Positions 1 to 64,000 of a stretch of DNA of 64,000 nucleotides are shown here, piece by piece. The position numbers and the translations under genes were made by a program. Within the stretch, counting starts at the first letter, position 1. Every line of letters begins with the position of its first letter. Location of the stretch: positions 2,046,001 to 2,110,000 of the forward strand of contig NZ_JANHDH010000001.1 in the NCBI RefSeq assembly GCF_026616195.1, read 5' to 3'. Under the pieces are notes generated by a model. The model did no database searches. It had not been told where the DNA came from and saw only the letters and a list, made by a program, of their open reading frames with translations. Origin of the DNA: Haloarchaeobius amylolyticus (GTDB lineage Archaea; Halobacteriota; Halobacteria; Halobacteriales; Natrialbaceae).

Positions 1-1
1 G

Positions 2-100
2 GCCGCGGTGTACGACGCGGACTACGAGCACGCGGTCTGTGCGGCCGGTCTCTCGCGTGACGGCGACGGCTTCGAGCTGGCCGTCGAGAACGGGGAGTAA
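2..100 (+). CDS. C-terminal end of an unidentified protein (partial)
   Basis: An open frame enters from the left edge and ends in TAA. Only 32 residues are visible, acidic and ending VENGE. No motif allows a family call. The codon usage (GC-rich third positions) matches the neighbouring genes, so it is probably the end of a real gene. It converges on the patatin-like gene with one base between the two stop codons. Confidence 0.55.
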   Translation, partial: AAVYDADYEHAVCAAGLSRDGDGFELAVENGE

Positions 101-101
101 C

Positions 102-1061
102 TCAGCTCTCGCGGCGCTGCTCGCAGAACGCCTTCGCCTTCTCGTGCCCGCGGCGCTCCAGTTCCGCGATGAAGTCGGGCGAGCGGTCCAGTTTCGAGGA
201 GGCGAAGAACTGCTCGTCGATGCTGATGCGGTGTATCTCCGTCTTCTGGAAGTCGCTCTCGGGCAGGTGGCCCTCGTCGATCCAGGTGTTCACCTTCTCG
301 ATGAAGTGCAGTTGCTCGTTCAGGGAGATGTTCCCAGAGAGTTCGTTGCGCCGGTCGTATATCTCGCGCAGGCTCCTGGGCTCCTCCTCGATGCGCTGGG
401 GGTTTATCTGGACGATCCACAGCTCCTCGGGCTTGCGCTCGGCCGGGAGGTGGAAGAGGTCACGGATGGGCGGGTTGTGCGAGAACAGGCCGTCCCAGTG
501 GGTGTGGCCGTGGATCTCGACCGCCGGATAGAGGTCCGGAATCGCGGAGGAGGCGAGGATGGCCCTCGCGGTGACCTCGTCGTCACAGAAGGTCTCGAAC
601 TCGCCCGCGGTGACGTTGACCGTCCCGACCGCGAGCCGGGGGGCGTCGTCGGTGGCGAGGTCGGGGAGGCGGTCGAAGTCGATGTGGCGTTCGAGCAGGC
701 GCTGGAACTGCCGCTGACCGGCCCGGGCCATCGGGTTCTGGTAGGGGCTGATTCGCGCGGTGGGGAAGCCGCTGGTCTCGACGGCCGAACTCATGACGAC
801 CCAGTCGTTGACGAACCGGTCGGCCACGGAGTCGGCGGTCAGGTCGGCCCAGATGTCGTCGAGCAACCCCTGTGGCGTGTGCTCGTCGGAGAGGAGGCCG
901 TACCACGCGGCGGTGGCACAGACCGCGCCGCCGGAGGTTCCCGAGAGCCCGACGACCTCGTACTCGTCCGCGGCCTCGGTGAGCAGGCACTTCAGCGCCC
1001 CCGCGGTGAACGCGGTGTGGCTGCCACCGCCCTGGCAGGCGATGGCGACGCGGGTCCCCAT
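102..1061 (-). CDS. Patatin-like phospholipase / probable PHA depolymerase
   Basis: This 319-residue protein has the patatin fold signature. A glycine-rich oxyanion loop (CQGGGSH, residues 9-15) is followed by the nucleophile elbow GTSGG with Ser43. The second dyad residue is probably Asp190 in the WDG motif, after the typical patatin stretch ASSAIPDLYP. The family hydrolyses acyl esters. In Haloferax mediterranei a patatin-like protein (PhaZh1) degrades polyhydroxyalkanoate granules. Here the gene is cotranslated with a 3-hydroxybutyrate dehydrogenase: its ATG shares one base with the upstream TGA. That pairing supports PHA degradation over phospholipid hydrolysis. No signal peptide is visible, which fits an intracellular granule enzyme. 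The substrate is an inference. Confidence 0.8.
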   Translation of the reverse strand: MGTRVAIACQGGGSHTAFTAGALKCLLTEAADEYEVVGLSGTSGGAVCATAAWYGLLSDEHTPQGLLDDIWADLTADSVADRFVNDWVVMSSAVETSGFPTARISPYQNPMARAGQRQFQRLLERHIDFDRLPDLATDDAPRLAVGTVNVTAGEFETFCDDEVTARAILASSAIPDLYPAVEIHGHTHWDGLFSHNPPIRDLFHLPAERKPEELWIVQINPQRIEEEPRSLREIYDRRNELSGNISLNEQLHFIEKVNTWIDEGHLPESDFQKTEIHRISIDEQFFASSKLDRSPDFIAELERRGHEKAKAFCEQRRES

Positions 1062-1915
1062 CAGTAGGTGGTGAGGTGCCCGCCGTCCCAGGTGAGGTCA
1101 CCGCCGTCGAGGTGACGGCCGTGCTTCGAGAACCCGAGGACGAACAGGTTCGCGACCTCGACCGGCTCCATCATCTCCTTGACCATCGCGTCGCCGAGCA
1201 TCACGTCCTCGACGACCTCGCGCTCCGAGATGCCGCGTTCCGCCGCCGTGTCGGGAATCTGGTCCGTGACGAGGGGCGTCTTCACGTAGCCCGTCGAGAT
1301 GGTGAACGCCCGGAGGGTACCCGCGCCCTCGGCCGCGATGGACTGCGTGAGCCCCCGCAGGCCGAACTTCGAGGTGATGTACCCTGCCTTGTCCTGCGTG
1401 GCGATGTGGCCGTGGATCGAGGCCATGTTCCCGATGGCGCCGACCTGGTCGTCGGTGTCCTCGATGTGGGGCATGACGAGTTTCGAGAGGTAGAACGGCG
1501 CCCGGAGCATCACCTGGTGCATCAGGTCGTACTTCTCCATGGGGAACTCCGGAAGCGGGTCGATGTGCTGGAGCCCCGCGATGTTGGCGAGGTAGCGGAT
1601 CTGCCCGAACTCCGCCGACTCGGCCACGATGCGCTCGATGTCGTCGTCGTCGGTCAGGTTCCCCGCCACCGTCTCGACCGTCCCCTCGACCTCGCACTCC
1701 TCGGCCGTCTCGACCGTCCCCGCCAGCCCCTCCTCGTCGAGGTCGGTCGCGACGACCGTGAGGCCGTTCGCCGCGAGCGCGACCGCCGTCGCCCGGCCGA
1801 TGCCGGAGCCGCCACCGGTCACGATGGCGACGGAATCCGTCGTGAAGTGGTCGTCGTCGACTGTCAGGACGTCCTCGCGACGCAACTCTGCCGGTTGAAT
1901 GGAATCATCAGCCAT
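1061..1915 (-). CDS. bdhA: Short-chain dehydrogenase, probable 3-hydroxybutyrate dehydrogenase
   Basis: This is a 284-residue classical SDR enzyme. It has the nucleotide-binding motif TGGGSGIG (residues 33-40), an NIAG motif near residue 111, and catalytic Ser166, Tyr179 and Lys183 (YxxxK). The length and the C-terminal WDGGHLTTY resemble bacterial D-3-hydroxybutyrate dehydrogenases, which oxidise 3-hydroxybutyrate to acetoacetate with NAD. The first 25 residues precede the Rossmann strand and are acidic. It is the first gene of a two-gene unit: its TGA overlaps the ATG of the patatin-like gene by one base, so the pair is probably translationally coupled. Released hydroxybutyrate would be fed to central metabolism. 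The family call is firm; the substrate rests on similarity and context. Confidence 0.78.
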   Translation of the reverse strand: MADDSIQPAELRREDVLTVDDDHFTTDSVAIVTGGGSGIGRATAVALAANGLTVVATDLDEEGLAGTVETAEECEVEGTVETVAGNLTDDDDIERIVAESAEFGQIRYLANIAGLQHIDPLPEFPMEKYDLMHQVMLRAPFYLSKLVMPHIEDTDDQVGAIGNMASIHGHIATQDKAGYITSKFGLRGLTQSIAAEGAGTLRAFTISTGYVKTPLVTDQIPDTAAERGISEREVVEDVMLGDAMVKEMMEPVEVANLFVLGFSKHGRHLDGGDLTWDGGHLTTY

Positions 1916-2001
1916 CGACCAGATGTGCGCACCGAGTTACCAAGAAACTAGGTCCGGGTCCCACGGGGAGAACTAAACCGCTGGGGGTCCTGTCATACGA
2001 C

Positions 2002-2661
2002 ATGGAGTTCGGCGTCATCTCGGACATCCACGCGAACAGGGTCGCCCTCGACGCGGTGCTCGCCGACATGCCGCCGGTCGACGGCCTCCTCTGTGCCGGC
2101 GACGTGGTCGGTTACGGCCCCTCGCCCGCCGAGTGCGTCGACGTCCTGCTCGAGCGCGACGTGCCGACGGTCATGGGCAACCACGACCGGGCGGTCGCCC
2201 GCGACACCGGCTTCCGGTTCAACGACATGGCGCGGGCCGGGGTGCGCTACAGCCGCGAACACCTCGAGGACCGCCACATCGAGTGGCTCGGCCACCTCCC
2301 CGACGAACGCCGCGAGTGCGACGGCTACGTGAAGCTCGTCCACGGCCACCCCGACGACCCCGACCACTACACCCGGCCCCACGAGTTCGCCCCGAACCTG
2401 CTCCGGGGCGAGGCCGTCCTCATCATGGGCCACACCCACGTCCAGCACACCGCCGAGTTCGCCGAGGGCGTCGTGATGAACCCCGGGAGCGTCGGCCAGC
2501 CCCGCGACGGCGACCCCCGGGCAGCCTACGCGCTCCTGGACATGGACTCGGGTGCGGTCGAGGAACGCCGGGTCGAGTACGACATCGAGCAGGTCCAGCA
2601 GAAGATTCGCGAGGCCGGGCTGCCGGAGCGACTGGCGACCCGGCTGGCGAAGGGGGAGTAG
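2002..2661 (+). CDS. YfcE/MJ0936-type metallophosphoesterase
   Basis: A 219-residue calcineurin-like phosphoesterase with all motif blocks in order: SDIHAN near the N terminus, GDVVGYGPSP, GNHD, a VHGHPDD block and GHTHVQ, followed by NPGSVGQPRDG. These His and Asp residues bind two metal ions. The family hydrolyses phosphodiesters, often bis-p-nitrophenyl phosphate in vitro; the physiological substrate is unknown. It is a cytoplasmic single-gene unit divergent from bdhA, with 86 bases between the starts. An AT-richer box (ACTAAACC) about 25-30 bases before the ATG fits a short or absent leader. Confidence 0.85.
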   Translation: MEFGVISDIHANRVALDAVLADMPPVDGLLCAGDVVGYGPSPAECVDVLLERDVPTVMGNHDRAVARDTGFRFNDMARAGVRYSREHLEDRHIEWLGHLPDERRECDGYVKLVHGHPDDPDHYTRPHEFAPNLLRGEAVLIMGHTHVQHTAEFAEGVVMNPGSVGQPRDGDPRAAYALLDMDSGAVEERRVEYDIEQVQQKIREAGLPERLATRLAKGE

Positions 2662-2692
2662 ACTCGAGTTTTCACCATCACCACCACTATCG

Positions 2693-2823
2693 GCGCGTGC
2701 TGGTGAGCGTGCCGAGTGGCGCGGCACGAAGTGCCGCGAGGCGAACGGTGAGGAACGACCCGTGAGCCAGTGAGGCCGCGGACTGGAAGCGTGCGAGGGA
2801 CCCGCCTGTCGACTCCAGCACCC
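2693..2823. repeat. Intergenic element bounded by TGCTGG / CCAGCA
   Basis: The 191-base gap between two convergent genes holds a segment rich in self-complementary words such as GCACGAAGTGC. It begins GCGTGCTGG and ends CTCCAGCACC, so its ends are short inverted repeats. No reading frame in it looks coding. Its wording (CGAGGGAC, GAACGG) recalls the larger intergenic repeats elsewhere in the window, but they do not align along their length. It may be a small non-autonomous repeat element. Confidence 0.35.
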
Positions 2824-2852
2824 ACGATTCAGGTGGTCGAACGAACCAGTCA

Positions 2853-3497
2853 CTACCCCCCGAACAACCGGTCACCGACCGCGACCAGCTCCTCGCGGTC
2901 TACCTCCACCAACTCACGCAGGTCGTACCCCTCCTCGGCGAGCAGTTCCTCGCCGAGTCGGTACGCCAGCGAGTAGCCGTACCCGTGCGGGTAGCCCCCC
3001 GGTTCCGGGTCGATGAACAGCGGTCCGCCCTCCTCGCTCGGGGCCGTGAAGGCCTCGTCGCGGGCCACCGGCCAGTAGTCGGCGAGGACGGTGTCGGCGT
3101 GTCGCGTCCACCACGGCGAGTCGTACTCGGGGACCAGGTCGGCCGCGACGTGCTGGGTGAACGCCTCCTCGAGCACGTACTCCCACTTCCGGTCGGCCTC
3201 GCCTCCGCGCTGCTCGAAGAACCAGAGGTGGGCGTGCTCGTGGGTCGCGGTGGAGGCCAGCGACGCCTGCCACTCGTCTGGGTGGCTGTTGAACGATATC
3301 TCGATGGTGTCGGGGTAGTCGGCGTAGCCGGCGGCACCGTCGACCTGGCTGGTCACGAAGTCGCTGCCGTCCCAGCCGAGTTCGACCGATACCCCGGTGT
3401 CCAGCGGGAACGACACGTTCGCGCTGGTCAGGGCGCTCTGGACTGTCTCTCTGGCTGCTCGCAACTCGCTGACGGTCGGGTGTATCTCGCGGGACAT
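2853..3497 (-). CDS. Predicted zinc metalloprotease-like protein (HExxH)
   Basis: This 214-residue soluble protein carries HEHAH (an HExxH motif) near residue 87, followed about 20 residues later by LEEAFTQH, where the second Glu could be the third zinc ligand. This layout, with a long C-terminal helical part containing PHGYGYSLAYRLG, resembles the DUF2268 group of putative zinc-dependent proteases. There is no signal peptide or membrane segment, so it is probably cytoplasmic. It stands alone and converges on the phosphoesterase gene. The substrate is unknown. The motif is plain; the protease activity is inferred. Confidence 0.65.
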   Translation of the reverse strand: MSREIHPTVSELRAARETVQSALTSANVSFPLDTGVSVELGWDGSDFVTSQVDGAAGYADYPDTIEISFNSHPDEWQASLASTATHEHAHLWFFEQRGGEADRKWEYVLEEAFTQHVAADLVPEYDSPWWTRHADTVLADYWPVARDEAFTAPSEEGGPLFIDPEPGGYPHGYGYSLAYRLGEELLAEEGYDLRELVEVDREELVAVGDRLFGG

Positions 3498-3595
3498 GGG
3501 CGGCGGGGACGAGTGTGGCTACACGCCCCAGCGTAAAATGTCACTCCCTGAGTATAGCGTCGCGGGCGGAACCGCCCGGGTCCCGTCGCGGGCAG

Positions 3596-4939
3596 TCAGG
3601 CCCGCGGTGCGAGTTCCGCCGTGAAGTGGCGGATCTCCTTCATCTCGGGCTCCTTCGTGATCTCGAGCCCGTCGACCTCCTCGCGGTGGGCCCAGACCTC
3701 CTTCGCCGTATCCACGATGTGCTCGATGTGCTCCTTGTGGTAGGTGCGGCGCGGGACGGCCATCCGGACCAGCTCGGGCCGGTCGCTGTCGGGGAAGGCG
3801 AAACTGCCCAGCTCGACACACCGGACGCCACCCTCGCGGTAGAGTTCGCAGACCAGCGCCTGCCCGGGGAACTCCTCGGCCGGGATGTGCGGGAAGAACT
3901 CGCCGGCGTCGAGGTAGACCGCGTGGCCGCCGATGGGCTCGAACACCGGAAGACCTTCTTCGGCCATGAGCTGGCCGAGGTACTGGACCTGCCCGACGCG
4001 GTCCGAGATGTACGCCTCCTCGACGGCCTCGCGCAGGCCGACCGCCAGTGCCTCGATGTCGCGGCCTGACATCCCGCCGTAGGTGGCGAAGCCCTCGTAG
4101 AGGATGCCGCGCTGTTTCACCTGCTCGAAGAGGGCCTCGTCGTTGCAGGCGACGAAGCCGCCGATGTTCGAGAGGCCGTCCTTCTTGCCGGACATGACCG
4201 CGGCGTCGGCGTAGGAGAGCTGCTCGCGGGCGACCTCGGCGACCGAGGAGTCCGTGAACTCCGCTTCACGCTGGGTGACGAAGTAGGCGTTCTCGGCGAA
4301 CCGGCACGCGTCGAGGACGAACGTCGCGTCGATCTCGTCACAGAACTCGCGGACCTTCCGGGTGTTCTCGACGGAGACGGGCTGGCCCGCCGCCGAGTTG
4401 TTCGTGATGGTCAGGACCACGGCAGGGATGTTCTCGGCGCCGACCTCCTCGACGACCTTCCACCCCTCCTCGATGGAGAAGTTGCCCTTGAAGTCGCCCT
4501 CGGCGTCGAGGTCGCGGGCCTCGGGAACCGGGCAGTCGACCGGGTCCGCGCCCTGGTTGGCGATGTGGGCCCGGGTCGTGTCGAAGTGCGTGTTGTTGAG
4601 GACGGTGTCGCCCTCCTCGACCATCACGCCGTAGAGGATGTTCTCGGCGCCGCGGCCCTGGTGGGCCGGGACGACGTACGGGAAGCCCATCACGTCCTCG
4701 ACGGCCGATTCGAGCTTGCCGAAACTGGTCGCGCCGGCGTAGGACTCGTCGCCGCGGATGAGGGCAGCCCACTGCTCGTCGGACATGGTTCCGGTCCCCG
4801 AGTCGGTGAGGAGGTCGATGAACACGGCGTCCGAATCGAGGTTGAACACGTTGTACCCTGCGGCTTCGAGGTTGGCCTCGCGCTCCTCCCGGGCGGGGAG
4901 GTGGATGCGCTCGACCATCTTCGACTTGTACGCTGTCAT
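3596..4939 (-). CDS. tnaA: Tryptophanase (beta-eliminating lyase)
   Basis: A PLP-dependent beta-eliminating lyase of 447 residues, the usual length for tryptophanase and tyrosine phenol-lyase. Lys253 in MSGKKD is the likely PLP lysine. Substrate-pocket positions near the C terminus match tryptophanase: VELGSF corresponds to VEIGSF of E. coli TnaA, where tyrosine phenol-lyase has MERG with its phenol-binding arginine, and IRHFTAEL keeps the TnaA histidine. Around the PLP lysine, however, GKKDGLSNIGGF is more like tyrosine phenol-lyase. Expected reaction: tryptophan to indole, pyruvate and ammonia. The start was set at MTAYKSK, where similarity begins; the frame stays open for 38 codons upstream without a recognisable sequence. 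It is monocistronic. Confidence 0.88.
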   Translation of the reverse strand: MTAYKSKMVERIHLPAREEREANLEAAGYNVFNLDSDAVFIDLLTDSGTGTMSDEQWAALIRGDESYAGATSFGKLESAVEDVMGFPYVVPAHQGRGAENILYGVMVEEGDTVLNNTHFDTTRAHIANQGADPVDCPVPEARDLDAEGDFKGNFSIEEGWKVVEEVGAENIPAVVLTITNNSAAGQPVSVENTRKVREFCDEIDATFVLDACRFAENAYFVTQREAEFTDSSVAEVAREQLSYADAAVMSGKKDGLSNIGGFVACNDEALFEQVKQRGILYEGFATYGGMSGRDIEALAVGLREAVEEAYISDRVGQVQYLGQLMAEEGLPVFEPIGGHAVYLDAGEFFPHIPAEEFPGQALVCELYREGGVRCVELGSFAFPDSDRPELVRMAVPRRTYHKEHIEHIVDTAKEVWAHREEVDGLEITKEPEMKEIRHFTAELAPRA

Positions 4940-5095
4940 TGGGGCAGTATTGGGGAGAGAATGTGAAAGTCCTAATTGGCGCTTGCTGGCCCCGAGTCCA
5001 CAGGATTCCCGATGGATGTACGAAGATGGGCAGGCGGGGACAGGAGTCGACACCGGGAGGGTTGAAGTAGGGCGGGCGGTGCCAGACAGGCGCCG

Positions 5096-5875
5096 TCAGT
5101 CGACCAGTTTCGACGGTTCGACCGGCTCGATGCCGTGGTCGTCGAGGAAGCGGTCGAGGAACGCGGCGCGCTCGCCGATCTCGTCCGGACGGTGCGAGTC
5201 CGTCCCGACCGTGACGGCCACGTCGTACTCCTGAAGCGCCGCGAGGAACTCCGGGTCGGGGTGGACGAAGCCGGGGTCGCCGAGGGCGCGCCCGGCGTTG
5301 ATCTCCGGGACCGTCCTGGACTCGGCGAACGCCCGGGTCGCCCGCTCGTAGTGCTCGACCGTGGCCCGCCCACGGAGGGGTTCGGTGCGCTCGATGAGGT
5401 CCGGGTGGGCGGCGATGTCGAACAGCTCCGAGTCGGCCAGTGCCACGAGGGCGTCGAAGTAGTCGTCGACGACGGCGTCGAGTTCGGCGTCGGAGAGGTC
5501 CGCGAACTGGGGCGCTGCCTGCACGTTGTACTCGCCGACGGTGTGGACGCTCCCGATGACGTAGTCGAAGTCCGCCTCGTCGAGGAAGGCACGAATCTCG
5601 GCCTCGTCCCGGGGGTCGTAGTCCATCTCGACCGCGTCGTAGATGGTTATGTCCGCCTTCTCTCGGACCGTCTCGATGCCGAGCCGGCGGCGCTCGTAGG
5701 TCACGTCGAGGTTGAAGCCGTAGGTCGCCCGGAACGTCTGGGGGTCCTCCCGGGCCGAGACGTTGCAGTGGTCCGCGATGCCGACCCCCTCCAGGCCTGC
5801 TTCCTGCGCCGCGTGGACCATGCGCGTGAGGAAGCTGCCGTCGGAGTAGGTCGAGTGGACGTGGAGATCTCGCAT
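5096..5875 (-). CDS. PHP-domain phosphoesterase (histidinol-phosphatase-like)
   Basis: A 259-residue PHP domain protein. Metal-binding motifs occur in order: DLHVHSTYSDG at the N terminus, IADHCN, E in AVEMDYDP, IGSVHTV, AAHPDL and VGTDSHRPDEIG near the C terminus. These match the trinuclear metal centre of HisK-type histidinol phosphatases and related phosphoesterases. No other histidine-pathway gene is nearby, so the substrate may be histidinol phosphate or another phosphomonoester. It is probably cytoplasmic. It lies 156 bases upstream of tnaA on the same strand, and that gap holds no recognisable gene. Confidence 0.8.
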   Translation of the reverse strand: MRDLHVHSTYSDGSFLTRMVHAAQEAGLEGVGIADHCNVSAREDPQTFRATYGFNLDVTYERRRLGIETVREKADITIYDAVEMDYDPRDEAEIRAFLDEADFDYVIGSVHTVGEYNVQAAPQFADLSDAELDAVVDDYFDALVALADSELFDIAAHPDLIERTEPLRGRATVEHYERATRAFAESRTVPEINAGRALGDPGFVHPDPEFLAALQEYDVAVTVGTDSHRPDEIGERAAFLDRFLDDHGIEPVEPSKLVD

Positions 5876-6027
5876 ACCACGCCTTCGGCCGCGATTCGAT
5901 TGTAGCTTCTGGGGGCGTCGCCTGCTCGAACGTCGCCGCCCCGACCCCCCGACGGTACACGAGCAGGTCTGGCAGAAAGCCGTGCCGAGGACCGAAGGCC
6001 CTTCCGTGCGACACCCAGAAGGCGGTT

Positions 6028-7047
6028 ATGGAAGACACGAACCGCGCGTGGTATTTCGTCGAGCGGCCCGAAGGTGAACCGGACGCAGATAGCTTCGAAC
6101 TGCGGGAGGACGACGTCCCGGAGCCAGGGGCAGGTGAACTCCTCGTGCGTGTCGACTATCTCTCCGTGGACCCGTACATGCGCGGCCGGATGCGGGACAG
6201 CGAATCGTACGCCGAACCCTGGGACGTCGGCGACGTGCTGAAAGGCGGTATCGTCGGTGAAGTCGTCACGAGTGAGAGCGACCGGTACGACGCCGGCGAC
6301 CTCGTCACTGGCGAAGGGACCTGGGCCGACTACAGCCTCCTGGATGCGGACGACGTGGCTCCCGTCGACCCGTCGGTCGCGGACCCGCCGGCGTATCTCG
6401 GTGTGCTCGGGATGCCCGGACGGACGGCCTACTTCGGCCTCCTCGACGTCGGTGAGCCTAAACCCGGTGAGACGGTCGTCGTCTCCGGGGCTGCCGGTGC
6501 CGTCGGGTCGGTGGTCGGACAGATAGCGAGGCTGAACGGCTGTCGAGTGGTCGGGTTCGCGGGGTCCGACGAGAAGACGGAGTGGCTCACAGAGACCCTC
6601 GGCTTCGACGCCGCCATCAACTACAAGACCACCGACGATTACGGCGCGGCACTGAACGACGCTGCCCCCGACGGGGTCGACGTCTACTTCGACAACGTCG
6701 GCGGTCCCATCACAGACGCCGTCTTCACGAAACTGAACCTGGATGCGCGGGTCGCCGTCTGCGGGCAGATCGCCCACTACAACGACGAGAACGTCCCGAC
6801 CGGGCCACGGAAGCTCCCCATGCTCATCGCGCCGCGGGCCAAGGTGGAGGGGCTCCTGATCGGCGATTACGTCACGCGGTTCGGTGAGGCCAGCGAGCAA
6901 CTGGCGACGTGGGTCGCCCGTGGCGACGTCGCTCACCGGGAGACGGTCGTAGAGGGGCTCTCGAACGCACCAGACGCGTTCCTCGGACTCTTCTCTGGGG
7001 ACAACATCGGGAAGCAGGTAGTCCAGGTGTCGGCGGCTTCTGAGTAG
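6028..7047 (+). CDS. NADP-dependent MDR-family oxidoreductase (CurA/prostaglandin-reductase type)
   Basis: A 339-residue medium-chain dehydrogenase/reductase without the structural or catalytic zinc ligands. The N-terminal catalytic domain contains SVDPYMRGRM, typical of the alkenal/one oxidoreductase branch. The Rossmann domain has SGAAGAVGSVVGQ near residues 155-167 and later DVYFDNVGG, also characteristic. Such enzymes reduce activated double bonds of enals and enones with NADPH. The gene is divergent from the PHP gene across a 152-base gap. It converges on aspartokinase. The physiological substrate is unknown. Confidence 0.85.
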   Translation: MEDTNRAWYFVERPEGEPDADSFELREDDVPEPGAGELLVRVDYLSVDPYMRGRMRDSESYAEPWDVGDVLKGGIVGEVVTSESDRYDAGDLVTGEGTWADYSLLDADDVAPVDPSVADPPAYLGVLGMPGRTAYFGLLDVGEPKPGETVVVSGAAGAVGSVVGQIARLNGCRVVGFAGSDEKTEWLTETLGFDAAINYKTTDDYGAALNDAAPDGVDVYFDNVGGPITDAVFTKLNLDARVAVCGQIAHYNDENVPTGPRKLPMLIAPRAKVEGLLIGDYVTRFGEASEQLATWVARGDVAHRETVVEGLSNAPDAFLGLFSGDNIGKQVVQVSAASE

Positions 7048-7101
7048 GGCGAACCTGGCAGTGGCGGGCCTGGAGACGAGGTGAAAAACGACGGCTCGGC
7101 T

Positions 7102-8280
7102 TCAGTACAGGTCCTGCAGGATCTCCAGCGTCTGCTCGCGGTCGCTCCACGTGACGAAGATGGCGACGCTGGTCGCGCTGGTGATGATGTCGTGGACGTT
7201 GATGCCCGCATCGGCCAGCGGGTTGACGATGCCGGCGATGACGCCGGGCTGGTTCGGGAGTTCGCCGCCCGTGATGCGGACCACGGCGATGTCGTCCTCG
7301 ACGGTCACGGAGGAGAGTTTCTCGTCCTCGACGACCTCGCGGTGGAGGATGTTCTCGGAGCGTTCGGCCTCCTTCTCGTCGACGTAGAAGGTGATGGAGT
7401 CCATGCCCGAGGCGACCGCGTCGATGTTGATGTCGGACTCGGCGAGGGCTTCGGAGAGGCGGTGGAACACGCCGGACTGGTTGCGGATGGCCCGCCCCGC
7501 GACGGTGAGACAGGCGAGTGGCTCCTCCAGCATGTCGACGAGGTGCTTGAACTGGCCGGTGATCTGTGTGCCGCCGGAGAGCAGGTCGCCGTGCTGGTAG
7601 TGGACGACCCGGACGTCGAGGTCGTCGTCCTTGTAAGAGAGCGCAGACGGGGCGACGACCTCGGCGCCGCGGAAGGAGAGGTTGCGGAGTTCGTCGACCG
7701 ATATCTGGCCGACGTTGCGGGCGCCCTCGACGACGTGTGGGTCGCCCGTCATGACGCCCTCGACGTCGGTCACGATGACGACCTCGTCGGCGTCGAAGTA
7801 CTTGCCGAGCATGACCGCCGTGGTGTCGGAGCCACCGCGGCCGAGGGTGGTGATGTGACCGTCGAGCGTCTCCGCGAGGAAGCCCGTGATGACCGGGACG
7901 ACGTCGCCGAGGTCCTCGGAGATCTTCGCGGCGCGCTTTTTCGTCTCCTCGACGTTGACCTCGCCGTTCTCGTTGGCGACGACCGGCCAGTCCGGGTGGC
8001 CCGGTTCGAGGAAGACCGCGTCGATGCCCCGGGCGCCGAGGGCGGCCTTGAGCATCCGGACGGAGGTCCGCTCGCCCATGCTGACGATCTCGGCGCGGTC
8101 GGCCTCGTCGGCCTCGAACGTGATCTCGTCGAGCAGGTCGTCGGTGGTGTTGCCCATCGCGCTCGCGACGACGGCTATCTCGTGACCCTCACGGACGGCG
8201 GCGGCGATGGAGTCGGCGGCGCGGTTGATGCGGTCACCGCTGCCGAGACTCGTCCCCCCGAACTTGGCGACTACTCGCAT
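7102..8280 (-). CDS. lysC: Aspartate kinase
   Basis: A 392-residue monofunctional aspartokinase, first step of the lysine, threonine and methionine branch. The start was set at MRVVAKFGG because KFGGTSLGSG is the N-terminal kinase signature; upstream codons in the same frame show no similarity. Further kinase motifs are a glycine-rich LGRGGSDTTA segment and VTDVEGV. The C terminus carries two ACT-like regulatory domains (around LACLTVAG and VAVVRITGGELPNQPGV), so allosteric feedback is likely. A TATA-like stretch lies about 55 bases upstream. The homoserine-using genes metX and metY lie 50 kb away. Confidence 0.92.
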   Translation of the reverse strand: MRVVAKFGGTSLGSGDRINRAADSIAAAVREGHEIAVVASAMGNTTDDLLDEITFEADEADRAEIVSMGERTSVRMLKAALGARGIDAVFLEPGHPDWPVVANENGEVNVEETKKRAAKISEDLGDVVPVITGFLAETLDGHITTLGRGGSDTTAVMLGKYFDADEVVIVTDVEGVMTGDPHVVEGARNVGQISVDELRNLSFRGAEVVAPSALSYKDDDLDVRVVHYQHGDLLSGGTQITGQFKHLVDMLEEPLACLTVAGRAIRNQSGVFHRLSEALAESDINIDAVASGMDSITFYVDEKEAERSENILHREVVEDEKLSSVTVEDDIAVVRITGGELPNQPGVIAGIVNPLADAGINVHDIITSATSVAIFVTWSDREQTLEILQDLY

Positions 8281-8500
8281 ACGTCCACCTCGTCGGTGCG
8301 AAATCGGTTCATACCCCACCATTTCCCCGACGCGGGCATAACTATGTCCCTCCGGGGAAAAACCTGCCGCGGTGTCGATATCGGGGGCGGTGGTCGGTCG
8401 TCACGGTGTCGCTGCTGGCGGTCGGCGGACGACCGGCTGCCGGACTGGCCGGTCGTTCGTGGCCCGCTACCGGCCGCGCGACCGGCGCGCAGCCTTCGGG

Positions 8501-8509
8501 TTTTATACC
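8501..8509 (+). promoter_or_regulatory. TATA-like box for the acetyltransferase gene
   Basis: TTTTATACC stands out in GC-rich sequence 24-32 bases before the ATG at 8533. This is the spacing expected for a leaderless archaeal transcript. Confidence 0.55.
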
Positions 8510-8532
8510 GAACCGGTCCCAAGGTTCGACTG

Positions 8533-8970
8533 ATGTACGTACGGGACGCGGTGGAGGCCGACGCGGAGGCGCTGGCCGCCATCGCCGATACACCGGCGGA
8601 CGTGATGCGCAACCTCGTCCACGACCGGACCGTCCGGGTCGCCGAGGCCGAGGCGACCGAGGTCAACGACCCGAACGCCGACGTCGAGGAGACCGACGAG
8701 GCGGAGCTGCTGGGCTTCGTGAGCTTCGACGCCGAGACGGACACGGTACACATCACCCAGCTCGGCGGCACCGAGGCCGCCTGCGAGCGGTTGCTGGAGG
8801 AGCCGCTCCGGTTCGCCCGGACCGAGGGGATGACCGTCGAGTTGCTCGTCACCGACCCCGACGCTCCCGCGGCCGTGGCGGCCGAACAGGCCGGCTTCGA
8901 ACGGATCGGGACGGGGCCGCGCTTCGAGCACTCGGAGACGCTTCGCTACCGGTTCGGGATGGACGACTGA
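8533..8970 (+). CDS. GNAT-family N-acetyltransferase-like protein
   Basis: A 145-residue protein resembling a compact GNAT acetyltransferase. It begins VRDAVEADAEALAAI, the usual first strand and helix, has a central strand LGFVSFD, and ends with AAEQAGFERIG, like the family C terminus. The acetyl-CoA loop (Q/RxxGxG/A) is poorly conserved: only QLGGTEAACERLL is seen. Activity is therefore uncertain. A conspicuous acidic insertion (PNADVEETDEAE) lies around residues 47-58. The start is supported by the TATA-like box just upstream. The frame is open far upstream, but that part is the shadow of lysC. Confidence 0.7.
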   Translation: MYVRDAVEADAEALAAIADTPADVMRNLVHDRTVRVAEAEATEVNDPNADVEETDEAELLGFVSFDAETDTVHITQLGGTEAACERLLEEPLRFARTEGMTVELLVTDPDAPAAVAAEQAGFERIGTGPRFEHSETLRYRFGMDD

Positions 8971-9013
8971 CGGAGAACGCAGGAACGGCCGTCGATGACG
9001 GCGACAGCGAGGG

Positions 9014-10642
9014 TCAGGAGAACTTTCTGACGGTCACGTCGAGGTCCTGGAGGTCCACGATGGGCGCGTACCCGGCGTCGGGGTCGATGTTGACGGACTT
9101 CTGGAAGTCGGTCTGTTCCTGCCAGCAGCCGGAGTTGATGGCGAGGACGTTGTGGTACTTCCCGAAGCCGAGCTTGTGGACGTGGCCGGTGTGGAAGATG
9201 TCGGGGACGTTCTCGATGACGAGGTAGTCCTCCTCCTCCGGAGCGAGGCGGGTGTGGCCCCCGTACTGCGGGGCGACGTGGCGCTTCTTCAGCAGCTGGT
9301 ACATCGCCTTGTGGGGCTCGTCGTAGCTCGCCTTGTCCTCGGGGAGTTCCGCGATGACCTCGTCCAGCGAGACGCCGTGGTACATGAGGACGGAGACGCC
9401 CTCTATGGTCACCGTCGAGGGGTTGCCCGTGATGCGGGCGTCGTGGGCCGACATGATGCTCCGGAGTTCGTCGTCGAAGCCCGGCTGGGGTTCGGCCAAC
9501 CGGACCGCGTCGTGGTTCCCCGGGATCATGATTATCTCGAGGTCGCCGGGCACCTGCTTGAGCTTCTCGTTGAACGTCTCGTACTGCTCGTAGATGTCGA
9601 CGACGTCGAGTTCCTCGTCCTGGTTCGGGTAGACGCCGACGCCCTCGACCATGTCGCCAGCGATGCAGAGGTACTCGACGTGTTCGGCCTCCTCGGTGTA
9701 CAGCCAGTCGCAGAAGGCGTCCCACTCGTCGTGCATGAACTCCTGGCTGCCGACGTGGACGTCGGAGATGAGCGCGGCTTCGACCTTCCGGTCGGCGTAG
9801 GACGGCTCGTAGGTCCGGGGCACGTCGGGGAAGTGCATCGAGTCGACGAACACGATGCCGGCGTCGTCCGAGAGCGTCCCCTCGATGGCGATGACCTCGT
9901 CACAGAGCAGTTCGTCGACCAGCTCCGCGATGTCGCGGTCCTTCATCACGAGGCAGGGGAACGTCCCCTTGGTGTCCTCCAGTTCGACGAGCCAGTGGCC
10001 CGAGGCGGTCGACCGGATGTCGTTGACCATCCCGACGATGGCGACCTCGCTGCCGGGCGCCATCGACTCGATGGCGGTCGTCGGCCGGTGGTTGACCCGC
10101 CCCCGCAACTTGCTCGAGAGCTTGTCGTAGCGGTCGCGGAACACCTTCACGAAGTCCTTGTACTCGCCGGTCCCGGTGCTCTGGCCGGTGATGTCTCCGG
10201 CGATGTCGACCGACCGCTTCGTGGGGTCGACCTCGCGCTGGAAGGACCCCCCTGTTTCAACTGGAGCAGCCGCGGTATTCCCGGGTGAATGGGGAGAATC
10301 TCCACCCGAAACGGAGGGGTCTGGTTCGGCGGTCTCGGGGTCGGCGGCGGTTCCGGGGCCAGCGGTCCCGGAGTCGGCGGCGGCCGGGGTCTGGGTCGGG
10401 TCGTCCGGTGAGCCGCCGTTCGCCGCGGCCTCCCGCGCCGACCCGTTCGATTCCGCCTCGCGGACCGTCCGGACGTCCTCGGCGGTGATGACGATGGTGT
10501 CCTCGCCGGCCGCGTCGACGACCGCGCGGAGGGTTCCGGTCGGGTCGTCGGCGGTCGCGATGAGCGTCACGGCCTCGCGCTCGGCGTTGTAGCCGTGGCT
10601 CGCGAGTTCGCCGACGATGCGTGCAGACCCCTCCAGTGGCAC
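9014..10642 (-). CDS. polD1: DNA polymerase D (family D) small subunit, DP1
   Basis: This 542-residue protein is the small subunit of the archaeal replicative polymerase PolD. The N-terminal domain (about residues 1-60) is followed by a low-complexity linker of roughly 100 residues. An OB fold comes next (AIVGMVNDIRST region), then a calcineurin-like phosphoesterase domain with SDVHVGS, GDMVEGVG, IPGNHDAVR, MYHGVS and HTGHVHKLG. Metal-binding residues appear intact, as expected for the Mre11-like 3'-5' exonuclease of DP1. The start is GTG; an out-of-frame ATG overlaps it. The gene is divergent from sec11 over 128 bases. Two ORB-like sequences lie inside its linker-coding region. Confidence 0.92.
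   Translation of the reverse strand: MPLEGSARIVGELASHGYNAEREAVTLIATADDPTGTLRAVVDAAGEDTIVITAEDVRTVREAESNGSAREAAANGGSPDDPTQTPAAADSGTAGPGTAADPETAEPDPSVSGGDSPHSPGNTAAAPVETGGSFQREVDPTKRSVDIAGDITGQSTGTGEYKDFVKVFRDRYDKLSSKLRGRVNHRPTTAIESMAPGSEVAIVGMVNDIRSTASGHWLVELEDTKGTFPCLVMKDRDIAELVDELLCDEVIAIEGTLSDDAGIVFVDSMHFPDVPRTYEPSYADRKVEAALISDVHVGSQEFMHDEWDAFCDWLYTEEAEHVEYLCIAGDMVEGVGVYPNQDEELDVVDIYEQYETFNEKLKQVPGDLEIIMIPGNHDAVRLAEPQPGFDDELRSIMSAHDARITGNPSTVTIEGVSVLMYHGVSLDEVIAELPEDKASYDEPHKAMYQLLKKRHVAPQYGGHTRLAPEEEDYLVIENVPDIFHTGHVHKLGFGKYHNVLAINSGCWQEQTDFQKSVNIDPDAGYAPIVDLQDLDVTVRKFS
10245..10266 (-). repeat. ORB-like sequence inside polD1 (left member of inverted pair)
   Basis: Read on the minus strand it is CTCCAGTTGAAACAGGGGGG, close to the archaeal origin recognition box consensus (TTCCAGTGGAAAC...GGGGG). 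Its G-rich end points left, away from its partner. Confidence 0.5.
10299..10323 (+). repeat. ORB-like sequence inside polD1 (right member of inverted pair)
   Basis: TCTCCACCCGAAACGGAGGG on the plus strand differs at only a few positions from the ORB at 14996-15025. Its TCCAC end faces the left member across a 32-base spacer and its G-rich end points right. This is the same geometry as the ORB pair flanking the unwinding region of the origin. Confidence 0.5.
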
Positions 10643-10770
10643 ATCACTCTCGAACTAGCCCGGCGGGCAAAAGGGTGCCGAAAGTCGGAACGAATCGAGC
10701 CGGAAAGCGCCCGACGACCTGTCGACCGCAACAGAAGGTTGATTGGCGGTGGGAGACTACCCGGAAGCAG

Positions 10771-11871
10771 ATGACCGGACCCGGAAGCGACGACCACCCC
10801 GACGACGCCGACGCCGACGAGTCCCCCGGCGACGACGGGATGGACGAGTGGGAGTGGGCCGACGACACATCGACGTCGGCAGACGACGAGTCGGCGGCGC
10901 CGGACGACGAGTCGGAACCGGCCGACAGCGGGTCCGGAACCGGCGACGACGACGAGGCTGGCGACCGCGGCTCGCCGGGTGACGATAGCGAACCTGCCTC
11001 TCACGACCGCGAGTCGACCGAGCCGGCGGAAGGCCACCCACTGGACACCGACGCCGACAGCGACACCGGCGCCACCGCCCCTGCGCCACAACCGGGGGCG
11101 AGCGCGAGTGACGGCGACGAGGACTTCGACGGTCCAATCGACTGGTTCTTCAACACGAGCGACCCCTGGGTCCAGACCATCCGCGACATCGGCAGCAGCG
11201 TCCTGACGGTGGCCATCATCGGCCTCGTCCTGTTCGCCGTCAGCGGCGTCTGGCCGCCACTCGTCGCGGTCGAGAGCGGCAGCATGGAGCCCCACATGCA
11301 CAAGAACGACCTGGTGTTCATCGTCGACGAACACCGGTACGCCCCCGCCAGCGCGGCGGAGGGGACCGGCGTCGTGACCTACCAGCACGCGAAGACCAAC
11401 GGCGGCTACTGGAGCTTCGGCGACTACGGCAACGTCATCGTCTACCAGCCGTACGGGAGCGACCGCCGCACACCCATCATCCACCGGGCCATGTTCTACG
11501 TCGAGGAGGGCGAGAACTGGTACCAGCGGGCGAACAAGAGCTACCTCGACGGCGCGAACTCCTGTGCCGAGATCGCCAACGACGCCTGCCCGGCCCCCCA
11601 CTCGGGCTTCATCACGAAGGGCGACAACGAGGTGACCAACGACCACTACGACCAGGTCGGCGGCCAGTCCAACGTCGTCCGTCCCGAGTGGATCCAGGGG
11701 AAGGCGAAGGTGCGCATCCCCTTCCTCGGCTGGGTCCGCCTCCAGTTCGCCCAGCTCGCGACCGTGACCGCCGGCAGCGCGCCGCCGACGCTGACCGGGC
11801 TTCGGCTGCAACTCGGGCTGTTCGCGGCCGGCCTCGGGACCGTTGTTTCGCGTCGACGCGGCTGGCTGTGA
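10771..11871 (+). CDS. sec11: Archaeal type I signal peptidase (Sec11-like)
   Basis: A 366-residue membrane-bound signal peptidase of the archaeal/ER S26B type. The first 120 residues are an acidic, disordered extension rich in Asp, Ser and Glu. One membrane segment follows (about 140-160). Catalytic Ser171 sits in ESGSMEPHM, His238 in PIIHRAMF, and Asp residues in TKGDNEVTNDHYDQ (280-294), the S-H-D arrangement of Sec11-type enzymes. A second weak hydrophobic segment lies near the C terminus before VSRRRGWL. The start is the ATG just before the acidic region; the frame extends 50 codons upstream with unlike composition. It removes signal peptides after Sec export. Confidence 0.9.
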   Translation: MTGPGSDDHPDDADADESPGDDGMDEWEWADDTSTSADDESAAPDDESEPADSGSGTGDDDEAGDRGSPGDDSEPASHDRESTEPAEGHPLDTDADSDTGATAPAPQPGASASDGDEDFDGPIDWFFNTSDPWVQTIRDIGSSVLTVAIIGLVLFAVSGVWPPLVAVESGSMEPHMHKNDLVFIVDEHRYAPASAAEGTGVVTYQHAKTNGGYWSFGDYGNVIVYQPYGSDRRTPIIHRAMFYVEEGENWYQRANKSYLDGANSCAEIANDACPAPHSGFITKGDNEVTNDHYDQVGGQSNVVRPEWIQGKAKVRIPFLGWVRLQFAQLATVTAGSAPPTLTGLRLQLGLFAAGLGTVVSRRRGWL

Positions 11872-12201
11872 GCTGCTGATTCTCGGTTCGGATTCGGTTC
11901 TTCAGGTTCGTCGTCCCCCGAGTAGCCGCCTGGCGCGCGCCGACGAGTGTGTCGGAGACCACGAGTCGGACGCGCGAGGGACGACTGGAACGGAGTGAAG
12001 TGAAACGAAGCGTAGTGGCGGGAGTCGGCTGGGGAGGGTGTGGCTGCGGTGCTGTGCTGTTGCGGTCTCCACTGCCATCGGCGCGAGTGAACTGCCCGTT
12101 CGACGCACCACCACGAGTTCGACTCGAAACGACAGCCATCGACGGAACAGCGCCGGCCGTCAGCGAAACGAGACCTCCTGACGAAGCAATCGGTGAAGCA
12201 A
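11872..12201. other. Non-coding gap between convergent sec11 and orc1
   Basis: These 330 bases hold no convincing gene. Most of the gap is taken up by a dispersed repeat copy (11930-12088), described separately. The remainder is low-information GC-rich sequence. Confidence 0.6.
11930..12088 (-). repeat. Dispersed intergenic repeat, copy A
   Basis: Read on the minus strand, this segment starts ACTCGCGCCGATGG, passes through GCACAGCACCG, CCCTCCCCAGCCGA and TCGTCCCTCGCGCG, and ends CGTCGGCGCGCGCCAG. The same ordered blocks occur at 21919-22096 on the plus strand, with divergent sequence between them. A shorter copy lies near 24700. It contains no reading frame of note. It behaves as a small non-coding repeat confined to gene ends. 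Confidence 0.65.
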
Positions 12202-13773
12202 TCAGTTGTTGAACCGCGCCTGTACGAACGGCTGGATGTTCTCGATGTCGCCCAGCCGCGAGTCGCTCATCAGGACCGCCTCGGTCTCCTCGATTGGGAC
12301 CGAGAGGCTGATCTCCTTGGTGCGGCCGTAGCGACCCTTCGAGACGACGACCGCGTTCACGATGCCGAGCATGTCAAGCTCGGAGATGAGGTCGGTGACG
12401 CGGCGCTGGGTGAGGACGTCGGCGTCGATCTCCTCGCAGAGGCGCTTGTAGATGTTGAACACCTCGCCCGTGTTGATGTTGTGGACGCCGTTCTTCTCCA
12501 GCAGGATGATGGCGAACAGGACGAGTTTGCTCTGCGTGGGTAAGGTGCGTACCACCTCGACCACGCGGTCGAGTTCGATCTTGTCCTGGGCCTGCCGGAC
12601 GTGCTCCTCGTCGACGACCTCGGACTGGGAGCGCTCGGCGAGCTCGCCCGCGGTGCGGAGCAGGTCGAGTGCACGGCGAGCGTCACCGTGCTCCTGGGCG
12701 GCGAAGGCCGCACACAGCGGGATGACGTCCCCCGTGAGTGCGCCGTCCTTGAACGCCACGTCGGAGCGGTGCTGGAGGATGTCCCGGAGCTGGTTGGCGT
12801 CGTAGGGCGGGAAGACGATCTCCTCCTCGCCGAGGCTGGACTTGACGCGAGGGTCGAGGAAGTCGGTGAACTTCAGGTCGTTCGAGATGCCCATGATGCT
12901 CACGCGGGAGTTCTCCAGCTCGGAGTTCATCCGCGAGAGGTTGTACAGCGTGTCGTCGCCCGACTTCTCGACCAGTTTGTCGATCTCGTCGAGCATGATG
13001 ACGACCACGCGCTCCTCGTAGTCGACCGCGTCGAAGAAGACGCTGTAGACCCGGTCGGTCGGCCAGCCGGTCATCGGGACGCTCTCGAACTCCTCCTGGT
13101 CCTCGCGGAGGGTCTCGATGCGGTCGCGGACGTCCTCGCGGGAGTCGAACTCGGTGTCGGCGAGGGGGTGCGTTTCGGCTGCGCCGGCGCTGGACCGGTC
13201 GTCGGTGTCGGGGGCGGTGCCCGAGGCGGTCGCCTCGTACTCGTCGAGTGCGTCGAGCCGGTCCTGTAGTTCGTCGATACGGCGGTCGATGATCTCCTCG
13301 TTCTCGTCGATGAACTTGTTCGCGAGCTGGGCGAGCACGCGGTACTGGGTGTCGGTCACCTCGCAGTTGATGTACTCGACGGAACACGGGACCTCGTACT
13401 TCTTCGAGGTGGACTCGAGTTCGTTGGAGACGAACTTCGCGCTCGCGGTCTTGCCGGTCCCGGTCTTCCCGTAGATGAGGATGTTCGAGGGGGTCTCGCC
13501 CCGGAGCGCGGCGACGAGGATGGTCGCCATCTTGTTGATCTGCTCCTTGCGGTGGGGGAGCTCGTGTGGCGTGTAGGAGGGCCGCAGCACCTCCTTGTTC
13601 TCGAAGATGGGCTCCCCGCTGAGGAGGTCGTCGAACAACCCCTGGGAGGCCTCTTCCTCCTCCTCGTCGAGGACCACGTCGTCGAGGTCGACGCTGAAGT
13701 CCCGCGATGTCTCTATCTTTCCGGGTCGGTCCCCGTCTCGTTCGTCACCGCCCGCATCGTCGTTATCTGTCAT
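12202..13773 (-). CDS. orc1: Orc1/Cdc6 replication initiator
   Basis: A 523-residue AAA+ initiator. After an acidic N terminus, YTPHELPHRKEQI precedes Walker A GKTGTGKT (about residues 100-107). The Walker B is VIMLDEIDKL, with sensor 1 in IMGISNDL. ARRALDLLRTAGELAE is the sensor 2 region, and a C-terminal winged-helix domain binds origin DNA (TQRRVTDLISELDMLGIV). An acidic insertion of about 60 residues follows IDELQDRLDALDEYE. The gene lies directly beside the ORB-bearing origin region and is transcribed away from it. An ORB starts 11 bases upstream of its ATG, so autoregulation is plausible. It is the likely cognate initiator of this origin. Confidence 0.95.
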   Translation of the reverse strand: MTDNDDAGGDERDGDRPGKIETSRDFSVDLDDVVLDEEEEEASQGLFDDLLSGEPIFENKEVLRPSYTPHELPHRKEQINKMATILVAALRGETPSNILIYGKTGTGKTASAKFVSNELESTSKKYEVPCSVEYINCEVTDTQYRVLAQLANKFIDENEEIIDRRIDELQDRLDALDEYEATASGTAPDTDDRSSAGAAETHPLADTEFDSREDVRDRIETLREDQEEFESVPMTGWPTDRVYSVFFDAVDYEERVVVIMLDEIDKLVEKSGDDTLYNLSRMNSELENSRVSIMGISNDLKFTDFLDPRVKSSLGEEEIVFPPYDANQLRDILQHRSDVAFKDGALTGDVIPLCAAFAAQEHGDARRALDLLRTAGELAERSQSEVVDEEHVRQAQDKIELDRVVEVVRTLPTQSKLVLFAIILLEKNGVHNINTGEVFNIYKRLCEEIDADVLTQRRVTDLISELDMLGIVNAVVVSKGRYGRTKEISLSVPIEETEAVLMSDSRLGDIENIQPFVQARFNN

Positions 13774-13783
13774 CTGTTACGTT

Positions 13784-13809
13784 CACCCCTTTGTTTCATC
13801 TGGAGATAG
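13784..13809 (-). repeat. ORB at the orc1 start
   Basis: On the minus strand it reads TCTCCAGATGAAACAAAGGG followed by GTG, a close ORB match. It ends 11 bases before the orc1 start codon and so overlaps the expected promoter or leader. That placement suggests the initiator controls its own gene. Confidence 0.65.
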
Positions 13810-14186
13810 TCGCCAGCCCGGTCGCGAGAGGACGTGACACCGGCAGTGAGTAGGTTCATAGTGAAGAACGCGATGTCGAACCGTCCAGTTGATGCAAACG
13901 AAGCAGATGAACACGAGGGTAATAATAGTTGTCCTTCAGCGACCAGTTCGGGGTCGGTCTCGGGGGCGTTCCACACGAAGTAACCGGGTGTTGGAGGGTC
14001 CTACTGCGAGTATCGAGCCGTTTCAGAGTTCGAGCCGGTGGTTATCCAGTCGGATGGGTACCTCGGGGGCCTCCGGTTTCAGGTCGAACCGGGGTGGCGG
14101 TGGTCGGTCGGCGAGTCGGTCGGGTCAGGATGGGAGGTTGGGGGATACAGCGTGAGTTCGGGGTCAGGACGGCGAAGATCGGTAGC

Positions 14187-14210
14187 TGGACGGGAAACGA
14201 AGACAGGGGA
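14187..14210 (+). repeat. Degenerate ORB-like sequence
   Basis: TGGACGGGAAACGAAGACAG then GGGA keeps the GGGAAACGAAG core of the ORB at 14725 but has a disrupted G tail. It may be a weak initiator site. Confidence 0.35.
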
Positions 14211-14270
14211 GCAGGTCGAAAAGACCGAGAACGCGACGAAGTCCACAGGAGGTCGGTACGTCGGCAACCG

Positions 14271-14294
14271 GAGTGGACGGGAAGGAAGGGGGTT
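14271..14294 (+). repeat. Degenerate ORB-like sequence
   Basis: GAGTGGACGGGAAGGAAGGG followed by GG resembles the ORB at 14725 with AAACG changed to AAGG. It has the same orientation as the copy at 14187. Confidence 0.35.
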
Positions 14295-14724
14295 CGTTGG
14301 GACACAGACCGGGGGGACCACCCTGTGCTTCCGGTCGAACGCTCGATGCGGAGAGACGACGGACTGCCTGTCGGAGACGGAATGTCGGAAGGAGGAGTTC
14401 TAGTCTAGTTAGTCTGCGCTCACGTACGCGAGCAGGCTTCCATCGTCCCGCAGAGAACCTCCTCTATACTACCGGGAGTCTATCCCGTAGGCAACTGATG
14501 GAGTCGACGACCTCGGTAGCTCGACGAACCGCCTATCGAGTGGACCGCGTCTCCTCGGGGCTGTCGATCCAGGAGCCCCGGAAGGTCCTGGAAGGAGATG
14601 GCGAGTTCCCGGTGGGTCCAGCTTGAGGGAGTCGTCGATGGAGGTGATGCGGTGGAATGGATAGTGAATGCTGGCGGGCCCTGGGTCGGGTGTCCGTGCT
14701 GGTCGGTCAGTGCTGCCGAGTACT

Positions 14725-14746
14725 GTGGACGGGAAACGAAGGGGTG
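14725..14746 (+). repeat. Origin recognition box
   Basis: TGTGGACGGGAAACGAAGGG then GTG is a strong ORB match on the plus strand. Its G-rich end faces that of the next ORB, 20 bases away. Confidence 0.7.
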
Positions 14747-14763
14747 CTAGCACGTCTCTAGGG

Positions 14764-14795
14764 ACCCCCCCACCCCTTCGTTTCGGGTGGAACGC
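14764..14795 (-). repeat. Origin recognition box, left of the unwinding region
   Basis: On the minus strand it reads GTTCCACCCGAAACGAAGGG followed by a long G run. The core is the same as in the ORB at 14996-15025, in opposite orientation, with the TTCCAC ends of both facing the AT-rich segment. Confidence 0.82.
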
Positions 14796-14837
14796 GAGAA
14801 AGGTGGGGTGGGGGTCCACGGGGTCTTCTAGTGCCGG

Positions 14838-14965
14838 AATGTTTAAGACGGTAGTCTATAAACAATATCCGCACTGCCGTATTAATCCAAATAGTACTAG
14901 AGCTAGTTATATTGTAGACTAGACGTTGTCTCTTTTCTGTTTCTTCACTAGAACAAAACACGCCA
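14838..14965. other. AT-rich duplex unwinding element of the origin
   Basis: This is the most AT-rich stretch of the window apart from short promoters. It contains words such as GTTTAAGACG, TATAAACAATAT, TATTAATCCAAATAGTA and TTATATTGTAGACTAG. It lies between two inverted ORBs, which is where strand opening is expected. Confidence 0.75.
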
Positions 14966-14995
14966 TCTGCCGCCACCCCGACCACCCCTTCGACC

Positions 14996-15025
14996 GTCTC
15001 CACCCGAAACGAAGGGGTGGGGGGC
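14996..15025 (+). repeat. Origin recognition box, right of the unwinding region
   Basis: TCTCCACCCGAAACGAAGGG followed by GTGGGGGG is the clearest ORB on the plus strand. Its core is identical to the minus-strand ORB at 14764. Confidence 0.82.
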
Positions 15026-15418
15026 TACCAACGTCGGCCGGTACCACCTATCGTGTCCACTGTCACCAGACCACGTGCCTCACGTTTCGTCTTTCCACCT
15101 CGAGCTATCCACTTCGATCGGTGACTGTCCCTGTATCGCCTACCGGGTCGTCCAATCCGTCCGAAGCCCGGGAGAGCGTGGGCCATTCTCCGGTCCACTC
15201 GACACTCCCGGGATCTTCCGCTGTCATCGACGCTCTTCTGTCCCGGTCTCCGACTCCCAGGAGCAGACGTCGAAGCAACCAACTGACTCGACAAGCGGTT
15301 CACCGCGTTCCACGTGAAAAACCCGTGTGTTGCGGCACTCGAACGGGTCTGGTTCGTGTGCACAGACCACGTCCCCGTCATCCGGTTTCCGGGCCGCTCG
15401 GCGCCCGTTCTCGACACG

Positions 15419-15436
15419 TTAAATGATATACAAATT
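15419..15436 (+). promoter_or_regulatory. Probable promoter of the oapABC/arvABC operon
   Basis: TTAAATGATATACAAATT is an isolated AT-rich box about 100 bases before the GTPase start. It predicts a leader of roughly 75 bases. Unlike most genes here, this one then has a ribosome binding site (GGAGG at 15523-15527, 10 bases before ATG), consistent with a leadered transcript. Confidence 0.5.
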
Positions 15437-15537
15437 TCATGTCTGACGTAGGCTTAAGTGAGTCGAGTTCGCTACTATGGGCAGACGCACGTGGATTGCG
15501 GTTTCACAGCCGGTCACGTGTGGGAGGATAGAACAGG

Positions 15538-16185
15538 ATGGGACTCATCTCAGGACTGAAAGACAGCCTCGCTCGCGTGAGGGAAAGTCTGTTCACAGAG
15601 GAGGAGCAACAGAAGCGAATCGGCATCTACGGACCGCCGAACGCAGGTAAGACTACGCTGGCGAACCGGATCGCCCGCGACTGGACTGGTGACGCCGTCG
15701 GGCCAGAGAGCCACGTTCCACACGAAACGCGCCGCGCCCGGCGCAAGGAGAACGTGGAGATCGAGCGCAACGGCAGCTCCGTCAACATCGACATCGTCGA
15801 CACGCCCGGCGTGACGACGAAGGTCGACTACGAGGAGTTCATGGAGTTCGACGACTTCGACAAGGACGAAGCCGTCCGGCGCTCCCGCGAGGCCACCGAA
15901 GGCGTCGCGGAGGCGATGCACTGGCTCCGCGAGGACGTCGACGGCGTCATCTACGTGCTCGACAGCTCGGAGGACCCGTTCACGCAGGTGAACACGATGC
16001 TCATCGGCATCATCGAGTCGCGCGACCTGCCGGTGCTCATCTTCGCGAACAAGATCGACCTCGACGAGTCCAGCGTCAAGCGCATCGAGGACGCGTTCCC
16101 GCAACACGAGACCGTCCCGCTCTCCGCCCTCGAGGGCGAGAACATGGACGAGGTCTACGACAAGATTGCGGACTATTTCGGGTGA
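15538..16185 (+). CDS. arvA: Origin-associated small GTPase OapA / ArvA
   Basis: A 215-residue Era-like small GTPase. Motifs in order: P-loop GPPNAGKTT (residues 32-40), G3 in DIVDTPGV, G4 in FANKID, and G5-like PLSALEG near the C terminus. The N terminus (GLISGLKDSLARVRESLF) is amphipathic and could touch membrane. It is the first gene of a three-gene operon beside the origin. In haloarchaea these genes were named oapABC by position. As I recall, the GTPase was later shown in Haloferax volcanii to be required for extracellular vesicle formation and renamed ArvA. A ribosome binding site GGAGG precedes the ATG. Confidence 0.88.
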   Translation: MGLISGLKDSLARVRESLFTEEEQQKRIGIYGPPNAGKTTLANRIARDWTGDAVGPESHVPHETRRARRKENVEIERNGSSVNIDIVDTPGVTTKVDYEEFMEFDDFDKDEAVRRSREATEGVAEAMHWLREDVDGVIYVLDSSEDPFTQVNTMLIGIIESRDLPVLIFANKIDLDESSVKRIEDAFPQHETVPLSALEGENMDEVYDKIADYFG

Positions 16186-16188
16186 ACA

Positions 16189-16575
16189 ATGCCGGAAGCT
16201 AAAACCTCAGACGGCGGCGGGGTCCAGATCGACCTCATCAGTGGCGAGCGGATGGCTAACCTCGCGAGCATGGAGAAGATCCGGATGATCCTCGATGGCG
16301 TCCGCGACGGGAACATCGTCATCCTCGAGGAGGGCCTCTCGCCCGACGAAGAGTCGAAGCTCATCGAGGTCACGATGACCGAGATCAGCCCCGACGAGTT
16401 CAACGGTATCGAGATCGAGACGTACCCCCGCTCGAAGACGAACGACGCGAGCATCCTCGACCGCATCATGGGTCGCGAGGAGACGTCGAAGCTCACGGTC
16501 ATCGGTCCGGCGAACCAGATCGAGACGCTCCACAAGGACGAGAACCTCATCAGCGCGCTCGTCTCCCGGAAATAA
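16189..16575 (+). CDS. arvB: DUF2073 protein, OapB / ArvB
   Basis: A 128-residue protein of the DUF2073 type. It starts MPEAKTSDGGGVQIDLISGE and has conserved-looking blocks MEKIRMILDGVRDGNIVILEEGL and IGPANQIETLHKDE. No enzymatic motif is visible. It begins 3 bases after the arvA stop and its TAA overlaps the arvC ATG by one base, so the three genes are almost certainly cotranslated. The function is inferred from the operon: a partner of the vesiculating GTPase. Confidence 0.82.
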   Translation: MPEAKTSDGGGVQIDLISGERMANLASMEKIRMILDGVRDGNIVILEEGLSPDEESKLIEVTMTEISPDEFNGIEIETYPRSKTNDASILDRIMGREETSKLTVIGPANQIETLHKDENLISALVSRK

Positions 16576-17579
16576 TGCCCCACCAGTGTACCGAATGCGG
16601 CCGGACGTTCGAGGACGGCTCGAAGGAGATGCTCTCGGGCTGTCCCGGCTGCGACGGGAACAAGTTCCAGTTCATCCCGAAGGGCGCGATGGACGACGCC
16701 GATGGGTCGCCGAGCCAGCCCGACGACTCGGCGAGTCCACCCGACCGGCCGTCACGGGACGGCAACGCGGTTACGAAGGCGGCCACGACCGTCCGCGAGT
16801 GGGTCAACCGGAACTCCGAGGACGAGGACCGCGCCTGGCCGAAGTCCGCGACAGAGGACTACGACACGCCCGCCGAGAAGGCGGCAGCACGGTCGGACGA
16901 GTCGCCGGCACGGGCCGACGACTCGCCAACCGGGCCGGCAGAGTCGGGAACCCAGCCCACCGAGTCGACCGCCGGGACGAGCGACCCGGCTGCAGGTGAA
17001 ACACAGCCCTCGAACGCCGCCGAGACGGCGGAACCCGAGGCAGCGGAACCCACCCCGGCCGAGACGACCGGCCCGAAGAGGGCCGAGGCGGCCGAATCGG
17101 ACACTGCCGAACCGGACACTGCCGAGTCCCGGCCCGCCCCACAGTCGGCCGACGACCAGGAGGGTGCGGGCAGCATCTCGGCGCGGACGATGTCCTCCGA
17201 GGACAACGCACAGGCGAGTGCACGCTCGGACATCGTCTCGCCGGACGAACTCCCCGACCCTGGCGAACAGTCGAGCGCCGCATCCGGTGCGGAGCCCGCC
17301 GCCCAACCGGCCCAGTCGGGAGCCCCGGAACAGCAGGTCGGCTCGGCCGACGGCCACGTGGTGGCCGAACCGGCCGACACCGAGGTCGACGACCGGCCCG
17401 ACCTGGACGAGTTGCGCGAGGAGCTCAACCAGCAGTTCGAGAGCATCAAGATCCTCAACCCCGGGCAGTACGAGCTGAACCTGATGGAGCTGTACGACCG
17501 CGAGGAGTACATCATCTCCCTGCGCGAGGACGGCCGCTACGTCATCGACGTCCCGGACAGCTGGCGCGGGGAGGAGTGA
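16575..17579 (+). CDS. arvC: Zinc-ribbon protein OapC / ArvC with long disordered linker
   Basis: A 334-residue protein with an N-terminal zinc ribbon: CTECG (residues 5-9) and CPGCDG (about 23-28). A very long linker rich in Pro, Ala, Glu, Ser and Thr follows (about residues 40-265), with repeated words such as ESDTAEPDTAE. A compact C-terminal domain contains LREELNQQFESIKILNPGQYELNLMEL split over residues 275-305 and ends with a DGRYVIDVPDSWRG motif. Both ends are conserved-looking; the middle is low complexity. It is the third gene of the arvABC operon. The zinc ribbon could bind nucleic acid or protein; which is unknown. Confidence 0.8.
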   Translation: MPHQCTECGRTFEDGSKEMLSGCPGCDGNKFQFIPKGAMDDADGSPSQPDDSASPPDRPSRDGNAVTKAATTVREWVNRNSEDEDRAWPKSATEDYDTPAEKAAARSDESPARADDSPTGPAESGTQPTESTAGTSDPAAGETQPSNAAETAEPEAAEPTPAETTGPKRAEAAESDTAEPDTAESRPAPQSADDQEGAGSISARTMSSEDNAQASARSDIVSPDELPDPGEQSSAASGAEPAAQPAQSGAPEQQVGSADGHVVAEPADTEVDDRPDLDELREELNQQFESIKILNPGQYELNLMELYDREEYIISLREDGRYVIDVPDSWRGEE

Positions 17580-17603
17580 GCCGACAGCAGCAATCTGTCC
17601 CAT

Positions 17604-17630
17604 CCACACCCCTGTTTTTCGGGTCCAGAA
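17604..17630 (-). repeat. Degenerate ORB-like sequence downstream of arvC
   Basis: On the minus strand it reads TTCTGGACCCGAAAAACAGG then GGTGTGG. It keeps the ORB layout with one or two extra A residues. The run of T on the plus strand could instead serve as a transcription terminator for the arv operon. Confidence 0.3.
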
Positions 17631-17791
17631 ACCGAACCATCGGGTTGTAGAATGTCTCTGAACCGAATGGTGGTTCCAGTCGAAACACTCGGTAAGACAG
17701 TCTCGTCGTGGCTGTCGGTGCGCACACCAGCCACAGCGTAAGACTTGCCCGTCGCAGCCATAACATCCGCGCGTCGCGGCCGGAACTGGTG

Positions 17792-17800
17792 GTTTTAAGC
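17792..17800 (+). promoter_or_regulatory. TATA-like box for the 32-residue membrane protein
   Basis: GTTTTAAGC lies 24-32 bases before the ATG at 17824, fitting a leaderless transcript. Confidence 0.5.
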
Positions 17801-17823
17801 GTTCCCGCTCGTACCACCCGCAC

Positions 17824-17922
17824 ATGAGTGACGCCACCAAGATCGTCCTGACCACGGTCGGAGTCTCTGGAGTGCTCGCTATCGCCCTCGTGCTCGTCTC
17901 GCTCGGCGCCGGCGGCGTGTGA
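17824..17922 (+). CDS. 32-residue single-span membrane protein
   Basis: A tiny frame encodes MSDATKIVL followed by a hydrophobic, Gly- and Val-rich helix ending LVSLGAGGV. The helix covers about residues 7-31. It has a TATA-like box at leaderless spacing, and its TGA shares one base with the ATG of the next gene. This makes it a credible cotranslated small membrane protein. It could equally be a leader whose translation feeds the downstream gene. No family was recognised. Confidence 0.6.
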   Translation: MSDATKIVLTTVGVSGVLAIALVLVSLGAGGV

Positions 17923-18701
17923 TGTTCAGCGAACGCGACCTCTCTCCTTCGGTCGCGGCGGTCCGCGACGAGCACGCCCCGGGGGCGCTCGTCCTGGACG
18001 CGGCCACCGACTTCGAGACGATTCCGCCAGCACAGGCCGAGGACCTCGGTCTGCTCGTCGACTCGCTCTCGCCGACGGAGTACGACCCGGCGTGGGTGCC
18101 CGAGGAGGCCCCCGAACTCCTCCATCGGCTCGCCGGGAACGAGTTCACCATCGGCGCACCCGGCGACGGGAGCGTCGCGTGGACCCGCCAGACCGACCCG
18201 CCCGTCGTCATCGTGAAACCACGGGTGGAGGGCTCGCCGGAGTCGTTCATCGACTTCCTCGTCGCCGAAGCGCTCGTGGAGGCTGGCCTCGACGTCCCCG
18301 AGCACTTCCTCGGCTTCTTCGCGGCGCACTACCGCGACCTCGCCGACGCCACGCCGCTGGATCCGAACGCGACCTACCAGGTCGCCGCGGCGCTGTACGA
18401 CGGCTGGCTCGGCCTGCACACGCGGGACGTGTTCGCCGACTGGCTGTCGACCCAGCCCGCCCTCGGCGAGGCGTGGCAGGACGCCGGGTCGCGCCTCGAG
18501 GGTCGGCTCGACGGCCTCGCCAGGGAGGTCGCACTCGGCCAGACCGACTTCTCGGACGCGACCGAGCTGGCCTGTAGCGGCCTCAAACACGCCGTCGAAC
18601 TCCCGGCACCCTTCGCGGCACTCGACACCGATGCCTACCGCGACCGGGGTGCACCCTACGCGGTCAAGTGGGCGGAGAAGACGTTCGAGTCGCTGCAGTA
18701 G
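17922..18701 (+). CDS. Conserved haloarchaeal protein of unknown function
   Basis: A 259-residue acidic, soluble protein without signal peptide, membrane span or known catalytic motif. It is mostly alpha-helical by composition (FIDFLVAEALVEAGL, YQVAAALYDGWLGLHTR). Notable features are a WAEKTFESLQ C terminus and an ELACSGLKHAVELPAPF segment. The start chosen is the ATG that overlaps the preceding small ORF by one base; a GTG three bases earlier is also possible. It converges on the MazG-like gene with only 17 bases between the stop codons. Function unknown. Confidence 0.75.
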   Translation: MFSERDLSPSVAAVRDEHAPGALVLDAATDFETIPPAQAEDLGLLVDSLSPTEYDPAWVPEEAPELLHRLAGNEFTIGAPGDGSVAWTRQTDPPVVIVKPRVEGSPESFIDFLVAEALVEAGLDVPEHFLGFFAAHYRDLADATPLDPNATYQVAAALYDGWLGLHTRDVFADWLSTQPALGEAWQDAGSRLEGRLDGLAREVALGQTDFSDATELACSGLKHAVELPAPFAALDTDAYRDRGAPYAVKWAEKTFESLQ

Positions 18702-18718
18702 TCGGGGTCGAATCGACG

Positions 18719-19078
18719 CTAGTCTTCCCCGGGTTCGGTTCCGGGTTCCGAGGCGGTCGACTCGCCGTCTGCCAGCACCGCTTCCAGAACGATTCCCTCC
18801 TCGAACCCGCCACGGGCGGCCAGTTTCTCCCGTCGTTCCCTCGCGACCGCCTCGGCCGGGATGTCCTCGGCATCCCGGACCGCGTCGAGCACGGTCAGCA
18901 CGTCGGCCAGCTCCTCGGCGCTCGGGTCGGCACGGAACTCCCGTGCCTCCTCGACGAGCTTCTCGCGAAGGCGGTCGCGGTACTCCTCGCCGTCGGCGAC
19001 GTGCGTGACCGGTGTCTCGCCGTTCTCGCGGATCACCGCGGGAATATCGTCGCGGACCAGTTTGTCGAACCTCGTCAT
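18719..19078 (-). CDS. MazG-superfamily nucleotide pyrophosphohydrolase
   Basis: A 119-residue all-helical protein. FDKLVRDDIPAVI is the N-terminal signature of the house-cleaning NTP pyrophosphatase group related to phosphoribosyl-ATP pyrophosphohydrolase. The metal-binding acids appear in LREKLVEEAREF and AEELADVLTVLDA (the ExxE...ExxD pattern). RERREKLAARGGFEEGIVL is also typical of the family. It probably hydrolyses non-canonical nucleoside triphosphates. The C-terminal 20 residues are an acidic tail. Confidence 0.8.
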   Translation of the reverse strand: MTRFDKLVRDDIPAVIRENGETPVTHVADGEEYRDRLREKLVEEAREFRADPSAEELADVLTVLDAVRDAEDIPAEAVARERREKLAARGGFEEGIVLEAVLADGESTASEPGTEPGED

Positions 19079-19106
19079 GAATCGCGGTCGGCGCGCAGCG
19101 TGAGAA

Positions 19107-19685
19107 TCAGTCGTCGAAGGAGACGTTGCCCTCGACGTCGAGGTCGATGACGCGGTCGAACAGGTCGCGGTAGCCCTCCTCGACGTCGTCGTCGTGGACC
19201 TCGTCGGAGAGGTGGAACAGGCCGACGGCGTCGTGCTCGTCGATGAGTTCGAGGATGCGCTCGACGGCCTCGCGGCCCTCGTCCTCGCCGGCGTAGTAGG
19301 CGAGTTCGGTGATGGAGTCGAAACTGACGCGGAGCTTGCCGTCGTGTTCCGCGAAGAAGCGCTCGGTCTGTTCGATGATGCCGTCGAGGTCGTCGGGGGC
19401 GGAGACGTAGTGGACGTTCTTGCTGGAGCGTCGGGAGTAGCCGCGCTCGACGCTCAGGGTGTCGAGGATGACCGCCTTGGTCTCGTCGACGTCGTAGTAC
19501 TCGAGCTTCTGGCGGACCTCACGCGCGGTGGTTCGGGTAGAGATGACGAAGAAGTAGTCCGTGTCGTGTTTCAGAAATTCGGTGTCGATCCGGTCCGTCT
19601 CACCTGTGGATGGATGGACGAGGAGGATGTTGGTCCCACCCGGAATCGTCTCGTCGAGTCCGTCTACCGTGAGCTGATAGTCCAT
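19107..19685 (-). CDS. RecA/KaiC-like protein with degenerate P-loop
   Basis: A 192-residue protein with the layout of haloarchaeal KaiC/RAD55-like single-domain proteins. LDETIPGGTNILLVHPSTGET occupies the place of the P-loop strand, but the GKT motif reads GET, so the Walker A lysine is missing. AVILDTLSV and LRVSFDSITELAYY occupy Walker-B-like strand positions. ATP binding is therefore doubtful; a regulatory role is possible. The start was set at MDYQLTVDG; the frame is open 37 codons further up with unlike sequence. The C terminus DLDVEGNVSFDD resembles the family end. Confidence 0.7.
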   Translation of the reverse strand: MDYQLTVDGLDETIPGGTNILLVHPSTGETDRIDTEFLKHDTDYFFVISTRTTAREVRQKLEYYDVDETKAVILDTLSVERGYSRRSSKNVHYVSAPDDLDGIIEQTERFFAEHDGKLRVSFDSITELAYYAGEDEGREAVERILELIDEHDAVGLFHLSDEVHDDDVEEGYRDLFDRVIDLDVEGNVSFDD

Positions 19686-19792
19686 ACCTGCGGAAACCGG
19701 CGGGACGAACTTAACGTTGCGGGTGCGAAAGTGAGCCACGCTACCGGGGTACACGGCGTGAACCGCCGGTCTGTCGGGGGCCGCCCGACTCG

Positions 19793-20242
19793 TCACAGCA
19801 GCGAGTCGGCGGTCGCGGCACCGACCACGCTGAAGATGGCCCCGACGCTGATGGCCTTGAGTGTCGTGACGGCCATCTCCGTCTCCGTCGGGTTCGTCAG
19901 GATGCCGTCGCCGTCACCGACGAGGAACGTCTCGGGGGCGGTGAACGCGAGCGCGAGGATGGCGACCGACCCGAACGAGACGACCATGAGGGAGACGAAC
20001 CGGAGCGGGATGCCACCGACCTCCAGCTCCCGGTCGGGGTTGCGGTCGTCGTCGGCCTTGTAGAGCGCGCCGTAGCCGATGGCCCCGACGATGGCGACCG
20101 TGACGAGGCCGTGGAGCGTCGACATGTTCGCGGCGAGGACCCACACCTCCTCGGTCACGACGAACGGTCCGGCGAGCAGGAACCCGCCGACCACCTGCTG
20201 GGCGCTGTCGGCGAGCTTGTACCGCTTGCTTGGGCCGACCAT
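19793..20242 (-). CDS. DUF2391-type integral membrane protein
   Basis: A 149-residue protein with about four membrane spans: VVGGFLLAGPFVVTEEVW, VTVAIVGAIGYGALY, FVSLMVVSFGSVAILALAF and a C-terminal LKAISVGAIFSVVGA. The polar loop YKADDDRNPDRE separates spans two and three. It resembles DUF2391 family membrane proteins of haloarchaea from memory. Start chosen at MVGPSKRYKLADSAQQ, where the family-like sequence begins. It overlaps nothing and ends just before the region upstream of the KaiC-like gene. Function unknown. Confidence 0.65.
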   Translation of the reverse strand: MVGPSKRYKLADSAQQVVGGFLLAGPFVVTEEVWVLAANMSTLHGLVTVAIVGAIGYGALYKADDDRNPDRELEVGGIPLRFVSLMVVSFGSVAILALAFTAPETFLVGDGDGILTNPTETEMAVTTLKAISVGAIFSVVGAATADSLL

Positions 20243-20345
20243 ACCGGTGGATGCACGCCCGGGGCGGATAAGCGGTACGTTCTCGCATCGCATGAGGGGT
20301 GGTCTCCCGAACGGGTTTTGTCCTCTCGGGTCTGAGGGGTTACCC

Positions 20346-21026
20346 ATGAGTGTCCGCGAGGAGTTCGACGCGTGGGCCCAGGACGGCCGCGACAGAGGGA
20401 TGGAGGACCGCCACTGGCACACCGCCAAGCACGCACTGGCACGGATGCCGGTCGAGACTGGCGAGACGGTCGTCGACCTCGGCTGTGGCTCCGGCTACGC
20501 CGGGCGAGCGCTCCGCGAGACCAAGGACGCGGGTCGCGTCTACGGCCTCGACGGCTCCCCGGAGATGGCCCGGAACGCGCAGTCGTACGCCGACGACGAG
20601 GCGCTGGGCTACCTCGTCGGCGACTTCGACGACCTGCCGTTCGCGACCGACAGCGTCGACCACGTCTGGACGATGGAGGCGTTCTACTACGCACAGAACC
20701 CGGAGAACACGCTCCGCGAGGTGGCCCGTATCCTCCGCCCCGGCGGGACGTTCACCTGCGCGGTGAACTACTACGAGGAGAACGTCCACTCCCACGAGTG
20801 GCAAGAGTACATCGAGGTGGACATGACGCTGTGGAGCGCCGCCGACTACCGCGAGGCGTTCCGCGACGCCGGGCTCCACGTCGCGAGCCAGGACAACGTC
20901 CCGGACCGTGACATCGACATCCCGCCGGCAGACGAGTTCCCGACCGAGGACTGGGAGACTCGCGAGGCGATGGTCGAGCGCTACCGCACCTTCGGCACGC
21001 TGGTCACGGTGGGGGTGGCTCCGTGA
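20346..21026 (+). CDS. SAM-dependent methyltransferase (class I)
   Basis: A 226-residue Rossmann-fold methyltransferase. Motif I is VVDLGCGSGYAGRAL (about residues 41-55), the acidic loop YGLDGSPEMA, and post-motif segments DDLPFATDSVDHVWTMEAFYY and REVARILRPGGTF. This is the UbiE/Mtase11-like pattern. The substrate is unknown. The start at 20346 gives MSVREEFDAWAQDG; the frame is open further up but unlike protein. Its TGA overlaps the GTG of a small membrane-protein gene by four bases, so the two are probably coupled. Confidence 0.85.
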   Translation: MSVREEFDAWAQDGRDRGMEDRHWHTAKHALARMPVETGETVVDLGCGSGYAGRALRETKDAGRVYGLDGSPEMARNAQSYADDEALGYLVGDFDDLPFATDSVDHVWTMEAFYYAQNPENTLREVARILRPGGTFTCAVNYYEENVHSHEWQEYIEVDMTLWSAADYREAFRDAGLHVASQDNVPDRDIDIPPADEFPTEDWETREAMVERYRTFGTLVTVGVAP

Positions 21027-21244
21027 ACGTCGTGGAGGTACTGCTCGGCGTGTTCGGGATGGTCGCCATCCTCGGGGTCGGCCTCGCGTTCGTCGCGTTC
21101 CCCGAGGAGATGCTGAAGCTCCGGTTCGCACACCTGCGGTCGACCCGGCGGTACATCACCAGTACCCGGGTCACCCTCTACCGCATCATCGGCCTCGGGG
21201 TCGTCCTGATGGGCCTGCTGGGCCTGTTCGGCTTCCTGTTCTGA
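21023..21244 (+). CDS. 73-residue two-span membrane protein
   Basis: Begins with GTG overlapping the methyltransferase stop (GTGA). It has two hydrophobic helices (VVEVLLGVFGMVAILGVGLAF and IIGLGVVLMGLLGLFGFL), joined by a basic loop LRSTRRYITSTRVTLYR. The layout resembles small DUF6199-like membrane proteins, with low certainty. The coupling to the methyltransferase suggests a membrane anchor or partner. Confidence 0.65.
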   Translation: MNVVEVLLGVFGMVAILGVGLAFVAFPEEMLKLRFAHLRSTRRYITSTRVTLYRIIGLGVVLMGLLGLFGFLF

Positions 21245-21269
21245 CCCTCCGTCTCCGTTCTGTCGCGGT

Positions 21270-21824
21270 TCAGTATCGCTCGCCCGCTTCGATCGTCGTC
21301 TCCAGCCAGTTCTCCTCGGGCGGCAGTGGACACGAGAAGGTGTCCGAGAAGGCACAGAACGGCGAGTACGCGAGGTTGAAGTCCAGGGTCACGGTGTCCA
21401 CGTCTTCGAGGTCGCCGTCGACGTGGAGCTCCATGTACCGGCCCTTCTCGTAGGTCTGCTGGCCGGTCGTCTTGTCGCGGAAGGGGACGAACAGCGGTTC
21501 GGGCTGGCCCTCGTCGGGGCGCTGTTTGTAGCCGTGGAGTTCGTACGCGTCGCCGTCCAGCTCGAACGAGAGCGTCGCGACCCGGACGTAGCGGACCTCG
21601 GGGCCGTTCGTCGTCTCCATCGGGACCGGCTCGGGCTGTGCGTGGTGTGTCAGGTCGGCCTCGACCCGAAACGCCGGGTCGGGGTCGAAGTAGGCCACGC
21701 CGTCGAAGTCGTCGCGTTCCTCCGGGGGAATCGGTGACTGCGGATGCTCGCCGAAGAACTCGTCTTTCTCCTCGCGCTTCTGTTCGAGTTCGGCCCGCCA
21801 GGTGTCGGCGTCGAAGTCGCTCAT
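21270..21824 (-). CDS. DUF1684 family protein
   Basis: A 184-residue protein matching DUF1684. Seen are WRAELEQKREEKDEFF at the N terminus, LPVPF-like LFVPFRDKTTGQQTYEKGRYME, LDFNLAYSPFCAF and CPLPPEENWLETTIEAGERY at the end. No catalytic residues are known to me for this family. The start MSDFDADTW fits where family members begin; the upstream open frame comes from the adjacent repeat. It is soluble and stands alone, convergent with the small membrane protein. Confidence 0.8.
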   Translation of the reverse strand: MSDFDADTWRAELEQKREEKDEFFGEHPQSPIPPEERDDFDGVAYFDPDPAFRVEADLTHHAQPEPVPMETTNGPEVRYVRVATLSFELDGDAYELHGYKQRPDEGQPEPLFVPFRDKTTGQQTYEKGRYMELHVDGDLEDVDTVTLDFNLAYSPFCAFSDTFSCPLPPEENWLETTIEAGERY

Positions 21825-21918
21825 ACCCGTCGTTTCGGGTCGAATCGGGTAGGCGTTGTGCTCTGTGCGTGGTGACTGGTGGGCTCGTGGAGCGGGTGCT
21901 GGTGACGACGAGCATGTG

Positions 21919-22096
21919 ACTCGCGCCGATGGAAATGGGGGACCCCCGCACAGCACCGTTCCGTACCACGCCCTCCCCAGCCGATTGCGCGCTTCCTTCC
22001 GCTCCACTCCGTTTCGCTCCAGTCCAGTGCTCGTCCCTCGCGCGATGCCGACTCGCGGCTTCGCTAGCGCGAGGCACGCTCGTCAGCGCGCGCCAG
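21919..22096 (+). repeat. Dispersed intergenic repeat, copy B
   Basis: It starts ACTCGCGCCGATGG, contains GCACAGCACCG, CCCTCCCCAGCCGATT and TCGTCCCTCGCGCG, and ends CGTCAGCGCGCGCCAG. These blocks and their order match copy A on the other strand. The interior also contains GCTTCGCTAGCGCGAGGC, which can fold back on itself. Confidence 0.65.
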
Positions 22097-22145
22097 GGTG
22101 GGACGTTGGTTTTCCACGTCACCCGGTGATGCTACCGCCCCCGCA

Positions 22146-22168
22146 GACCCCTCCGGTTCCACTGGAGA
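22146..22168 (-). repeat. ORB-like sequence upstream of the XPD-like helicase
   Basis: On the minus strand it reads TCTCCAGTGGAACCGGAGGG then GTC, a close match to the general archaeal ORB consensus. It lies about 95 bases before the helicase start codon. Confidence 0.45.
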
Positions 22169-22207
22169 TGCACCGTCGTCTCCGGACTTCCCTCACATCC
22201 GTCCCGG

Positions 22208-22217
22208 AGTTTATCAC
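22208..22217 (+). promoter_or_regulatory. TATA-like box for the XPD-like helicase
   Basis: AGTTTATCA lies about 30 bases before an ATG at 22246 and 44 before the helicase ATG at 22260. The ATG at 22246 opens a five-codon frame (MDGGR, stop) whose TGA overlaps the helicase ATG. Its codons also spell GGAGGA, a ribosome binding site. Confidence 0.4.
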
Positions 22218-22259
22218 CGATAGGGCGGCCACCTCCGACAGGCCTATGGACGGAGGACG

Positions 22260-24629
22260 ATGACGCAGATACAGATGACCGCGCCGTGGCGAGCCGTCTT
22301 CGGACACGCGGAACCGTACGACGAGCAGGTCGACGGGATCGAGACCGCCATCGAGACGGCCGAGAACGACGGGTTCACCGTCGTCGAGGGTGCCTGCGGG
22401 ACTGGCAAGACGATGCTGGCGCTGACCGCGGGCATCAACCTCGTGCGCGACCCCGACTCGGACTACGAGCGCGTGCTGGTGCTGACGAGCGTGAAACAGC
22501 AGCTCCGGCAGTTCGAGGAGGACCTGGAGACCATCAACGCGAACCTGCCCGCCGACTGGGACCCCGTCTCGGGGCTCACGCTGGTCGGGAAGTCGGACGT
22601 CTGCCCGTACAACCGGGAGAATTCGGGCGGCATCGACGACGGGAACGTCTACGACCGGTGTGACACGCTCCGGGAGAAGACCCGCGACCTGACCGGCGAG
22701 GGCGGCGACACCACTGCCGAGGCGCTGACCGCGCAGGCCCGCAGCCAGCAGATCGACCTCGCCTCCTCGGGCGCGGGCGGCGGGGCGGCCTCGTACCTCG
22801 AGAGCGCGGGTGAGCCGTCACCCTACCCCCGGACGATGCCCGAGTACGACACCGGGACGGGGGACGTCGAGTTCTGCCCGTTCTACGCCCGGTTCCTCGC
22901 GGACATGCCCGACGACGGCGACCCGGCGGAGGCGGTGCCCTTCGACTTCTCCGACGCCGGTCTGCTCCGCCCCGACGACCTCGTCGCGAAGGGGATGGAG
23001 TACGGTACCTGCCCGCACTCGCTGATGGGCGTCCTCCTCGCGCACGCCGAGGTCGTCGTCGGGAACTACTACCACGCCTTCGACCCGACCACGACCTCGT
23101 CGTTCACCGGTCCGCTCCTCGACGATTCGACCTTCCTCGTCTGCGACGAGGCGCACATGCTCGAACCCCGGGTGCGCGACCTCGTCAGCGACGGCGTGGC
23201 CGACCGGACACTCAGAGATGCGGAGGCTGAACTCACCCGCGTCATCCAGCCCGTCGCCTTCTCCGAGGGCCGGGGCACGACGAGCCGCCAGACCACCGCC
23301 GACGCCGACCTCGTCCGTGGCGAACTCCACGACACCGACCTCGAGGTCTCGGACCTCGAACACGCGCGGGACTTCGTGGTCGACCTCCGCGAGGAACTCG
23401 ACCGGCGGGTCACGGCCCACCTCGACCGCGAACACCGCGGCTGGAAGTCAGACCTGAACGACCTGCCCGACGCCGAGATTCCCCTGCGCGACCCCGAGCA
23501 CCCGGCCCCCGACGAGATAACCGAGTGGGCCGAGGCTGCGGGGTACGACGGCCGCACCTGGACCGACCTGCCCGACGCGGCCGCGGTCACGGCGCGCATC
23601 CTCAACGAGGCCGAGGACGAGGAGAAATCGAGAGCCGTCGAGAGCATGGCCCGCGCCCTCTCGGCGTGGTTCCACCGCGACCACACCGAGTACTTCCGCG
23701 AGATCGAACTCGAACGCACCTGGGACGACATGGAGCCGGTCGACTCCTGGCGCCGCGCCTACAACGCCCGGCTCGCCATCCAGAACTGCGTCCCCTCCAG
23801 CGTCATCGCCGAGCACCTCGCGGAGTTCGGCGGCGGCGTCCTGATGAGTGCGACGCTCGCGCCGATGGACGTCTTCGCGGAGGTCACGGGCCTGAACCAC
23901 CTGGAGAAGGAGGGTCGGCCGGTCGAACAGCGGACCTACGGCCTGCACTTCCCCGAGGAGAACCGCGAGTCCTTCGCGGTCGCCGCGCCGAAGTACACCT
24001 ACGACAACCGGGGGGACACCGGGGAGGAGAACCGCGTCCGGCAGACCTACGTCGACGCCATCTGTTCGGTCGCCTCCTCGCCGGGGAACGTCCTCGTCGG
24101 GATGCCGAACTATTACGAAGCGAAGTGGGCCGCCGAGCAGTGCCAAAAGCGCCTGGACAAGCCGGTCCTGCTGGACGAATCCAGCGCCGACAGCACCACC
24201 GAGGACCTCAAGGACGAGTTCTTCGCGGGCGAGGGGAAGGTGCTCGTGACGAGTCTGCGGGGGACCCTGACCGAGGGCGTGGACTACAAGGGCGACCGGC
24301 TGTCGGCGGCCGTCGTCTGTGGCGTCCCACTCATCAACACCGCAAGCCCGCGCACCCGCGCCGTCAGGAAGGCGTACGACGAGAAGTTCGGCGACGGCTT
24401 CGAGTACGCCCTGACGGTGCCCGCGGTCAGGAAGGCCCGGCAGGCAATCGGCCGGGTGATCCGCGGCCCCGAGGAGGTCGGGGTCCGGGTGTTCGTCGAC
24501 GAGCGCTACGCCCGCGACTCGTGGGATTCGGTCCGGGAGTACCTCCCCGAGCCCGAGCGCGAGGAGTTCCAGCCGGTGAGTCCCGACATGCTGGACTTCG
24601 GGCTGGAGCGGTTCTGGTCCGGGCAGTGA
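22260..24629 (+). CDS. XPD/Rad3-like Fe-S DNA helicase
   Basis: A 789-residue superfamily 2 helicase. Walker A is EGACGTGKT (residues 43-51) and the Walker B is VCDEAHML. Between them are four cysteines at about 115, 134, 206 and 251 (SDVCPYN, YDRCDT, VEFCPFY, GTCPHS), the pattern of the XPD iron-sulfur cluster. C-terminal motifs include MSATLAPM, GMPNYYEA, TLTEGVDYKG and QAIGRVIRGPEEVG. It should unwind DNA 5' to 3', probably in repair. A strong GGAGGAC ribosome binding site precedes the ATG. It stands alone between two repeat copies. Confidence 0.92.
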   Translation: MTQIQMTAPWRAVFGHAEPYDEQVDGIETAIETAENDGFTVVEGACGTGKTMLALTAGINLVRDPDSDYERVLVLTSVKQQLRQFEEDLETINANLPADWDPVSGLTLVGKSDVCPYNRENSGGIDDGNVYDRCDTLREKTRDLTGEGGDTTAEALTAQARSQQIDLASSGAGGGAASYLESAGEPSPYPRTMPEYDTGTGDVEFCPFYARFLADMPDDGDPAEAVPFDFSDAGLLRPDDLVAKGMEYGTCPHSLMGVLLAHAEVVVGNYYHAFDPTTTSSFTGPLLDDSTFLVCDEAHMLEPRVRDLVSDGVADRTLRDAEAELTRVIQPVAFSEGRGTTSRQTTADADLVRGELHDTDLEVSDLEHARDFVVDLREELDRRVTAHLDREHRGWKSDLNDLPDAEIPLRDPEHPAPDEITEWAEAAGYDGRTWTDLPDAAAVTARILNEAEDEEKSRAVESMARALSAWFHRDHTEYFREIELERTWDDMEPVDSWRRAYNARLAIQNCVPSSVIAEHLAEFGGGVLMSATLAPMDVFAEVTGLNHLEKEGRPVEQRTYGLHFPEENRESFAVAAPKYTYDNRGDTGEENRVRQTYVDAICSVASSPGNVLVGMPNYYEAKWAAEQCQKRLDKPVLLDESSADSTTEDLKDEFFAGEGKVLVTSLRGTLTEGVDYKGDRLSAAVVCGVPLINTASPRTRAVRKAYDEKFGDGFEYALTVPAVRKARQAIGRVIRGPEEVGVRVFVDERYARDSWDSVREYLPEPEREEFQPVSPDMLDFGLERFWSGQ

Positions 24630-24698
24630 GTGCTGGGTGGGTCCGGTGAATCGTGGATGTGGGTGGTTCAACGAGGGATTCGACCGCTCTCGCTAGCG

Positions 24699-24800
24699 TC
24701 CATGACCGCCACCGCACAGCACCACGCCCTCCCCAGCCGATTCCGATGCTCCCTCCGCGACGCTCCGGTGCGCTTCTCACCCCTCGCGTCCGACGACAGC
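24699..24800 (+). repeat. Dispersed intergenic repeat, partial copy C
   Basis: It shares CACCGCACAGCACCACGCCCTCCCCAGCCGATT (split across 24711-24743) and CCCTCGCGTCCGACGACAG with copies A and B but lacks their outer ends. It lies between the helicase and the thiamine-type ATPase gene. It is a shorter or more diverged copy. Confidence 0.55.
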
Positions 24801-24865
24801 CACTCGCTTCGCTCGGGACTGTCCTCAGCACGCACCGGACCGGTTGATTCCTCCCAGAAACAGCC

Positions 24866-25882
24866 TCACACCACGGTCGCGTCCGCGGGGTCGAACCCGA
24901 GCTGGACCGTCTCGTCCCCGGGGACCGAATCGGTCCGCCAGACGACCTGCCGGCCGCCCCAGTCGCAGTAGACCCGCACCGACTCGCCGAGGAACTCGGT
25001 CTGTGCGACCGTCACCGAGAAGCGGTTCTCGGAGTGGTTCTCGCGCAGGTGCTCGGGTCGGACGCAGAACGTCACGGAGTCGCCCCGCACGTCGTCGGTG
25101 AGCAGGAATTCGCCCTCGCCAACGCGCACGCGAACCCCCTTCGTTTCGACTGGAGATGTGGCACCGGTGAACACGTTGTTCTCCCCAACGAACTCCGCGA
25201 CGAACCGGCTCGCGGGCTCGCGGTAGACCGCCTGTGGCGTCCCGACCTGCTCGACCTGCCCGTCGTGCATGACGGCCACGCGGTCCGAGATGGCGAGAGC
25301 CTCCTCCTGGTCGTGGGTGACGTAGACGGTCGTGACGCCCAGCTCTGACTGGATACGGGCGACCTCCCGGCGCAGCGTCTCGCGGAGTCGCGCGTCCAGC
25401 GCGCTCATCGGTTCGTCGAGCAAGAGCACGTCGGGTTCGGGGGCGAGGGCGCGGGCGAGGGAGACGCGCTGTTGCTGGCCGCCGGATAGCTCGTCGGGGG
25501 CGCGGTCTTCCATCCCGGCGAGGTCCACGAGGTCGAGCAGTTCCGTGACCCTCGCGTCGTGGTCGTTGATGTCGGTGAACTGCAGGCCGTAGGCGACGTT
25601 CTCGGCGACGCTCATGTGCGGGAACAGCGCGTAGTTCTGGAAGACGACGCCCACGTCGCGGTCCTCCGGCGGGACCCCGGCCATGGATTCGCCGCCGAAT
25701 CGCACCACTCCCGAACTCGGCTCCTCGAACCCGGCGATGGTCCGCAGGGTGGTGGTCTTCCCACAGCCCGAGGGGCCGACCAGCGTGAAGAACTCGCCGT
25801 CTTCCACGTCGAGGCTCACGTCCGAGAGGGCGGTCGCATCGCCGTACTCGACCGACACGGCATCGAGGTGGAGGTCGCTCAC
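24866..25882 (-). CDS. ABC transporter ATPase (thiamine-type, ThiQ/PotA-like)
   Basis: A 338-residue ABC ATPase. Walker A GPSGCGKTT is near residue 38. The Q-loop segment is VVFQNYALFPHMSV, the signature motif ELSGGQQQRVSLARAL, Walker B DVLLLDEPMSALD and the switch histidine in VTHDQEEAL. A C-terminal TOBE-like domain follows (from about residue 235). The GTG start overlaps the permease stop by four bases. With the fused permease and the binding protein upstream, it forms a complete importer. Energises uptake at the membrane. An ORB-like sequence lies inside the gene at 25132-25157. Confidence 0.88.
   Translation of the reverse strand: MSDLHLDAVSVEYGDATALSDVSLDVEDGEFFTLVGPSGCGKTTTLRTIAGFEEPSSGVVRFGGESMAGVPPEDRDVGVVFQNYALFPHMSVAENVAYGLQFTDINDHDARVTELLDLVDLAGMEDRAPDELSGGQQQRVSLARALAPEPDVLLLDEPMSALDARLRETLRREVARIQSELGVTTVYVTHDQEEALAISDRVAVMHDGQVEQVGTPQAVYREPASRFVAEFVGENNVFTGATSPVETKGVRVRVGEGEFLLTDDVRGDSVTFCVRPEHLRENHSENRFSVTVAQTEFLGESVRVYCDWGGRQVVWRTDSVPGDETVQLGFDPADATVV
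25132..25157 (-). repeat. ORB-like sequence inside the ABC ATPase gene
   Basis: On the coding (minus) strand it reads TCTCCAGTCGAAACGAAGGG then GGTTCG. It is one of the best ORB matches in the window outside the origin, and it falls in the TOBE-region codons. Confidence 0.45.
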
Positions 25883-27792
25883 GGGCGACCACCCCCGTTC
25901 TCGCCAGGCGACCCCCGGTCGGCCCGGCCACCGAGTCGGCCGACGACGACGAAGCTCGCGGCGGTCACGAGCAACAACACGGTTCCCATGGCCATGGCGG
26001 GCCCGAACCGGCGCCCGAGGTAGCGTTCGACCGCGACTGGCATCGTGTAGCTGGCCGCGTCGCTGGCCAAAATCACCGTCGAATCGAACTCGCCGATGCT
26101 GATGGCGAACGCGAAGGCGGCACCCGCCACCAGCCCGGTCGCGACGAGGGGCAGTTCGATGTCGAGCAGTGCCCGGGTCCGCGTCGCCCCGAGGCTCCGG
26201 GCCGACTCGACGAGCCGGCGGTCCACCCCGTCGAGCTGGGGCGCGACGTTCCGGACCACGAAGGGGTACGCCGCGACCGCGTGGGCCGCGACGATGGCGA
26301 TGGTGCCGGTGACCTGGATCCGCCAGCCACCCCACAGCGGGATGCCGAAGACGAGCCCGCGGAGTAGCCCGACGCCGAAGACCACGCCGGAGACCGCGAA
26401 GGGGAGCATCGTCAGCGTCTCGACCACACTCCGCCCGCGACCTCGCCCCTCGCCGGTCGTCACCACCGAGACCACGACGCCCATCGGGACCGCCACGAGG
26501 ACGGTCGCCCCGGCGAACAGGAGCGAGTTCACGATGGCGGGCAGGGGCTTGGTCTGGTAGCTCGCGCCCGTGGTCTGGCGCTCCAGCAGGAAGGCGTAGT
26601 GCTTCAGGGTGACGCCGCCGCCGTCGGTGAGTCCTTCGAGGGTCATGGCGGCCAGTGGCCCGACGAACAGCACGACGACGAAGAGGCCATAGAGCGCGAT
26701 GCCCGCCCGTTTCAGGTCGAGCGCACCGAACAGTCGGTCCCGCCTCGGGCCGTCGCCGCCGCCCATGGCGCGCTGGGCCGCCTCGTACCGCAGGTAGGCG
26801 TAGGTCAGCACGAGCGAGATGGCCGTCTCCAGCACCGCGAGCGTGGCCGCCTCCTCGAACCGGAGGTTCGACACGCGGTCGTACACCCACACCTCGACCG
26901 TGGCGAGTTCGAGGCCGCCGAGGGCGAGCACGATGGGGAACGTGAGGAACGTGAAGATGAAGGTGAGCAGCGCGCCGGTCATGATGGCCGGCTGGAGCTG
27001 GGGCAGGACCACGTCGCGGAAGGCCTTCCGCCGGCTCGCGCCGAGGCTCCGGGCCGTCTCGACCGCGCTCTCGTCGACCGACTCCCACGCCGCCGTGGTC
27101 ACCCGGGTCACCAGCGGCGCGTTGTAGAAGGCGTGCGCGAGGATGACCACGGCGAGGGGGTGGTTCCCGAGGAAGTTCAGGGGGCTGACGCCCACGAGTC
27201 CGAGCAGCCAGTTCGCCAGCCCGGTGCGCCCGAAGGCGGCGTAGAAGCCGCTCGCGACCATGATGCCCGGGAGGACGAACGGGAGGATGGTCAGCGACCG
27301 CAGCAGCCGCCGCCCGGGGAACTCGAACCGGGCGAGGACGTAGGCGCCGGGCAGCCCGATGGCGACGCTGGCGAGCGTCGAGAGGAACGCCTGGTAGGCG
27401 GTGAAGCCGAACAGGCCCTTCCGGAGAGGTGGCAGCGAGACGCCGGCGAGCCCGACCTCGATGGCGAGGACCCAGTCGGCGACGTTCCCGAGGTGGGTCC
27501 CGACCGCGAGAGGCCGGGCGAACACGCCCGCGAGGACGCCGACGTAGAAGGGGTCGGTGAGGACCGTCGCGAAGGAGTCGAACGGGGCCGCGCCGCCGAA
27601 CGCCTCCTCGAAGACGAGCGCGACCGGCAGGAAGAGCATGACCACCAGCACGAGGGTGGTTCCGACCGTGAGCGCGGGCAGGCCGTAGTCGTCGACGGCG
27701 TCTCGAAGGCGGGCGACCGCGGTTCCGACCGCCCCGTCAGCCGCAGTCTCCGACCGGCCGAGCGCCTGCTGGAGCCGGTCGGACGCGGACAT
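25879..27792 (-). CDS. ABC transporter permease, two fused halves (ThiP-like)
   Basis: A 637-residue inner-membrane permease with about twelve spans. It carries two copies of the EAA loop: ESVDESAVETARSLGASRRKAF near residue 235 and DGVDRRLVESARSLGATRTRAL near 525. Thus the two permease halves are fused in one chain, as in ThiP and related importers. The N-terminal region before the first span contains a short soluble segment. It starts directly after the stop of the binding-protein gene with no base between, and its own stop overlaps the ATPase GTG. It should form the translocation channel. Confidence 0.87.
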   Translation of the reverse strand: MSASDRLQQALGRSETAADGAVGTAVARLRDAVDDYGLPALTVGTTLVLVVMLFLPVALVFEEAFGGAAPFDSFATVLTDPFYVGVLAGVFARPLAVGTHLGNVADWVLAIEVGLAGVSLPPLRKGLFGFTAYQAFLSTLASVAIGLPGAYVLARFEFPGRRLLRSLTILPFVLPGIMVASGFYAAFGRTGLANWLLGLVGVSPLNFLGNHPLAVVILAHAFYNAPLVTRVTTAAWESVDESAVETARSLGASRRKAFRDVVLPQLQPAIMTGALLTFIFTFLTFPIVLALGGLELATVEVWVYDRVSNLRFEEAATLAVLETAISLVLTYAYLRYEAAQRAMGGGDGPRRDRLFGALDLKRAGIALYGLFVVVLFVGPLAAMTLEGLTDGGGVTLKHYAFLLERQTTGASYQTKPLPAIVNSLLFAGATVLVAVPMGVVVSVVTTGEGRGRGRSVVETLTMLPFAVSGVVFGVGLLRGLVFGIPLWGGWRIQVTGTIAIVAAHAVAAYPFVVRNVAPQLDGVDRRLVESARSLGATRTRALLDIELPLVATGLVAGAAFAFAISIGEFDSTVILASDAASYTMPVAVERYLGRRFGPAMAMGTVLLLVTAASFVVVGRLGGRADRGSPGENGGGRP

Positions 27793-28947
27793 CTAGTTGC
27801 TGGCGATGGTCTTCGCCCACTCCTCGGTCCACGTCGAGAGGTTGCCCTGCAGCTCCTGGTAGGTGTACGCGACCGTCTCGGGCGGGCGGAAGGCGTAGTC
27901 GTCGAACGAGGCGGGGAGCGAGACGTGGTCGTCGGTGACCGCGGGGAACTGGACGTTCCGGACCGCGAGGGTGGCCTGGGTCTCGCTCGCGAGCATGAAG
28001 TTCAGGAACTCGGTTGCCAGCCGAGGCTTGTCTGTGTTCTGGAATACGGCCATGCCTTCCGGGTTCGCGTAGCCCTGGTCGTTCAGGAAGCCGACCTGGT
28101 GGCGGCTCATGTCGAGGTCGTCGCGGTTGGCGTACACCTGGTCGGTCGAGTAGGAGACGACGATGGGCCGCTGGCCGTCGAGGTAGGCCTTGTAGGCGTT
28201 CCACCACGAGCCCAGTATCTTCACGTCGTTGGCCTGCAGGTCCTGCCAGTAGTCGAGGTAGCCGTCCTCGCCGATGGCGTCGACGGTCCAGAGCATGAAC
28301 GCCTGCCCGGAGTCGGCAGACTGGGCGTTCTGGGCGAGCAATGTCCCCTGGTACGGGTCGGTCGTCAGGTCCTCGAAGGTCTGTGGGGCGTCGACCGCGC
28401 CCTCGTCGTACACGAGACTGATGTAGCCGGTGTCGTACGGGAGGACCCGCCCCTTGGGGTCGTCGAACTCCAGTTCGGAGCGCACGCGGCTCGCGCGGGC
28501 GATGTCCGAGCGCGACAGTTCGCCGAACAGGCGCTTGTCGCCGAGGGTGTCGTCGATGGTGACGAGGTCGTCCACGTTGAGCCCGACGAAGACGTCCGCG
28601 TCGACGGAGACGCCCTCGCTCCGGCGCTGGACGTACTCGGTGACGCCGTTCTTGGGCGTCTTCCACTCGATGGTCACGTCGTCGTACTGCTTCTCGAACT
28701 CCTGTTTGATCCACGCGCCCGGGCTGCTGGAGGGCGAGTCGACGAACGACTCGTAGGTCGCCACCGTCAGTTTCCCGGACGGTTCGCCCGTCGTGGTGGC
28801 CTTCCCCGTGCCCTGGCTGGTCGTGGTCGCGGTGCCGCCGGTCGTGTCGGTCCCGCCCTCGGTCCCGGTACCCTCGTTGGTCAGACAGCCCGCGAGGCCG
28901 AGGCCGCCCGCCGCCGCGACCGCAGATACGAAGTCACGTCGTTTCAT
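27793..28947 (-). CDS. Thiamine-type ABC substrate-binding lipoprotein (ThiB-like)
   Basis: A 384-residue secreted binding protein. The N terminus MKRRDFVSAVAAAGGLGLAGC has a twin-arginine motif and a lipobox (LAGC), so it is Tat-exported and lipid-anchored. A Thr/Gly-rich spacer follows (residues 24-55). The mature domain has features of E. coli ThiB: LTVATYESF, ADVFVGLNVDDL, LPYDTGYISLVYD, LGSWWNAYKAYLDGQRPIVVSYST and FLNFMLASETQ. This supports thiamine or a related compound as ligand. It is the first gene of the importer operon. A TATA-like box (TCTTTTAACTA, 28971-28981) sits about 25 bases upstream, leaving no room for a riboswitch. Confidence 0.82.
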   Translation of the reverse strand: MKRRDFVSAVAAAGGLGLAGCLTNEGTGTEGGTDTTGGTATTTSQGTGKATTTGEPSGKLTVATYESFVDSPSSSPGAWIKQEFEKQYDDVTIEWKTPKNGVTEYVQRRSEGVSVDADVFVGLNVDDLVTIDDTLGDKRLFGELSRSDIARASRVRSELEFDDPKGRVLPYDTGYISLVYDEGAVDAPQTFEDLTTDPYQGTLLAQNAQSADSGQAFMLWTVDAIGEDGYLDYWQDLQANDVKILGSWWNAYKAYLDGQRPIVVSYSTDQVYANRDDLDMSRHQVGFLNDQGYANPEGMAVFQNTDKPRLATEFLNFMLASETQATLAVRNVQFPAVTDDHVSLPASFDDYAFRPPETVAYTYQELQGNLSTWTEEWAKTIASN

Positions 28948-28970
28948 TAGCCGGTGATTCCACCTTGTTG

Positions 28971-28981
28971 TAGTTAAAAGA
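28971..28981 (-). promoter_or_regulatory. TATA-like box of the thiamine-type ABC operon
   Basis: On the minus strand TCTTTTAACTA lies 24-34 bases before the ATG at 28947. This fits a leaderless message and excludes a leader riboswitch. Confidence 0.5.
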
Positions 28982-29043
28982 ACTGGATTGTATCTCTCGG
29001 TGGTTGACGTGAGCGAGGTCGGTCACCGAGGTCGTGTTGCTCC

Positions 29044-29598
29044 TCACTCCTCCCGTGCCGCCAGCGCCTGCTCGATGCGGTCCACGTCGGACTCGCGTAT
29101 CCGGTCCGGCGAGTTCCGTACCGTCTCGACCGGGACGAACGACGCCTCGAACCCCTCGGCCTCGGGCGTCAGCTCCCCGGACACCGCTTCCCGGTCGACC
29201 CGGTAGGTGATGAGGTACAGCCCGCGGTCGGGCAACTCGACGTGGAGGATGGTCAGGAACTCGAGGTCGGCGGGGTCCGCCGCCAGCCCGGTCTCCTCGG
29301 CGAGTTCGCGCAGTAGCGACTCCTTCGGGCCCTCGTCGTACTTCGTGAAGCCACCGGGGAGGCTCCACAGCCCCTCGTGCTGCGGGACCGGCTCGTCGAG
29401 CAGCAGGACCTCCTCGTCGTCGTGGACCACGACGTGGACACCCGTCGAGGGGAGCTGTGAGAACACCACGTCGCACTCGGGACACCACGGCACCTCCCGT
29501 CCCTCCCACTCCTCGGTCCCGAGTTCGGTGCCGCAGCGGTGGCAGTACGTCGGTTCGATGGTGACGGAGTCGATCTCGCTGGGCTCGCGCTCGACCAT
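29044..29598 (-). CDS. Nudix hydrolase with N-terminal zinc ribbon
   Basis: A 184-residue protein. A zinc ribbon is formed by CHRCG (about residues 19-23) and CPECD (about 39-43). The Nudix box follows: GGFTKYDEGPKESLLREL then AEETGL, matching Gx5Ex7REUxEExGU. This architecture is common among NADH-pyrophosphatase-like and ADP-ribose-type Nudix enzymes in archaea. It hydrolyses a nucleoside diphosphate derivative; which one is unknown. The start was set at MVEREPSEID; nine in-frame codons upstream lack similarity. It is a single-gene unit divergent from the PerM-like gene. Confidence 0.85.
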   Translation of the reverse strand: MVEREPSEIDSVTIEPTYCHRCGTELGTEEWEGREVPWCPECDVVFSQLPSTGVHVVVHDDEEVLLLDEPVPQHEGLWSLPGGFTKYDEGPKESLLRELAEETGLAADPADLEFLTILHVELPDRGLYLITYRVDREAVSGELTPEAEGFEASFVPVETVRNSPDRIRESDVDRIEQALAAREE

Positions 29599-29698
29599 GT
29601 CTACTGCTACCACACAACGTATCAAGTAGCTTACTACATCACGAACGTCCGGGCAGAACCGTCCCTACCTTTTTACCTTACGGCGCAGTGAATAAACT

Positions 29699-30844
29699 GT
29701 GGAACTGAATCGTCGCGTCGTCCTCGTCGCGCTCGTGCTGGTCGTCGGGGTCGTCACCTGGATCACCCTCTCGGCCGTGTTCGCGACGGTCTTCTTCGCG
29801 CTCACGGTCGCCAGCGTCGTCACGCCGGTCCACCGCTGGCTGGTCGGGCGCGGCCTCCCGAACTACTGGGCGGGCGTGGTGACGACGGTCCTGACGTTCA
29901 TCGGCGGGTTCGCCGTCTTCGCACCCATCTTCGTCATCGCGTACGTCCGCCGCGACGGCCTGTTCGCGCTCGTCCGCAAGATTCCCGCCGAGCTCGCGGT
30001 CGAGGCGTTCGGCGTCTCCTACTCGCTCGACGTGGTCGAGGTGCAGGACGCCGTCATCGCCTACCTGTCCGACCTGGCGGTCGTGGTCGCCCGGTCCAGC
30101 CCGGACCTCGCGTTCAAGGCGACGCTGTTCGTCATGGTGCTGTTCTCGTTCCTCGTCGCGCAGGACCAGGTCTACCGGGCCGGCATCGCGGTCGTCCCAC
30201 CGAAGTACCACGACATCGCCCACGCCCTGCAAGAGCGTGCGAACGACACGCTGCTGGCCATCTACGTGCTCCAGCTCGCGACCGCGCTCGGGACCTTCCT
30301 CGTCGCTGTCCCGGTGTTCTGGCTGCTCGGGTACGAGTACTGGGTGTCGATGGCCGTCATCGCGGGCATCCTCCAGTTCGTCCCCATCATCGGCCCGAGC
30401 GTCCTCATCGGCCTGACCGCGCTGTGGCACCTGAGCCTCAACGAGATACCCGAGGCCGCCATCATCCTCGTGGTCGGTGGCATCGTCATCGGCTACCTCC
30501 CCGACGCGGTCATCCGCCCGCGGCTGGCCAGCGTCACCGCGGACATGCCCGGTAGCCTCTACTTCGTCGGCTTCATCGGCGGCCTCCTGAGCGTCGGCCC
30601 GATCGGCGTCATCGCGGGACCACTCGTCGTCGCGCTGTTCTCGGAGTCGATGTCGCTGCTGGCCGACGAGGTCAACGGCGCCGAGGAACTGGGCGAGGAC
30701 GAGTTCTCGGTCGAGGAGACGCTAGAGGACGTCGCCGAGGACGCGATAGAGGAGGTGACCGGCGGCGACGAGGGGGGAGACGATTCGCCCGACTCGGATG
30801 GCCTCGGCGACGGCTCGCCCGACAGCACCGCGGGCGACGACTGA
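29699..30844 (+). CDS. AI-2E/PerM-family membrane protein
   Basis: A 381-residue integral membrane protein. It has two N-terminal spans (VVLVALVLVVGVVTWITLSAVF region), a large soluble loop, and further spans including LQFVPIIGPSVLIGLTAL and GPIGVIAGPLVVALF, the signature of the PerM/AI-2E transporter family. The last 65 residues are an acidic Asp/Glu/Gly tail. The function is uncertain: family members include possible autoinducer exporters and sodium-coupled transporters. The GTG start lies about 20-25 bases after a TTTTTACCTT box, consistent with a leaderless message. Confidence 0.75.
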   Translation: MELNRRVVLVALVLVVGVVTWITLSAVFATVFFALTVASVVTPVHRWLVGRGLPNYWAGVVTTVLTFIGGFAVFAPIFVIAYVRRDGLFALVRKIPAELAVEAFGVSYSLDVVEVQDAVIAYLSDLAVVVARSSPDLAFKATLFVMVLFSFLVAQDQVYRAGIAVVPPKYHDIAHALQERANDTLLAIYVLQLATALGTFLVAVPVFWLLGYEYWVSMAVIAGILQFVPIIGPSVLIGLTALWHLSLNEIPEAAIILVVGGIVIGYLPDAVIRPRLASVTADMPGSLYFVGFIGGLLSVGPIGVIAGPLVVALFSESMSLLADEVNGAEELGEDEFSVEETLEDVAEDAIEEVTGGDEGGDDSPDSDGLGDGSPDSTAGDD

Positions 30845-30859
30845 GGACCGCCTGCCCCG

Positions 30860-31642
30860 TCAGGCCGTCTCGACCGGCCCGTCGATCTTCTCCCACTCGG
30901 TGAGGCTCCCCTCGTAGAAGTCGACGTGTTCGTAGCCGAGGTGGCGCAGGGCGACGTAGGTGTGGCTGATGCGCCGGGCCGTGTTGCAGTAGAGGATGAC
31001 GCGCTTCTCGGGCGTGACGCCCATCGAGTCGAGCAGGTCGCGCAGCTCGGCCTCGGGCTTCAGGCCGCGGGTCTCCTCGTCGACGAGGTCGCGCCAGTCG
31101 AGCACCTGCGCGCCGGGGATGTGGCCCTCCTCGTACTCCCAGTCCTCGCGGGTGTCGAGGATGACGGTGTCATCGTCGTCGAGCGCGTCGAGGACCGCCT
31201 CGGCGGAGATGAGGGGGCGGTCGTCGGGAATCGTCCCCTCGTAGTCGGTGGAATCGAACCCGGGCGTCTCGCTCGTCGTCTCGTGCTCGCGGTTCCAGGC
31301 GCTGTAGTCGCCGTCCATGAGGTGGACGTCCGTGTGCCCGTAGTTGAGCGCGGTCACGACGAACCGGGCGGCGAAGACGCCGTGGGTGTCGTCGTAGGCG
31401 ACGAGCGTGTCCTCGGGCGTGACGCCGGCCTCGGCCATGAGGCGGTTCCAGGTCTCCAGGCCGGGGAGTTTCCCCTCGTCCTCATCACCGTCGCTGCGGT
31501 ACTCGTCGAAGGGGACGTTCACGGCGCCGGGGATGTGGCCGATACCGTCGTACTCCCACGCGTCGCGGACGTCGACGAGTCGGACCTCGTCGCGGTTGGC
31601 GGCGAGCCAGTCGCGCGAGACGACCCACGGAAGGCTGCTCAT
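30860..31642 (-). CDS. tssB: Tandem-rhodanese sulfurtransferase
   Basis: A 260-residue two-domain rhodanese. In the N-terminal domain the catalytic cysteine position reads AYDDTHG, so it lacks the cysteine. The C-terminal domain keeps it in ILYCNTARR. This inactive-N, active-C layout is normal for thiosulfate sulfurtransferases. Motifs LVDVRDAWEYDGIGHIPGA and LDTREDWEYEEGHIPGA mark the repeats. The enzyme would transfer sulfur from thiosulfate or a persulfide to an acceptor such as cyanide or a thiol. It is divergent from a second rhodanese across 279 bases. The start was set at MSSLPWVVSRDWL. Confidence 0.85.
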   Translation of the reverse strand: MSSLPWVVSRDWLAANRDEVRLVDVRDAWEYDGIGHIPGAVNVPFDEYRSDGDEDEGKLPGLETWNRLMAEAGVTPEDTLVAYDDTHGVFAARFVVTALNYGHTDVHLMDGDYSAWNREHETTSETPGFDSTDYEGTIPDDRPLISAEAVLDALDDDDTVILDTREDWEYEEGHIPGAQVLDWRDLVDEETRGLKPEAELRDLLDSMGVTPEKRVILYCNTARRISHTYVALRHLGYEHVDFYEGSLTEWEKIDGPVETA

Positions 31643-31921
31643 GGACCCCGGTTCGTCGTCCCACCTGTAAGGTGTCCCGGTCCCGGCGGATGCGACGCCC
31701 TCACAGATACCGGCAACAAATTCGGGTTCCTCCCTGGCCGGCAAATATATCTGGTAACTGCCTGGTCAGTCCGCACCTGTCCGACGGTGCCTGCCCGTGC
31801 GAACCGGCAACATGGGACCGACCCCTGCAACTCCCGGCGATTCTGTCCGGTTCGGCCGACGACCGGCGGCACCTGCCGCGTTGCCATACCCATATACCCC
31901 TAGCGTGAGAAGAAGGGATGT

Positions 31922-32776
31922 ATGACGGAATACGCAAAAGACGTACTCGTTTCCGCCGACTGGGTCGAGAGCAACCTGGAGGAGTTCCAGAGCGACGACC
32001 CGGCACACCGACTCGTCGAGGTCGACGTCGACACCGAGGCGTACGAGGAGGGCCACGCCCCCGGCGCCATCGGTTTCAACTGGGAGACACAGCTCCAGGA
32101 CCAGACGACCCGTGACATCCTCTCGAAGGAGGAGTTCGAGGACCTCCTCGGCTCGCACGGCATCACCGAGGACTCCACGGTCGTCCTCTACGGTGACAAC
32201 TCGAACTGGTTCGCTGCCTACACCTACTGGCAGTTCAAGTACTACGGCCACGACGACGTCCGTCTCATGGACGGTGGCCGCGACTACTGGCTCGAGAACG
32301 ACTACCCGCTCACCGACGAGGTGCCGGCGTTCAGCGAGCAGGAGTACAACGCCGCCGGCCCGCGCGAGTCCATCCGCGCCTACCGCGAGGACGTCGAGAA
32401 CGCCATCGAGCGCGGCGTTCCCCTCGTCGACGTTCGCTCGCCCGAGGAGTTCTCCGGTGAGATCCTCGCCCCGCCGGGACTGCAGGAGACCGCCCAGCGC
32501 GGCGGCCACATCCCGGGCGCGAAGAACATCTCGTGGGCGGCCGTGACCAACGACGACGGCACGTTCAAGTCCTACGACGAGCTGCAGGAGCTCTACGGCG
32601 AGTACGACATCGACGGCGAGTCCACGACCGTCGCCTACTGCCGCATCGGCGAGCGCTCCTCTGTCGCCTGGTTCGCGCTCCACGAGCTGCTCGGCTACGA
32701 GGACGCCATCAACTACGACGGCTCCTGGACCGAGTGGGGCAACCTCGTCGGCGCGCCCATCGAGAAGGGCAACTGA
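31922..32776 (+). CDS. tssA: Tandem-rhodanese thiosulfate sulfurtransferase
   Basis: A 284-residue paralogue of the neighbouring rhodanese. The first domain has YGDNSNWFA at the catalytic position (no cysteine) and the second has AYCRIGERSS with the active cysteine, a loop typical of thiosulfate sulfurtransferase. EEFSGEILAPPG with a following GGHIPGAKNI is also characteristic. A TATA-like CCATACCCATATACC about 25-35 bases upstream fits a leaderless transcript. It is cytoplasmic, with no signal peptide. The head-to-head pair may give coordinated control from the shared 279-base region. Confidence 0.88.
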   Translation: MTEYAKDVLVSADWVESNLEEFQSDDPAHRLVEVDVDTEAYEEGHAPGAIGFNWETQLQDQTTRDILSKEEFEDLLGSHGITEDSTVVLYGDNSNWFAAYTYWQFKYYGHDDVRLMDGGRDYWLENDYPLTDEVPAFSEQEYNAAGPRESIRAYREDVENAIERGVPLVDVRSPEEFSGEILAPPGLQETAQRGGHIPGAKNISWAAVTNDDGTFKSYDELQELYGEYDIDGESTTVAYCRIGERSSVAWFALHELLGYEDAINYDGSWTEWGNLVGAPIEKGN

Positions 32777-32926
32777 CGGCTCTCGGCTGCATCCGTTTCT
32801 TTCGCACCCCAGTTCGCCAGCGACGGCGCTCTCGGGCCCGTTCGCACCGTCTCGCGGCCGTCACCGATACCGGACCTAACGGTCATTGGCGGCAGGTACA
32901 AACCGCTGGCCGGAGAACGTCCGGAC

Positions 32927-33550
32927 ATGGATTCCGACGACTTCCTCGAGACCATCCGGAACGAGAACCAGACCGCCCTCTCCCGCATCGGCTCCTCGAA
33001 GTCGCTCTACGCGTTCACCGGCGGCGACATGGACGCCGAGACCATCGAGTCGGTGGCGGCCGGGTTCGCGGACGTGAACGCCGACCTGTTCGGCGCGTGG
33101 CCCAACGAGGTCGACGAGGACACCGACGAGGAACTCACGGCGTTCTACGCGAAGGTCGCCGACGAGGAGGGCGACTGGTACGACGACATCGGCGCCGAGG
33201 TCTCGGGCGAGGACTACGCCTTCCACGAGCAGTTGCGCGAGTTCACAGACCCCGTCACCCGGACCGCCGGGCTGGTGGGCTACACGCTGGTCGAACTCAA
33301 GCTCGCCGACCAGTTCGTCGGCTTCTACGTCGGCAACGCCGACCCACAGACCGCCCAGACCTACCGCGACCGGAAGGCCGAACTCGAGGCCCGCCTCGAC
33401 AGCGCGACCGAGCACCTCGCGCGCATCTGCACCGACGACGCGGACGAGGCGCTCGCCGAGGAGACGGCCTCGAACATCGTCCAGTCGGTCTACGAGGTCT
33501 ACACCGCACGCCTGGAAGAGATGGGCGTGAACCCGAAGCCGGTCTGCTGA
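32927..33550 (+). CDS. Conserved haloarchaeal helical protein of unknown function
   Basis: A 207-residue acidic, probably all-helical soluble protein. Recognisable segments are SSKSLYAFTGGDMDAETI, FHEQLREFTDPVTRTAGLVGYTLVELKLADQFVGFY and a C-terminal VNPKPVC. A ferritin/rubrerythrin-like bundle is possible given its position after the rhodaneses and its Glu/His content, but the ExxH pair spacing of rubrerythrins is not evident. A box GGTACAAACC about 25-30 bases upstream supports a leaderless start at 32927. Confidence 0.7.
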   Translation: MDSDDFLETIRNENQTALSRIGSSKSLYAFTGGDMDAETIESVAAGFADVNADLFGAWPNEVDEDTDEELTAFYAKVADEEGDWYDDIGAEVSGEDYAFHEQLREFTDPVTRTAGLVGYTLVELKLADQFVGFYVGNADPQTAQTYRDRKAELEARLDSATEHLARICTDDADEALAEETASNIVQSVYEVYTARLEEMGVNPKPVC

Positions 33551-33583
33551 CCGGCTGACTGACCGTTCCTCTCGGCCCGCGAC

Positions 33584-33853
33584 CTAGACGCCTTCGACCG
33601 TACTGCGGTACTCGCGGATCTTCTCGAGCGCCTCGTCGATCTTCGTCTCGACCTCGCCACCCTCGGTGTCGGCGACATCCGCGAGGATTCGCTCGTGTTT
33701 CGCGAGGCGACCGTGGTCCGGGCCGCGCTCGGCCTCGGCGTGTTTCGCGAACTGGTCGGCCTGTGTCTGGAGTCGCTCTCTGGACTCCTCGGAGGCGGAT
33801 TCGGCGGCCTCGGACAGCAGGTCGCTGGCGGACTGGAGTGCTTCTCGTACCAT
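33584..33853 (-). CDS. 89-residue coiled-coil-like protein
   Basis: A short acidic, helical protein (MVREALQSASDLLSEAAESAS, then a QADQFAKHAEAERGPDHGRLAKHERILAD stretch). It looks like a two-helix hairpin of the kind common among small haloarchaeal proteins. No catalytic motif is seen. Start placed at the ATG after an AT-richer stretch; the frame extends upstream with unlike sequence. It is divergent from uvrB over 130 bases. Function unknown. Confidence 0.7.
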   Translation of the reverse strand: MVREALQSASDLLSEAAESASEESRERLQTQADQFAKHAEAERGPDHGRLAKHERILADVADTEGGEVETKIDEALEKIREYRSTVEGV

Positions 33854-33983
33854 GTTCGCTGATAGGTCGGCCGCCGGATAATCGTTTGTGGTGGTGGTAC
33901 GGTTCGCCGTGGTCTGCGACGCCCGGGAGACGGTCGCCAGCGAGCGCACCACTGATACTGCTCGCCGCCATAGCGACGTCCAG

Positions 33984-36050
<2,067 letters not shown>

Positions 36051-36175
36051 GACTGTCGACCGTCTCTTCGTGTAGCTATTCGACACTCCGGGCACCGAAA
36101 CCCGTCATGGGCGTCCGGGCGACGGTATGAAAGCTCGACCCAAACTCTTTTTTGGAGATACGTAGAGTCCGAAAC

Positions 36176-36883
36176 GTGCTTGGTGAATCACTGAAGTTCC
36201 CCCTGCAAGGTGAAGAGTCCACGAAGACCGTCGCCATCGGCGGGCTGTTGAACCTGGTGGCGCTGCTCATCCCCATCATCCCGCAGCTGTTCATCTACGG
36301 CTACGCGCTCCGAGCGATGCGAGCCGGGCTGAACGGCGACACGGAGGCTCCCACGTTCGACGACTGGGAGAGCCTCCTGAAGGAAGGCGCGCTCGTCTTC
36401 GGGGTGATGCTGGTGTACGTCGGCATCCCCGTGTTCCTGTTCGCCATCGTCATCCCGATGTTCGGCCTGTTCTCGGTCGGGCTCGGGAGCGAGGCCGGTG
36501 GCGCGGCCGGTGCCGGGGCGGCGTCGATGGTCCTGCTCGGTGTCATCGGCGTCGGGATGCTCGTCATGTTCGCCGCCTACTACATGGTGCCCGCCGCGCT
36601 GGTCGGCCTCGCCGCCCGCGGCGAGTTCGGCGCCGCGTTCGACCTCCAGTCGGTCAAGCGCCTGGCGTTCAACAGCACCTACTTCGTCGGCATCGTCGTC
36701 TCGCTCGTCGTGCTGGTCGTCGGGAGCATCGTCTCGCTCCCGCTGTACCTCGTCCTCGTCGGCTTCGCGCTCCAGTTCATCGTCACCGCCGGGGTGTTCA
36801 ACTACCTCGGGAAGGTCGCGCGCAAGGCGGCACCCGGGGCGGACACCCGGCAGCCCGAGGGCCGCCCGCAGACGAGCCTCTGA
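36176..36883 (+). CDS. DUF4013-type membrane protein
   Basis: A 235-residue membrane protein. The start LGESLKFPLQGEESTKTVAIGGLL matches the DUF4013 N terminus (a short amphipathic stretch before the first span). There are about six spans, with IPQLFIYGYALRAMRAGLNGD and FDDWESLLKEGA between the first two, and a Gly/Ala-rich span near 110-140. The GTG start lies about 22-30 bases after CTCTTTTTTGG, so the message is probably leaderless; a TTG eight codons earlier is possible. Function unknown. Confidence 0.7.
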   Translation: MLGESLKFPLQGEESTKTVAIGGLLNLVALLIPIIPQLFIYGYALRAMRAGLNGDTEAPTFDDWESLLKEGALVFGVMLVYVGIPVFLFAIVIPMFGLFSVGLGSEAGGAAGAGAASMVLLGVIGVGMLVMFAAYYMVPAALVGLAARGEFGAAFDLQSVKRLAFNSTYFVGIVVSLVVLVVGSIVSLPLYLVLVGFALQFIVTAGVFNYLGKVARKAAPGADTRQPEGRPQTSL

Positions 36884-36966
36884 GGACCGCGAGTCGAGAA
36901 CAGGCAGACGGACCCTTCGGGGTCGAACTTCTTCTGGCGACCGTCACGCTGCCGAGCTTCAAGAAA

Positions 36967-37182
36967 TCAGTTCAGGGCGTCGACCTCGTCGGTGAGGTCG
37001 TCGGGCTGGTCGATGGGGCCGTTCACGAACAGCCCGTGGCCGATGATGGCCGCCGCGACGAGGCCGGTCGCGACGATGGCCATCGACATCGAGACGGTGG
37101 TGAGCGCCCCGACGCCGACACCGGTGAGCATGCTGGACGCGACGCCCAGCAGGACGAGGTCGTAGTACTGCCAGGTGTACAT
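36967..37182 (-). CDS. 71-residue two-span membrane protein
   Basis: A small hydrophobic protein starting MYTWQYYDLVLLG, with two spans (DLVLLGVASSMLTGVGVGAL and MAIVATGLVAAAIIGHGLF) and a short acidic tail (DQPDDLTDEVDALN). The coding-like codon usage and the ATG at a clear boundary support it. It lies 61 bases before the UspA stop on the same strand. It may be part of that unit. Function unknown. Confidence 0.6.
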   Translation of the reverse strand: MYTWQYYDLVLLGVASSMLTGVGVGALTTVSMSMAIVATGLVAAAIIGHGLFVNGPIDQPDDLTDEVDALN

Positions 37183-37243
37183 ATCTACGTGTACGAAACC
37201 GCGTCGGAAAGTGATTGGGACTGCGGGTGGTCTCGTGTGGTCC

Positions 37244-37687
37244 TCACTCCTCCTCGTCGCCCTGGCGCACCGTCATCACGGGGGCAGGGCACTGGCGAAC
37301 GACCTTCTCGGCGACGCTGCCGATGAGGTAGTGGTCGAGCCCGGTCCGGCCGTGGGTCGCCATCACGACGAGGTCGATGGGGTGCTCGTCGACGTACTCG
37401 AGGATGGCGGTCTTGGGGACGCCCTCGCTGGTGATGCGGTCGGTGTTCACGTGGTCCGGAAACGCACTGACCGCGGACTCGATGGCCTCCTCGGCGCGCT
37501 CGCGCTCGGTCTCCTCCCAGACGGCGGCGGAGATGCCGGCGCTGGGGCTCTCGAAGCGGTTGCGCGTGTCGATAACGGACAGGACGTGGACGGTGGCGTC
37601 GTAGGTCGAGGCGAGTTCGGCGGCGTGGCCCGCGGCCGCGGTGGTACCGGCGCTCCCGTCGGTCGGGAAGAGGATGTGGTCGTACAT
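37244..37687 (-). CDS. Universal stress protein (UspA family)
   Basis: A 147-residue single-domain Usp. MYDHILFPTDGS opens the fold, and the ATP-binding signature appears as MATHGRTGLDHYLIGSVAEKV plus RQCPAPVMTVR (GxxG-9-G-S/T pattern). It therefore probably binds ATP. It is transcribed after the TauE-like permease with a 39-base gap, a common haloarchaeal pairing. Its role is likely regulation or protection related to that transporter. Confidence 0.88.
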   Translation of the reverse strand: MYDHILFPTDGSAGTTAAAGHAAELASTYDATVHVLSVIDTRNRFESPSAGISAAVWEETERERAEEAIESAVSAFPDHVNTDRITSEGVPKTAILEYVDEHPIDLVVMATHGRTGLDHYLIGSVAEKVVRQCPAPVMTVRQGDEEE

Positions 37688-37726
37688 ACAGAGAGGTCGT
37701 CCGCGGACTACCGAAAAACCCCTGCT

Positions 37727-38839
37727 TCAGACCAGCCCGGCGAGAATGTCCAGCATCCCGGCGCGGGCGATGATGAACAGCGCGAGCGCGATGATGCCGA
37801 ACAGGACGCCGACGCCGTGCTTGATGGTCTCGGTGTCGAGCGCGGAGGCGACGTAGGGGGCGATCTGCCCGCCCGTCACCGTCGCGGGGACGGTCCAGAC
37901 GACCATGTTCCACGGCGTGCTGGCGATGTCGATGGAGTGGGCGCCGGGGACGAACTGCCCACCGAAGACGTGGACGAGCGAGGCCAGGATGGCCGTCGAG
38001 GCGACCACGATGTGGTTGGTCCCGATGGCGACCCGGACGGGGATCTTCGAGCGCAGCATCGAGATGATGCCGAGTTCGCCGATACCGAAGCCGGCGAGGC
38101 CCTGGAAGATGCCACCGACGCTGTAGTTCGCGAAGCGCTCCGTGTAGCCGGAGCGGTCGTAGCGGTAGTCCTCGCCGTCGCGGTCGACGCGGGTGACGAC
38201 ACCGTCTGCGTCGGTCTCGACGCCGGCCGGACCGAGCTTGTCGTCGTCGTTCGGGAGCGCGCTCCCGCCGTCGGCGGCGGTCGCGTGGTCGTCGTCGTCG
38301 GAGCCGGCGGGCTCCTCGTGGGCCAGGTCGGCCTTGAACAGCAGGTAGGCGGCCGCGAGCAGCGCGATGGCCAGCAGGGTCTGGAACACGGGCTCCGGGA
38401 TGAAGAACGAGAGCACGGCGCCACCGACGACGAACGGGACGGCCCCGCCGACGAGGGTGAGCGCGAGCTTCCGGTCCACGAGGCCGTACTGGACGAACGC
38501 GAGCGCGGAACTCGACAGGCCGAAGGACTCGCTGATGAGCCCCACCGCGACGAGGGTCTGCGGTTCGAGCGAGAACCCCGCGAAGATGGGGAAGATGAAG
38601 ATGAAGAACGGCACGAACAGTGCCGAGCCACTGATCCCGACCGTGTTCACGGTGGTCGCCCCGAGCACGAAGAACGGGAGCAGCCACCAGTACTCGAGCC
38701 AGTAACTCGAGCCGCTCCCTTCCGTGGGAGCGAAGAAGAACACGCCGAGGATGAACACCACGGGTGCCAGGAACACGAACACGTGCTGGTACTTTAGAAA
38801 CGTCTTCTGGATGTTACTGTACGATGAGGACGAGCTCAT
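37727..38839 (-). CDS. TauE/SafE-family sulfite/organosulfonate exporter
   Basis: A 370-residue membrane protein with about eight to ten spans. Family features: GISGSALFVPFFIFIFP, LISESFGLSSSALAFVQYGLVD and the repeat-like GFGIGELGIISMLR and GTNHIVVASTAILASLVHVF. A charged loop of about 75 residues lies in the middle (about residues 180-250). It exports sulfite or organosulfonates, or another anion, by proton-coupled transport. UspA follows on the same strand. A TATA-like CTCTTATACC (38870-38879, minus) is 31-40 bases upstream. Confidence 0.85.
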   Translation of the reverse strand: MSSSSSYSNIQKTFLKYQHVFVFLAPVVFILGVFFFAPTEGSGSSYWLEYWWLLPFFVLGATTVNTVGISGSALFVPFFIFIFPIFAGFSLEPQTLVAVGLISESFGLSSSALAFVQYGLVDRKLALTLVGGAVPFVVGGAVLSFFIPEPVFQTLLAIALLAAAYLLFKADLAHEEPAGSDDDDHATAADGGSALPNDDDKLGPAGVETDADGVVTRVDRDGEDYRYDRSGYTERFANYSVGGIFQGLAGFGIGELGIISMLRSKIPVRVAIGTNHIVVASTAILASLVHVFGGQFVPGAHSIDIASTPWNMVVWTVPATVTGGQIAPYVASALDTETIKHGVGVLFGIIALALFIIARAGMLDILAGLV

Positions 38840-39063
38840 TTGGTTGGTGGAGCCACGGTTTGAGGTTCAGGTATAAGAGCGTTACCTTCTTCTGGAAACC
38901 GGCTGTTATGACCTGTTTCTGGCAAGATTTCTCCGAACTGGTGGTCGAATTATCGATGGATATGTCGGGCACGCATACGCCGGAGGAGTCCCGAGGGTGT
39001 TGAAAACGGGCGGCAGGAGTATCCCTAATGTTTATTTGTCACGACGTGGTATGCGTATGTGTA

Positions 39064-39261
39064 ATGAGTTTTCGAGAGCGACCCCCCGAGAGAGATTCTG
39101 GGCAGTCCGTGCTAGACGATGACGAATCGATGGAGCCTCTCGAAGACCCTCCCGAGCCTGCACCGACGGGGCTCGTCGGCCGGTTCCGGTCGCACGTCCG
39201 GCACTGGCCGCGTCGGTTCATCGAGATGCAGGTACGGGCCTTCGGTGGCCGAACCCATTGA
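39064..39261 (+). CDS. 65-residue small protein of unknown function
   Basis: Encodes MSFRERPPERDSGQSV, an acidic Pro-rich middle (EPLEDPPEPAPTG), and a basic, aromatic C-terminal helix (FRSHVRHWPRRFIEMQVRAFGG). A TTTATTTG box at 39031-39038 is about 26-33 bases before the ATG, fitting a leaderless gene. The C-terminal half might bind membrane or nucleic acid. No family recognised. It converges on the thioesterase gene with a 7-base gap. Confidence 0.45.
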   Translation: MSFRERPPERDSGQSVLDDDESMEPLEDPPEPAPTGLVGRFRSHVRHWPRRFIEMQVRAFGGRTH

Positions 39262-39268
39262 GTCCGGC

Positions 39269-39751
39269 CTAGGCGACCAGCGCAGCGCGCCGTTTCTCTC
39301 GCCGTTCCACCGCCGCCTCCCGGAGCGCCTGCTCCGTCTCCGTCTCGCAGTGCAGTGACGGGACCGTGGTCGGGTCGCCCGCGTCGTCGAGCGCGACCAT
39401 CGTGAAGAAGGAGGTGGCGGTCTGTTCGTACTCGCCCTGTTCCGGCCGTTCCGACCGGACCTCGACCTTCACGTCCATGCTGGAGCTGCCGGTGTCGAAG
39501 ACGTAGCCGGTGACGACGACCACGTCGCCCAGCTCGATGGGGCCCCGGAAGTCGACGTGGTCCATCGCGGCCGTGACGACCTGTCGGCGGGCGAAACGCC
39601 GGGACGCGATGGCGGCGCAGATGTCCATCCAGTGGAGGATGGAGCCGCCGAGGGCGCGCCCGAGGTTGTTCGTGTCGTCGGGCATCAGTATCTCGCTCAG
39701 CTCGGTGTAGGATTCGGCGAGCGAGGCGGCGTCGGAGTCGTGCTTGTACAT
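39269..39751 (-). CDS. Acyl-CoA thioesterase (hotdog fold, YciA-like)
   Basis: A 160-residue single-domain hotdog protein. ESYTELSEILMPDDTNNLGRALGGSILHWMD contains the conserved P(x)NxxGxxxGGxxLxWMD segment of acyl-CoA hydrolases; the Asp is catalytic. RQVVTAAMDHVDFRGPIELGDVV is the second block. It hydrolyses acyl-CoA to free acid and CoA in the cytoplasm. A box TTTTATTCG (39774-39782 on minus) gives leaderless spacing. Substrate chain length cannot be read from the sequence. Confidence 0.88.
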   Translation of the reverse strand: MYKHDSDAASLAESYTELSEILMPDDTNNLGRALGGSILHWMDICAAIASRRFARRQVVTAAMDHVDFRGPIELGDVVVVTGYVFDTGSSSMDVKVEVRSERPEQGEYEQTATSFFTMVALDDAGDPTTVPSLHCETETEQALREAAVERREKRRAALVA

Positions 39752-39951
39752 GCACGGACGGGGGCACCGCTGGCGAATAAAACCAGTGGAATTTCCCTAA
39801 CTCAACTAAGATTGATTCGGGTGTGTGGAACGGTACTCGGCGACGTGTGAGTGTCTCTCTGACTGTTTCCCGTCAAGCGACCTGTCTTCCTTCGATGGTC
39901 TGTGGTAATACAACGACGAGCTTTAATGCCTGTTGGGAATACGCTGTGCCG

Positions 39952-41412
39952 ATGACAGGCCTCTCGTTCGAACCGCTCACGTACGACGACATCCCCGCGG
40001 CCCGGCGCCCCTCGCTCGGACAGGCGCTCGTGCCCCTGCTCGGGATGGTCGTGTTCCTCAGTATCGGCGCCATCGTCCTCGGCCTCGACCCCCACCTGCC
40101 TATCGTCTGGGGGGCAGCACTCACCGCGGCTGTCGGCCGCTACTGGCTCGGCATCGCCTGGGAGGAGCTGTTCGAGGGCATCGTCGACGGCATCCGGATG
40201 GGCATGCAGGCCATCCTCATCCTGTTCACCATCTACATGCTCATCGCCACGTGGACCGCGGCGGGCACCATCCCCGGGCTCATCTACTACGGGCTGGAGA
40301 TACTGACCCCGACCGTCTTCCTGCCGGCGACGGCCGCGCTCGCGACCGTCGTCGCGTTCTCCATCGGCTCCTCGTGGACCACCGCCGGGACCCTCGGCGT
40401 CGCGTTCATGGGCATCGGGGCGGGCCTCGGCGTCCCCGCGCCGATGACCGCGGGCGCCATCCTCACCGGCGCCTACACCGGCGACAAGATCTCGCCGCTC
40501 TCGGACACCACCAACCTCGCCGCCGCGGTCACGAACACCGACCTGATGGAGCACGTCCGGACGATGCGCGTCGGCACGGGCCTCGCCTTCGCCCTCTCGC
40601 TGGTGCTCTACGCGGCCCTCGGGCTGACCGCCACAGGCGCCATCCCCGCCGGCCGCATCGACACCATCCAGTCGGCCATCGGCGGCAGCTACGCCGTCTC
40701 ACCCGTCGTGTTCCTCCCGCTGCTGGTGACGTTCGCGCTCGCGCTCTACGGCTTCCCGGCGCTCCCGTCGCTCGTCGCGGGCGTCTTCGCGGGCGTCGGC
40801 ACGACCATGGCCGTCCAGGGCGTCGGCTTCACCGCGGCGTGGGACATCGCCCAGAACGGGACCGACCCGGCGACCGGTTCGGAACTCGTCAACGGCCTCC
40901 TCGGCTCCAGCGGTCTCATGGGCTCGACGTGGACCATCACCATCGTCGTCGCCGCGCTCGCCCTCGGGGGCCTGCTGGAGCGTACCGGCGTCATCGCGAC
41001 GGTCGCACACTACATCGCGAAGGTCGTCCACAGCGTGGCGAGCCTCACGCTCGGGACCGGCGTCGCGGCCATCTCGATGAACGTCCTCGCGGCCGAGCAG
41101 TACATGAGCATCGTCGTCCCGGGGATGACCCTCCGCGGGCTGTACGACGACTTCGACCTCGAATCCCGCAACCTCTCGCGCGCAGTGGAGGCGTCCGGGA
41201 CGGTCACCTCCGCGCTCATCCCGTGGAACGCCGGCGGCGCGTACATGTGGAGCGTCCTCGGTGTGCACCCCTTCGAGTACGCCCCGTACTACTTCCTCGG
41301 CTTCCTCGCGCCGAGCATCCTCGTCGTCATGGCCGTCACCGGCTGGCAGATAACGACGACCGACGACACGCCGGCCGCGGCGGGGAGCCGCGCCTCGCCG
41401 GCCGACGACTGA
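39952..41412 (+). CDS. nhaC: Na+/H+ antiporter, NhaC family
   Basis: A 486-residue antiporter with about eleven to twelve spans. NhaC hallmarks are FSIGSSWTTAGTLGVAF and YTGDKISPLSDTTNLAAA, near the ion-binding region, and MNVLAAEQYMSIVVPG and SALIPWNAGGAYM further on. It should exchange sodium for protons, a natural need in high salt. Start was set at MTGLSFEPLTYDD after the TATA-like CTTTAATGCC (39921-39930) at leaderless spacing. The open frame upstream is unlike protein. Confidence 0.9.
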   Translation: MTGLSFEPLTYDDIPAARRPSLGQALVPLLGMVVFLSIGAIVLGLDPHLPIVWGAALTAAVGRYWLGIAWEELFEGIVDGIRMGMQAILILFTIYMLIATWTAAGTIPGLIYYGLEILTPTVFLPATAALATVVAFSIGSSWTTAGTLGVAFMGIGAGLGVPAPMTAGAILTGAYTGDKISPLSDTTNLAAAVTNTDLMEHVRTMRVGTGLAFALSLVLYAALGLTATGAIPAGRIDTIQSAIGGSYAVSPVVFLPLLVTFALALYGFPALPSLVAGVFAGVGTTMAVQGVGFTAAWDIAQNGTDPATGSELVNGLLGSSGLMGSTWTITIVVAALALGGLLERTGVIATVAHYIAKVVHSVASLTLGTGVAAISMNVLAAEQYMSIVVPGMTLRGLYDDFDLESRNLSRAVEASGTVTSALIPWNAGGAYMWSVLGVHPFEYAPYYFLGFLAPSILVVMAVTGWQITTTDDTPAAAGSRASPADD

Positions 41413-41435
41413 CGGAAAAACAACTTTTTCTCGCT

Positions 41436-42668
41436 TCAGAGCACGCCGAAGCCGAACGACGGGAAGCCGAGCACCGGCCCCCAGACGAAGTGCAGCGCAA
41501 CGCCGACCACGACCGCCGGGATGGTCGTGTAGATGCTGGCGACGACGGCGGCCTTCCTGTCGATGGCGAGCAGCGGGAACAGGGCGTCCCCGTCCTGGCT
41601 GATGGCGTTGGCCACCAGTGCCGAGAACGGGAGGCCGCCACTCGCGTACACCCCGGACAGCACGATCTGCGGGCCACAGCCCGGAATCAGGCCGACGGCG
41701 GCCCCGGCGACGGGAGCGATGACCCCGGCTGCCTGCGCGGCAGCGCCGATGTCGGCGCCCGTCACGAGCAGGAAGTACTCGTACAGCAGGTACGCACCGA
41801 TGACCCAGACCGTGACGAAACTGGTCTCCATCGCGGCGTGCTGGAGCGTCCCGTAGAGCGAGTCGAAGGACTCGCGGGCCTTCCCGACAGCTCCCTCGCC
41901 GATGTAGTGCCGACCCACGAAGTACAGGTAGAACGACAGCGTCGTCCCGAGCAGGCCGAACACGGTGAACAGGCCGTCGAAGCCCAGTCCCAGGGTCATC
42001 GACACGTCGGGTGCCCCACGCACCAGGTAGGTGACGCCGAGGCCGAGCGCGGCCATGGCGGCGACCCACCAGACGACGTGCGCCCCGTGCGAGAGCGGCG
42101 TCAGCACCGGTGAGTGCCGGTCTGGCCCGAGTTCGTGGGCGTGGGTCGGGCAGTCACAGCCGTACTCGTGTGCCGGGTTCGGCGTGACGGTGCTGCGCTG
42201 GCCGACCACCGCGGTCCCGCCGTCGGTGGTCGCGGGCTGGAGCCGGGCGACCGCGGCGTCGACCCGGTGAACCCCGAGCCCGACCCAGTCGACGAGGTAG
42301 CCGAAGACGACCGCGGTGACGAACGCGATACCGTAGGCGTACAGCGCGGCCTCCGGCGCGAGCACGAGGATGACGAACGCGGCGTCGCCTGCGGTCGCGA
42401 CGAGCGTGGCGACGACGGTCCCGAACGAGACGGTCCCGCGGACGTAGAGGGGCATCATGATGATGGCACCGCCACACCCCGGCGTCAGGCCCATGAGCGC
42501 CCCGAACAGCGGCTGGAAGCGCTCGTTCTCCTCGATCTTCGCGAGCAGCGCCCCGCCGGTCCGGTACTGGACGAGGCCGAACACGAGGATGGTGATGGCG
42601 ACGAAGGCCGACACCTGCACGTAGCCGTCGCGCAGGGAGGCGAGCGTCACGTCGAGGTACTCGTTCAC
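41436..42668 (-). CDS. Putative manganese/heavy-metal exporter (10TM, PF11449-type)
   Basis: A 410-residue membrane protein with about ten spans. It is built of two similar halves, each with a PGCG motif: GLTPGCGGAIIMMPLYVRG near residue 60 and GLIPGCGPQIVLSGVYASG near 345, both followed by a GDA[AL]F motif. This matches the PF11449 family, annotated as a putative manganese or heavy-metal exporter. The central loop is rich in Cys and His (EYGCDCPTHAHELGPDRH), a plausible metal site. Two near-palindromic operators lie between the TATA-like box and the start, so metal-dependent repression is likely. Substrate not proven. Confidence 0.75.
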   Translation of the reverse strand: MNEYLDVTLASLRDGYVQVSAFVAITILVFGLVQYRTGGALLAKIEENERFQPLFGALMGLTPGCGGAIIMMPLYVRGTVSFGTVVATLVATAGDAAFVILVLAPEAALYAYGIAFVTAVVFGYLVDWVGLGVHRVDAAVARLQPATTDGGTAVVGQRSTVTPNPAHEYGCDCPTHAHELGPDRHSPVLTPLSHGAHVVWWVAAMAALGLGVTYLVRGAPDVSMTLGLGFDGLFTVFGLLGTTLSFYLYFVGRHYIGEGAVGKARESFDSLYGTLQHAAMETSFVTVWVIGAYLLYEYFLLVTGADIGAAAQAAGVIAPVAGAAVGLIPGCGPQIVLSGVYASGGLPFSALVANAISQDGDALFPLLAIDRKAAVVASIYTTIPAVVVGVALHFVWGPVLGFPSFGFGVL

Positions 42669-42707
42669 GGGCGGCGCCTCTCGGTTTCGTCGGTGGAAGA
42701 ATCAGAT

Positions 42708-42749
42708 TTAGACATATCTAACAATTTTATTCGTATTAGATAGACCTAC
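42708..42749 (-). promoter_or_regulatory. Tandem DtxR/MntR-like operators and promoter of the metal exporter
   Basis: TTAGACATATCTAA at 42708-42721 is an inverted repeat (TTAGA-4-TCTAA). A second, weaker copy TTAGATAGACCTAC begins at 42736, 28 bases later. Between them ATAAAATTG on the minus strand (42722-42730) can be the TATA box. The form resembles DtxR/MntR/IdeR-type operators (TTAGG...CCTAA). A repressor or activator here would control the exporter. Confidence 0.5.
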
Positions 42750-42846
42750 GCTGAGAGAAGACTAATAGGTGTCGGCGTGAGGGTCGGTATCCCGGGACAG
42801 TCCAGGGAATCGCCGCCCCGTCCCCGTCGCTTCCGACGCCCCTGCC

Positions 42847-44613
42847 TCACTCCCCGCCGAGGGCGCGGTGGATCGCCGCGGCGGTCTTCGCGCCGACGCC
42901 CTCGACCGACTGCAACTCGTCGACGCTGGCGTTCCGGACGTTATCGACGCTGCCGAACCGTCGGAGGAGGCGCTTCCTGGTCTCGGGGCCGACCCCGTCG
43001 ACCCCGTCAAGCACCGTCTCGACCGAATCACGGAGCGTCTGGTGGTACTGGACCGCGAAGCGGTGGGACTCGTCGCGCACCCGCTGGAGCAGGTGGAGCT
43101 GTGGCGCGTCGTCGGGCCAGTCGTGGGTCCGGTCTGGCGTGATCACCTGCTCCTCCTGCTTGGCGAGCGCGATGGCGGGGACGTCCCAGCCGACCGCCGC
43201 GAGAGCGTCGAGGGCGGCGTCCAGTTGCCCCTGCCCGCCGTCGATGAGCAGGAGGTCGGGGTCGGGGCGGTCGTCCCGGCCCTCGACTGCTCTGGTGGCG
43301 CGCCAGCGAACCAGGGTCCGCATGTTGGCGTAGTCGTCGTTCGCCTCGGTGAGCTTCTTGCGCCGGTAGTCCGACTTCTGGGGCGACCCGTCGACGAAGG
43401 TGACGTTCGAGCCGACGACCGCCTTCCCCTGCGCGTGGCTCACGTCGAAGCCCTCGATGCGGGCGACGCGGTCGAGGCCGAGCGCGTCGGCGAGGGCGGC
43501 GGACTCGTCCCGGCGGCCGACGTTCCGACGGGCGTTCTTCAGCGCGAGTTCGACCAGTTTGGCCTCCCGGCCGGCGCCGGGGACCCGGACCGCGACGCCC
43601 TCGGCGTCGAGCCACGCCGCGACCTCCTCGTCGTCGTGGTGTTCGGGCAGGAGCACCGCGTCGGGGAGCTGGCGCTCGGCGTAGAACTGGACGAGGAACG
43701 CCGCGAGCACGGCCGGGATGGTGTCGCGCTCGTCCTCGGGCTCGGTATCCGCGACCTCGGGCGCGTCGAGGGTGTGGCGGTCGCGCTCGACCAGTTGCCC
43801 GCCCTCGGCGTGCAGTCGGGCGACGGTCGCGTCGGTCCCCTGGATGGCCACCCCGAGCACGTCGACGTGACGCTCGTCGCTCTGGCTGCTGACGGCCTCG
43901 CCGCCGGCCCCGTGGAAGGAGTCCACGACGGCGAGGCGGTCCCGGAGGTTCGCGGCGCGCTCGAAGTGCTGGTCGGCGGCCGCGGCCTCCATCTCGGTCC
44001 GGAGGGGGTCCGCGAGCACGCCCGTCTCGCCGGCGAAGAACCGCTCGACCGACCCCACGTCGGCGAGGTAGTCCGGTTCGGTTATCTCGTCGGTGCAGGG
44101 CGCGGTGCACAGCCCCATCTCGTAGTCGAGGCAGGGGCGGTCCCGGTTGGCGAACTTGTGGTCCGAACAGCCCCGCACCCCGAACGTCTCGCGGAGGGCC
44201 TTCACGACGGTCTCGACCCGGCCCTTGTCGGTGAAGGGGCCGTAGACCGTCGCCTCCTCGCCGGGGTCGCGGGTCACCTCGATGCGGGGGAACTCGTGGT
44301 TCGTCAACTGCACGAGGGGGTAGGACTTGTCGTCCTTCAGCCGGACGTTGTACCGCGGCTGGTGGCGCTTGATGAGGTTCGCCTCGAGGAGCAAGGCCTG
44401 CGTCTCGGTGTCCGTGACGGCCACGTCGAGGTCGTCGGCGCGGTCGACCATCCGGCGGATGCGGGCCGACCGCGGGTCGGCGTACGACCGGACGCGGTCC
44501 CGCAGGTCGACCGCCTTCCCGACGTAGAGCGTGGTGTCGCCGTCGAGGAACTGGTAGACGCCCGGCTCGGTCGGGAGGTCGCCAGCCCGATCGCGAAGCG
44601 TGGCCGCGTCCAT
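42847..44613 (-). CDS. uvrC: Excinuclease ABC subunit UvrC
   Basis: A 588-residue UvrC. The N-terminal GIY-YIG nuclease domain contains [28 protein letters not shown]; the conserved Tyr, Gly and Arg are present. A Cys-rich loop ([30 protein letters not shown], split over residues 120-150) follows. The C-terminal endonuclease domain has the catalytic [11 protein letters not shown] and LLIDGGQGQ motifs, and a helix-hairpin-helix pair at the end ([28 protein letters not shown]). It incises on both sides of damage in nucleotide excision repair. Start chosen at [14 protein letters not shown]. It is divergent from a small gene over 112 bases. Confidence 0.96.
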
Positions 44614-44725
44614 GCTGGTCGCGCTAGGGCGCGGCCTCAAATGGGGGTTTCGTTGGCGTCGCGATATCCGACTTGGTACCTCAGGGCACCTCGCTATCCG
44701 CCTCTGGGATTTATAATGATTCGTC

Positions 44726-45031
44726 ATGCAACTCGGGAACCTCGAAGCGTACCTCGAGACAGAACTGCAGTACCCCATCGAACTCGAGTCGGTCCTCGAC
44801 CGCATCGGGGCGCTCGAGGTCGAGGCGCCGAACGAGTCCGACACCGACACCGTCGCGGCCATCCTCGGCCCGCTCGGGTCGGACCGCTACAACTCGGCGC
44901 AGGAGCTGCTGGAGACCATCCTCGGGAACCTGAGCGAGGAGTACATCGGGCGGAAGTTCTACGACGACCGCGGCGGCAACCACCTGGAGGTCGCGGCGGG
45001 CCCGCGGGACGAGGCGGACATCTCCTTCTGA
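44726..45031 (+). CDS. Conserved small acidic protein (DUF2795/DUF5789-like)
   Basis: A 101-residue soluble protein, [20 protein letters not shown] at the N terminus, with [20 protein letters not shown] in the middle. This resembles the small DUF2795/DUF5789-type proteins of halophilic archaea. No catalytic motif. The TATA-like box is a TTATAATGATTC stretch about 15-25 bases upstream, so the transcript may be nearly leaderless. Function unknown. Confidence 0.65.
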
Positions 45032-45096
45032 GGCGCCTCGCTCTGGCGGGGTCGCTTGCGGCAGATACAAACCCGCGCCGCGAGGAGGTATCGACC

Positions 45097-45360
45097 ATGA
45101 CCGACACGGTCCAGTGCTGGCTGGTCGAGCGCACCTTCGACCAACGGAACCTCGTGACCATCGTGTACGCGACGCCCGACGGCGAGCGCTTCCTGCAACA
45201 GGAGCGCTCGGCGAACTCGCTCACCCGGAACCCCGTCACCGCTGGCAAGACGGTCCCCGAGGAGAACCTCGAACAGACGGACGACGAGGCGACCCGCGAG
45301 CGCTACGCGAAGGAGGCGACGCGGACCGCGGAGCAGTACGACCCGGACGAAGCTATCTGA
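45097..45360 (+). CDS. 87-residue conserved haloarchaeal protein
   Basis: Starts MTDTVQCWLVERTFDQRNLVTIVYATPDGERFLQQ, a beta-rich region, then an acidic helical C terminus (YAKEATRTAEQYDPDEAI). A ribosome-binding-like GAGGAGG lies about 10 bases before the ATG, unusual here, so this message may have a leader. No family recognised. It follows the DUF5789-like gene by 65 bases on the same strand. Confidence 0.65.
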   Translation: MTDTVQCWLVERTFDQRNLVTIVYATPDGERFLQQERSANSLTRNPVTAGKTVPEENLEQTDDEATRERYAKEATRTAEQYDPDEAI

Positions 45361-45433
45361 GTATCGAGGACTCTATAGCGGCCCTTTCTTGTACTGTGGG
45401 GTCGCGAGAAGCGTGCTACGAACCATCAGTGTA

Positions 45434-45443
45434 TCTATAAGTA
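45434..45443 (+). promoter_or_regulatory. TATA-like box of ABC module 1
   Basis: TCTATAAGTA lies 22-31 bases before the ATPase ATG at 45465. Confidence 0.5.
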
Positions 45444-45464
45444 CCTGTCGGTTGTAGTAAATGT

Positions 45465-46436
45465 ATGGTTCCTGCAATCGAACTTTCCGGCGTAACGAAG
45501 CGTTTCGGCGACGAGGTCGTCGCGCTTCGTGACCTCGACCTCCGGGTCGAGGAGGGGGAGATATTCGGGTTCCTGGGGCCCAACGGCGCCGGGAAGTCGA
45601 CGACAATCGACATGCTGCTCGACTACATCCGGCCGACAGCAGGGACCGTGACGGTCCTCGGTATGGACGCGCAGGCCGACAGCCTGGCGGTCCGCCAGCG
45701 CGTCGGCGTGCTGCCCGACGCCTACCACGTCTACGACCGCCTCACCGGGCTGCAACACGTCCAGTTCGCGGTCGACTCGAAGCGCGCGAGCGACGACCCG
45801 ATGGCGCTCCTGGAGCGCGTCGGCATCGCCGAGGCGGCCGACCGGAAGGCCGGCGGCTACTCGAAGGGGATGAAACAGCGGCTCGTCCTCGCGATGGCAC
45901 TCGTGGGCGAACCGGACCTGCTCATCCTCGACGAGCCGACGACCGGGCTGGACCCCAACGGGGCCCGCGAGATGCGCGAGATCATCCGCGCCGAGGCGGC
46001 ACGAGGCGCCACGGTGTTCTTCTCGAGCCACATCCTCGAACAGGTCGAGGCGGTCTGTGACCGCGTCGCCATCCTCAACCGGGGCGAACTCGTCGCGGTC
46101 GACACCATCGAGAACCTCCGCGCCAGCATGGGCGGCGGGGCGACCCTCACCGTCACCGTCGACGGCGAGCCCACCGACGAGACGCTCGACACCGTCGAGC
46201 AGCTCCCCGGCGTGACCTCGGTCACCGCCGCGGGGTCGACCCTGACCGTGGCCTGTGACACCGGCGCGAAGACGGCCGTCCTCGACGCCATCGAGTCGAC
46301 CGGCCTCGTCGTCAGCGACTTCGCCACCGAGCAGACCTCGCTGGAGGACCTGTTCATGCAGTTCACCGCCGACGCGCCCGCGGCCGAGACCGAAGCCGAA
46401 CTTCGGACCGACGGCGACGGGGAGGTGCGCGCATGA
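45465..46436 (+). CDS. ABC-type ATPase, module 1 (CcmA/NosF-like)
   Basis: A 323-residue ATPase of the drug/copper-type export class. Walker A is GPNGAGKSTT (about residues 36-45), Q-loop region VGVLPDAYHVYDRLTG, signature YSKGMKQRLVLAMAL, Walker B LLILDEPTTGLD and switch histidine SSHILEQVEAVCDRV. A C-terminal domain (from about residue 220) with repeats of VTVDGE/VTAAGS follows. It overlaps its permease by four bases (ATGA). Nearly the same sequence recurs in modules 2 and 3, so it arose by tandem duplication. Export substrate unknown. Confidence 0.9.
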   Translation: MVPAIELSGVTKRFGDEVVALRDLDLRVEEGEIFGFLGPNGAGKSTTIDMLLDYIRPTAGTVTVLGMDAQADSLAVRQRVGVLPDAYHVYDRLTGLQHVQFAVDSKRASDDPMALLERVGIAEAADRKAGGYSKGMKQRLVLAMALVGEPDLLILDEPTTGLDPNGAREMREIIRAEAARGATVFFSSHILEQVEAVCDRVAILNRGELVAVDTIENLRASMGGGATLTVTVDGEPTDETLDTVEQLPGVTSVTAAGSTLTVACDTGAKTAVLDAIESTGLVVSDFATEQTSLEDLFMQFTADAPAAETEAELRTDGDGEVRA

Positions 46437-47281
46437 GCCTGACCGCCGTCGCGAAGAAGGACTTCACCGACGCCCGCCGGTCGCGGTCGCTGTGGCTGCT
46501 GTCGGCGCTGTTCGTCCTGTTCGCCGCCGGGATGGCGTGGATCTACACCGAGATCACCGCCACCGGTGGCGCGGGCGCGGACCCGGAACTCAGTGCCCTC
46601 GGGCTCTACGACTTCCTGGCGTCCTCGGCGACGCTGTTCATCAGCATCACGGCGCTCGTCATCGCCCACAAGGCCATCGCGGGCGAGCGTGATTCGGGCT
46701 CGATGAAACTGCTGCTCGGCCTGCCCCACTCGCGGGCCGACGTGCTGTTCGGGAAGGTCCTCGGCCGGGCCGTCACCCTCGCCCTGCCCATCGTCCTCGG
46801 GATGGTGGTCGCCCTGGGCGTCATCGTGGCGCTGTACGACTCGTACAACCTGGCCGAGTACGCCGTGTTCGTGAGCATCACGCTGGTGTTCGCGCTCGTC
46901 TACATCGGCCTCATGACGGCCATCTCGGCCAGCGTCTCGACGGCCGGCAAGGCCTCGGCGCTGGCGTTCGCCGTCTTCGCCGTGCTGGAACTCCTCTGGA
47001 ACGCGATCCCCATGGGCGTCCTGTACGTCGCGAACGGCTTCACCCTGCCCGGCTCCATCGCCGAGTACCCCGACTGGTACTTCGGCATCGTCAGCCTGAC
47101 GCCCAGTTCGGCCTACCAGTCCGCCCTCACGGCGGTCCTCGACGGCGCGAACACCGGTGCGACCCTCACGGGTCGTGACGCGTTCTACCTCGAGCCGTGG
47201 TTCGGCTTCGTCTGGCTGGCGTTCTGGCTGGCGGTCCCGCTCGGCATCGCGTACCTGCGATTCGACCGCGCGGACCTCTGA
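46433..47281 (+). CDS. ABC-2 type permease, module 1 (NosY-like)
   Basis: A 282-residue membrane protein with about six spans. The N terminus LTAVAKKDFTDARRSRSLWLLSALFVLF is the usual opening of ABC-2 permeases. The cytoplasmic loop IAGERDSGSMKLLLGLPHSRADVLFGKV is the coupling region and is almost repeated in module 2. A C-terminal RFDRADL motif ends the chain. It couples to the ATPase whose stop it overlaps. Likely exports a lipid, peptide or metal; not determinable. Confidence 0.85.
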   Translation: MSLTAVAKKDFTDARRSRSLWLLSALFVLFAAGMAWIYTEITATGGAGADPELSALGLYDFLASSATLFISITALVIAHKAIAGERDSGSMKLLLGLPHSRADVLFGKVLGRAVTLALPIVLGMVVALGVIVALYDSYNLAEYAVFVSITLVFALVYIGLMTAISASVSTAGKASALAFAVFAVLELLWNAIPMGVLYVANGFTLPGSIAEYPDWYFGIVSLTPSSAYQSALTAVLDGANTGATLTGRDAFYLEPWFGFVWLAFWLAVPLGIAYLRFDRADL

Positions 47282-47324
47282 GCCCGGACCTCTCTCGTCG
47301 CTGACTGTTCTGCGTTTTAGCCGA

Positions 47325-47334
47325 CTCTTATTAC
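47325..47334 (+). promoter_or_regulatory. TATA-like box of ABC module 2
   Basis: CTCTTATTAC lies 27-36 bases before the ATPase ATG at 47361, within the 79-base gap between modules 1 and 2. Confidence 0.5.
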
Positions 47335-47360
47335 ACACGTTTTCGTACCAGAACCTAGCC

Positions 47361-48281
47361 ATGGCCGCCATCGAACTCGACAGCGTCACCAGGCGCTTCG
47401 ACGAGGTGCTCGCGCTCGACTCGCTCTCCATGACCGTCGCGGACGGCGAGGTGTTCGGATTCCTGGGACCCAACGGGGCCGGGAAGTCGACCACCATCGA
47501 CATCCTCCTCGACTTCGTCCGCCCGACATCGGGCGAGTGTCGCGTGCTCGGTATCGACCCGCAACAGGACCCCGAGGCCGTCCGCCAGCGCGTCGGCGTC
47601 CTCCCCGACGGCTACCACGTGTACGACCGGCTCACGGGCCGGCAACACGTCCAGTTCGCGGTCGACTCGAAGGGTGCGAGCGACGACCCGACGAGCCTCC
47701 TCGACCGCGTCGGTATCGCCGACGCCGCCGACCGCAAGGCCGGCGAGTACTCGAAGGGGATGACCCAGCGACTCGTCCTCGCGATGGCCCTCGTCGGCGA
47801 ACCGGACCTGCTCGTCCTCGACGAGCCCACGACGGGACTTGACCCGAAGGGAGCCCGCGAGATGCGCGAGATAATCCGCGCCGAGGCCGACCGGGGCGCG
47901 ACCGTCTTCTTCTCGAGTCACATCTTAGAGCAGGTCGAGGCGGTCTGCGACCGCGTCGCCATCCTCCGGCAGGGGCAACTGGTCGCCGTCGACAGCATCG
48001 ACAACCTCCGCGAGGGCATGACCGGGACCGCCGAGACGCTGACCGTGACGACCGCCGAGCCGGTCGACGAGTCGGTCCAGGACGCGCTGCGGGACATCGA
48101 GGGCGTCGCCGCGGTCTCGGCCGCGGGGCGCGAACTCACCGTCTCGCTCTCGGCCAACGTGAAGATGGACGTGCTCGGGACGCTGGAGGAGTGGAACGTC
48201 GACGTGCAGGACTTCGCGACCGAGGAGACCTCGCTCGAGGAGCTGTTCGTGCGCTACACCGAGACGGAGGCCGACGCATGA
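47361..48281 (+). CDS. ABC-type ATPase, module 2 (CcmA/NosF-like)
   Basis: A 306-residue ATPase, closely similar to module 1: FGFLGPNGAGKSTTIDILLDF, VGVLPDGYHVYDRLTGRQHV, YSKGMTQRLVLAMAL, LLVLDEPTTGLDPKGARE and FFSSHILEQVEAVCDRV. The C-terminal regulatory part is more diverged (LTVTTAEPVDESVQD). Start was set at MAAIELDSVTRRF, with a TATA-like box at leaderless spacing. It overlaps the permease gene by four bases. Confidence 0.9.
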   Translation: MAAIELDSVTRRFDEVLALDSLSMTVADGEVFGFLGPNGAGKSTTIDILLDFVRPTSGECRVLGIDPQQDPEAVRQRVGVLPDGYHVYDRLTGRQHVQFAVDSKGASDDPTSLLDRVGIADAADRKAGEYSKGMTQRLVLAMALVGEPDLLVLDEPTTGLDPKGAREMREIIRAEADRGATVFFSSHILEQVEAVCDRVAILRQGQLVAVDSIDNLREGMTGTAETLTVTTAEPVDESVQDALRDIEGVAAVSAAGRELTVSLSANVKMDVLGTLEEWNVDVQDFATEETSLEELFVRYTETEADA

Positions 48282-49147
48282 GCTGGCTCGTCGTCGCCCG
48301 GAAGGACTTCCAGGACGCGGTTCGCTCGAGGGTGCTCTGGGTGGTCTCGGCGCTGTTCATCCTCCTCATGGCCGGGATGGTCGCCGTGTTCTCGCTCACC
48401 GAGGGGCTGCTCACCGCGGGCGGGCAGGGTGGCGGTCCCGGCGCCGCGCCGGGGGCTGCCGGCGTCAACTTCGGGCCGTTCATCTTCCTCGCCAGCGCGA
48501 CCACGCTGTTCGTCACCATCACGGCGCTCGTGACCTGCCACAAGTCCATCGCCGGCGAGCGCGATTCGGGCAGCATGAAGCTCCTGCTCGGCCTGCCACA
48601 CTCTCGACGCGACGTGCTCGTCGGGAAGACGGTCGGCCGGACCGCGGTGCTCGCCCTGCCCGTCCTGCTCGGCTTCCTCGTCTCCTACCTCGTCGCGGTG
48701 GGGTACGGCGTCGACTTCCCGCTGGCGGAGTACGTCCTGTTCGCCCTGTTGACGGTGCTGTTCGCGTTCGTCTACGTCAGTATCGTCGTGGGCGTCTCGG
48801 CGACGACCGGCTCCAGCTCGCGGGCGACGACGCTCGCGATTGGTATCTTCTTCGTCTTCGAGATCATGTGGGACGTGGTGCCGACCGGGGTGCTGTTCCT
48901 GGTCAACGGGTTCTCGCTCCCGGTGAACCCGGCCAACTACCCGGCGTGGTACTTCCTCGTGACGTGGGTCGCCCCCAGCGGGGCGTACAACGCGGCCCGG
49001 GAGGCCGTCCTGCCCGAGTCCGCGGCGGTGTCGCTGCCGGCCGACGCGTGGTTCCTCGACCCCGCCGTCGGCTTCCTGTTCCTCGGGTTCTGGGTCGTCG
49101 CCTCGCTCGGGGTCGGCTACCGCCGGTTCGAGCGCGCTGACCTCTGA
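48278..49147 (+). CDS. ABC-2 type permease, module 2 (NosY-like)
   Basis: A 289-residue membrane protein with about six spans. MSWLVVARKDFQDAVRSRVLW is its opening, and IAGERDSGSMKLLLGLPHSRRDVLVGKT is the coupling loop, near-identical to module 1. A Gly-rich insert (LLTAGGQGGGPGAAPGAAG) follows the first span. It ends RFERADL. The two permeases of modules 1 and 2 are recognisable duplicates; module 3 is more distant. Confidence 0.85.
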   Translation: MSWLVVARKDFQDAVRSRVLWVVSALFILLMAGMVAVFSLTEGLLTAGGQGGGPGAAPGAAGVNFGPFIFLASATTLFVTITALVTCHKSIAGERDSGSMKLLLGLPHSRRDVLVGKTVGRTAVLALPVLLGFLVSYLVAVGYGVDFPLAEYVLFALLTVLFAFVYVSIVVGVSATTGSSSRATTLAIGIFFVFEIMWDVVPTGVLFLVNGFSLPVNPANYPAWYFLVTWVAPSGAYNAAREAVLPESAAVSLPADAWFLDPAVGFLFLGFWVVASLGVGYRRFERADL

Positions 49148-49187
49148 GGCCGGTTCCCGCGCCAGGAACCATCGTTCCCGGAAGAAG

Positions 49188-49197
49188 ACCTATACAA
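49188..49197 (+). promoter_or_regulatory. TATA-like box of ABC module 3
   Basis: ACCTATACAA lies 22-31 bases before the ATPase ATG at 49219. Confidence 0.5.
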
Positions 49198-49218
49198 CCG
49201 GCGAGAGATGACTCGCGC

Positions 49219-50166
49219 ATGACCGCCATCGAGTGCCGGGGCATCACGAAACGCTTCGGCTCCGTCACTGCCCTCCGTGACCTCGACCTCACGGTCGAGT
49301 CGGGCGAGGTGTTCGGCTTCCTCGGTCCGAACGGGGCGGGGAAGTCGACCACCATCGACATCCTGTTGAACTACACGTACCCGACCACCGGCGAGGCGCG
49401 CGTCCTCGGCATGGACGCCGCCGAGGAGACGGTCGCGGTGCGCGAACGCACCGGCGTCCTCCCCGACGGCTACGGCCCGCTCGGGGAGATGACGGGCCGC
49501 GAACACGTCGCGTTCGCCATCGAGGCGAAACAGGGCTACGAGGAGCCCATGGCACTGCTGGAGCGCGTCGGCATCCCCGACGCCGCCGACCGGCCCGCCA
49601 CGGGCTACTCGAAGGGGATGCGCCAGCGCCTGATGCTCGCCATGGCGCTGGCGGGCGAGCCCGACCTCCTCATCCTCGACGAGCCCTCGACCGGGCTGGA
49701 CCCGGCCGGCGCCCGCGAGATGCGCGAGATAGTCCTCGAAGAGGCCGACCGCGGAGCGACCGTCTTCTTCTCGAGTCACATCCTCGAGCAGGTCGAGGCG
49801 GTCTGTGACCGCGTCGGCATCCTGAGCGAGGGCCGCCTCGTCGCCATCGACACCATCGAGGGCCTGCGCGAGGCCGCCGGCACGACCGGCGAGTTGACCG
49901 TCACCCTCGACTCGGCGCCCGACGGCCTGCCGGGGAGCGTCCGGGCGCTCGACGGCGTCTCCTCGGTCGAGGCGTCGGGCCACACCATCACGGTGGGCTG
50001 TGAGAACCGGGCGAAGGGGATGGTCGTCCAGGCCTGCTACAACGCCGGCGCGACCGTCGAGAACATCGAGACGAGCCAGGCCTCGCTGGAGGACCTGTTC
50101 GTCGCCTACACGCAGGGCGACGGCGAGGCGGCCCGGCCCGCCACCGCGCCGGGGGCCGAGCCATGA
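49219..50166 (+). CDS. ABC-type ATPase, module 3 (CcmA/NosF-like)
   Basis: A 315-residue ATPase paralogous to modules 1 and 2. FGFLGPNGAGKSTTIDILLNY, GVLPDGYGPLGEMTGREHV, YSKGMRQRLMLAMAL, LLILDEPSTGLDPAGARE and FFSSHILEQVEAVCDRV are conserved. The Q-loop region lacks the HVYDRLTG of the other two and the C-terminal domain diverges, so it is the outlier. It overlaps its permease start by four bases (ATGA). Confidence 0.9.
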   Translation: MTAIECRGITKRFGSVTALRDLDLTVESGEVFGFLGPNGAGKSTTIDILLNYTYPTTGEARVLGMDAAEETVAVRERTGVLPDGYGPLGEMTGREHVAFAIEAKQGYEEPMALLERVGIPDAADRPATGYSKGMRQRLMLAMALAGEPDLLILDEPSTGLDPAGAREMREIVLEEADRGATVFFSSHILEQVEAVCDRVGILSEGRLVAIDTIEGLREAAGTTGELTVTLDSAPDGLPGSVRALDGVSSVEASGHTITVGCENRAKGMVVQACYNAGATVENIETSQASLEDLFVAYTQGDGEAARPATAPGAEP

Positions 50167-50999
50167 GGTGGCGCCTGGTCGCGCGCAAGGACTTCCACGA
50201 CAGCCGGCGCTCGCGCAGCCTCTACGCCGGCGCCATCCTGTTCGCGCTCCTCGGTGTCGCCATCGGCTACGCCTACGGCGACAACGCGACACAGGCCGCG
50301 ACGGGCTCACAGCTCGTCGGCATCCTGCTCGCCGGCTTCGTCTACCTCACGCCCCTGCTCGGGCTGGCGTTCGCGCAGGGCGCCATCGTGACGAAGCGGT
50401 CCGACGGCGAACTCAAGGTCCTGCTCGGGCTGCCGTTCTCCCGGGCGGACTTCCTCTTCGGGACGTTCGCGGGGCGGCTCGCGGTCGTGCTGGCGCTCAC
50501 GCTGACGCCCTTCGTCGCCTCGCACCTCGTCGCCGCGGTGTTCCTCGCGCCCTTCGACCTGCCGTTCGCGCTGCTTGCGCTGTCGGTCCTGACCGTGCTG
50601 GCGGTGATATTCGTCGGCCTCGCGACGGCCTTCTCGGCCGCCTTCAGCGGGCGCGCCCTGACCGTCACGGCCGCCTTCGGCGTCTTCTTGCTGTTCTTCC
50701 TGCGCGTCTGGCGGTTCATCCCGGTCGTGATACTCTACGTGGCCAACGGCTTCTCGTTCCCCGCCACGACCCCGGACTGGGCGAACGCGTTCGTCGCCTT
50801 CGGGCCGCTGGCCGCGGTCCGGAACGTGAGCGTCGCGCTCGACGCGAAACTGGGGTTCGGCTTCGGCTTCGTCGGCACCACCGTCCCGGCGAGCCCGCCG
50901 TGGTACCAGCAGCCGGCCGTCGCAGCCCTCGTCGTCGCCCTCTGGGCGACCGTCCCGCTCGGGCTCGCCTACGTCCGGTTCCGGGACAGCGACCTCTGA
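50163..50999 (+). CDS. ABC-2 type permease, module 3 (NosY-like)
   Basis: A 278-residue membrane protein with about six spans: MRWRLVARKDFHDSRRSRSLY at the start, a coupling loop TKRSDGELKVLLGLPFSRADFLFGTF, and a RFRDSDL end. The coupling loop keeps LLGLPFSRAD but the upstream GERDSGSMK is replaced by KRSDGELK, again showing divergence from modules 1 and 2. It is followed by a G6-C6 hairpin. Confidence 0.83.
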   Translation: MRWRLVARKDFHDSRRSRSLYAGAILFALLGVAIGYAYGDNATQAATGSQLVGILLAGFVYLTPLLGLAFAQGAIVTKRSDGELKVLLGLPFSRADFLFGTFAGRLAVVLALTLTPFVASHLVAAVFLAPFDLPFALLALSVLTVLAVIFVGLATAFSAAFSGRALTVTAAFGVFLLFFLRVWRFIPVVILYVANGFSFPATTPDWANAFVAFGPLAAVRNVSVALDAKLGFGFGFVGTTVPASPPWYQQPAVAALVVALWATVPLGLAYVRFRDSDL

Positions 51000-51003
51000 G
51001 CAC

Positions 51004-51019
51004 GGGGGGCGAACCCCCC
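51004..51019 (+). terminator. G/C stem-loop after ABC module 3
   Basis: GGGGGG-CGAA-CCCCCC can form a six-pair stem with a four-base loop, just after the module 3 stop. No T run follows, so it is not a classical intrinsic terminator. It may mark the end of transcription or simply be part of an overlapping ORB-like sequence. Confidence 0.35.
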
Positions 51020-51033
51020 GACTTCCACTGGAG
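51014..51033 (-). repeat. ORB-like sequence after ABC module 3
   Basis: On the minus strand it reads CTCCAGTGGAAGTCGGGGGG, close to the ORB consensus. It shares its G/C run with the stem-loop at 51004-51019. Confidence 0.4.
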
Positions 51034-51075
51034 CCGGTCGAATCCGGGCGCTGCCGGTGTGTGACGGGTGCCGCC

Positions 51076-51738
51076 TCAGCTGCTGACGATGTCGACGACC
51101 CCGTGCAGGTCCGTCACCTCGTAGGTCGCCGCCTCGGTGAGGTCGGTGTCGCGGCTGTGCTCGCGCCGGACGAACACCGAGTCCATCCCGGCGCGGTGGG
51201 CCGCGAGCACGTCGGTGTCGCTGTCGCCGACGTAGAGGGCCGACTCGCCGCCGAGGTCGGCCATCGCCCGGTCGAGGTAGTGCGTGTTCGGCTTCTTCTT
51301 CGTTATGCTGTCGATGGTCATCTCGCGGCCGTAGTAGGTGTCGAACACCGACGCGAGGTCGAAGTGGTCGAGGATGAATTCGATGGTGCTGTGATGGTTA
51401 CTGCTCACGACGCCCATGGGCTGGTCGAGGTCGGTGATGGCGGTCACGTCGTCGTACCGGGTTCGCTCCCCGGCACGGAACTTCTCGAACTGCGAGCGCT
51501 CGTCGTACTCCTCGCGGGCCGTCCACAGCTCCTCGGGGTCGAGGTCGTAGGTGGCCGCGATGTCGTAGAGGCCGTCGGGGAACACGCCGCCGCAGAGGTA
51601 CTCAACGTGGGTGGGGTCGGGGTCGTCGACGCCCACCGCGGCGAACGCCTCCCGGATGGCCGCGGCCTGCGTCTCCCGGGCCGGCGGGTCCACGAGGACG
51701 CCGTCGTTGTCGAAGAGGACCGTATCGTACGCTGTCAC
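51076..51738 (-). CDS. HAD-superfamily phosphatase (phosphoglycolate-phosphatase-like)
   Basis: A 220-residue haloacid-dehalogenase-type phosphatase. Motif I is LFDNDGVLVD with nucleophile Asp in DNDGV (DxDxV form). Motif II is VVSSNHHS, the motif III lysine is in KKKPN, and the C-terminal acidic motif is YVGDSDTDVLAAHRAGM. A helical cap lies between motifs I and II. The substrate cannot be fixed; phosphoglycolate or a sugar phosphate are typical. It stands alone, converging on ABC module 3. Confidence 0.83.
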   Translation of the reverse strand: MTAYDTVLFDNDGVLVDPPARETQAAAIREAFAAVGVDDPDPTHVEYLCGGVFPDGLYDIAATYDLDPEELWTAREEYDERSQFEKFRAGERTRYDDVTAITDLDQPMGVVSSNHHSTIEFILDHFDLASVFDTYYGREMTIDSITKKKPNTHYLDRAMADLGGESALYVGDSDTDVLAAHRAGMDSVFVRREHSRDTDLTEAATYEVTDLHGVVDIVSS

Positions 51739-51804
51739 GTATCGAGCGTACTGCTGGGTGGTAGTTGGGTTTTTGGGGTCGGTTGCGCGCCGGGACGAGG
51801 TGGA

Positions 51805-52227
51805 CTATGTGTCGTAGTGCGCGCGGACGACCGGCGAGAAAGCGAGCACGACCAGTCCGATTCCGTAGACGAGATTGAGATACTGTAGTCGCTCACCGAA
51901 CCCGAGTACGAGTCCTTCGACGACTGCCCAGCAAGCCAACGCGACTCCGACGACGAGTGTCCCACTCCATGCCCATCGGTGGCCCCTGTAGAGGCCGTAC
52001 GCCGAGACCAGTGGGAACAGTCCCAGTCCGACGAACAGGAACAGCCCCGGCACCAGAAAGTCACGAACCGGCGTCGGAGCCAGCACCGTCGTCGACACGC
52101 CAATCACGTCTCCGGACGGGACGAGGATGAACTGTCCGCCACCGACGAGCCCTCGCACACCGAGCGTGCCGACCAGGCCGATGAGTACCCACACCAGCAA
52201 CGGTCGTCCCCGCCACTCGTGTTCCAT
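51805..52227 (-). CDS. 140-residue four-span membrane protein, less GC-rich
   Basis: A hydrophobic protein with about four spans (LVWVLIGLVGTLGVRGLV, FLVPGLFLFVGLGLFPLVSAYGLY, WSGTLVVGVALACWAVVEGL, YLNLVYGIGLVVLAF). No family recognised. It is visibly less GC-rich at third codon positions than its neighbours, so it may be a more recent acquisition. It is followed by a HAD-type gene and preceded by ligA on the same strand. Function unknown. Confidence 0.6.
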   Translation of the reverse strand: MEHEWRGRPLLVWVLIGLVGTLGVRGLVGGGQFILVPSGDVIGVSTTVLAPTPVRDFLVPGLFLFVGLGLFPLVSAYGLYRGHRWAWSGTLVVGVALACWAVVEGLVLGFGERLQYLNLVYGIGLVVLAFSPVVRAHYDT

Positions 52228-52323
52228 CGGTCGTACGTGGTTGGAGCCTACTGAAGAGCCCTTCGAGGGATTCCAGAAACTGGGATTCCCGGAGGAGTGC
52301 GCTCTCTGGTCAGCCCGGAGACG

Positions 52324-54420
<2,097 letters not shown>

Positions 54421-54474
54421 CTACTGCCTAATCCACCGTAAACCCCGCCACTCGCCCCCGGCGAGAGACACGAC

Positions 54475-55647
54475 TCAGGCCGGCCCGAGCGCGTAGAGGC
54501 CGCCGGAATACCCGTCCGTGACGTAGACGCTCTCGCCGGCGACGGTCGGGCCGGTGGCGACCTTCCCGTCGACGCCGTGGCGCCACCGAACCTCCCCGTC
54601 CGCGGCGGCCAGACCGACCACCTGACTGGCCACCCCGCCGACGACCACGGTGTCGCCGGCGATGGTCGGGGCCGAGAGGGGCGCGCCCTCGACCGCGGTC
54701 CGCCACCGCTCCGTCCCGTCGTCGGCCCGGTAGGCCGCGACGTGTCCCGCGCCGGTCGCGACGACGGTCCCGTCGGCGACCGCGACCGTGGAACTCCCCT
54801 CGCCGAGGCTGGCGTGCCAGCGCTCGCGTCCATCCGAGACGGCGACCGCGTGCACCGTCCCGGCCGCGTCGCCGACGAACACGGTGTCGTCCACGACCAC
54901 GGGGGCGGCGTCGACCGTCGCATTCGCCTCGAACCCCCACAGCTCCCGGCCGTCGGCGCGGTCGAAGGCGACGAGGCGGGGGTCCTCGCTGCCGGCGAAG
55001 ACGCGCTCGTCGGTGAGCGCGGGCGGGTTGACGACCTGCGGGCTGTGGACGTGGGCCTCGCCGACCCGGGCGCGCCAGCGCTCCTCGCCGTCGTGGCCGA
55101 CCGCGACGAGTTCGCCCTCGGCGCCGCCGACCACCACGAGGTCGTCGTCGACCGTCGGGGAGCACCGGAGTTTCGTGCCCGCGTCGACCCGCCAGTGTTC
55201 GCTCCCGTCGGAGCTGGCGAGGCTCCGCAGGCTCCCGTCCATCCCGGCGACGAGGACGCGGTCGGCGTGGAGCGCGGGCGAGAGGAGCGACGCCTCGACC
55301 GGGACCTTCCACTGCTCGTCCCCCTCTACGATGTCGAGGGCTCTGACGTGGGTGTCGCTGGTCGCGTACAGGGTCTGGCCGTCGACGACCGGCGAGGCGA
55401 ACGCCCACGTGCCGATGCTCGTCTGCCAGCGCGTGGTTCGGGCCGACCCGACCGCCGCGTCGGGGTTCGACCCGGTGTTGTGCGCGTCGGCGTGGTCCTG
55501 GTGCCAGGTGCCGCCGGTGACGGCCGACCCGGAGCCGCCCGCCCCGTCAGGGTCCGACCCGCCGAGCGTGGCCACACAGCCGCCGAGGAGCGTGGTCGCA
55601 GTCGCTGCGGTCGCCGCGAGGAACGCGCGTCGTGGAGGGCGCTTCAT
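54475..55647 (-). CDS. Tat-exported lipoprotein with PQQ-like beta-propeller
   Basis: A 390-residue secreted lipoprotein. The N terminus KRPPRRAFLAATAATATTLLGGC carries a twin-arginine motif and lipobox LGGC. The rest consists of repeated PQQ-like blades, each ending in a WR/WH-type motif (GSEHWRVDAG, GEERWRARVG, GRERWHASLG, GTERWRTAVE, GEVRWRHGVD). The fold is like BamB and other outer-surface beta-propellers. It probably forms a protein-interaction or ligand platform on the cell surface. The start MKRPPRRAFL was chosen for its signal; 18 in-frame codons upstream are not needed. Confidence 0.83.
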   Translation of the reverse strand: MKRPPRRAFLAATAATATTLLGGCVATLGGSDPDGAGGSGSAVTGGTWHQDHADAHNTGSNPDAAVGSARTTRWQTSIGTWAFASPVVDGQTLYATSDTHVRALDIVEGDEQWKVPVEASLLSPALHADRVLVAGMDGSLRSLASSDGSEHWRVDAGTKLRCSPTVDDDLVVVGGAEGELVAVGHDGEERWRARVGEAHVHSPQVVNPPALTDERVFAGSEDPRLVAFDRADGRELWGFEANATVDAAPVVVDDTVFVGDAAGTVHAVAVSDGRERWHASLGEGSSTVAVADGTVVATGAGHVAAYRADDGTERWRTAVEGAPLSAPTIAGDTVVVGGVASQVVGLAAADGEVRWRHGVDGKVATGPTVAGESVYVTDGYSGGLYALGPA

Positions 55648-55737
55648 ACTCGAAGAGACGCGAGGACGGGGCTTTGCATCACGGCCTGTCGCCGACGACA
55701 CAGTGTGGCGCGGGCGCGGTGACGTGACGACGCCGCC

Positions 55738-56517
55738 TCAGATGTCCGTCTCGTCGAGCGGCCGGGCCGCCTCGCGGTAGCGCCGGTACAGGTCTGTCGC
55801 CCAGTCGTGGAACCGGCCGTCGCCCGCGGCGCAGGCGCGCATGTTCCCGTCGTCGTCGTAGGCCCCGACGACGGCCCGGTCGTCCCCGACGGTGACGCCG
55901 CAGCCGACCGGTTCGTCGCTGACGTACAGGTCGATGATACTCACCCGGCGAAGGGCGGCGAACTCCAGCGGGTTGAGGTCGGCCGCCCGCGCCATCGTCT
56001 CCTCCCCGAGGACGAGTTCGGTGTGGGCGCCGTCGAGCGCCAGCTCCCCGTGGACCCGGTGGAACAGCCGGCTGAGGACGGGCAGCGCGATGCGGATGGT
56101 CGTCGGCTCGAAGCCCTCGACCGACTGGACGTAGTGCTGGATGGGCGCCTGCGGGCGGTCGGGTGCGGCACTCACGAGGGTCGCGTCGTCGAGGGCGTCG
56201 AGGGGCGGGGTGTGGTCGGCGGGCAGGTGGCCCAGCAGCGGCTCGAAGGCGTCGAGGCTGTCGAGGGCGCGCTCGTGGCGGGCCTGCTCGGCGGCGACCA
56301 GTCGCCCCACCGCGGTCAGGCGGTAGGTGCCCGAGACCTTCTCCACCCAGCCCCGGTCGACCATCTCGCCGAGGTTCCGCTGGACGCTCCGGTGGGCGAT
56401 GCCGGTCGCCTCCGCGAGGTCGGCGGGTGTCCCACCCCCGTCGGCGTCGTCGAGGGCCGACAGGAGTCGCACCCGGCTGGGCGACCCGGCGAGGAAGGCG
56501 GCGTGGTCCTGTGGCAT
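55738..56517 (-). CDS. Transcriptional regulator, winged HTH with FilR1-like domain
   Basis: A 259-residue predicted DNA-binding protein. An N-terminal winged helix-turn-helix (DLAEATGIAHRSVQRNLGEMVDRGWVE, about residues 35-60) with a LTAVGRLVAA wing precedes a ligand-like domain (about 110-250). The latter resembles the FilR1/DUF1724 domain in order: RIALPVLSRLFHRVHGEL, DLYVSDEPVGCGVTVGDDRAVVGAYDDDG. This is a common haloarchaeal regulator type. Start at MPQDHAAFLAGS. It is upstream of the lipoprotein gene on the same strand by 90 bases, and its target is unknown. Confidence 0.78.
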   Translation of the reverse strand: MPQDHAAFLAGSPSRVRLLSALDDADGGGTPADLAEATGIAHRSVQRNLGEMVDRGWVEKVSGTYRLTAVGRLVAAEQARHERALDSLDAFEPLLGHLPADHTPPLDALDDATLVSAAPDRPQAPIQHYVQSVEGFEPTTIRIALPVLSRLFHRVHGELALDGAHTELVLGEETMARAADLNPLEFAALRRVSIIDLYVSDEPVGCGVTVGDDRAVVGAYDDDGNMRACAAGDGRFHDWATDLYRRYREAARPLDETDI

Positions 56518-56555
56518 ATCTCGGCATCTGTCGGCGAACAGGGTAAATCCCCGCG

Positions 56556-57143
56556 CTACCGGCGCAGCCACCGCCCCAGCACGAGCAGCGGGAGCCACAC
56601 CACGGCGAGGAACAGCGTCGCCATCGCCGCCCCGAGCAGGTTGTCGATGACGGTCCCGCCCGCCCCCGCGAGGAGCTGGTCGGCGAGCACCGACAGCGCG
56701 AGGCTCAGCGGGAACACCAGCACCGGGAGCGCCAGCAGTTGCAGGGCGAGGCCGACGGCGTCCCGCAGGGAGTCCTCGCGCGCGACGAGGAACCCCCCGG
56801 CAGCGAAGGCGACCAGTCCTATGGGGAACGCCACCCACCCGAGGGCGATGGTCGCGAGGAACGCGGCGGGGCCCAGCACCAGGGCGGCGAGGACGCCGAC
56901 GACGCTGGTCCCGAGTTCGGTGCCGAGGCGGTCGTCGCCCGGCGCGTGCGACGACCGACCCCGGGTCAGCGCCGCTTTCAGGCGCGCGGCATCGTCACCC
57001 CGGTCGCCCGCGTCCCTGCCCCCGGCGCCGTCCCGGGGCCCGAACTCGACCTCGCAGTGCATGCAGTGTCGGCTGGTCGCCCCGACGCGGCCGCCACACT
57101 CCGAGCACCGGTAGTCCGCGGTCACGTGGGGACGTGTCGCCAT
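56556..57143 (-). CDS. Zinc-ribbon membrane protein
   Basis: A 195-residue protein. Two zinc knuckles (CSECGGRVG and CMHCEVEFG, residues 13-35) are followed by a flexible acidic segment and about four membrane spans (VVGVLAALVLGPAAFLATIALGW, FPIGLVAFAAGGFLVAR, LPVLVFPLSLALSVLADQLL, MATLFLAVVWLPLLVLGRWL). This zinc ribbon plus membrane-span layout is frequent in haloarchaea but undefined in function. It precedes the FilR1-like gene on the same strand by 38 bases; they may be one unit. Confidence 0.7.
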   Translation of the reverse strand: MATRPHVTADYRCSECGGRVGATSRHCMHCEVEFGPRDGAGGRDAGDRGDDAARLKAALTRGRSSHAPGDDRLGTELGTSVVGVLAALVLGPAAFLATIALGWVAFPIGLVAFAAGGFLVAREDSLRDAVGLALQLLALPVLVFPLSLALSVLADQLLAGAGGTVIDNLLGAAMATLFLAVVWLPLLVLGRWLRR

Positions 57144-57252
57144 GAGTGACTGCTATTCGCTGGGCGTGGTCTTGACGGTATGGGAGTCGCCGGACGCCCA
57201 ATCGGGTAATCGGTTCTAGTTACTGTCGTGGCATTACGTACCATCCAGTAAA

Positions 57253-57262
57253 CCTAATTAAC
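57253..57262 (+). promoter_or_regulatory. TATA-like box of the aldehyde dehydrogenase gene
   Basis: CCTAATTAAC lies 21-30 bases before the ATG at 57283. Just upstream TTACTG (57220) and CAGTAA (57246) form an inverted repeat with a 20-base spacer, which could be an operator. Confidence 0.45.
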
Positions 57263-57282
57263 TTGCTTCCGAACCACCGTAC

Positions 57283-58734
57283 ATGTCATACGACGGCCCG
57301 ACACAGCTGTACATCGACGGCGAGTGGACCGACGCCGCGTCCGGCGAGACCATCGAGACGTTCGACCCGGCGACAGAGGACCAGTACGCCGAGGTGGCCT
57401 GCGCCGGTCGCGAGGACGTCGACCGCGCCGTCGCGGCCGCAGACCGCGCCGCGGCCCGAGACTCCGAGTGGCGGCGCATGGGCCCCGGCGAGCGCGGCCA
57501 GAAGCTCGACGCGATGGCCGACGCCATCGAGGAGATGAAAGACGAGATTGTCCTCGTCGAGTCCCACGACAATGGGAAGACGCCCTTCGAGGCGTCCATC
57601 GACGTGGGCATGGTCGTGAAGACGTTCCGGTACTACGCCGGCTGGACCGACAAGGTGACCGGCTCGACGGTCCCGGTCGACGGCCCGCGGCTGAACTACA
57701 CCCGCCGCGAGCCCCTGGGCGTCACCGCCCACGTCTCGCCGTGGAACTACCCGTTCCAGCTCGCGGGGCGCTCGCTCGCCCCGGCGCTGGCCTGCGGGAA
57801 CACCTGCGTCCTGAAGCCCTCCAGCCAGACGCCGCTGTCGGCGCTGTACTACGCGAAGGCCGCCGAGGAGGCCGGCCTCCCCGACGGCGTGATGAACGTC
57901 GTGCCCGGCAAGGGTAGCGAGGCGGGCGACCAGCTGACGACCCACGAGGACGTCGAGCACGTCGCGTTCACCGGCTCGACCGAGATCGGCAAGCGCGTGA
58001 TGGAGTCCGCCGCCGAGAACGTCACCGGCGTCACGCTGGAACTCGGCGGGAAGGGCCCCCAGCTCGTCTTCCCCGACGCCGACCTCGAGGACGCGGCGGC
58101 CGGCGTCCGCAACGGTATCTTCATGAACTGCGGCCAGATGTGCTGGGCCGGCTCGCGCCTCGTCGTCCACGAGGACGTCCACGACGAGGTCGTCGACATG
58201 GTCGTCGAGATGGCCGAGTCCACGCCGCTCGGCTCCGGCATCGACGACGACGGCCGGATGGGCCCCCTCGTCTCCGAGTCCCAGTTCGAGGAGGTCGCCG
58301 AGTACGTGAACGAGGCGAAGGCCCAGGGCGCGACCATCGCGACCGGCGGCGGCCGCCCGGCCGACAGGGAGGACGGCTACTTCTTCGAGCCGACGGTGCT
58401 GACCGACGTAACCAACGACATGACCGTCGCCCGCGAGGAGATCTTCGGGCCGGTCCTCTCGGTCATCGAGGTCGAGAGCGAGGAGGAGGCCCTCGAGGTC
58501 GCGAACGACTCGCCGTACGGCCTGATGTCGGGCATCTGGACGACCGACATCACCCGCGGGCACCGCCTCGCGGAGAACCTCGACTACGGCATGGTCTCCA
58601 TCAACGAGTACCCGGTCACGTTCCCGCAGACGCCCTTCGGCGGCTACAAGCAGTCCGGCAACGGCCGCGAGCAGGGCGAGGAGGCCATCCGCGAGTACAC
58701 GCAGGTCAAGAACGTGAACGTCAACCTCGGCTGA
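57283..58734 (+). CDS. NAD(P)-dependent aldehyde dehydrogenase
   Basis: A 483-residue aldehyde dehydrogenase. Catalytic Cys287 is in NCGQMCWAGSR and catalytic Glu253 in LELGGKGPQ. FTGSTEIGK is the cofactor loop and SPWNYPFQLAG the substrate-side motif. A C-terminal FGGYKQSGNGREQG is typical of betaine-aldehyde and other broad-range enzymes. It oxidises an aldehyde to its acid with NAD(P). Betaine aldehyde is possible in a halophile but not proven. Monocistronic, with its own TATA-like box at leaderless spacing. Confidence 0.9.
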   Translation: MSYDGPTQLYIDGEWTDAASGETIETFDPATEDQYAEVACAGREDVDRAVAAADRAAARDSEWRRMGPGERGQKLDAMADAIEEMKDEIVLVESHDNGKTPFEASIDVGMVVKTFRYYAGWTDKVTGSTVPVDGPRLNYTRREPLGVTAHVSPWNYPFQLAGRSLAPALACGNTCVLKPSSQTPLSALYYAKAAEEAGLPDGVMNVVPGKGSEAGDQLTTHEDVEHVAFTGSTEIGKRVMESAAENVTGVTLELGGKGPQLVFPDADLEDAAAGVRNGIFMNCGQMCWAGSRLVVHEDVHDEVVDMVVEMAESTPLGSGIDDDGRMGPLVSESQFEEVAEYVNEAKAQGATIATGGGRPADREDGYFFEPTVLTDVTNDMTVAREEIFGPVLSVIEVESEEEALEVANDSPYGLMSGIWTTDITRGHRLAENLDYGMVSINEYPVTFPQTPFGGYKQSGNGREQGEEAIREYTQVKNVNVNLG

Positions 58735-58735
58735 G

Positions 58736-59170
58736 CTAGAGGACGACGAGCGACTCGGTCCGTTCTTTCAGCGCGCGGTTCATCCGCTGTATCCCCGCCT
58801 CGATGGCGGCGGCGCCGAACATCCGGTCGGTGGCGAGCCCGGTGAACGCCTGGTGCTGGACGACCCTGGTCCCGTCCTCGCGGGGGACGAGTTCGACGGT
58901 GTTCGTGGTGTCGAACTGGCGCTGTGAGAGGTAGTGCGCCCGCCACCGGAGCAACGCCCCGGGCTCGACGTCCAGGAGCCGCGGTTCGAGCCGGATGCTG
59001 CGCCCGCCCTGTGCCGCCAGCCGTACCGCTATCGTCTCGCCTTCGACGGCCCGCCCGGTCGCCTCGGTGAGGTACGGGTTCCACTCGCTGTACCGGTCGA
59101 AGTCCGTCAGCACCGTCCAGACCACGTCCGGCGGCGCGTCGATGTCGACGCTCGCCTCGACTTCGTTCAT
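58736..59170 (-). CDS. SRPBCC-family protein (polyketide cyclase/START-like)
   Basis: A 144-residue single-domain SRPBCC protein. ASVDIDAPPDVVWTVLTDFDRYSEWNPYL is the usual N-terminal helix-strand motif, and TRVVQHQAFTGLATDRMFG part of the hydrophobic ligand cavity. The fold binds hydrophobic ligands; some relatives are enzymes or carrier proteins. The substrate is unknown. It converges on the aldehyde dehydrogenase with one base between the stop codons. Confidence 0.83.
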   Translation of the reverse strand: MNEVEASVDIDAPPDVVWTVLTDFDRYSEWNPYLTEATGRAVEGETIAVRLAAQGGRSIRLEPRLLDVEPGALLRWRAHYLSQRQFDTTNTVELVPREDGTRVVQHQAFTGLATDRMFGAAAIEAGIQRMNRALKERTESLVVL

Positions 59171-59552
59171 GCCAGAGGGAGGTCACGGACGGGCATGACG
59201 GTACCGCAGCGCCGCCGAAAGATGCGGTGTGGTAACACGTTCCCCGTCGTTCCAACACACTGGGAATCGGCCGCCCGTTCTTTGCAGGTGCAGGGACAGA
59301 TTCGACGTGGGCCGCGACGAACGGTTCGGTGCTCACACCCACCCCGACCCAGTACCGTCGCCCCACCGAAGCCCCGCGGTACCGGGACCCTGCCCGGTGT
59401 CGCACTGCGAACCCACCAAGCCACTGTCTCTCTCTCTCTCCCTTTCCACGTGCCATTCTCGCAGTCGTGCCTTTCCCGCGCAGTCGCAGGTACCCGACCA
59501 ATATTGCCGTAACTGTGGGTTATACGAGTGTAGGGAAATATGCACCACGTAC
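59171..59552. other. 382-base non-coding gap before metY
   Basis: No convincing gene. It holds a pyrimidine run (TCTCTCTCTCTCTCCCTTTCC region, 59426-59446) on the plus strand, and a TATA-like GTTATACGA (59519-59527) about 25-34 bases before the metY ATG. A short open frame reading across the gap lacks coding character. Confidence 0.5.
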
Positions 59553-60839
59553 ATGAGCAAGGACGAGGATTCTCGCTTCGACACCCGCGCAGTCCACGCG
59601 GGGCAAGAGCCCGACCCCGCGACAGGGGCGCGAGCCCCACCACTGTACCAGACCACGTCGTACGTGTTCCCCGACGCCGACGACGCGGCGTCCCGCTACG
59701 CCCTCGACCGGGAGGACTTCATCTACTCGCGCATCTCCAACCCGACCGTCGAGACCCTCGAGGAGCGCCTGGCTGCGCTCCACGACGCCCCCGGGGCGGT
59801 CGCCACCGCCAGCGGGATGGCCGCCCTCGACGCCATCACCTTCGTCCTCGCCGAGGCCGGTGACAACGTCGTCTGCTCGACCGACACCTACGGCGGCACC
59901 ACCTCCTACCTCTCGAAGTCGGCCCCCCGCCGCGGCATCGAACCCCGGTTCGTCGACACGCTCGACCTCGACGCGTTCGAGGAAGCGGTCGACGAGGACA
60001 CCGCCTACGTCCACCTCGAGAGCATCGGGAACCCCTCGCTGGTGACGCCGGACTTCGAAGCCATCGCCGACATCGCCCACGAGGCCGGCGCCCCCCTCGT
60101 CGTCGACAACACGTTCGCCACGCCCGCGCTCTGTCATCCCACGGAACACGGCGCGGACGTGGTCTGGGAGTCCACGACGAAGTGGCTCCACGGCTCCGGC
60201 ACGACCGTCGGCGGCGTCGTCGTCGACGGCGGCACCTTCGACTGGACCGCCCACGATTACCCCGAGGTCGGCGGCGAGAACCCGGCGTACCACGGCATCG
60301 ACTTCTCCGACTTCGACGCCCCACTGGCGGCCGCGGTGCGCTATCGCTCCCTGCGCACCCTCGGCAACCAGCAGTCGCCCTTCGACGCCTGGCAGACCCT
60401 GCAGGGCCTCGAGACGCTCGGGGTCCGGATGCAGCGCCACTGCGAGAACGCCGCCATCCTGGCCGAACACCTCGCCGACCACGACGAGGTCGCCTGGGTC
60501 ACCTACCCCGGCCTGGAGGAGCATCCGACCCACGACCACGCCACCGAGTACCTCTCCGACTACGGCGGCATGATCGCCTTCGGGCTGGAAGACGGATTCG
60601 AGGCGGGCAAGCGGTTCTGCGAGAACGTCGAGATAACCTCGTTCCTCGCGAACATCGGCGACGCGAAGTCGCTGGTCATCCACCCGGCCAGCACCACCCA
60701 CGCCCAGCTCTCCGAGGCGGACCAGCGCGCCGCCGGCGTCCAGCCCGACATGCTCCGGTTCTCCGTCGGCATCGAGGACCCGGCCGACATCCTGCGCGAC
60801 GTCGAGGCAGCCATCGACGCGGCGACGGAGGGACGATGA
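59553..60839 (+). CDS. metY: O-acetylhomoserine sulfhydrylase / cystathionine-type PLP enzyme
   Basis: A 428-residue PLP enzyme of the Cys/Met metabolism family. The PLP lysine is Lys210 in [10 protein letters not shown]. Other motifs are [26 protein letters not shown] (PLP phosphate site), [26 protein letters not shown] and [21 protein letters not shown]. Length and C terminus match O-acetylhomoserine aminocarboxypropyltransferase, which makes homocysteine directly from sulfide. metX follows with a 4-base overlap, so the two enzymes form a direct-sulfhydrylation route to methionine. The ATG chosen follows a TATA-like box. Confidence 0.93.
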
Positions 60840-62050
60840 GCAACGAACAGGGGACCGCCTCGCTGGGGGAGTTCACCTTCCAGTGCGGCGAATCCATCGA
60901 CGACCTCGAGATCGCCTACGAGACCTACGGCGAGTTCGACGGCTCGAACGCCGTCCTCGTCTGTCACGCCCTCACCGGCAGCCAGCACGTCGCCCGGCGA
61001 ACCGCCCGCGGCGAGGACGAGAGCGGGACCGCCGGCCAGGCCCGCGCCTGGTGGGCCGACGTGGTCGGGCCGGGCAAGGCCATCGACACCACCGAGTACT
61101 ACGTCGTCTGCGCGAACGTCCCGGGGTCGTGCTACGGCTCCTCCGGCCCCTCCAGCGAGGGCCCCGACGGCGAGCCGTGGGCGACCGAGTTCCCGCCCGT
61201 CACGGTCGGCGACTGGACCCGCGCCCAGCGCCGCCTGCTCGACGACCTCGGCGTCGGCCGCCTCCGTGCGGTCGTCGGCGGCTCCGTGGGTGGGATGAAC
61301 GCCCTCGACTGGGCGGTCCGGTACCCCGACGACGTCCACCGCGTCGCCGCGGTCGCGGCCGCTCCGCGACTCGACGCGCAGTGCCTCGCACTCGACACCG
61401 TCGCCAGGCGCGCCATCACCAGCGACCCGGACTGGAACGGCGGCGACTACTACGGCGAGGACCGGCCCGACCCGACCCACGGCCTCGAACAGGCCCGCCG
61501 CATCGGCCACGTCATGTACCTCTCGAAGGCCTCCATGGAACACAAGTTCGGCCGCCGCGCCGCCGGCCGCGGCCAGTCCCGCGAGTCGCCCGACCCCGCG
61601 GGCGCGTTCTTCCCCTACCGCGACGTGGAGTCCTACCTCGACTACAACGCCGAGAGCTTCGTCGACCGCTTCGACGCCAACAGCTACCTCTACCTGCTGC
61701 GGGCCATGGACGACTACGACATGGCCGCCGGCTACGAGTCCGACGCGACCGCCCTCGGCGCGTTCGAGGGCGAACTCCTCGCGCTCTCCTTTACCGGCGA
61801 CTGGCACTTCACGACCGAACAGTCCGAGGCCCTCGCCGAGTCCGCCCGCGATGTCGGCATCCGCTGTGCCCACCACGTCGTCGAGTCCGACCACGGCCAC
61901 GACGCCTTCCTCGTCGAACCGAACAAGGTCGGCCCGCCGCTTTCGGACTTCCTGGCCGATGGCATCGACGGCAAGTCCATCACGGACACCGTCGAATCGG
62001 ACGACGACGGCGACGTGCACGCGCCGGTACACACGAGTCTGTTCTCCTGA
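60836..62050 (+). CDS. metX: Homoserine O-acetyltransferase
   Basis: A 404-residue alpha/beta-hydrolase enzyme. Nucleophile Ser150 sits in [14 protein letters not shown], with Asp in [12 protein letters not shown] and His in [23 protein letters not shown] (about residues 97-107) and [13 protein letters not shown] at the start are typical. The reaction is acetyl-CoA plus homoserine to O-acetylhomoserine, the substrate of MetY. Its ATG overlaps the metY stop (ATGA). Acetyl versus succinyl donor cannot be told from these motifs alone. Confidence 0.92.
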
Positions 62051-62137
62051 GGCCCGCTGGCCGCGCCCGTCGCTGCCCGGTTCGGTCCTCCGCCCGCCCC
62101 CGAGGGTTCAAATACTGGGAGGGGGCCAGATGGGGCC

Positions 62138-62782
62138 ATGACTGGGAAACGAGCTGGCGACGACACGAGCACGACACCGGGTCCCGCGACCGCCCACCGC
62201 GACGGCGACCGGGTGGAGACGAGAGCGTCGACGACCGGGAGTGTGCTCTCGGAGCCGGCGGTCCGGAGCTACGTGAGATCGGTCGGGGGGTTGTACGCGG
62301 TGCTGGGGGCCGGGTTCGGTCTCCTGTCGTTCCTCGCGGGGACGCTCGACTCCTCGGTGCTGCAGCCGTCCGGGGAGTCGGGACTGGGTGCCTCCTTCGG
62401 CCTCGGCATCGTCCAGTCCGTCGGGACGGGCCTCGCGACGGTCGGCGTCCCCTTCCTCGCCGCGGTCCTCGCCGTCGCCGTCGGGTACTACGCGGGCCGA
62501 ACGCTCGACGAGGCGGACGCCGTCACGTACGCCGCGGCCGGGTGCAGCACCCTCGTCGGCACCGTCGCGATGTGGGGGCTGTCGGCGTTCCTGACCCTGA
62601 CGCAGGTCGAGGGCGTCTCGCTCTCGGTCGTGGACTTCGTGGTCCACGCTCTGCTCGCCGGCCTGGTCGTCGGTGCGGTCGCGGTGGGGACGGTTCGACT
62701 GGTCCGCACCGACCCACCGAACGCCTACGAGTCCGGCCCACAGCCTGCCTCGACCCGGCAGCCTGCGCTCCGGGACGACTGA
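62138..62782 (+). CDS. 214-residue membrane protein of unknown function
   Basis: Begins with a 50-residue disordered polar stretch (TGKRAGDDTSTTPGPATAHR and more), then about four spans (VGGLYAVLGAGFGLLSFLAGTL, GIVQSVGTGLATVGVPFLAAVLAVAVGYY, VTYAAAGCSTLVGTVAMWGL, VVHALLAGLVVGAVAVGTVRLV). No family recognised. It lies 87 bases after metX, on the same strand, and may be transcribed separately. Haloarchaeal DUF-type membrane proteins with this layout are frequent. Confidence 0.65.
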   Translation: MTGKRAGDDTSTTPGPATAHRDGDRVETRASTTGSVLSEPAVRSYVRSVGGLYAVLGAGFGLLSFLAGTLDSSVLQPSGESGLGASFGLGIVQSVGTGLATVGVPFLAAVLAVAVGYYAGRTLDEADAVTYAAAGCSTLVGTVAMWGLSAFLTLTQVEGVSLSVVDFVVHALLAGLVVGAVAVGTVRLVRTDPPNAYESGPQPASTRQPALRDD

Positions 62783-63146
62783 GTGGGTCCCGACCGACTC
62801 AGCTGACGCGCTCGCCGTGTCGGACGGGACGAGCGGCCGGGCCTGCTGGGGAATCCTCCACCCTTCTTTTTTAGGTATCCCTGATAGCACATGCCAGATA
62901 TATATGACCGAACATGTCAGCGCCGGTCGCGGCGGCGAACGCCCGTTTCTCACTTACTGCAGCGGTCCGGAGTCGCTGTCTGGAGAGCGTTGCTGCCCCG
63001 GTCTACTCCCCGTCCCCGGTCGGACCCCCTGTCAGAGACGCGCATCCGGATGGCCGTTGACCATCACCAGTAGTGTCACTAAAGATGAGTTTTCAGCTGT
63101 TGCACAAGTTTCATATATTAGGCGTCCTACGTGTTGAGTTGCTGTA
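62783..63146. other. 364-base non-coding gap
   Basis: No convincing gene. It holds a CTTCTTTTTTAGG stretch (62864-62876) that may end transcription of the membrane-protein gene, an isolated AGATATATATG (62895-62905), and the TATA-like box of the next gene near 63109. Confidence 0.5.
63109..63122 (+). promoter_or_regulatory. TATA-like box of the secreted beta-helix gene
   Basis: TTTCATATATTAGG lies 25-38 bases before the ATG at 63147, in otherwise GC-rich sequence. Confidence 0.6.
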
Positions 63147-64000
63147 ATGAAAGCCAAGGGTGGTTGGGGCCACCAGATAGGGGTATCGACAGCGGTATTA
63201 CTACTTACGCTCGCGCTCACCGTCGCAGCCGCCACAGGCCCTGCGGCAGCGACCGGTGCAGCAGCGACACTGACGGTGGACGCCGACGATACGTCCAACT
63301 ACGATACGATACAGAACGCTATCGACAACGCCAGTGATGGCGATACCATCGTCGTCCACGACGGGACGTACGACGCGTTTCTGCTGAACGAGAACGTGAC
63401 GGTCACAGCGGCCGACGGCGCGACGCCGACCGTCTCCGGGGACGGTCCCGCAGTCGTCCAGATCGAGCACCGGAACGGGAACCCGACGGGCGCGACCGTC
63501 GAGGGGCTCGAACTCACCGGGACTGCGACACTCGGTGTGGAGGTCCGTGCCGACGACGTGACGCTCCGTGACCTCTCTATCTCCGTTGCGAGTACGGGCG
63601 TCCAGGCGCAGGACGACTCCGGGAACGACGACGGTATCCAGGGACTCCGAGTGGAGAACGTCGACTTCACTGGCGGAAAGGTCGGCATCTCGATCACCCA
63701 GGCCAACACCACTGGCTCGATCGAGAACGTCACCGCGACCGACGTCACGGTCGAGGGGCTCGGCCTCACGTCCGACAACGTCAGTTACCAGAACGTGAGC
63801 GTCTCGGGTGCGACCGACGACGTCCCGGGTGCTCGTTACTACGGGTACACGCCGACCGAGGACGGCAGTGAGGCGAAGGCCGTCACCAGCGTCCTCGACG
63901 CGAACCCCGGCATCGAGTCGGTCGACGTCGACCAGACCGGCCACGACTACGACCGCGGCACGGCCACCGGCGACCTCTACTATCACTCCACGCAGGCGGC
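63147..64000 (+). CDS. Secreted right-handed beta-helix surface protein (partial, 3' end missing)
   Basis: The first 284 codons of a protein that continues past the window. A signal peptide (VSTAVLLLTLALTVAAATG, residues 13-31, cleavage near AAATG or AAA) precedes the mature chain. The body has parallel beta-helix features of NosD/pectate-lyase-like folds: YDTIQNAIDNASDGDTIVVHDGTYD, then turns such as GLRVENVDFTGGKVGI and repeated VSVSGA/ENVTATDV rungs. It is likely anchored to the haloarchaeal cell surface or released; binding partner unknown. Confidence 0.8.
   Translation, partial: MKAKGGWGHQIGVSTAVLLLTLALTVAAATGPAAATGAAATLTVDADDTSNYDTIQNAIDNASDGDTIVVHDGTYDAFLLNENVTVTAADGATPTVSGDGPAVVQIEHRNGNPTGATVEGLELTGTATLGVEVRADDVTLRDLSISVASTGVQAQDDSGNDDGIQGLRVENVDFTGGKVGISITQANTTGSIENVTATDVTVEGLGLTSDNVSYQNVSVSGATDDVPGARYYGYTPTEDGSEAKAVTSVLDANPGIESVDVDQTGHDYDRGTATGDLYYHSTQA

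Follow-up and report, generated by a model that had tools for sequence, protein, structure and literature searches.

Gene setting and architecture of the predicted origin region

The window analyzed here (the whole 64,000-nt stretch of DNA) contains at positions 13774–15537 an intergenic region of 1764 bp, located between a minus-strand orc1/cdc6 initiator gene and the plus-strand oapABC genes (Table 1). The product of the former gene scores 653.7 bits against the NF001625 model (cut-off 501), and the flanking of an ORB pair by orc1 and oapABC represents the arrangement of nearly all relatives examined. In one genome (G015), orc1 is inverted and separated from oapA, and the ORB pair remains close to oapA. 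The Orc1 protein of the window matches the family model in two stretches, which suggests an extra acidic segment within its AAA+ domain (around residues 165–227).

Table 1. Coordinates and properties of the genes, ORBs and other sequence elements discussed in the text (ORB scores in bits)
Feature	Position	Strand	Properties
DNA polymerase D small-subunit gene, host of an ORB pair	9014–10642	minus	
Intragenic ORB, left of divergent pair	10240–10267	minus	26 bits on 22-nt part; conserved; rare codons
Intragenic ORB, right of divergent pair	10299–10326	plus	31 bits on 22-nt part; conserved; rare codons
orc1/cdc6 initiator gene, oriC1 type	12202–13773	minus	NCBIfam NF001625 equivalog; Pfam Cdc6_C, Cdc6_lid
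Third ORB, adjoining the orc1 start codon	13779–13806	minus	26.1 bits
Conserved non-coding island, TATA-like stretch	13882–13938	minus	near-invariant in six same-genus genomes
Weak ORB, overlooked by the initial annotation	13968–13995	plus	8 bits; similar sequence in closest relative only
ORB-like sequence (14187 of the initial annotation)	14185–14212	plus	−5.7 bits, chance level; not conserved
Half ORB (14725 of the initial annotation)	14724–14751	plus	2.9 bits; exact GAAACGAAGGGGTG half, no TCCA half
Left core ORB with G-string	14766–14793	minus	GTTCCACCCGAAACGAAGGGGTGGGGGG; 45.8 bits
G-rich inverted repeat, left arm	14800–14816		GGTGGGGTGGGGGT; within inverted repeat I1
AT-rich unwinding element (putative)	14838–14965		36% GC; conserved in genus
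G-rich inverted repeat, right arm	14974–14989		ACCCCGACCACCCC; within inverted repeat I1
Right core ORB with G-string	14997–15024	plus	TCTCCACCCGAAACGAAGGGGTGGGGGG; 44.6 bits
Conserved island	15435–15493	plus	near-invariant in six same-genus genomes
oapA (GTPase), oapB, oapC	15538–17579	plus	OapB and OapC Pfam families; GTPase domain

Individual ORBs were scored with a matrix whose 90 sites were the best ones of each strand in 45 relatives, the window itself being left out (consensus GTTCCACTTGAAACGAAGGGGTGGGGGG); with this matrix, a score of 15 bits was never attained in 30 simulated 64-kb Markov sequences. The two highly scoring core ORBs lie 203 bp apart with their G-strings facing outward, and the element enclosed by them is the GC minimum among all 63,873 128-bp stretches of the window. 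The initial annotation had placed an AT-rich stretch between two inverted ORBs (minus 14764, plus 14996); given these matrix scores and the GC minimum, that observation was right to within a few bases. It had not listed the G-rich inverted repeat, which is located directly inside the core ORBs. A minus-strand and a plus-strand ORB flank the AT minimum in nearly all of the 45 relatives, and the core pair is present in 78 of the 80 loci of a second, named set. An alignment of six same-genus genomes places the ORBs, the G-rich repeat and the AT element among the best-conserved blocks, along with the start-codon ORB and the two promoter-like islands, of which the one on the minus strand is probably the orc1 promoter and the one on the plus strand probably that of oapA.

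The same scoring did not bear out the proposed series of strong and weak ORBs (14187, 14271 and 14725) defining initiator affinity, which was rejected as its members score at chance level or lack conservation. Thus, the box at 14271 is at chance level, outside the top matrix matches and kept in the closest relative only, and about 0.6 sites scoring as high as the half ORB are expected per 64 kb, this half ORB being likewise kept only in the closest relative.

Predicted origin function and the CTAG cluster

All of the sequence features that define a haloarchaeal oriC1 were found at this locus in conserved form (an oriC1-type orc1, inverted ORBs with G-strings, an AT element, a G-rich repeat and divergent oapABC). 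The initial assignment of this region as a haloarchaeal oriC1 beside orc1/cdc6 is thus supported by the orc1 type, the ORB/AT layout, the G-rich repeat and oapABC, with origin activity being a prediction; we put the probability that positions 13774–15537 constitute the chromosomal replication origin oriC1 of this haloarchaeon at roughly 93%. By homology, Orc1 produced from the adjacent gene would bind the pair of core ORBs, which face outward, contacting the conserved TCCA..GAAAC part through its winged helix and the G-string through its AAA+ domain; the G-rich inverted repeat inside the ORBs would assist. Bound Orc1 would then recruit MCM, and the AT-rich element would open for bidirectional replication (both MCM loading and unwinding being expected by homology). 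Such a core is an ordinary oriC1 of a known type, to which the present analysis adds a well-annotated example.

Cumulative GC skew climbs to approximately 15 kb of the window and is flat thereafter, a profile confounded by gene orientation. No clear skew pattern was observed across 26 sampled 20-kb stretches of the 2.4-Mb contig, and GC skew was, therefore, dropped as proof of an origin.

The genome contains seven further Orc/Cdc6 matches, and therefore the analyzed region need not be the sole or main origin. Pushed further, this consideration would make it a dormant or relic origin in a cell using other orc-linked origins, its parts being kept mainly as a regulatory region for orc1 and oapA. 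AT-rich and CTAG-rich regions with inverted repeats do adjoin several of the other orc genes, and dormant origins are known in haloarchaea (PMC3528665; PMC4595724), where they can have intact ORBs (PMC3528665). Nevertheless, dormancy appears very improbable given the strong conservation of all required elements at this locus and the status of oriC1 as the one origin conserved across haloarchaea and active where tested (PMC3528665; PMC3936714). A different elaboration of the predicted active oriC1, namely its control by methylation, is raised by the distribution of CTAG. This tetranucleotide is four-fold depleted in the window (24 vs. 96 expected), and 9 of the 24 copies fall within 14400–14951, including four in the AT element (14897, 14903, 14919 and 14948) and one just left of it (14828), giving 5 in the 203-bp ORB-ORB core. 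Across 45 such cores, 200 CTAG were counted vs. 46 expected from composition. A candidate orphan CTAG methylase could mark the AT element, and hemimethylated DNA could delay re-initiation, as it does in E. coli through Dam and SeqA. Consistent with this scheme, the genome has one N6_N4_Mtase (Pfam) gene, 52 of the 55 relatives searched have a homologue of it, and CTAG clusters at haloarchaeal orc1 starts have been reported (PMC4752239), for which reason we regard the cluster described here as a refinement of position. A strict correspondence between methylase and cluster was not observed, several enzyme-bearing species having no cluster, among them distant species with only 0–1 core CTAG. In the genus of genome G056, where the enzyme is missing in 44 of 52 species, the cluster is absent with or without the enzyme (3 vs. 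16 loci, means 0.33 and 0.25), and thus a causal link is not established; the within-genus correlation was discarded as showing no difference, with only 3 enzyme-positive loci available. Moreover, H. volcanii grows without defect upon loss of the methylase (PMC5867850). Altogether, we consider methylation control of oriC1 unlikely.

Elsewhere in the same genome, eight CTAG occur within about 55 bp (L136:2939–2993). This group lies upstream of a further orc/cdc6 gene and next to inverted repeats.

ORBs at the orc1 start codon and away from the core

An additional ORB, noted by the initial annotation just before the orc1 start codon, is indeed real (26.1 bits) and conserved. A minus-strand ORB near the inferred orc1 start is present in 37 of 46 loci, as compared to 1 of 46 when the opposite strand is taken and to 10 of 201 null windows. 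In the second set of loci, it was found in 43 of 80, and it is missing at many Haloferacales loci (e.g., Halobellus, Halogeometricum, Haloferax). This box is likely an autoregulatory site, through which Orc1 would most likely repress its own gene, a step without direct precedent in the family; autorepression is the simplest reading because an initiator site touches the start of the initiator's own gene.

The gene for the small subunit of DNA polymerase D (polD) also has a divergent pair of ORBs embedded in its coding sequence. Among the 69 named haloarchaeal loci having the respective gene end, 68 carry at least one ORB (Haloferax and Haloarcula members included) and 46 carry the divergent pair, in most cases with a start-to-start spacing of 62. 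In the window and the 28 relatives with the pair, the spacing (59, 62, 74 or 80) keeps the frame in every case, and the boxes lie in a variable, hardly alignable linker of the protein. The two boxes, in opposite orientation, encode different peptides, and in the window they use some of the rarest codons of the gene (GTT at 1% of Val codons, ACA at 3% of Thr codons), an equally low codon usage being reached in only 0.2% of sliding windows. In genome G036, polD has been relocated and the ORB pair is found inside it, 28 kb away. The possibility that these boxes are a mere echo of a conserved peptide was rejected based on the hardly alignable linker, the different peptides, the in-frame spacing steps and the rare codons. 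Taken together, the variable in-frame spacing, the poor linker alignment, the rare codons and the movement of the pair with its gene in G036 point to DNA-level selection for ORBs inside polD.

The genome-wide analysis combined pattern searches with sampled stretches. A search with the pattern TCCANNNGAAACGAAGGGG (up to 2 mismatches) returned 14 sites genome-wide, compared with 0 when the pattern was reversed. Of the 14 sites, 9 fall in the 51 kb around oriC1. In 19 genomes, 94 of the 177 outlying ORBs (> 3 kb from the core) are located within 100 kb of oriC1 vs. approximately 10 expected under uniformity, an excess whose nominal P value overstates independence because these genomes are related. 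Several of the recurrent places are gene-linked. In 15 of 30 genomes, a strong ORB (25–38 bits on the 22-nt part) follows a tRNA-Gln gene by about 45 bp and shares its orientation (L165:1501–1519 and L327–L355), and nmd3 is preceded by one to three ORBs in 11 of 30 genomes, approximately 85–380 nt before the matched NMD3 domain (L298–L324).

An ORB in the pcna promoter of this genome (C1:2264727, 29 bits) was rejected as a conserved site, having been found in 2 of the 31 loci searched. Two ORB-like sites of the window (25129–25156 with 21.6 bits and 22141–22168 with 17.3 bits), of which one overlaps the gene of an ABC-transporter ATPase and the other just precedes a helicase gene, recur in the nearest relative (G002), where their distances from oriC1 are similar.

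Possible roles of the outlying ORBs and comparison with known systems

Both the outlying ORBs and the one at the start codon are genuine, conserved elements of the sequence, for which two roles may be considered. One is that of a DnaA-like Orc1 with two jobs, acting at the origin as well as at conserved outlying ORBs (at its own start codon, in polD and, often, at tRNA-Gln and nmd3), which may couple initiator level, replicase supply and, possibly, translation; we rate this scheme as plausible, slightly short of an even chance. A competing possibility, to be taken seriously but held with less confidence, is that the same boxes serve as a sink, lowering free Orc1 and limiting initiation without regulating their host genes, in the way that datA is a sink for DnaA. 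The concentration of outlying ORBs within 100 kb of oriC1 would suit a sink, and in H. hispanica, titration of the initiator by an ORB-rich region takes place at oriC2 (PMC3936714). On the other hand, the ORBs keep set positions with respect to genes (within polD, 45 bp after tRNA-Gln and at the orc1 start), which counts against a sink because a sink needs no such context, and the polD pair of G036 has travelled with its gene.

The core origin belongs to an established type, and it is the outlying ORBs that offer a testable novelty. In the papers covered (main texts, with few subscription papers among them), neither ORBs within the polymerase D gene nor an ORB at the orc1 start codon came up, and they may have been mentioned elsewhere. 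Published origin prediction has been confined to intergenic regions beside orc genes (PMC3528665; PMC4595724), and a box internal to polD would, therefore, have escaped it. The outlying ORBs matter more than the core. Little is understood of how archaea control their initiator, and with these sites a DnaA-style circuit can be tested directly through point mutations.

Among the characterized systems, the closest match is oriC1-cdc6A of Haloarcula hispanica, in which an AT element likewise lies between two inverted G-string ORBs upstream of an oriC1-type orc1/cdc6; there, ORBs and G-strings are needed for autonomous plasmid replication, and the counterpart of the G-rich repeat is an enhancer (PMC3936714). 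The activity of that origin has been measured, whereas the one in the window is known from sequence, and neither an ORB at the start codon nor ORBs within the polymerase D gene are discussed in that paper (PMC3936714). The orc7-linked origin of Halobacterium NRC-1 is similar in having a large inverted repeat and an AT-rich region of about 200 bp located 5' of the orthologous orc gene; this inverted repeat around the AT-rich region is required for autonomous replication (PMC1906834), which was demonstrated there and is predicted for the origin of the window. As in the haloarchaeal origins with CTAG clusters (PMC4752239), the cluster adjoins the start of orc1/cdc6 and a candidate orphan methylase gene is present in the genome; the present analysis places the sites of the window in the AT element between the ORBs. 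The remaining parallel, with the DnaA boxes of dnaA and datA in E. coli, is one of working principle, as the initiators and boxes are unrelated and the function of the archaeal sites is inferred; nevertheless, in both cases initiator sites are found at the initiator's own gene as well as at outlying loci.

Follow-up and report, generated by a model that had tools for sequence, protein, structure and literature searches.

In Haloarchaeobius amylolyticus, the gene for a PF11449 (ArsP_2) transporter is preceded by a 14-bp palindrome, TTAGACATATCTAA, whose reading as a conserved operator of the DtxR/MntR type is, for a predicted site, well supported. The interpretation preferred here, with a probability of roughly 0.55, is that a manganese-loaded MntR-type DtxR protein represses this gene, and that PF11449 is more likely a permease for manganese uptake than an exporter of heavy metals. 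The window, that is, the whole 64,000-nt stretch of DNA that was analysed, has the following features in this region (the coordinate on contig C1 is the window position plus 2046000):

41436-42668, minus strand: PF11449 (ArsP_2) transporter gene, 410 aa, GTG start, identified by profile match.
42708-42721, minus-strand reading TTAGATATGTCTAA: conserved 14-bp palindrome TTAGACATATCTAA, predicted operator for an MntR-type DtxR protein.
42725-42731, minus strand: AATAAAA, a TATA-like box that separates both copies of the palindrome and begins to end 4-10 nt upstream of the operator.
42736-42749, minus-strand reading GTAGGTCTATCTAA: weaker copy of the palindrome, TTAGATAGACCTAC, with two mismatches, non-conserved.

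The transporter matches the PF11449 profile over its full length (profile positions 3-359 of 359, E 1.7e-116, 389.7 bits against a cut-off of 32.5), and it is the sole PF11449 protein found in this genome. Its relatives are named “putative manganese transporter” in RefSeq. The searched literature, at the level of titles and listings, yielded no account of the regulation of PF11449 (DUF2899) or of a shown function. Close by on the plus strand are two similar ABC ATPase ORFs (window positions 45465-46436 and 47157-48281), which have the look of a tandem duplication.

A single match to the TTAGN6CTAA frame of the palindrome is present in the 64-kb window, where 0.04 would be expected. Within the family, 62 of 125 genomes contain PF11449, with 66 matches in all, and the upstream set comprises 65 of these (30 loci, 34 fetched regions and the window). 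The one match outside the set, the 66th, is the latter half of a split gene. This gene (G072:C3:2427893-2429058) is broken into two matches, and its operator is intact. After four divergent paralogues (L088-L091) had been set aside, 61 upstream regions were scored. A site with a score of at least 10 of 11 is present within 400 nt in 60 of the 61 (shuffled sequences: mean 0.1, maximum 1), and within 110 nt in 57 (shuffle mean 0.04). The four divergent paralogues have TTAGG(G/T)C..CCTAA sites instead, which is another class of DtxR-like palindrome. Order-wide, a PF11449 match is found in 131 of 392 genomes, 83 of them outside the family, and 43 of the 48 upstream regions sampled from these 83 have the site (shuffle mean 0.16). 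A universal stress protein gene closely follows PF11449 at six loci from other families and from Halarchaeum (L158-L161, L163 and L247). Because it recurs before orthologous genes, the main palindrome is far beyond what chance would be expected to produce, and the palindromic operator that the initial annotation had placed here is confirmed as a conserved element. The same annotation had described a pair of palindromes. There is indeed a weaker copy 28 bases on, with AATAAAA between the two, but only the main copy is conserved and the pair is unsupported: the sister species G005 (L062) keeps the main site and not the weaker one. A model with two operators was rejected on this ground, and also because genome-wide counts that allow up to two mismatches do not exceed the control (55 for the subtype TTAGAYNNRTCTAA on the forward strand versus 73 for the reversed control, with no enrichment). 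The copy at 42736-42749 may be an accessory site or simply a TATA-like stretch.

Across the whole genome, the TTAGN6CTAA pattern has 28 sites versus 18 for the reversed control pattern, and TTAGGY..RCCTAA, a separate class, accounts for 15 of the 28. Exact matches to the subtype TTAGAYNNRTCTAA number two, the one upstream of PF11449 and one at C1:802919, and a further three sites, at C2:898667, C1:487220 and C1:660133, differ from it by one mismatch. The C1:802919 site is located 66 nt before the gene for the ZnuA-type binding protein of an ABC importer operon, the last gene of which encodes a DtxR protein. The C2:898667 site is located 26 nt before a second DtxR gene (C2:898693), which is followed by a GDT1 (PF01169) gene. 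The sites at C1:487220 and C1:660133 lie between or inside ORFs with no metal context, were rejected as operators and are taken as chance occurrences. A genome scan for the motif, which had been put forward as a check, thus returns two exact sites and one of three one-mismatch sites that mark the PF11449, ABC importer and DtxR genes. Among fetched genes for the ABC binding protein, 29 of 30 have the site within 130 nt. Paired TTAGG..CCTAA palindromes with 36-bp spacing are present at G000:C3:178040-178089, 181164-181213 and 513336-513385, and these probably represent another DtxR regulon.

The DtxR protein encoded at C2:898693 (L001) combines the DtxR domains PF01325 and PF02742 with a FeoA domain, and is matched at E<1e-75 in 123 of 125 family genomes. 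All 30 fetched orthologues have a site at their own gene (score at least 9, within 110 nt), 24-29 nt before the matched start. The NCBIfam MntR equivalog NF047407 is the best model for the protein at 227 bits, under the curated cut-off of 350, and the protein is not a member. Its closest solved relative is 5zr4, which carries the entry title “Metal-dependent transcriptional regulator”. Alignment to 5zr4 and to IdeR (1fx7) places aspartates at the positions of both M10 and C102 of IdeR. These two IdeR residues are metal ligands, and acidic residues in their place mark manganese sensors. The putative recognition helix contains VTSM both in this protein and in the DtxR protein linked to the ABC importer; in L002 and L004, the two smaller DtxR proteins encoded in this genome, a glutamate precedes the methionine. 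This difference agrees, in a suggestive way, with the existence of two classes of sites. PF11449 is present in 46 genomes that lack a close relative of the ABC importer (the importer list comprises 32 genomes with matches above 400 bits, and the PF11449 list includes G048, which has a divergent paralogue only, and G072), which makes the near-universal protein encoded at C2:898693 the likelier regulator of the PF11449 gene.

The conservation of the palindrome, together with the presence of the same site at the near-universal, MntR-like DtxR gene and at the ZnuA-type ABC importer, argues that an operator of the DtxR/MntR type covers the start region of PF11449, as had been proposed from the window alone. 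The same three lines of evidence point to metal dependence, with manganese the presumed metal rather than iron. It is unlikely that a regulator of this type senses a different metal, zinc or iron, to which the gene would then answer. The binding protein of the ABC importer matches zinc and manganese models alike, all below cut-off, and bacterial relatives of PF11449 have boxes of Fur, an iron sensor, both of which would suit such a reading. Against it stand the aspartates in place of M10 and C102, as expected of a manganese sensor if the ligand roles are as generally held, the separate genomic class to which the TTAGGY..RCCTAA sites belong, and the RefSeq name of the relatives.

The position of the site within the promoter bears on the direction of regulation. 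In an alignment anchored on the operator and built from 21 family sequences, selected so that a genus contributes one or a few, the elements CTATTTA and GCTAAA are found 23-29 and 8-13 nt upstream of it, respectively. The transcription start was placed from the spacing that TATA and start usually have in archaea, and on this basis the position of CTATTTA puts the operator over the predicted start. The CTATTTA element is not kept in the window's genus, where AATAAAA is found 4-10 nt before the operator, and the assignment of AATAAAA as TATA is uncertain; the operator is downstream of the TATA element whichever candidate is taken. In most family members, the PF11449 site would thus occupy a repressor position over the start. 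In most of the ABC importer promoters read, by eye, the site is upstream of BRE/TATA.

PF11449 genes have two promoter layouts: layout A, with the site over the start, is that of most family members, and layout B is like that of the ABC importer, with the site upstream of TATA. A tree of 39 PF11449 proteins places the ten with layout B in one clade with support of 100/100; among these ten, L036, L157 and L158 have weaker sites. At the midpoint root, this clade is adjoined by a layout-A gene of another family (L164), which is the only layout-A gene from outside the family included in the tree. In all 18 layout-B promoters examined (L203, L160, L184, L185, L186, L162, L166, L161, L200, L159, L163, L189, L196, L183, L157, L031, L035 and L036), a short ORF that is out of frame and not conserved in sequence begins at an ATG 68-78 nt past the operator start; in L189 this ORF has five codons only.

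Manganese export is the function for which GDT1 proteins are best known, and their genes have the same site. Upstream DNA was fetched for 19 GDT1 genes located elsewhere than behind mntR; 16 of the 19 regions contain the site at a score of at least 9, and several of these promoters, by eye, have it directly after a TATA-like stretch. The likely start codon, taken as the first plausible in-frame ATG, is 52-259 nt behind the site; a start 8-14 nt behind it was rejected, the ATG or GTG codons there being out of frame. In nine GDT1 promoters (L226-L229, L232-L235 and L243), an ATG or GTG in another frame lies 7-8 nt beyond the operator, long before the real start, and may open a short upstream ORF. 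In genome G119, GDT1 follows PF11449 directly on the same strand (L244 854..2959), with a weaker site (2208) between them. PF11449 is present in 37 of the 43 genomes with GDT1 (Fisher p 2e-9, a value that ignores ancestry). According to a passage in the review PMC7380456, mneA is induced by Mn; the review also states, citing Leyn and Rodionov 2015, that four halobacterial GDT1 genes are under manganese-dependent control, and names the ManS/ManR system, by which we suspect a DtxR regulator to be meant. No association was found between PF11449 and the ABC importer in the family genomes (PF11449 in 16 of 32 with the importer and 46 of 93 without, p = 1). Phyletic replacement was rejected as a test of direction, since PF11449 does not replace the ABC importer and NRAMP is too widespread (111/125). 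By eye, PF11449 is missing wherever a second ABC+DtxR type occurs (11/11 among the matches listed), an impression that is given no weight.

Bacterial relatives provide a further view of the regulation of this family. The gammaproteobacterial set consists of the best 80 of 548 confirmed PF11449 loci, ranked by likeness to a Photobacterium query, and 62 of these 80 best-matching loci have a Fur box (12 of 14 positions or better, within 250 nt; shuffles 0.53, maximum 2). Among the 62 Fur-box promoters, 27 contain a match to a simple -10 pattern, 24 of these at 6 nt, and the other 35 do not. In the 27, as in the haloarchaeal layout A, the placement would fit a repressor site lying over promoter elements. 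The Fur boxes on PF11449 genes of marine gammaproteobacteria point to repression by iron, as predicted from these motifs. Two other forms of control were considered and rejected. E. coli-type MntR boxes (AACATAGC) are found in 0 of the 80 bacterial upstream regions. The manganese riboswitch yybP-ykoY is found at the Rfam gathering score in 0 of 22 bacterial PF11449 loci (2 plasmid loci and 20 of the 80), and no Rfam family reaches the gathering score in the window.

The structure of the transporter has little to say on direction. A sequence search of the PF11449 protein against solved structures gave nothing at E<=1, and a Foldseek search of its structure model (mean pLDDT 76.7, pTM 0.78) against the PDB gave nothing at E<=0.001. 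Alignment of the model with VIA-align gave ArsB (10tp) at Z 12.0 with an rmsd of 5.0 over 269 residues, and NaS1, NaDC3, CNT and INDY at Z 10-11, values that helical models sometimes reach by chance (Z 10-12). The modelled likeness to ArsB and DASS/CNT is best taken as the common arrangement of secondary transporters and nothing more, and as these relatives include both importers and exporters, the fold does not decide the direction of transport.

The initial annotation had called the gene product a PF11449-type exporter. The family assignment is firmly upheld by the profile match (E 1.7e-116), but the exporter label, which rests on the family name in Pfam and NCBIfam, is doubtful in view of the repressor position of the site, the likeness of the layout-B clade to the ABC importer and the Fur boxes of the bacterial relatives. 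The layout shared with the ABC importer and the Fur boxes favour expression under metal shortage, and hence uptake, in so far as regulatory motifs are a guide to function. Several considerations speak against import. The GDT1 genes, whose products are best known for manganese export, have the same site, so that GDT1 would need to have a different role in this setting, or else the logic would be other than plain manganese repression. PF11449 also co-occurs with GDT1 and does not replace the ABC importer, and the modelled PF11449 fold is as close to that of the exporter ArsB as to those of importers.

If the GDT1 genes are taken at face value, the regulatory logic could be reversed: the metal-free regulator would repress the exporters PF11449 and GDT1 at their start and activate the ABC importer from upstream of TATA, with manganese releasing it. 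This scheme, which is quite unlikely, fits the downstream site at layout-A PF11449 and GDT1 genes together with the upstream site at the ABC importer, as well as the co-occurrence of GDT1 and PF11449; were it true, one palindrome would give opposite regulatory signs depending on its position in the promoter. It would, however, have the clade-B PF11449 genes activated like an importer, it runs against the Fur boxes on bacterial PF11449, and DtxR proteins bind DNA with metal. In addition, a passage of PMC3600143 reports that haloarchaeal SirR represses genes for Mn uptake in an Mn(II)-dependent manner. Similarly improbable is that PF11449 is an exporter activated from this site by manganese-loaded MntR, as in Bacillus subtilis, where MntR is described as an activator of its exporters. 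This would agree with how Pfam and NCBIfam name the family, but the activating sites of B. subtilis are upstream of the genes, not over the predicted start as here, and the mntR-like gene, with a similar placement of its site, is more likely autorepressed. That the palindrome is a chance occurrence, or has no relation to the PF11449 gene, has nothing in its favour beyond the AT-rich local sequence and is refuted by the site in 60 of 61 orthologous upstream regions.

Repression by manganese-loaded MntR, with PF11449 as an uptake permease, is thus the preferred reading, and in this model binding, metal identity, repression, the point where transcription starts and which way the metal is moved are all inferred. 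When manganese is sufficient, the metal-loaded MntR-type protein encoded at C2:898693 would bind the palindrome, and the bound repressor, downstream of TATA and over the predicted start, would keep transcription of PF11449 from starting. Under manganese scarcity the gene would be expressed, and its product, a secondary permease, would bring manganese into the cell.

It is already known that DtxR proteins act in manganese regulation and that archaea have DtxR regulons. The system proposed here shares with those of B. subtilis MntR and Halobacterium SirR a DtxR-family protein, a palindromic site, likely autoregulation and an ABC metal importer in the regulon; it differs in that the regulon adds PF11449 and GDT1, and in that the site occurs in two promoter layouts. 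The work of Leyn and Rodionov 2015, as described where it is cited, is alike in being a comparative prediction of DtxR sites in archaea. With the PF11449/ArsP_2/“putative manganese transporter” family, the protein shares the full-length match, the RefSeq name of its relatives and the ArsB/DASS-like arrangement, whereas its regulation in this genome suggests uptake.

These predictions define a concrete, testable manganese regulon for haloarchaea, and they call into question the exporter label of a transporter family that is spread across archaea and bacteria. The preferred view, drawn from regulatory sequence, is that PF11449 would be an unrecognised family of manganese importers common to haloarchaea and marine bacteria. 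The direction of transport would be informative either way, pointing to a new importer family or to a DtxR protein with unusual logic.
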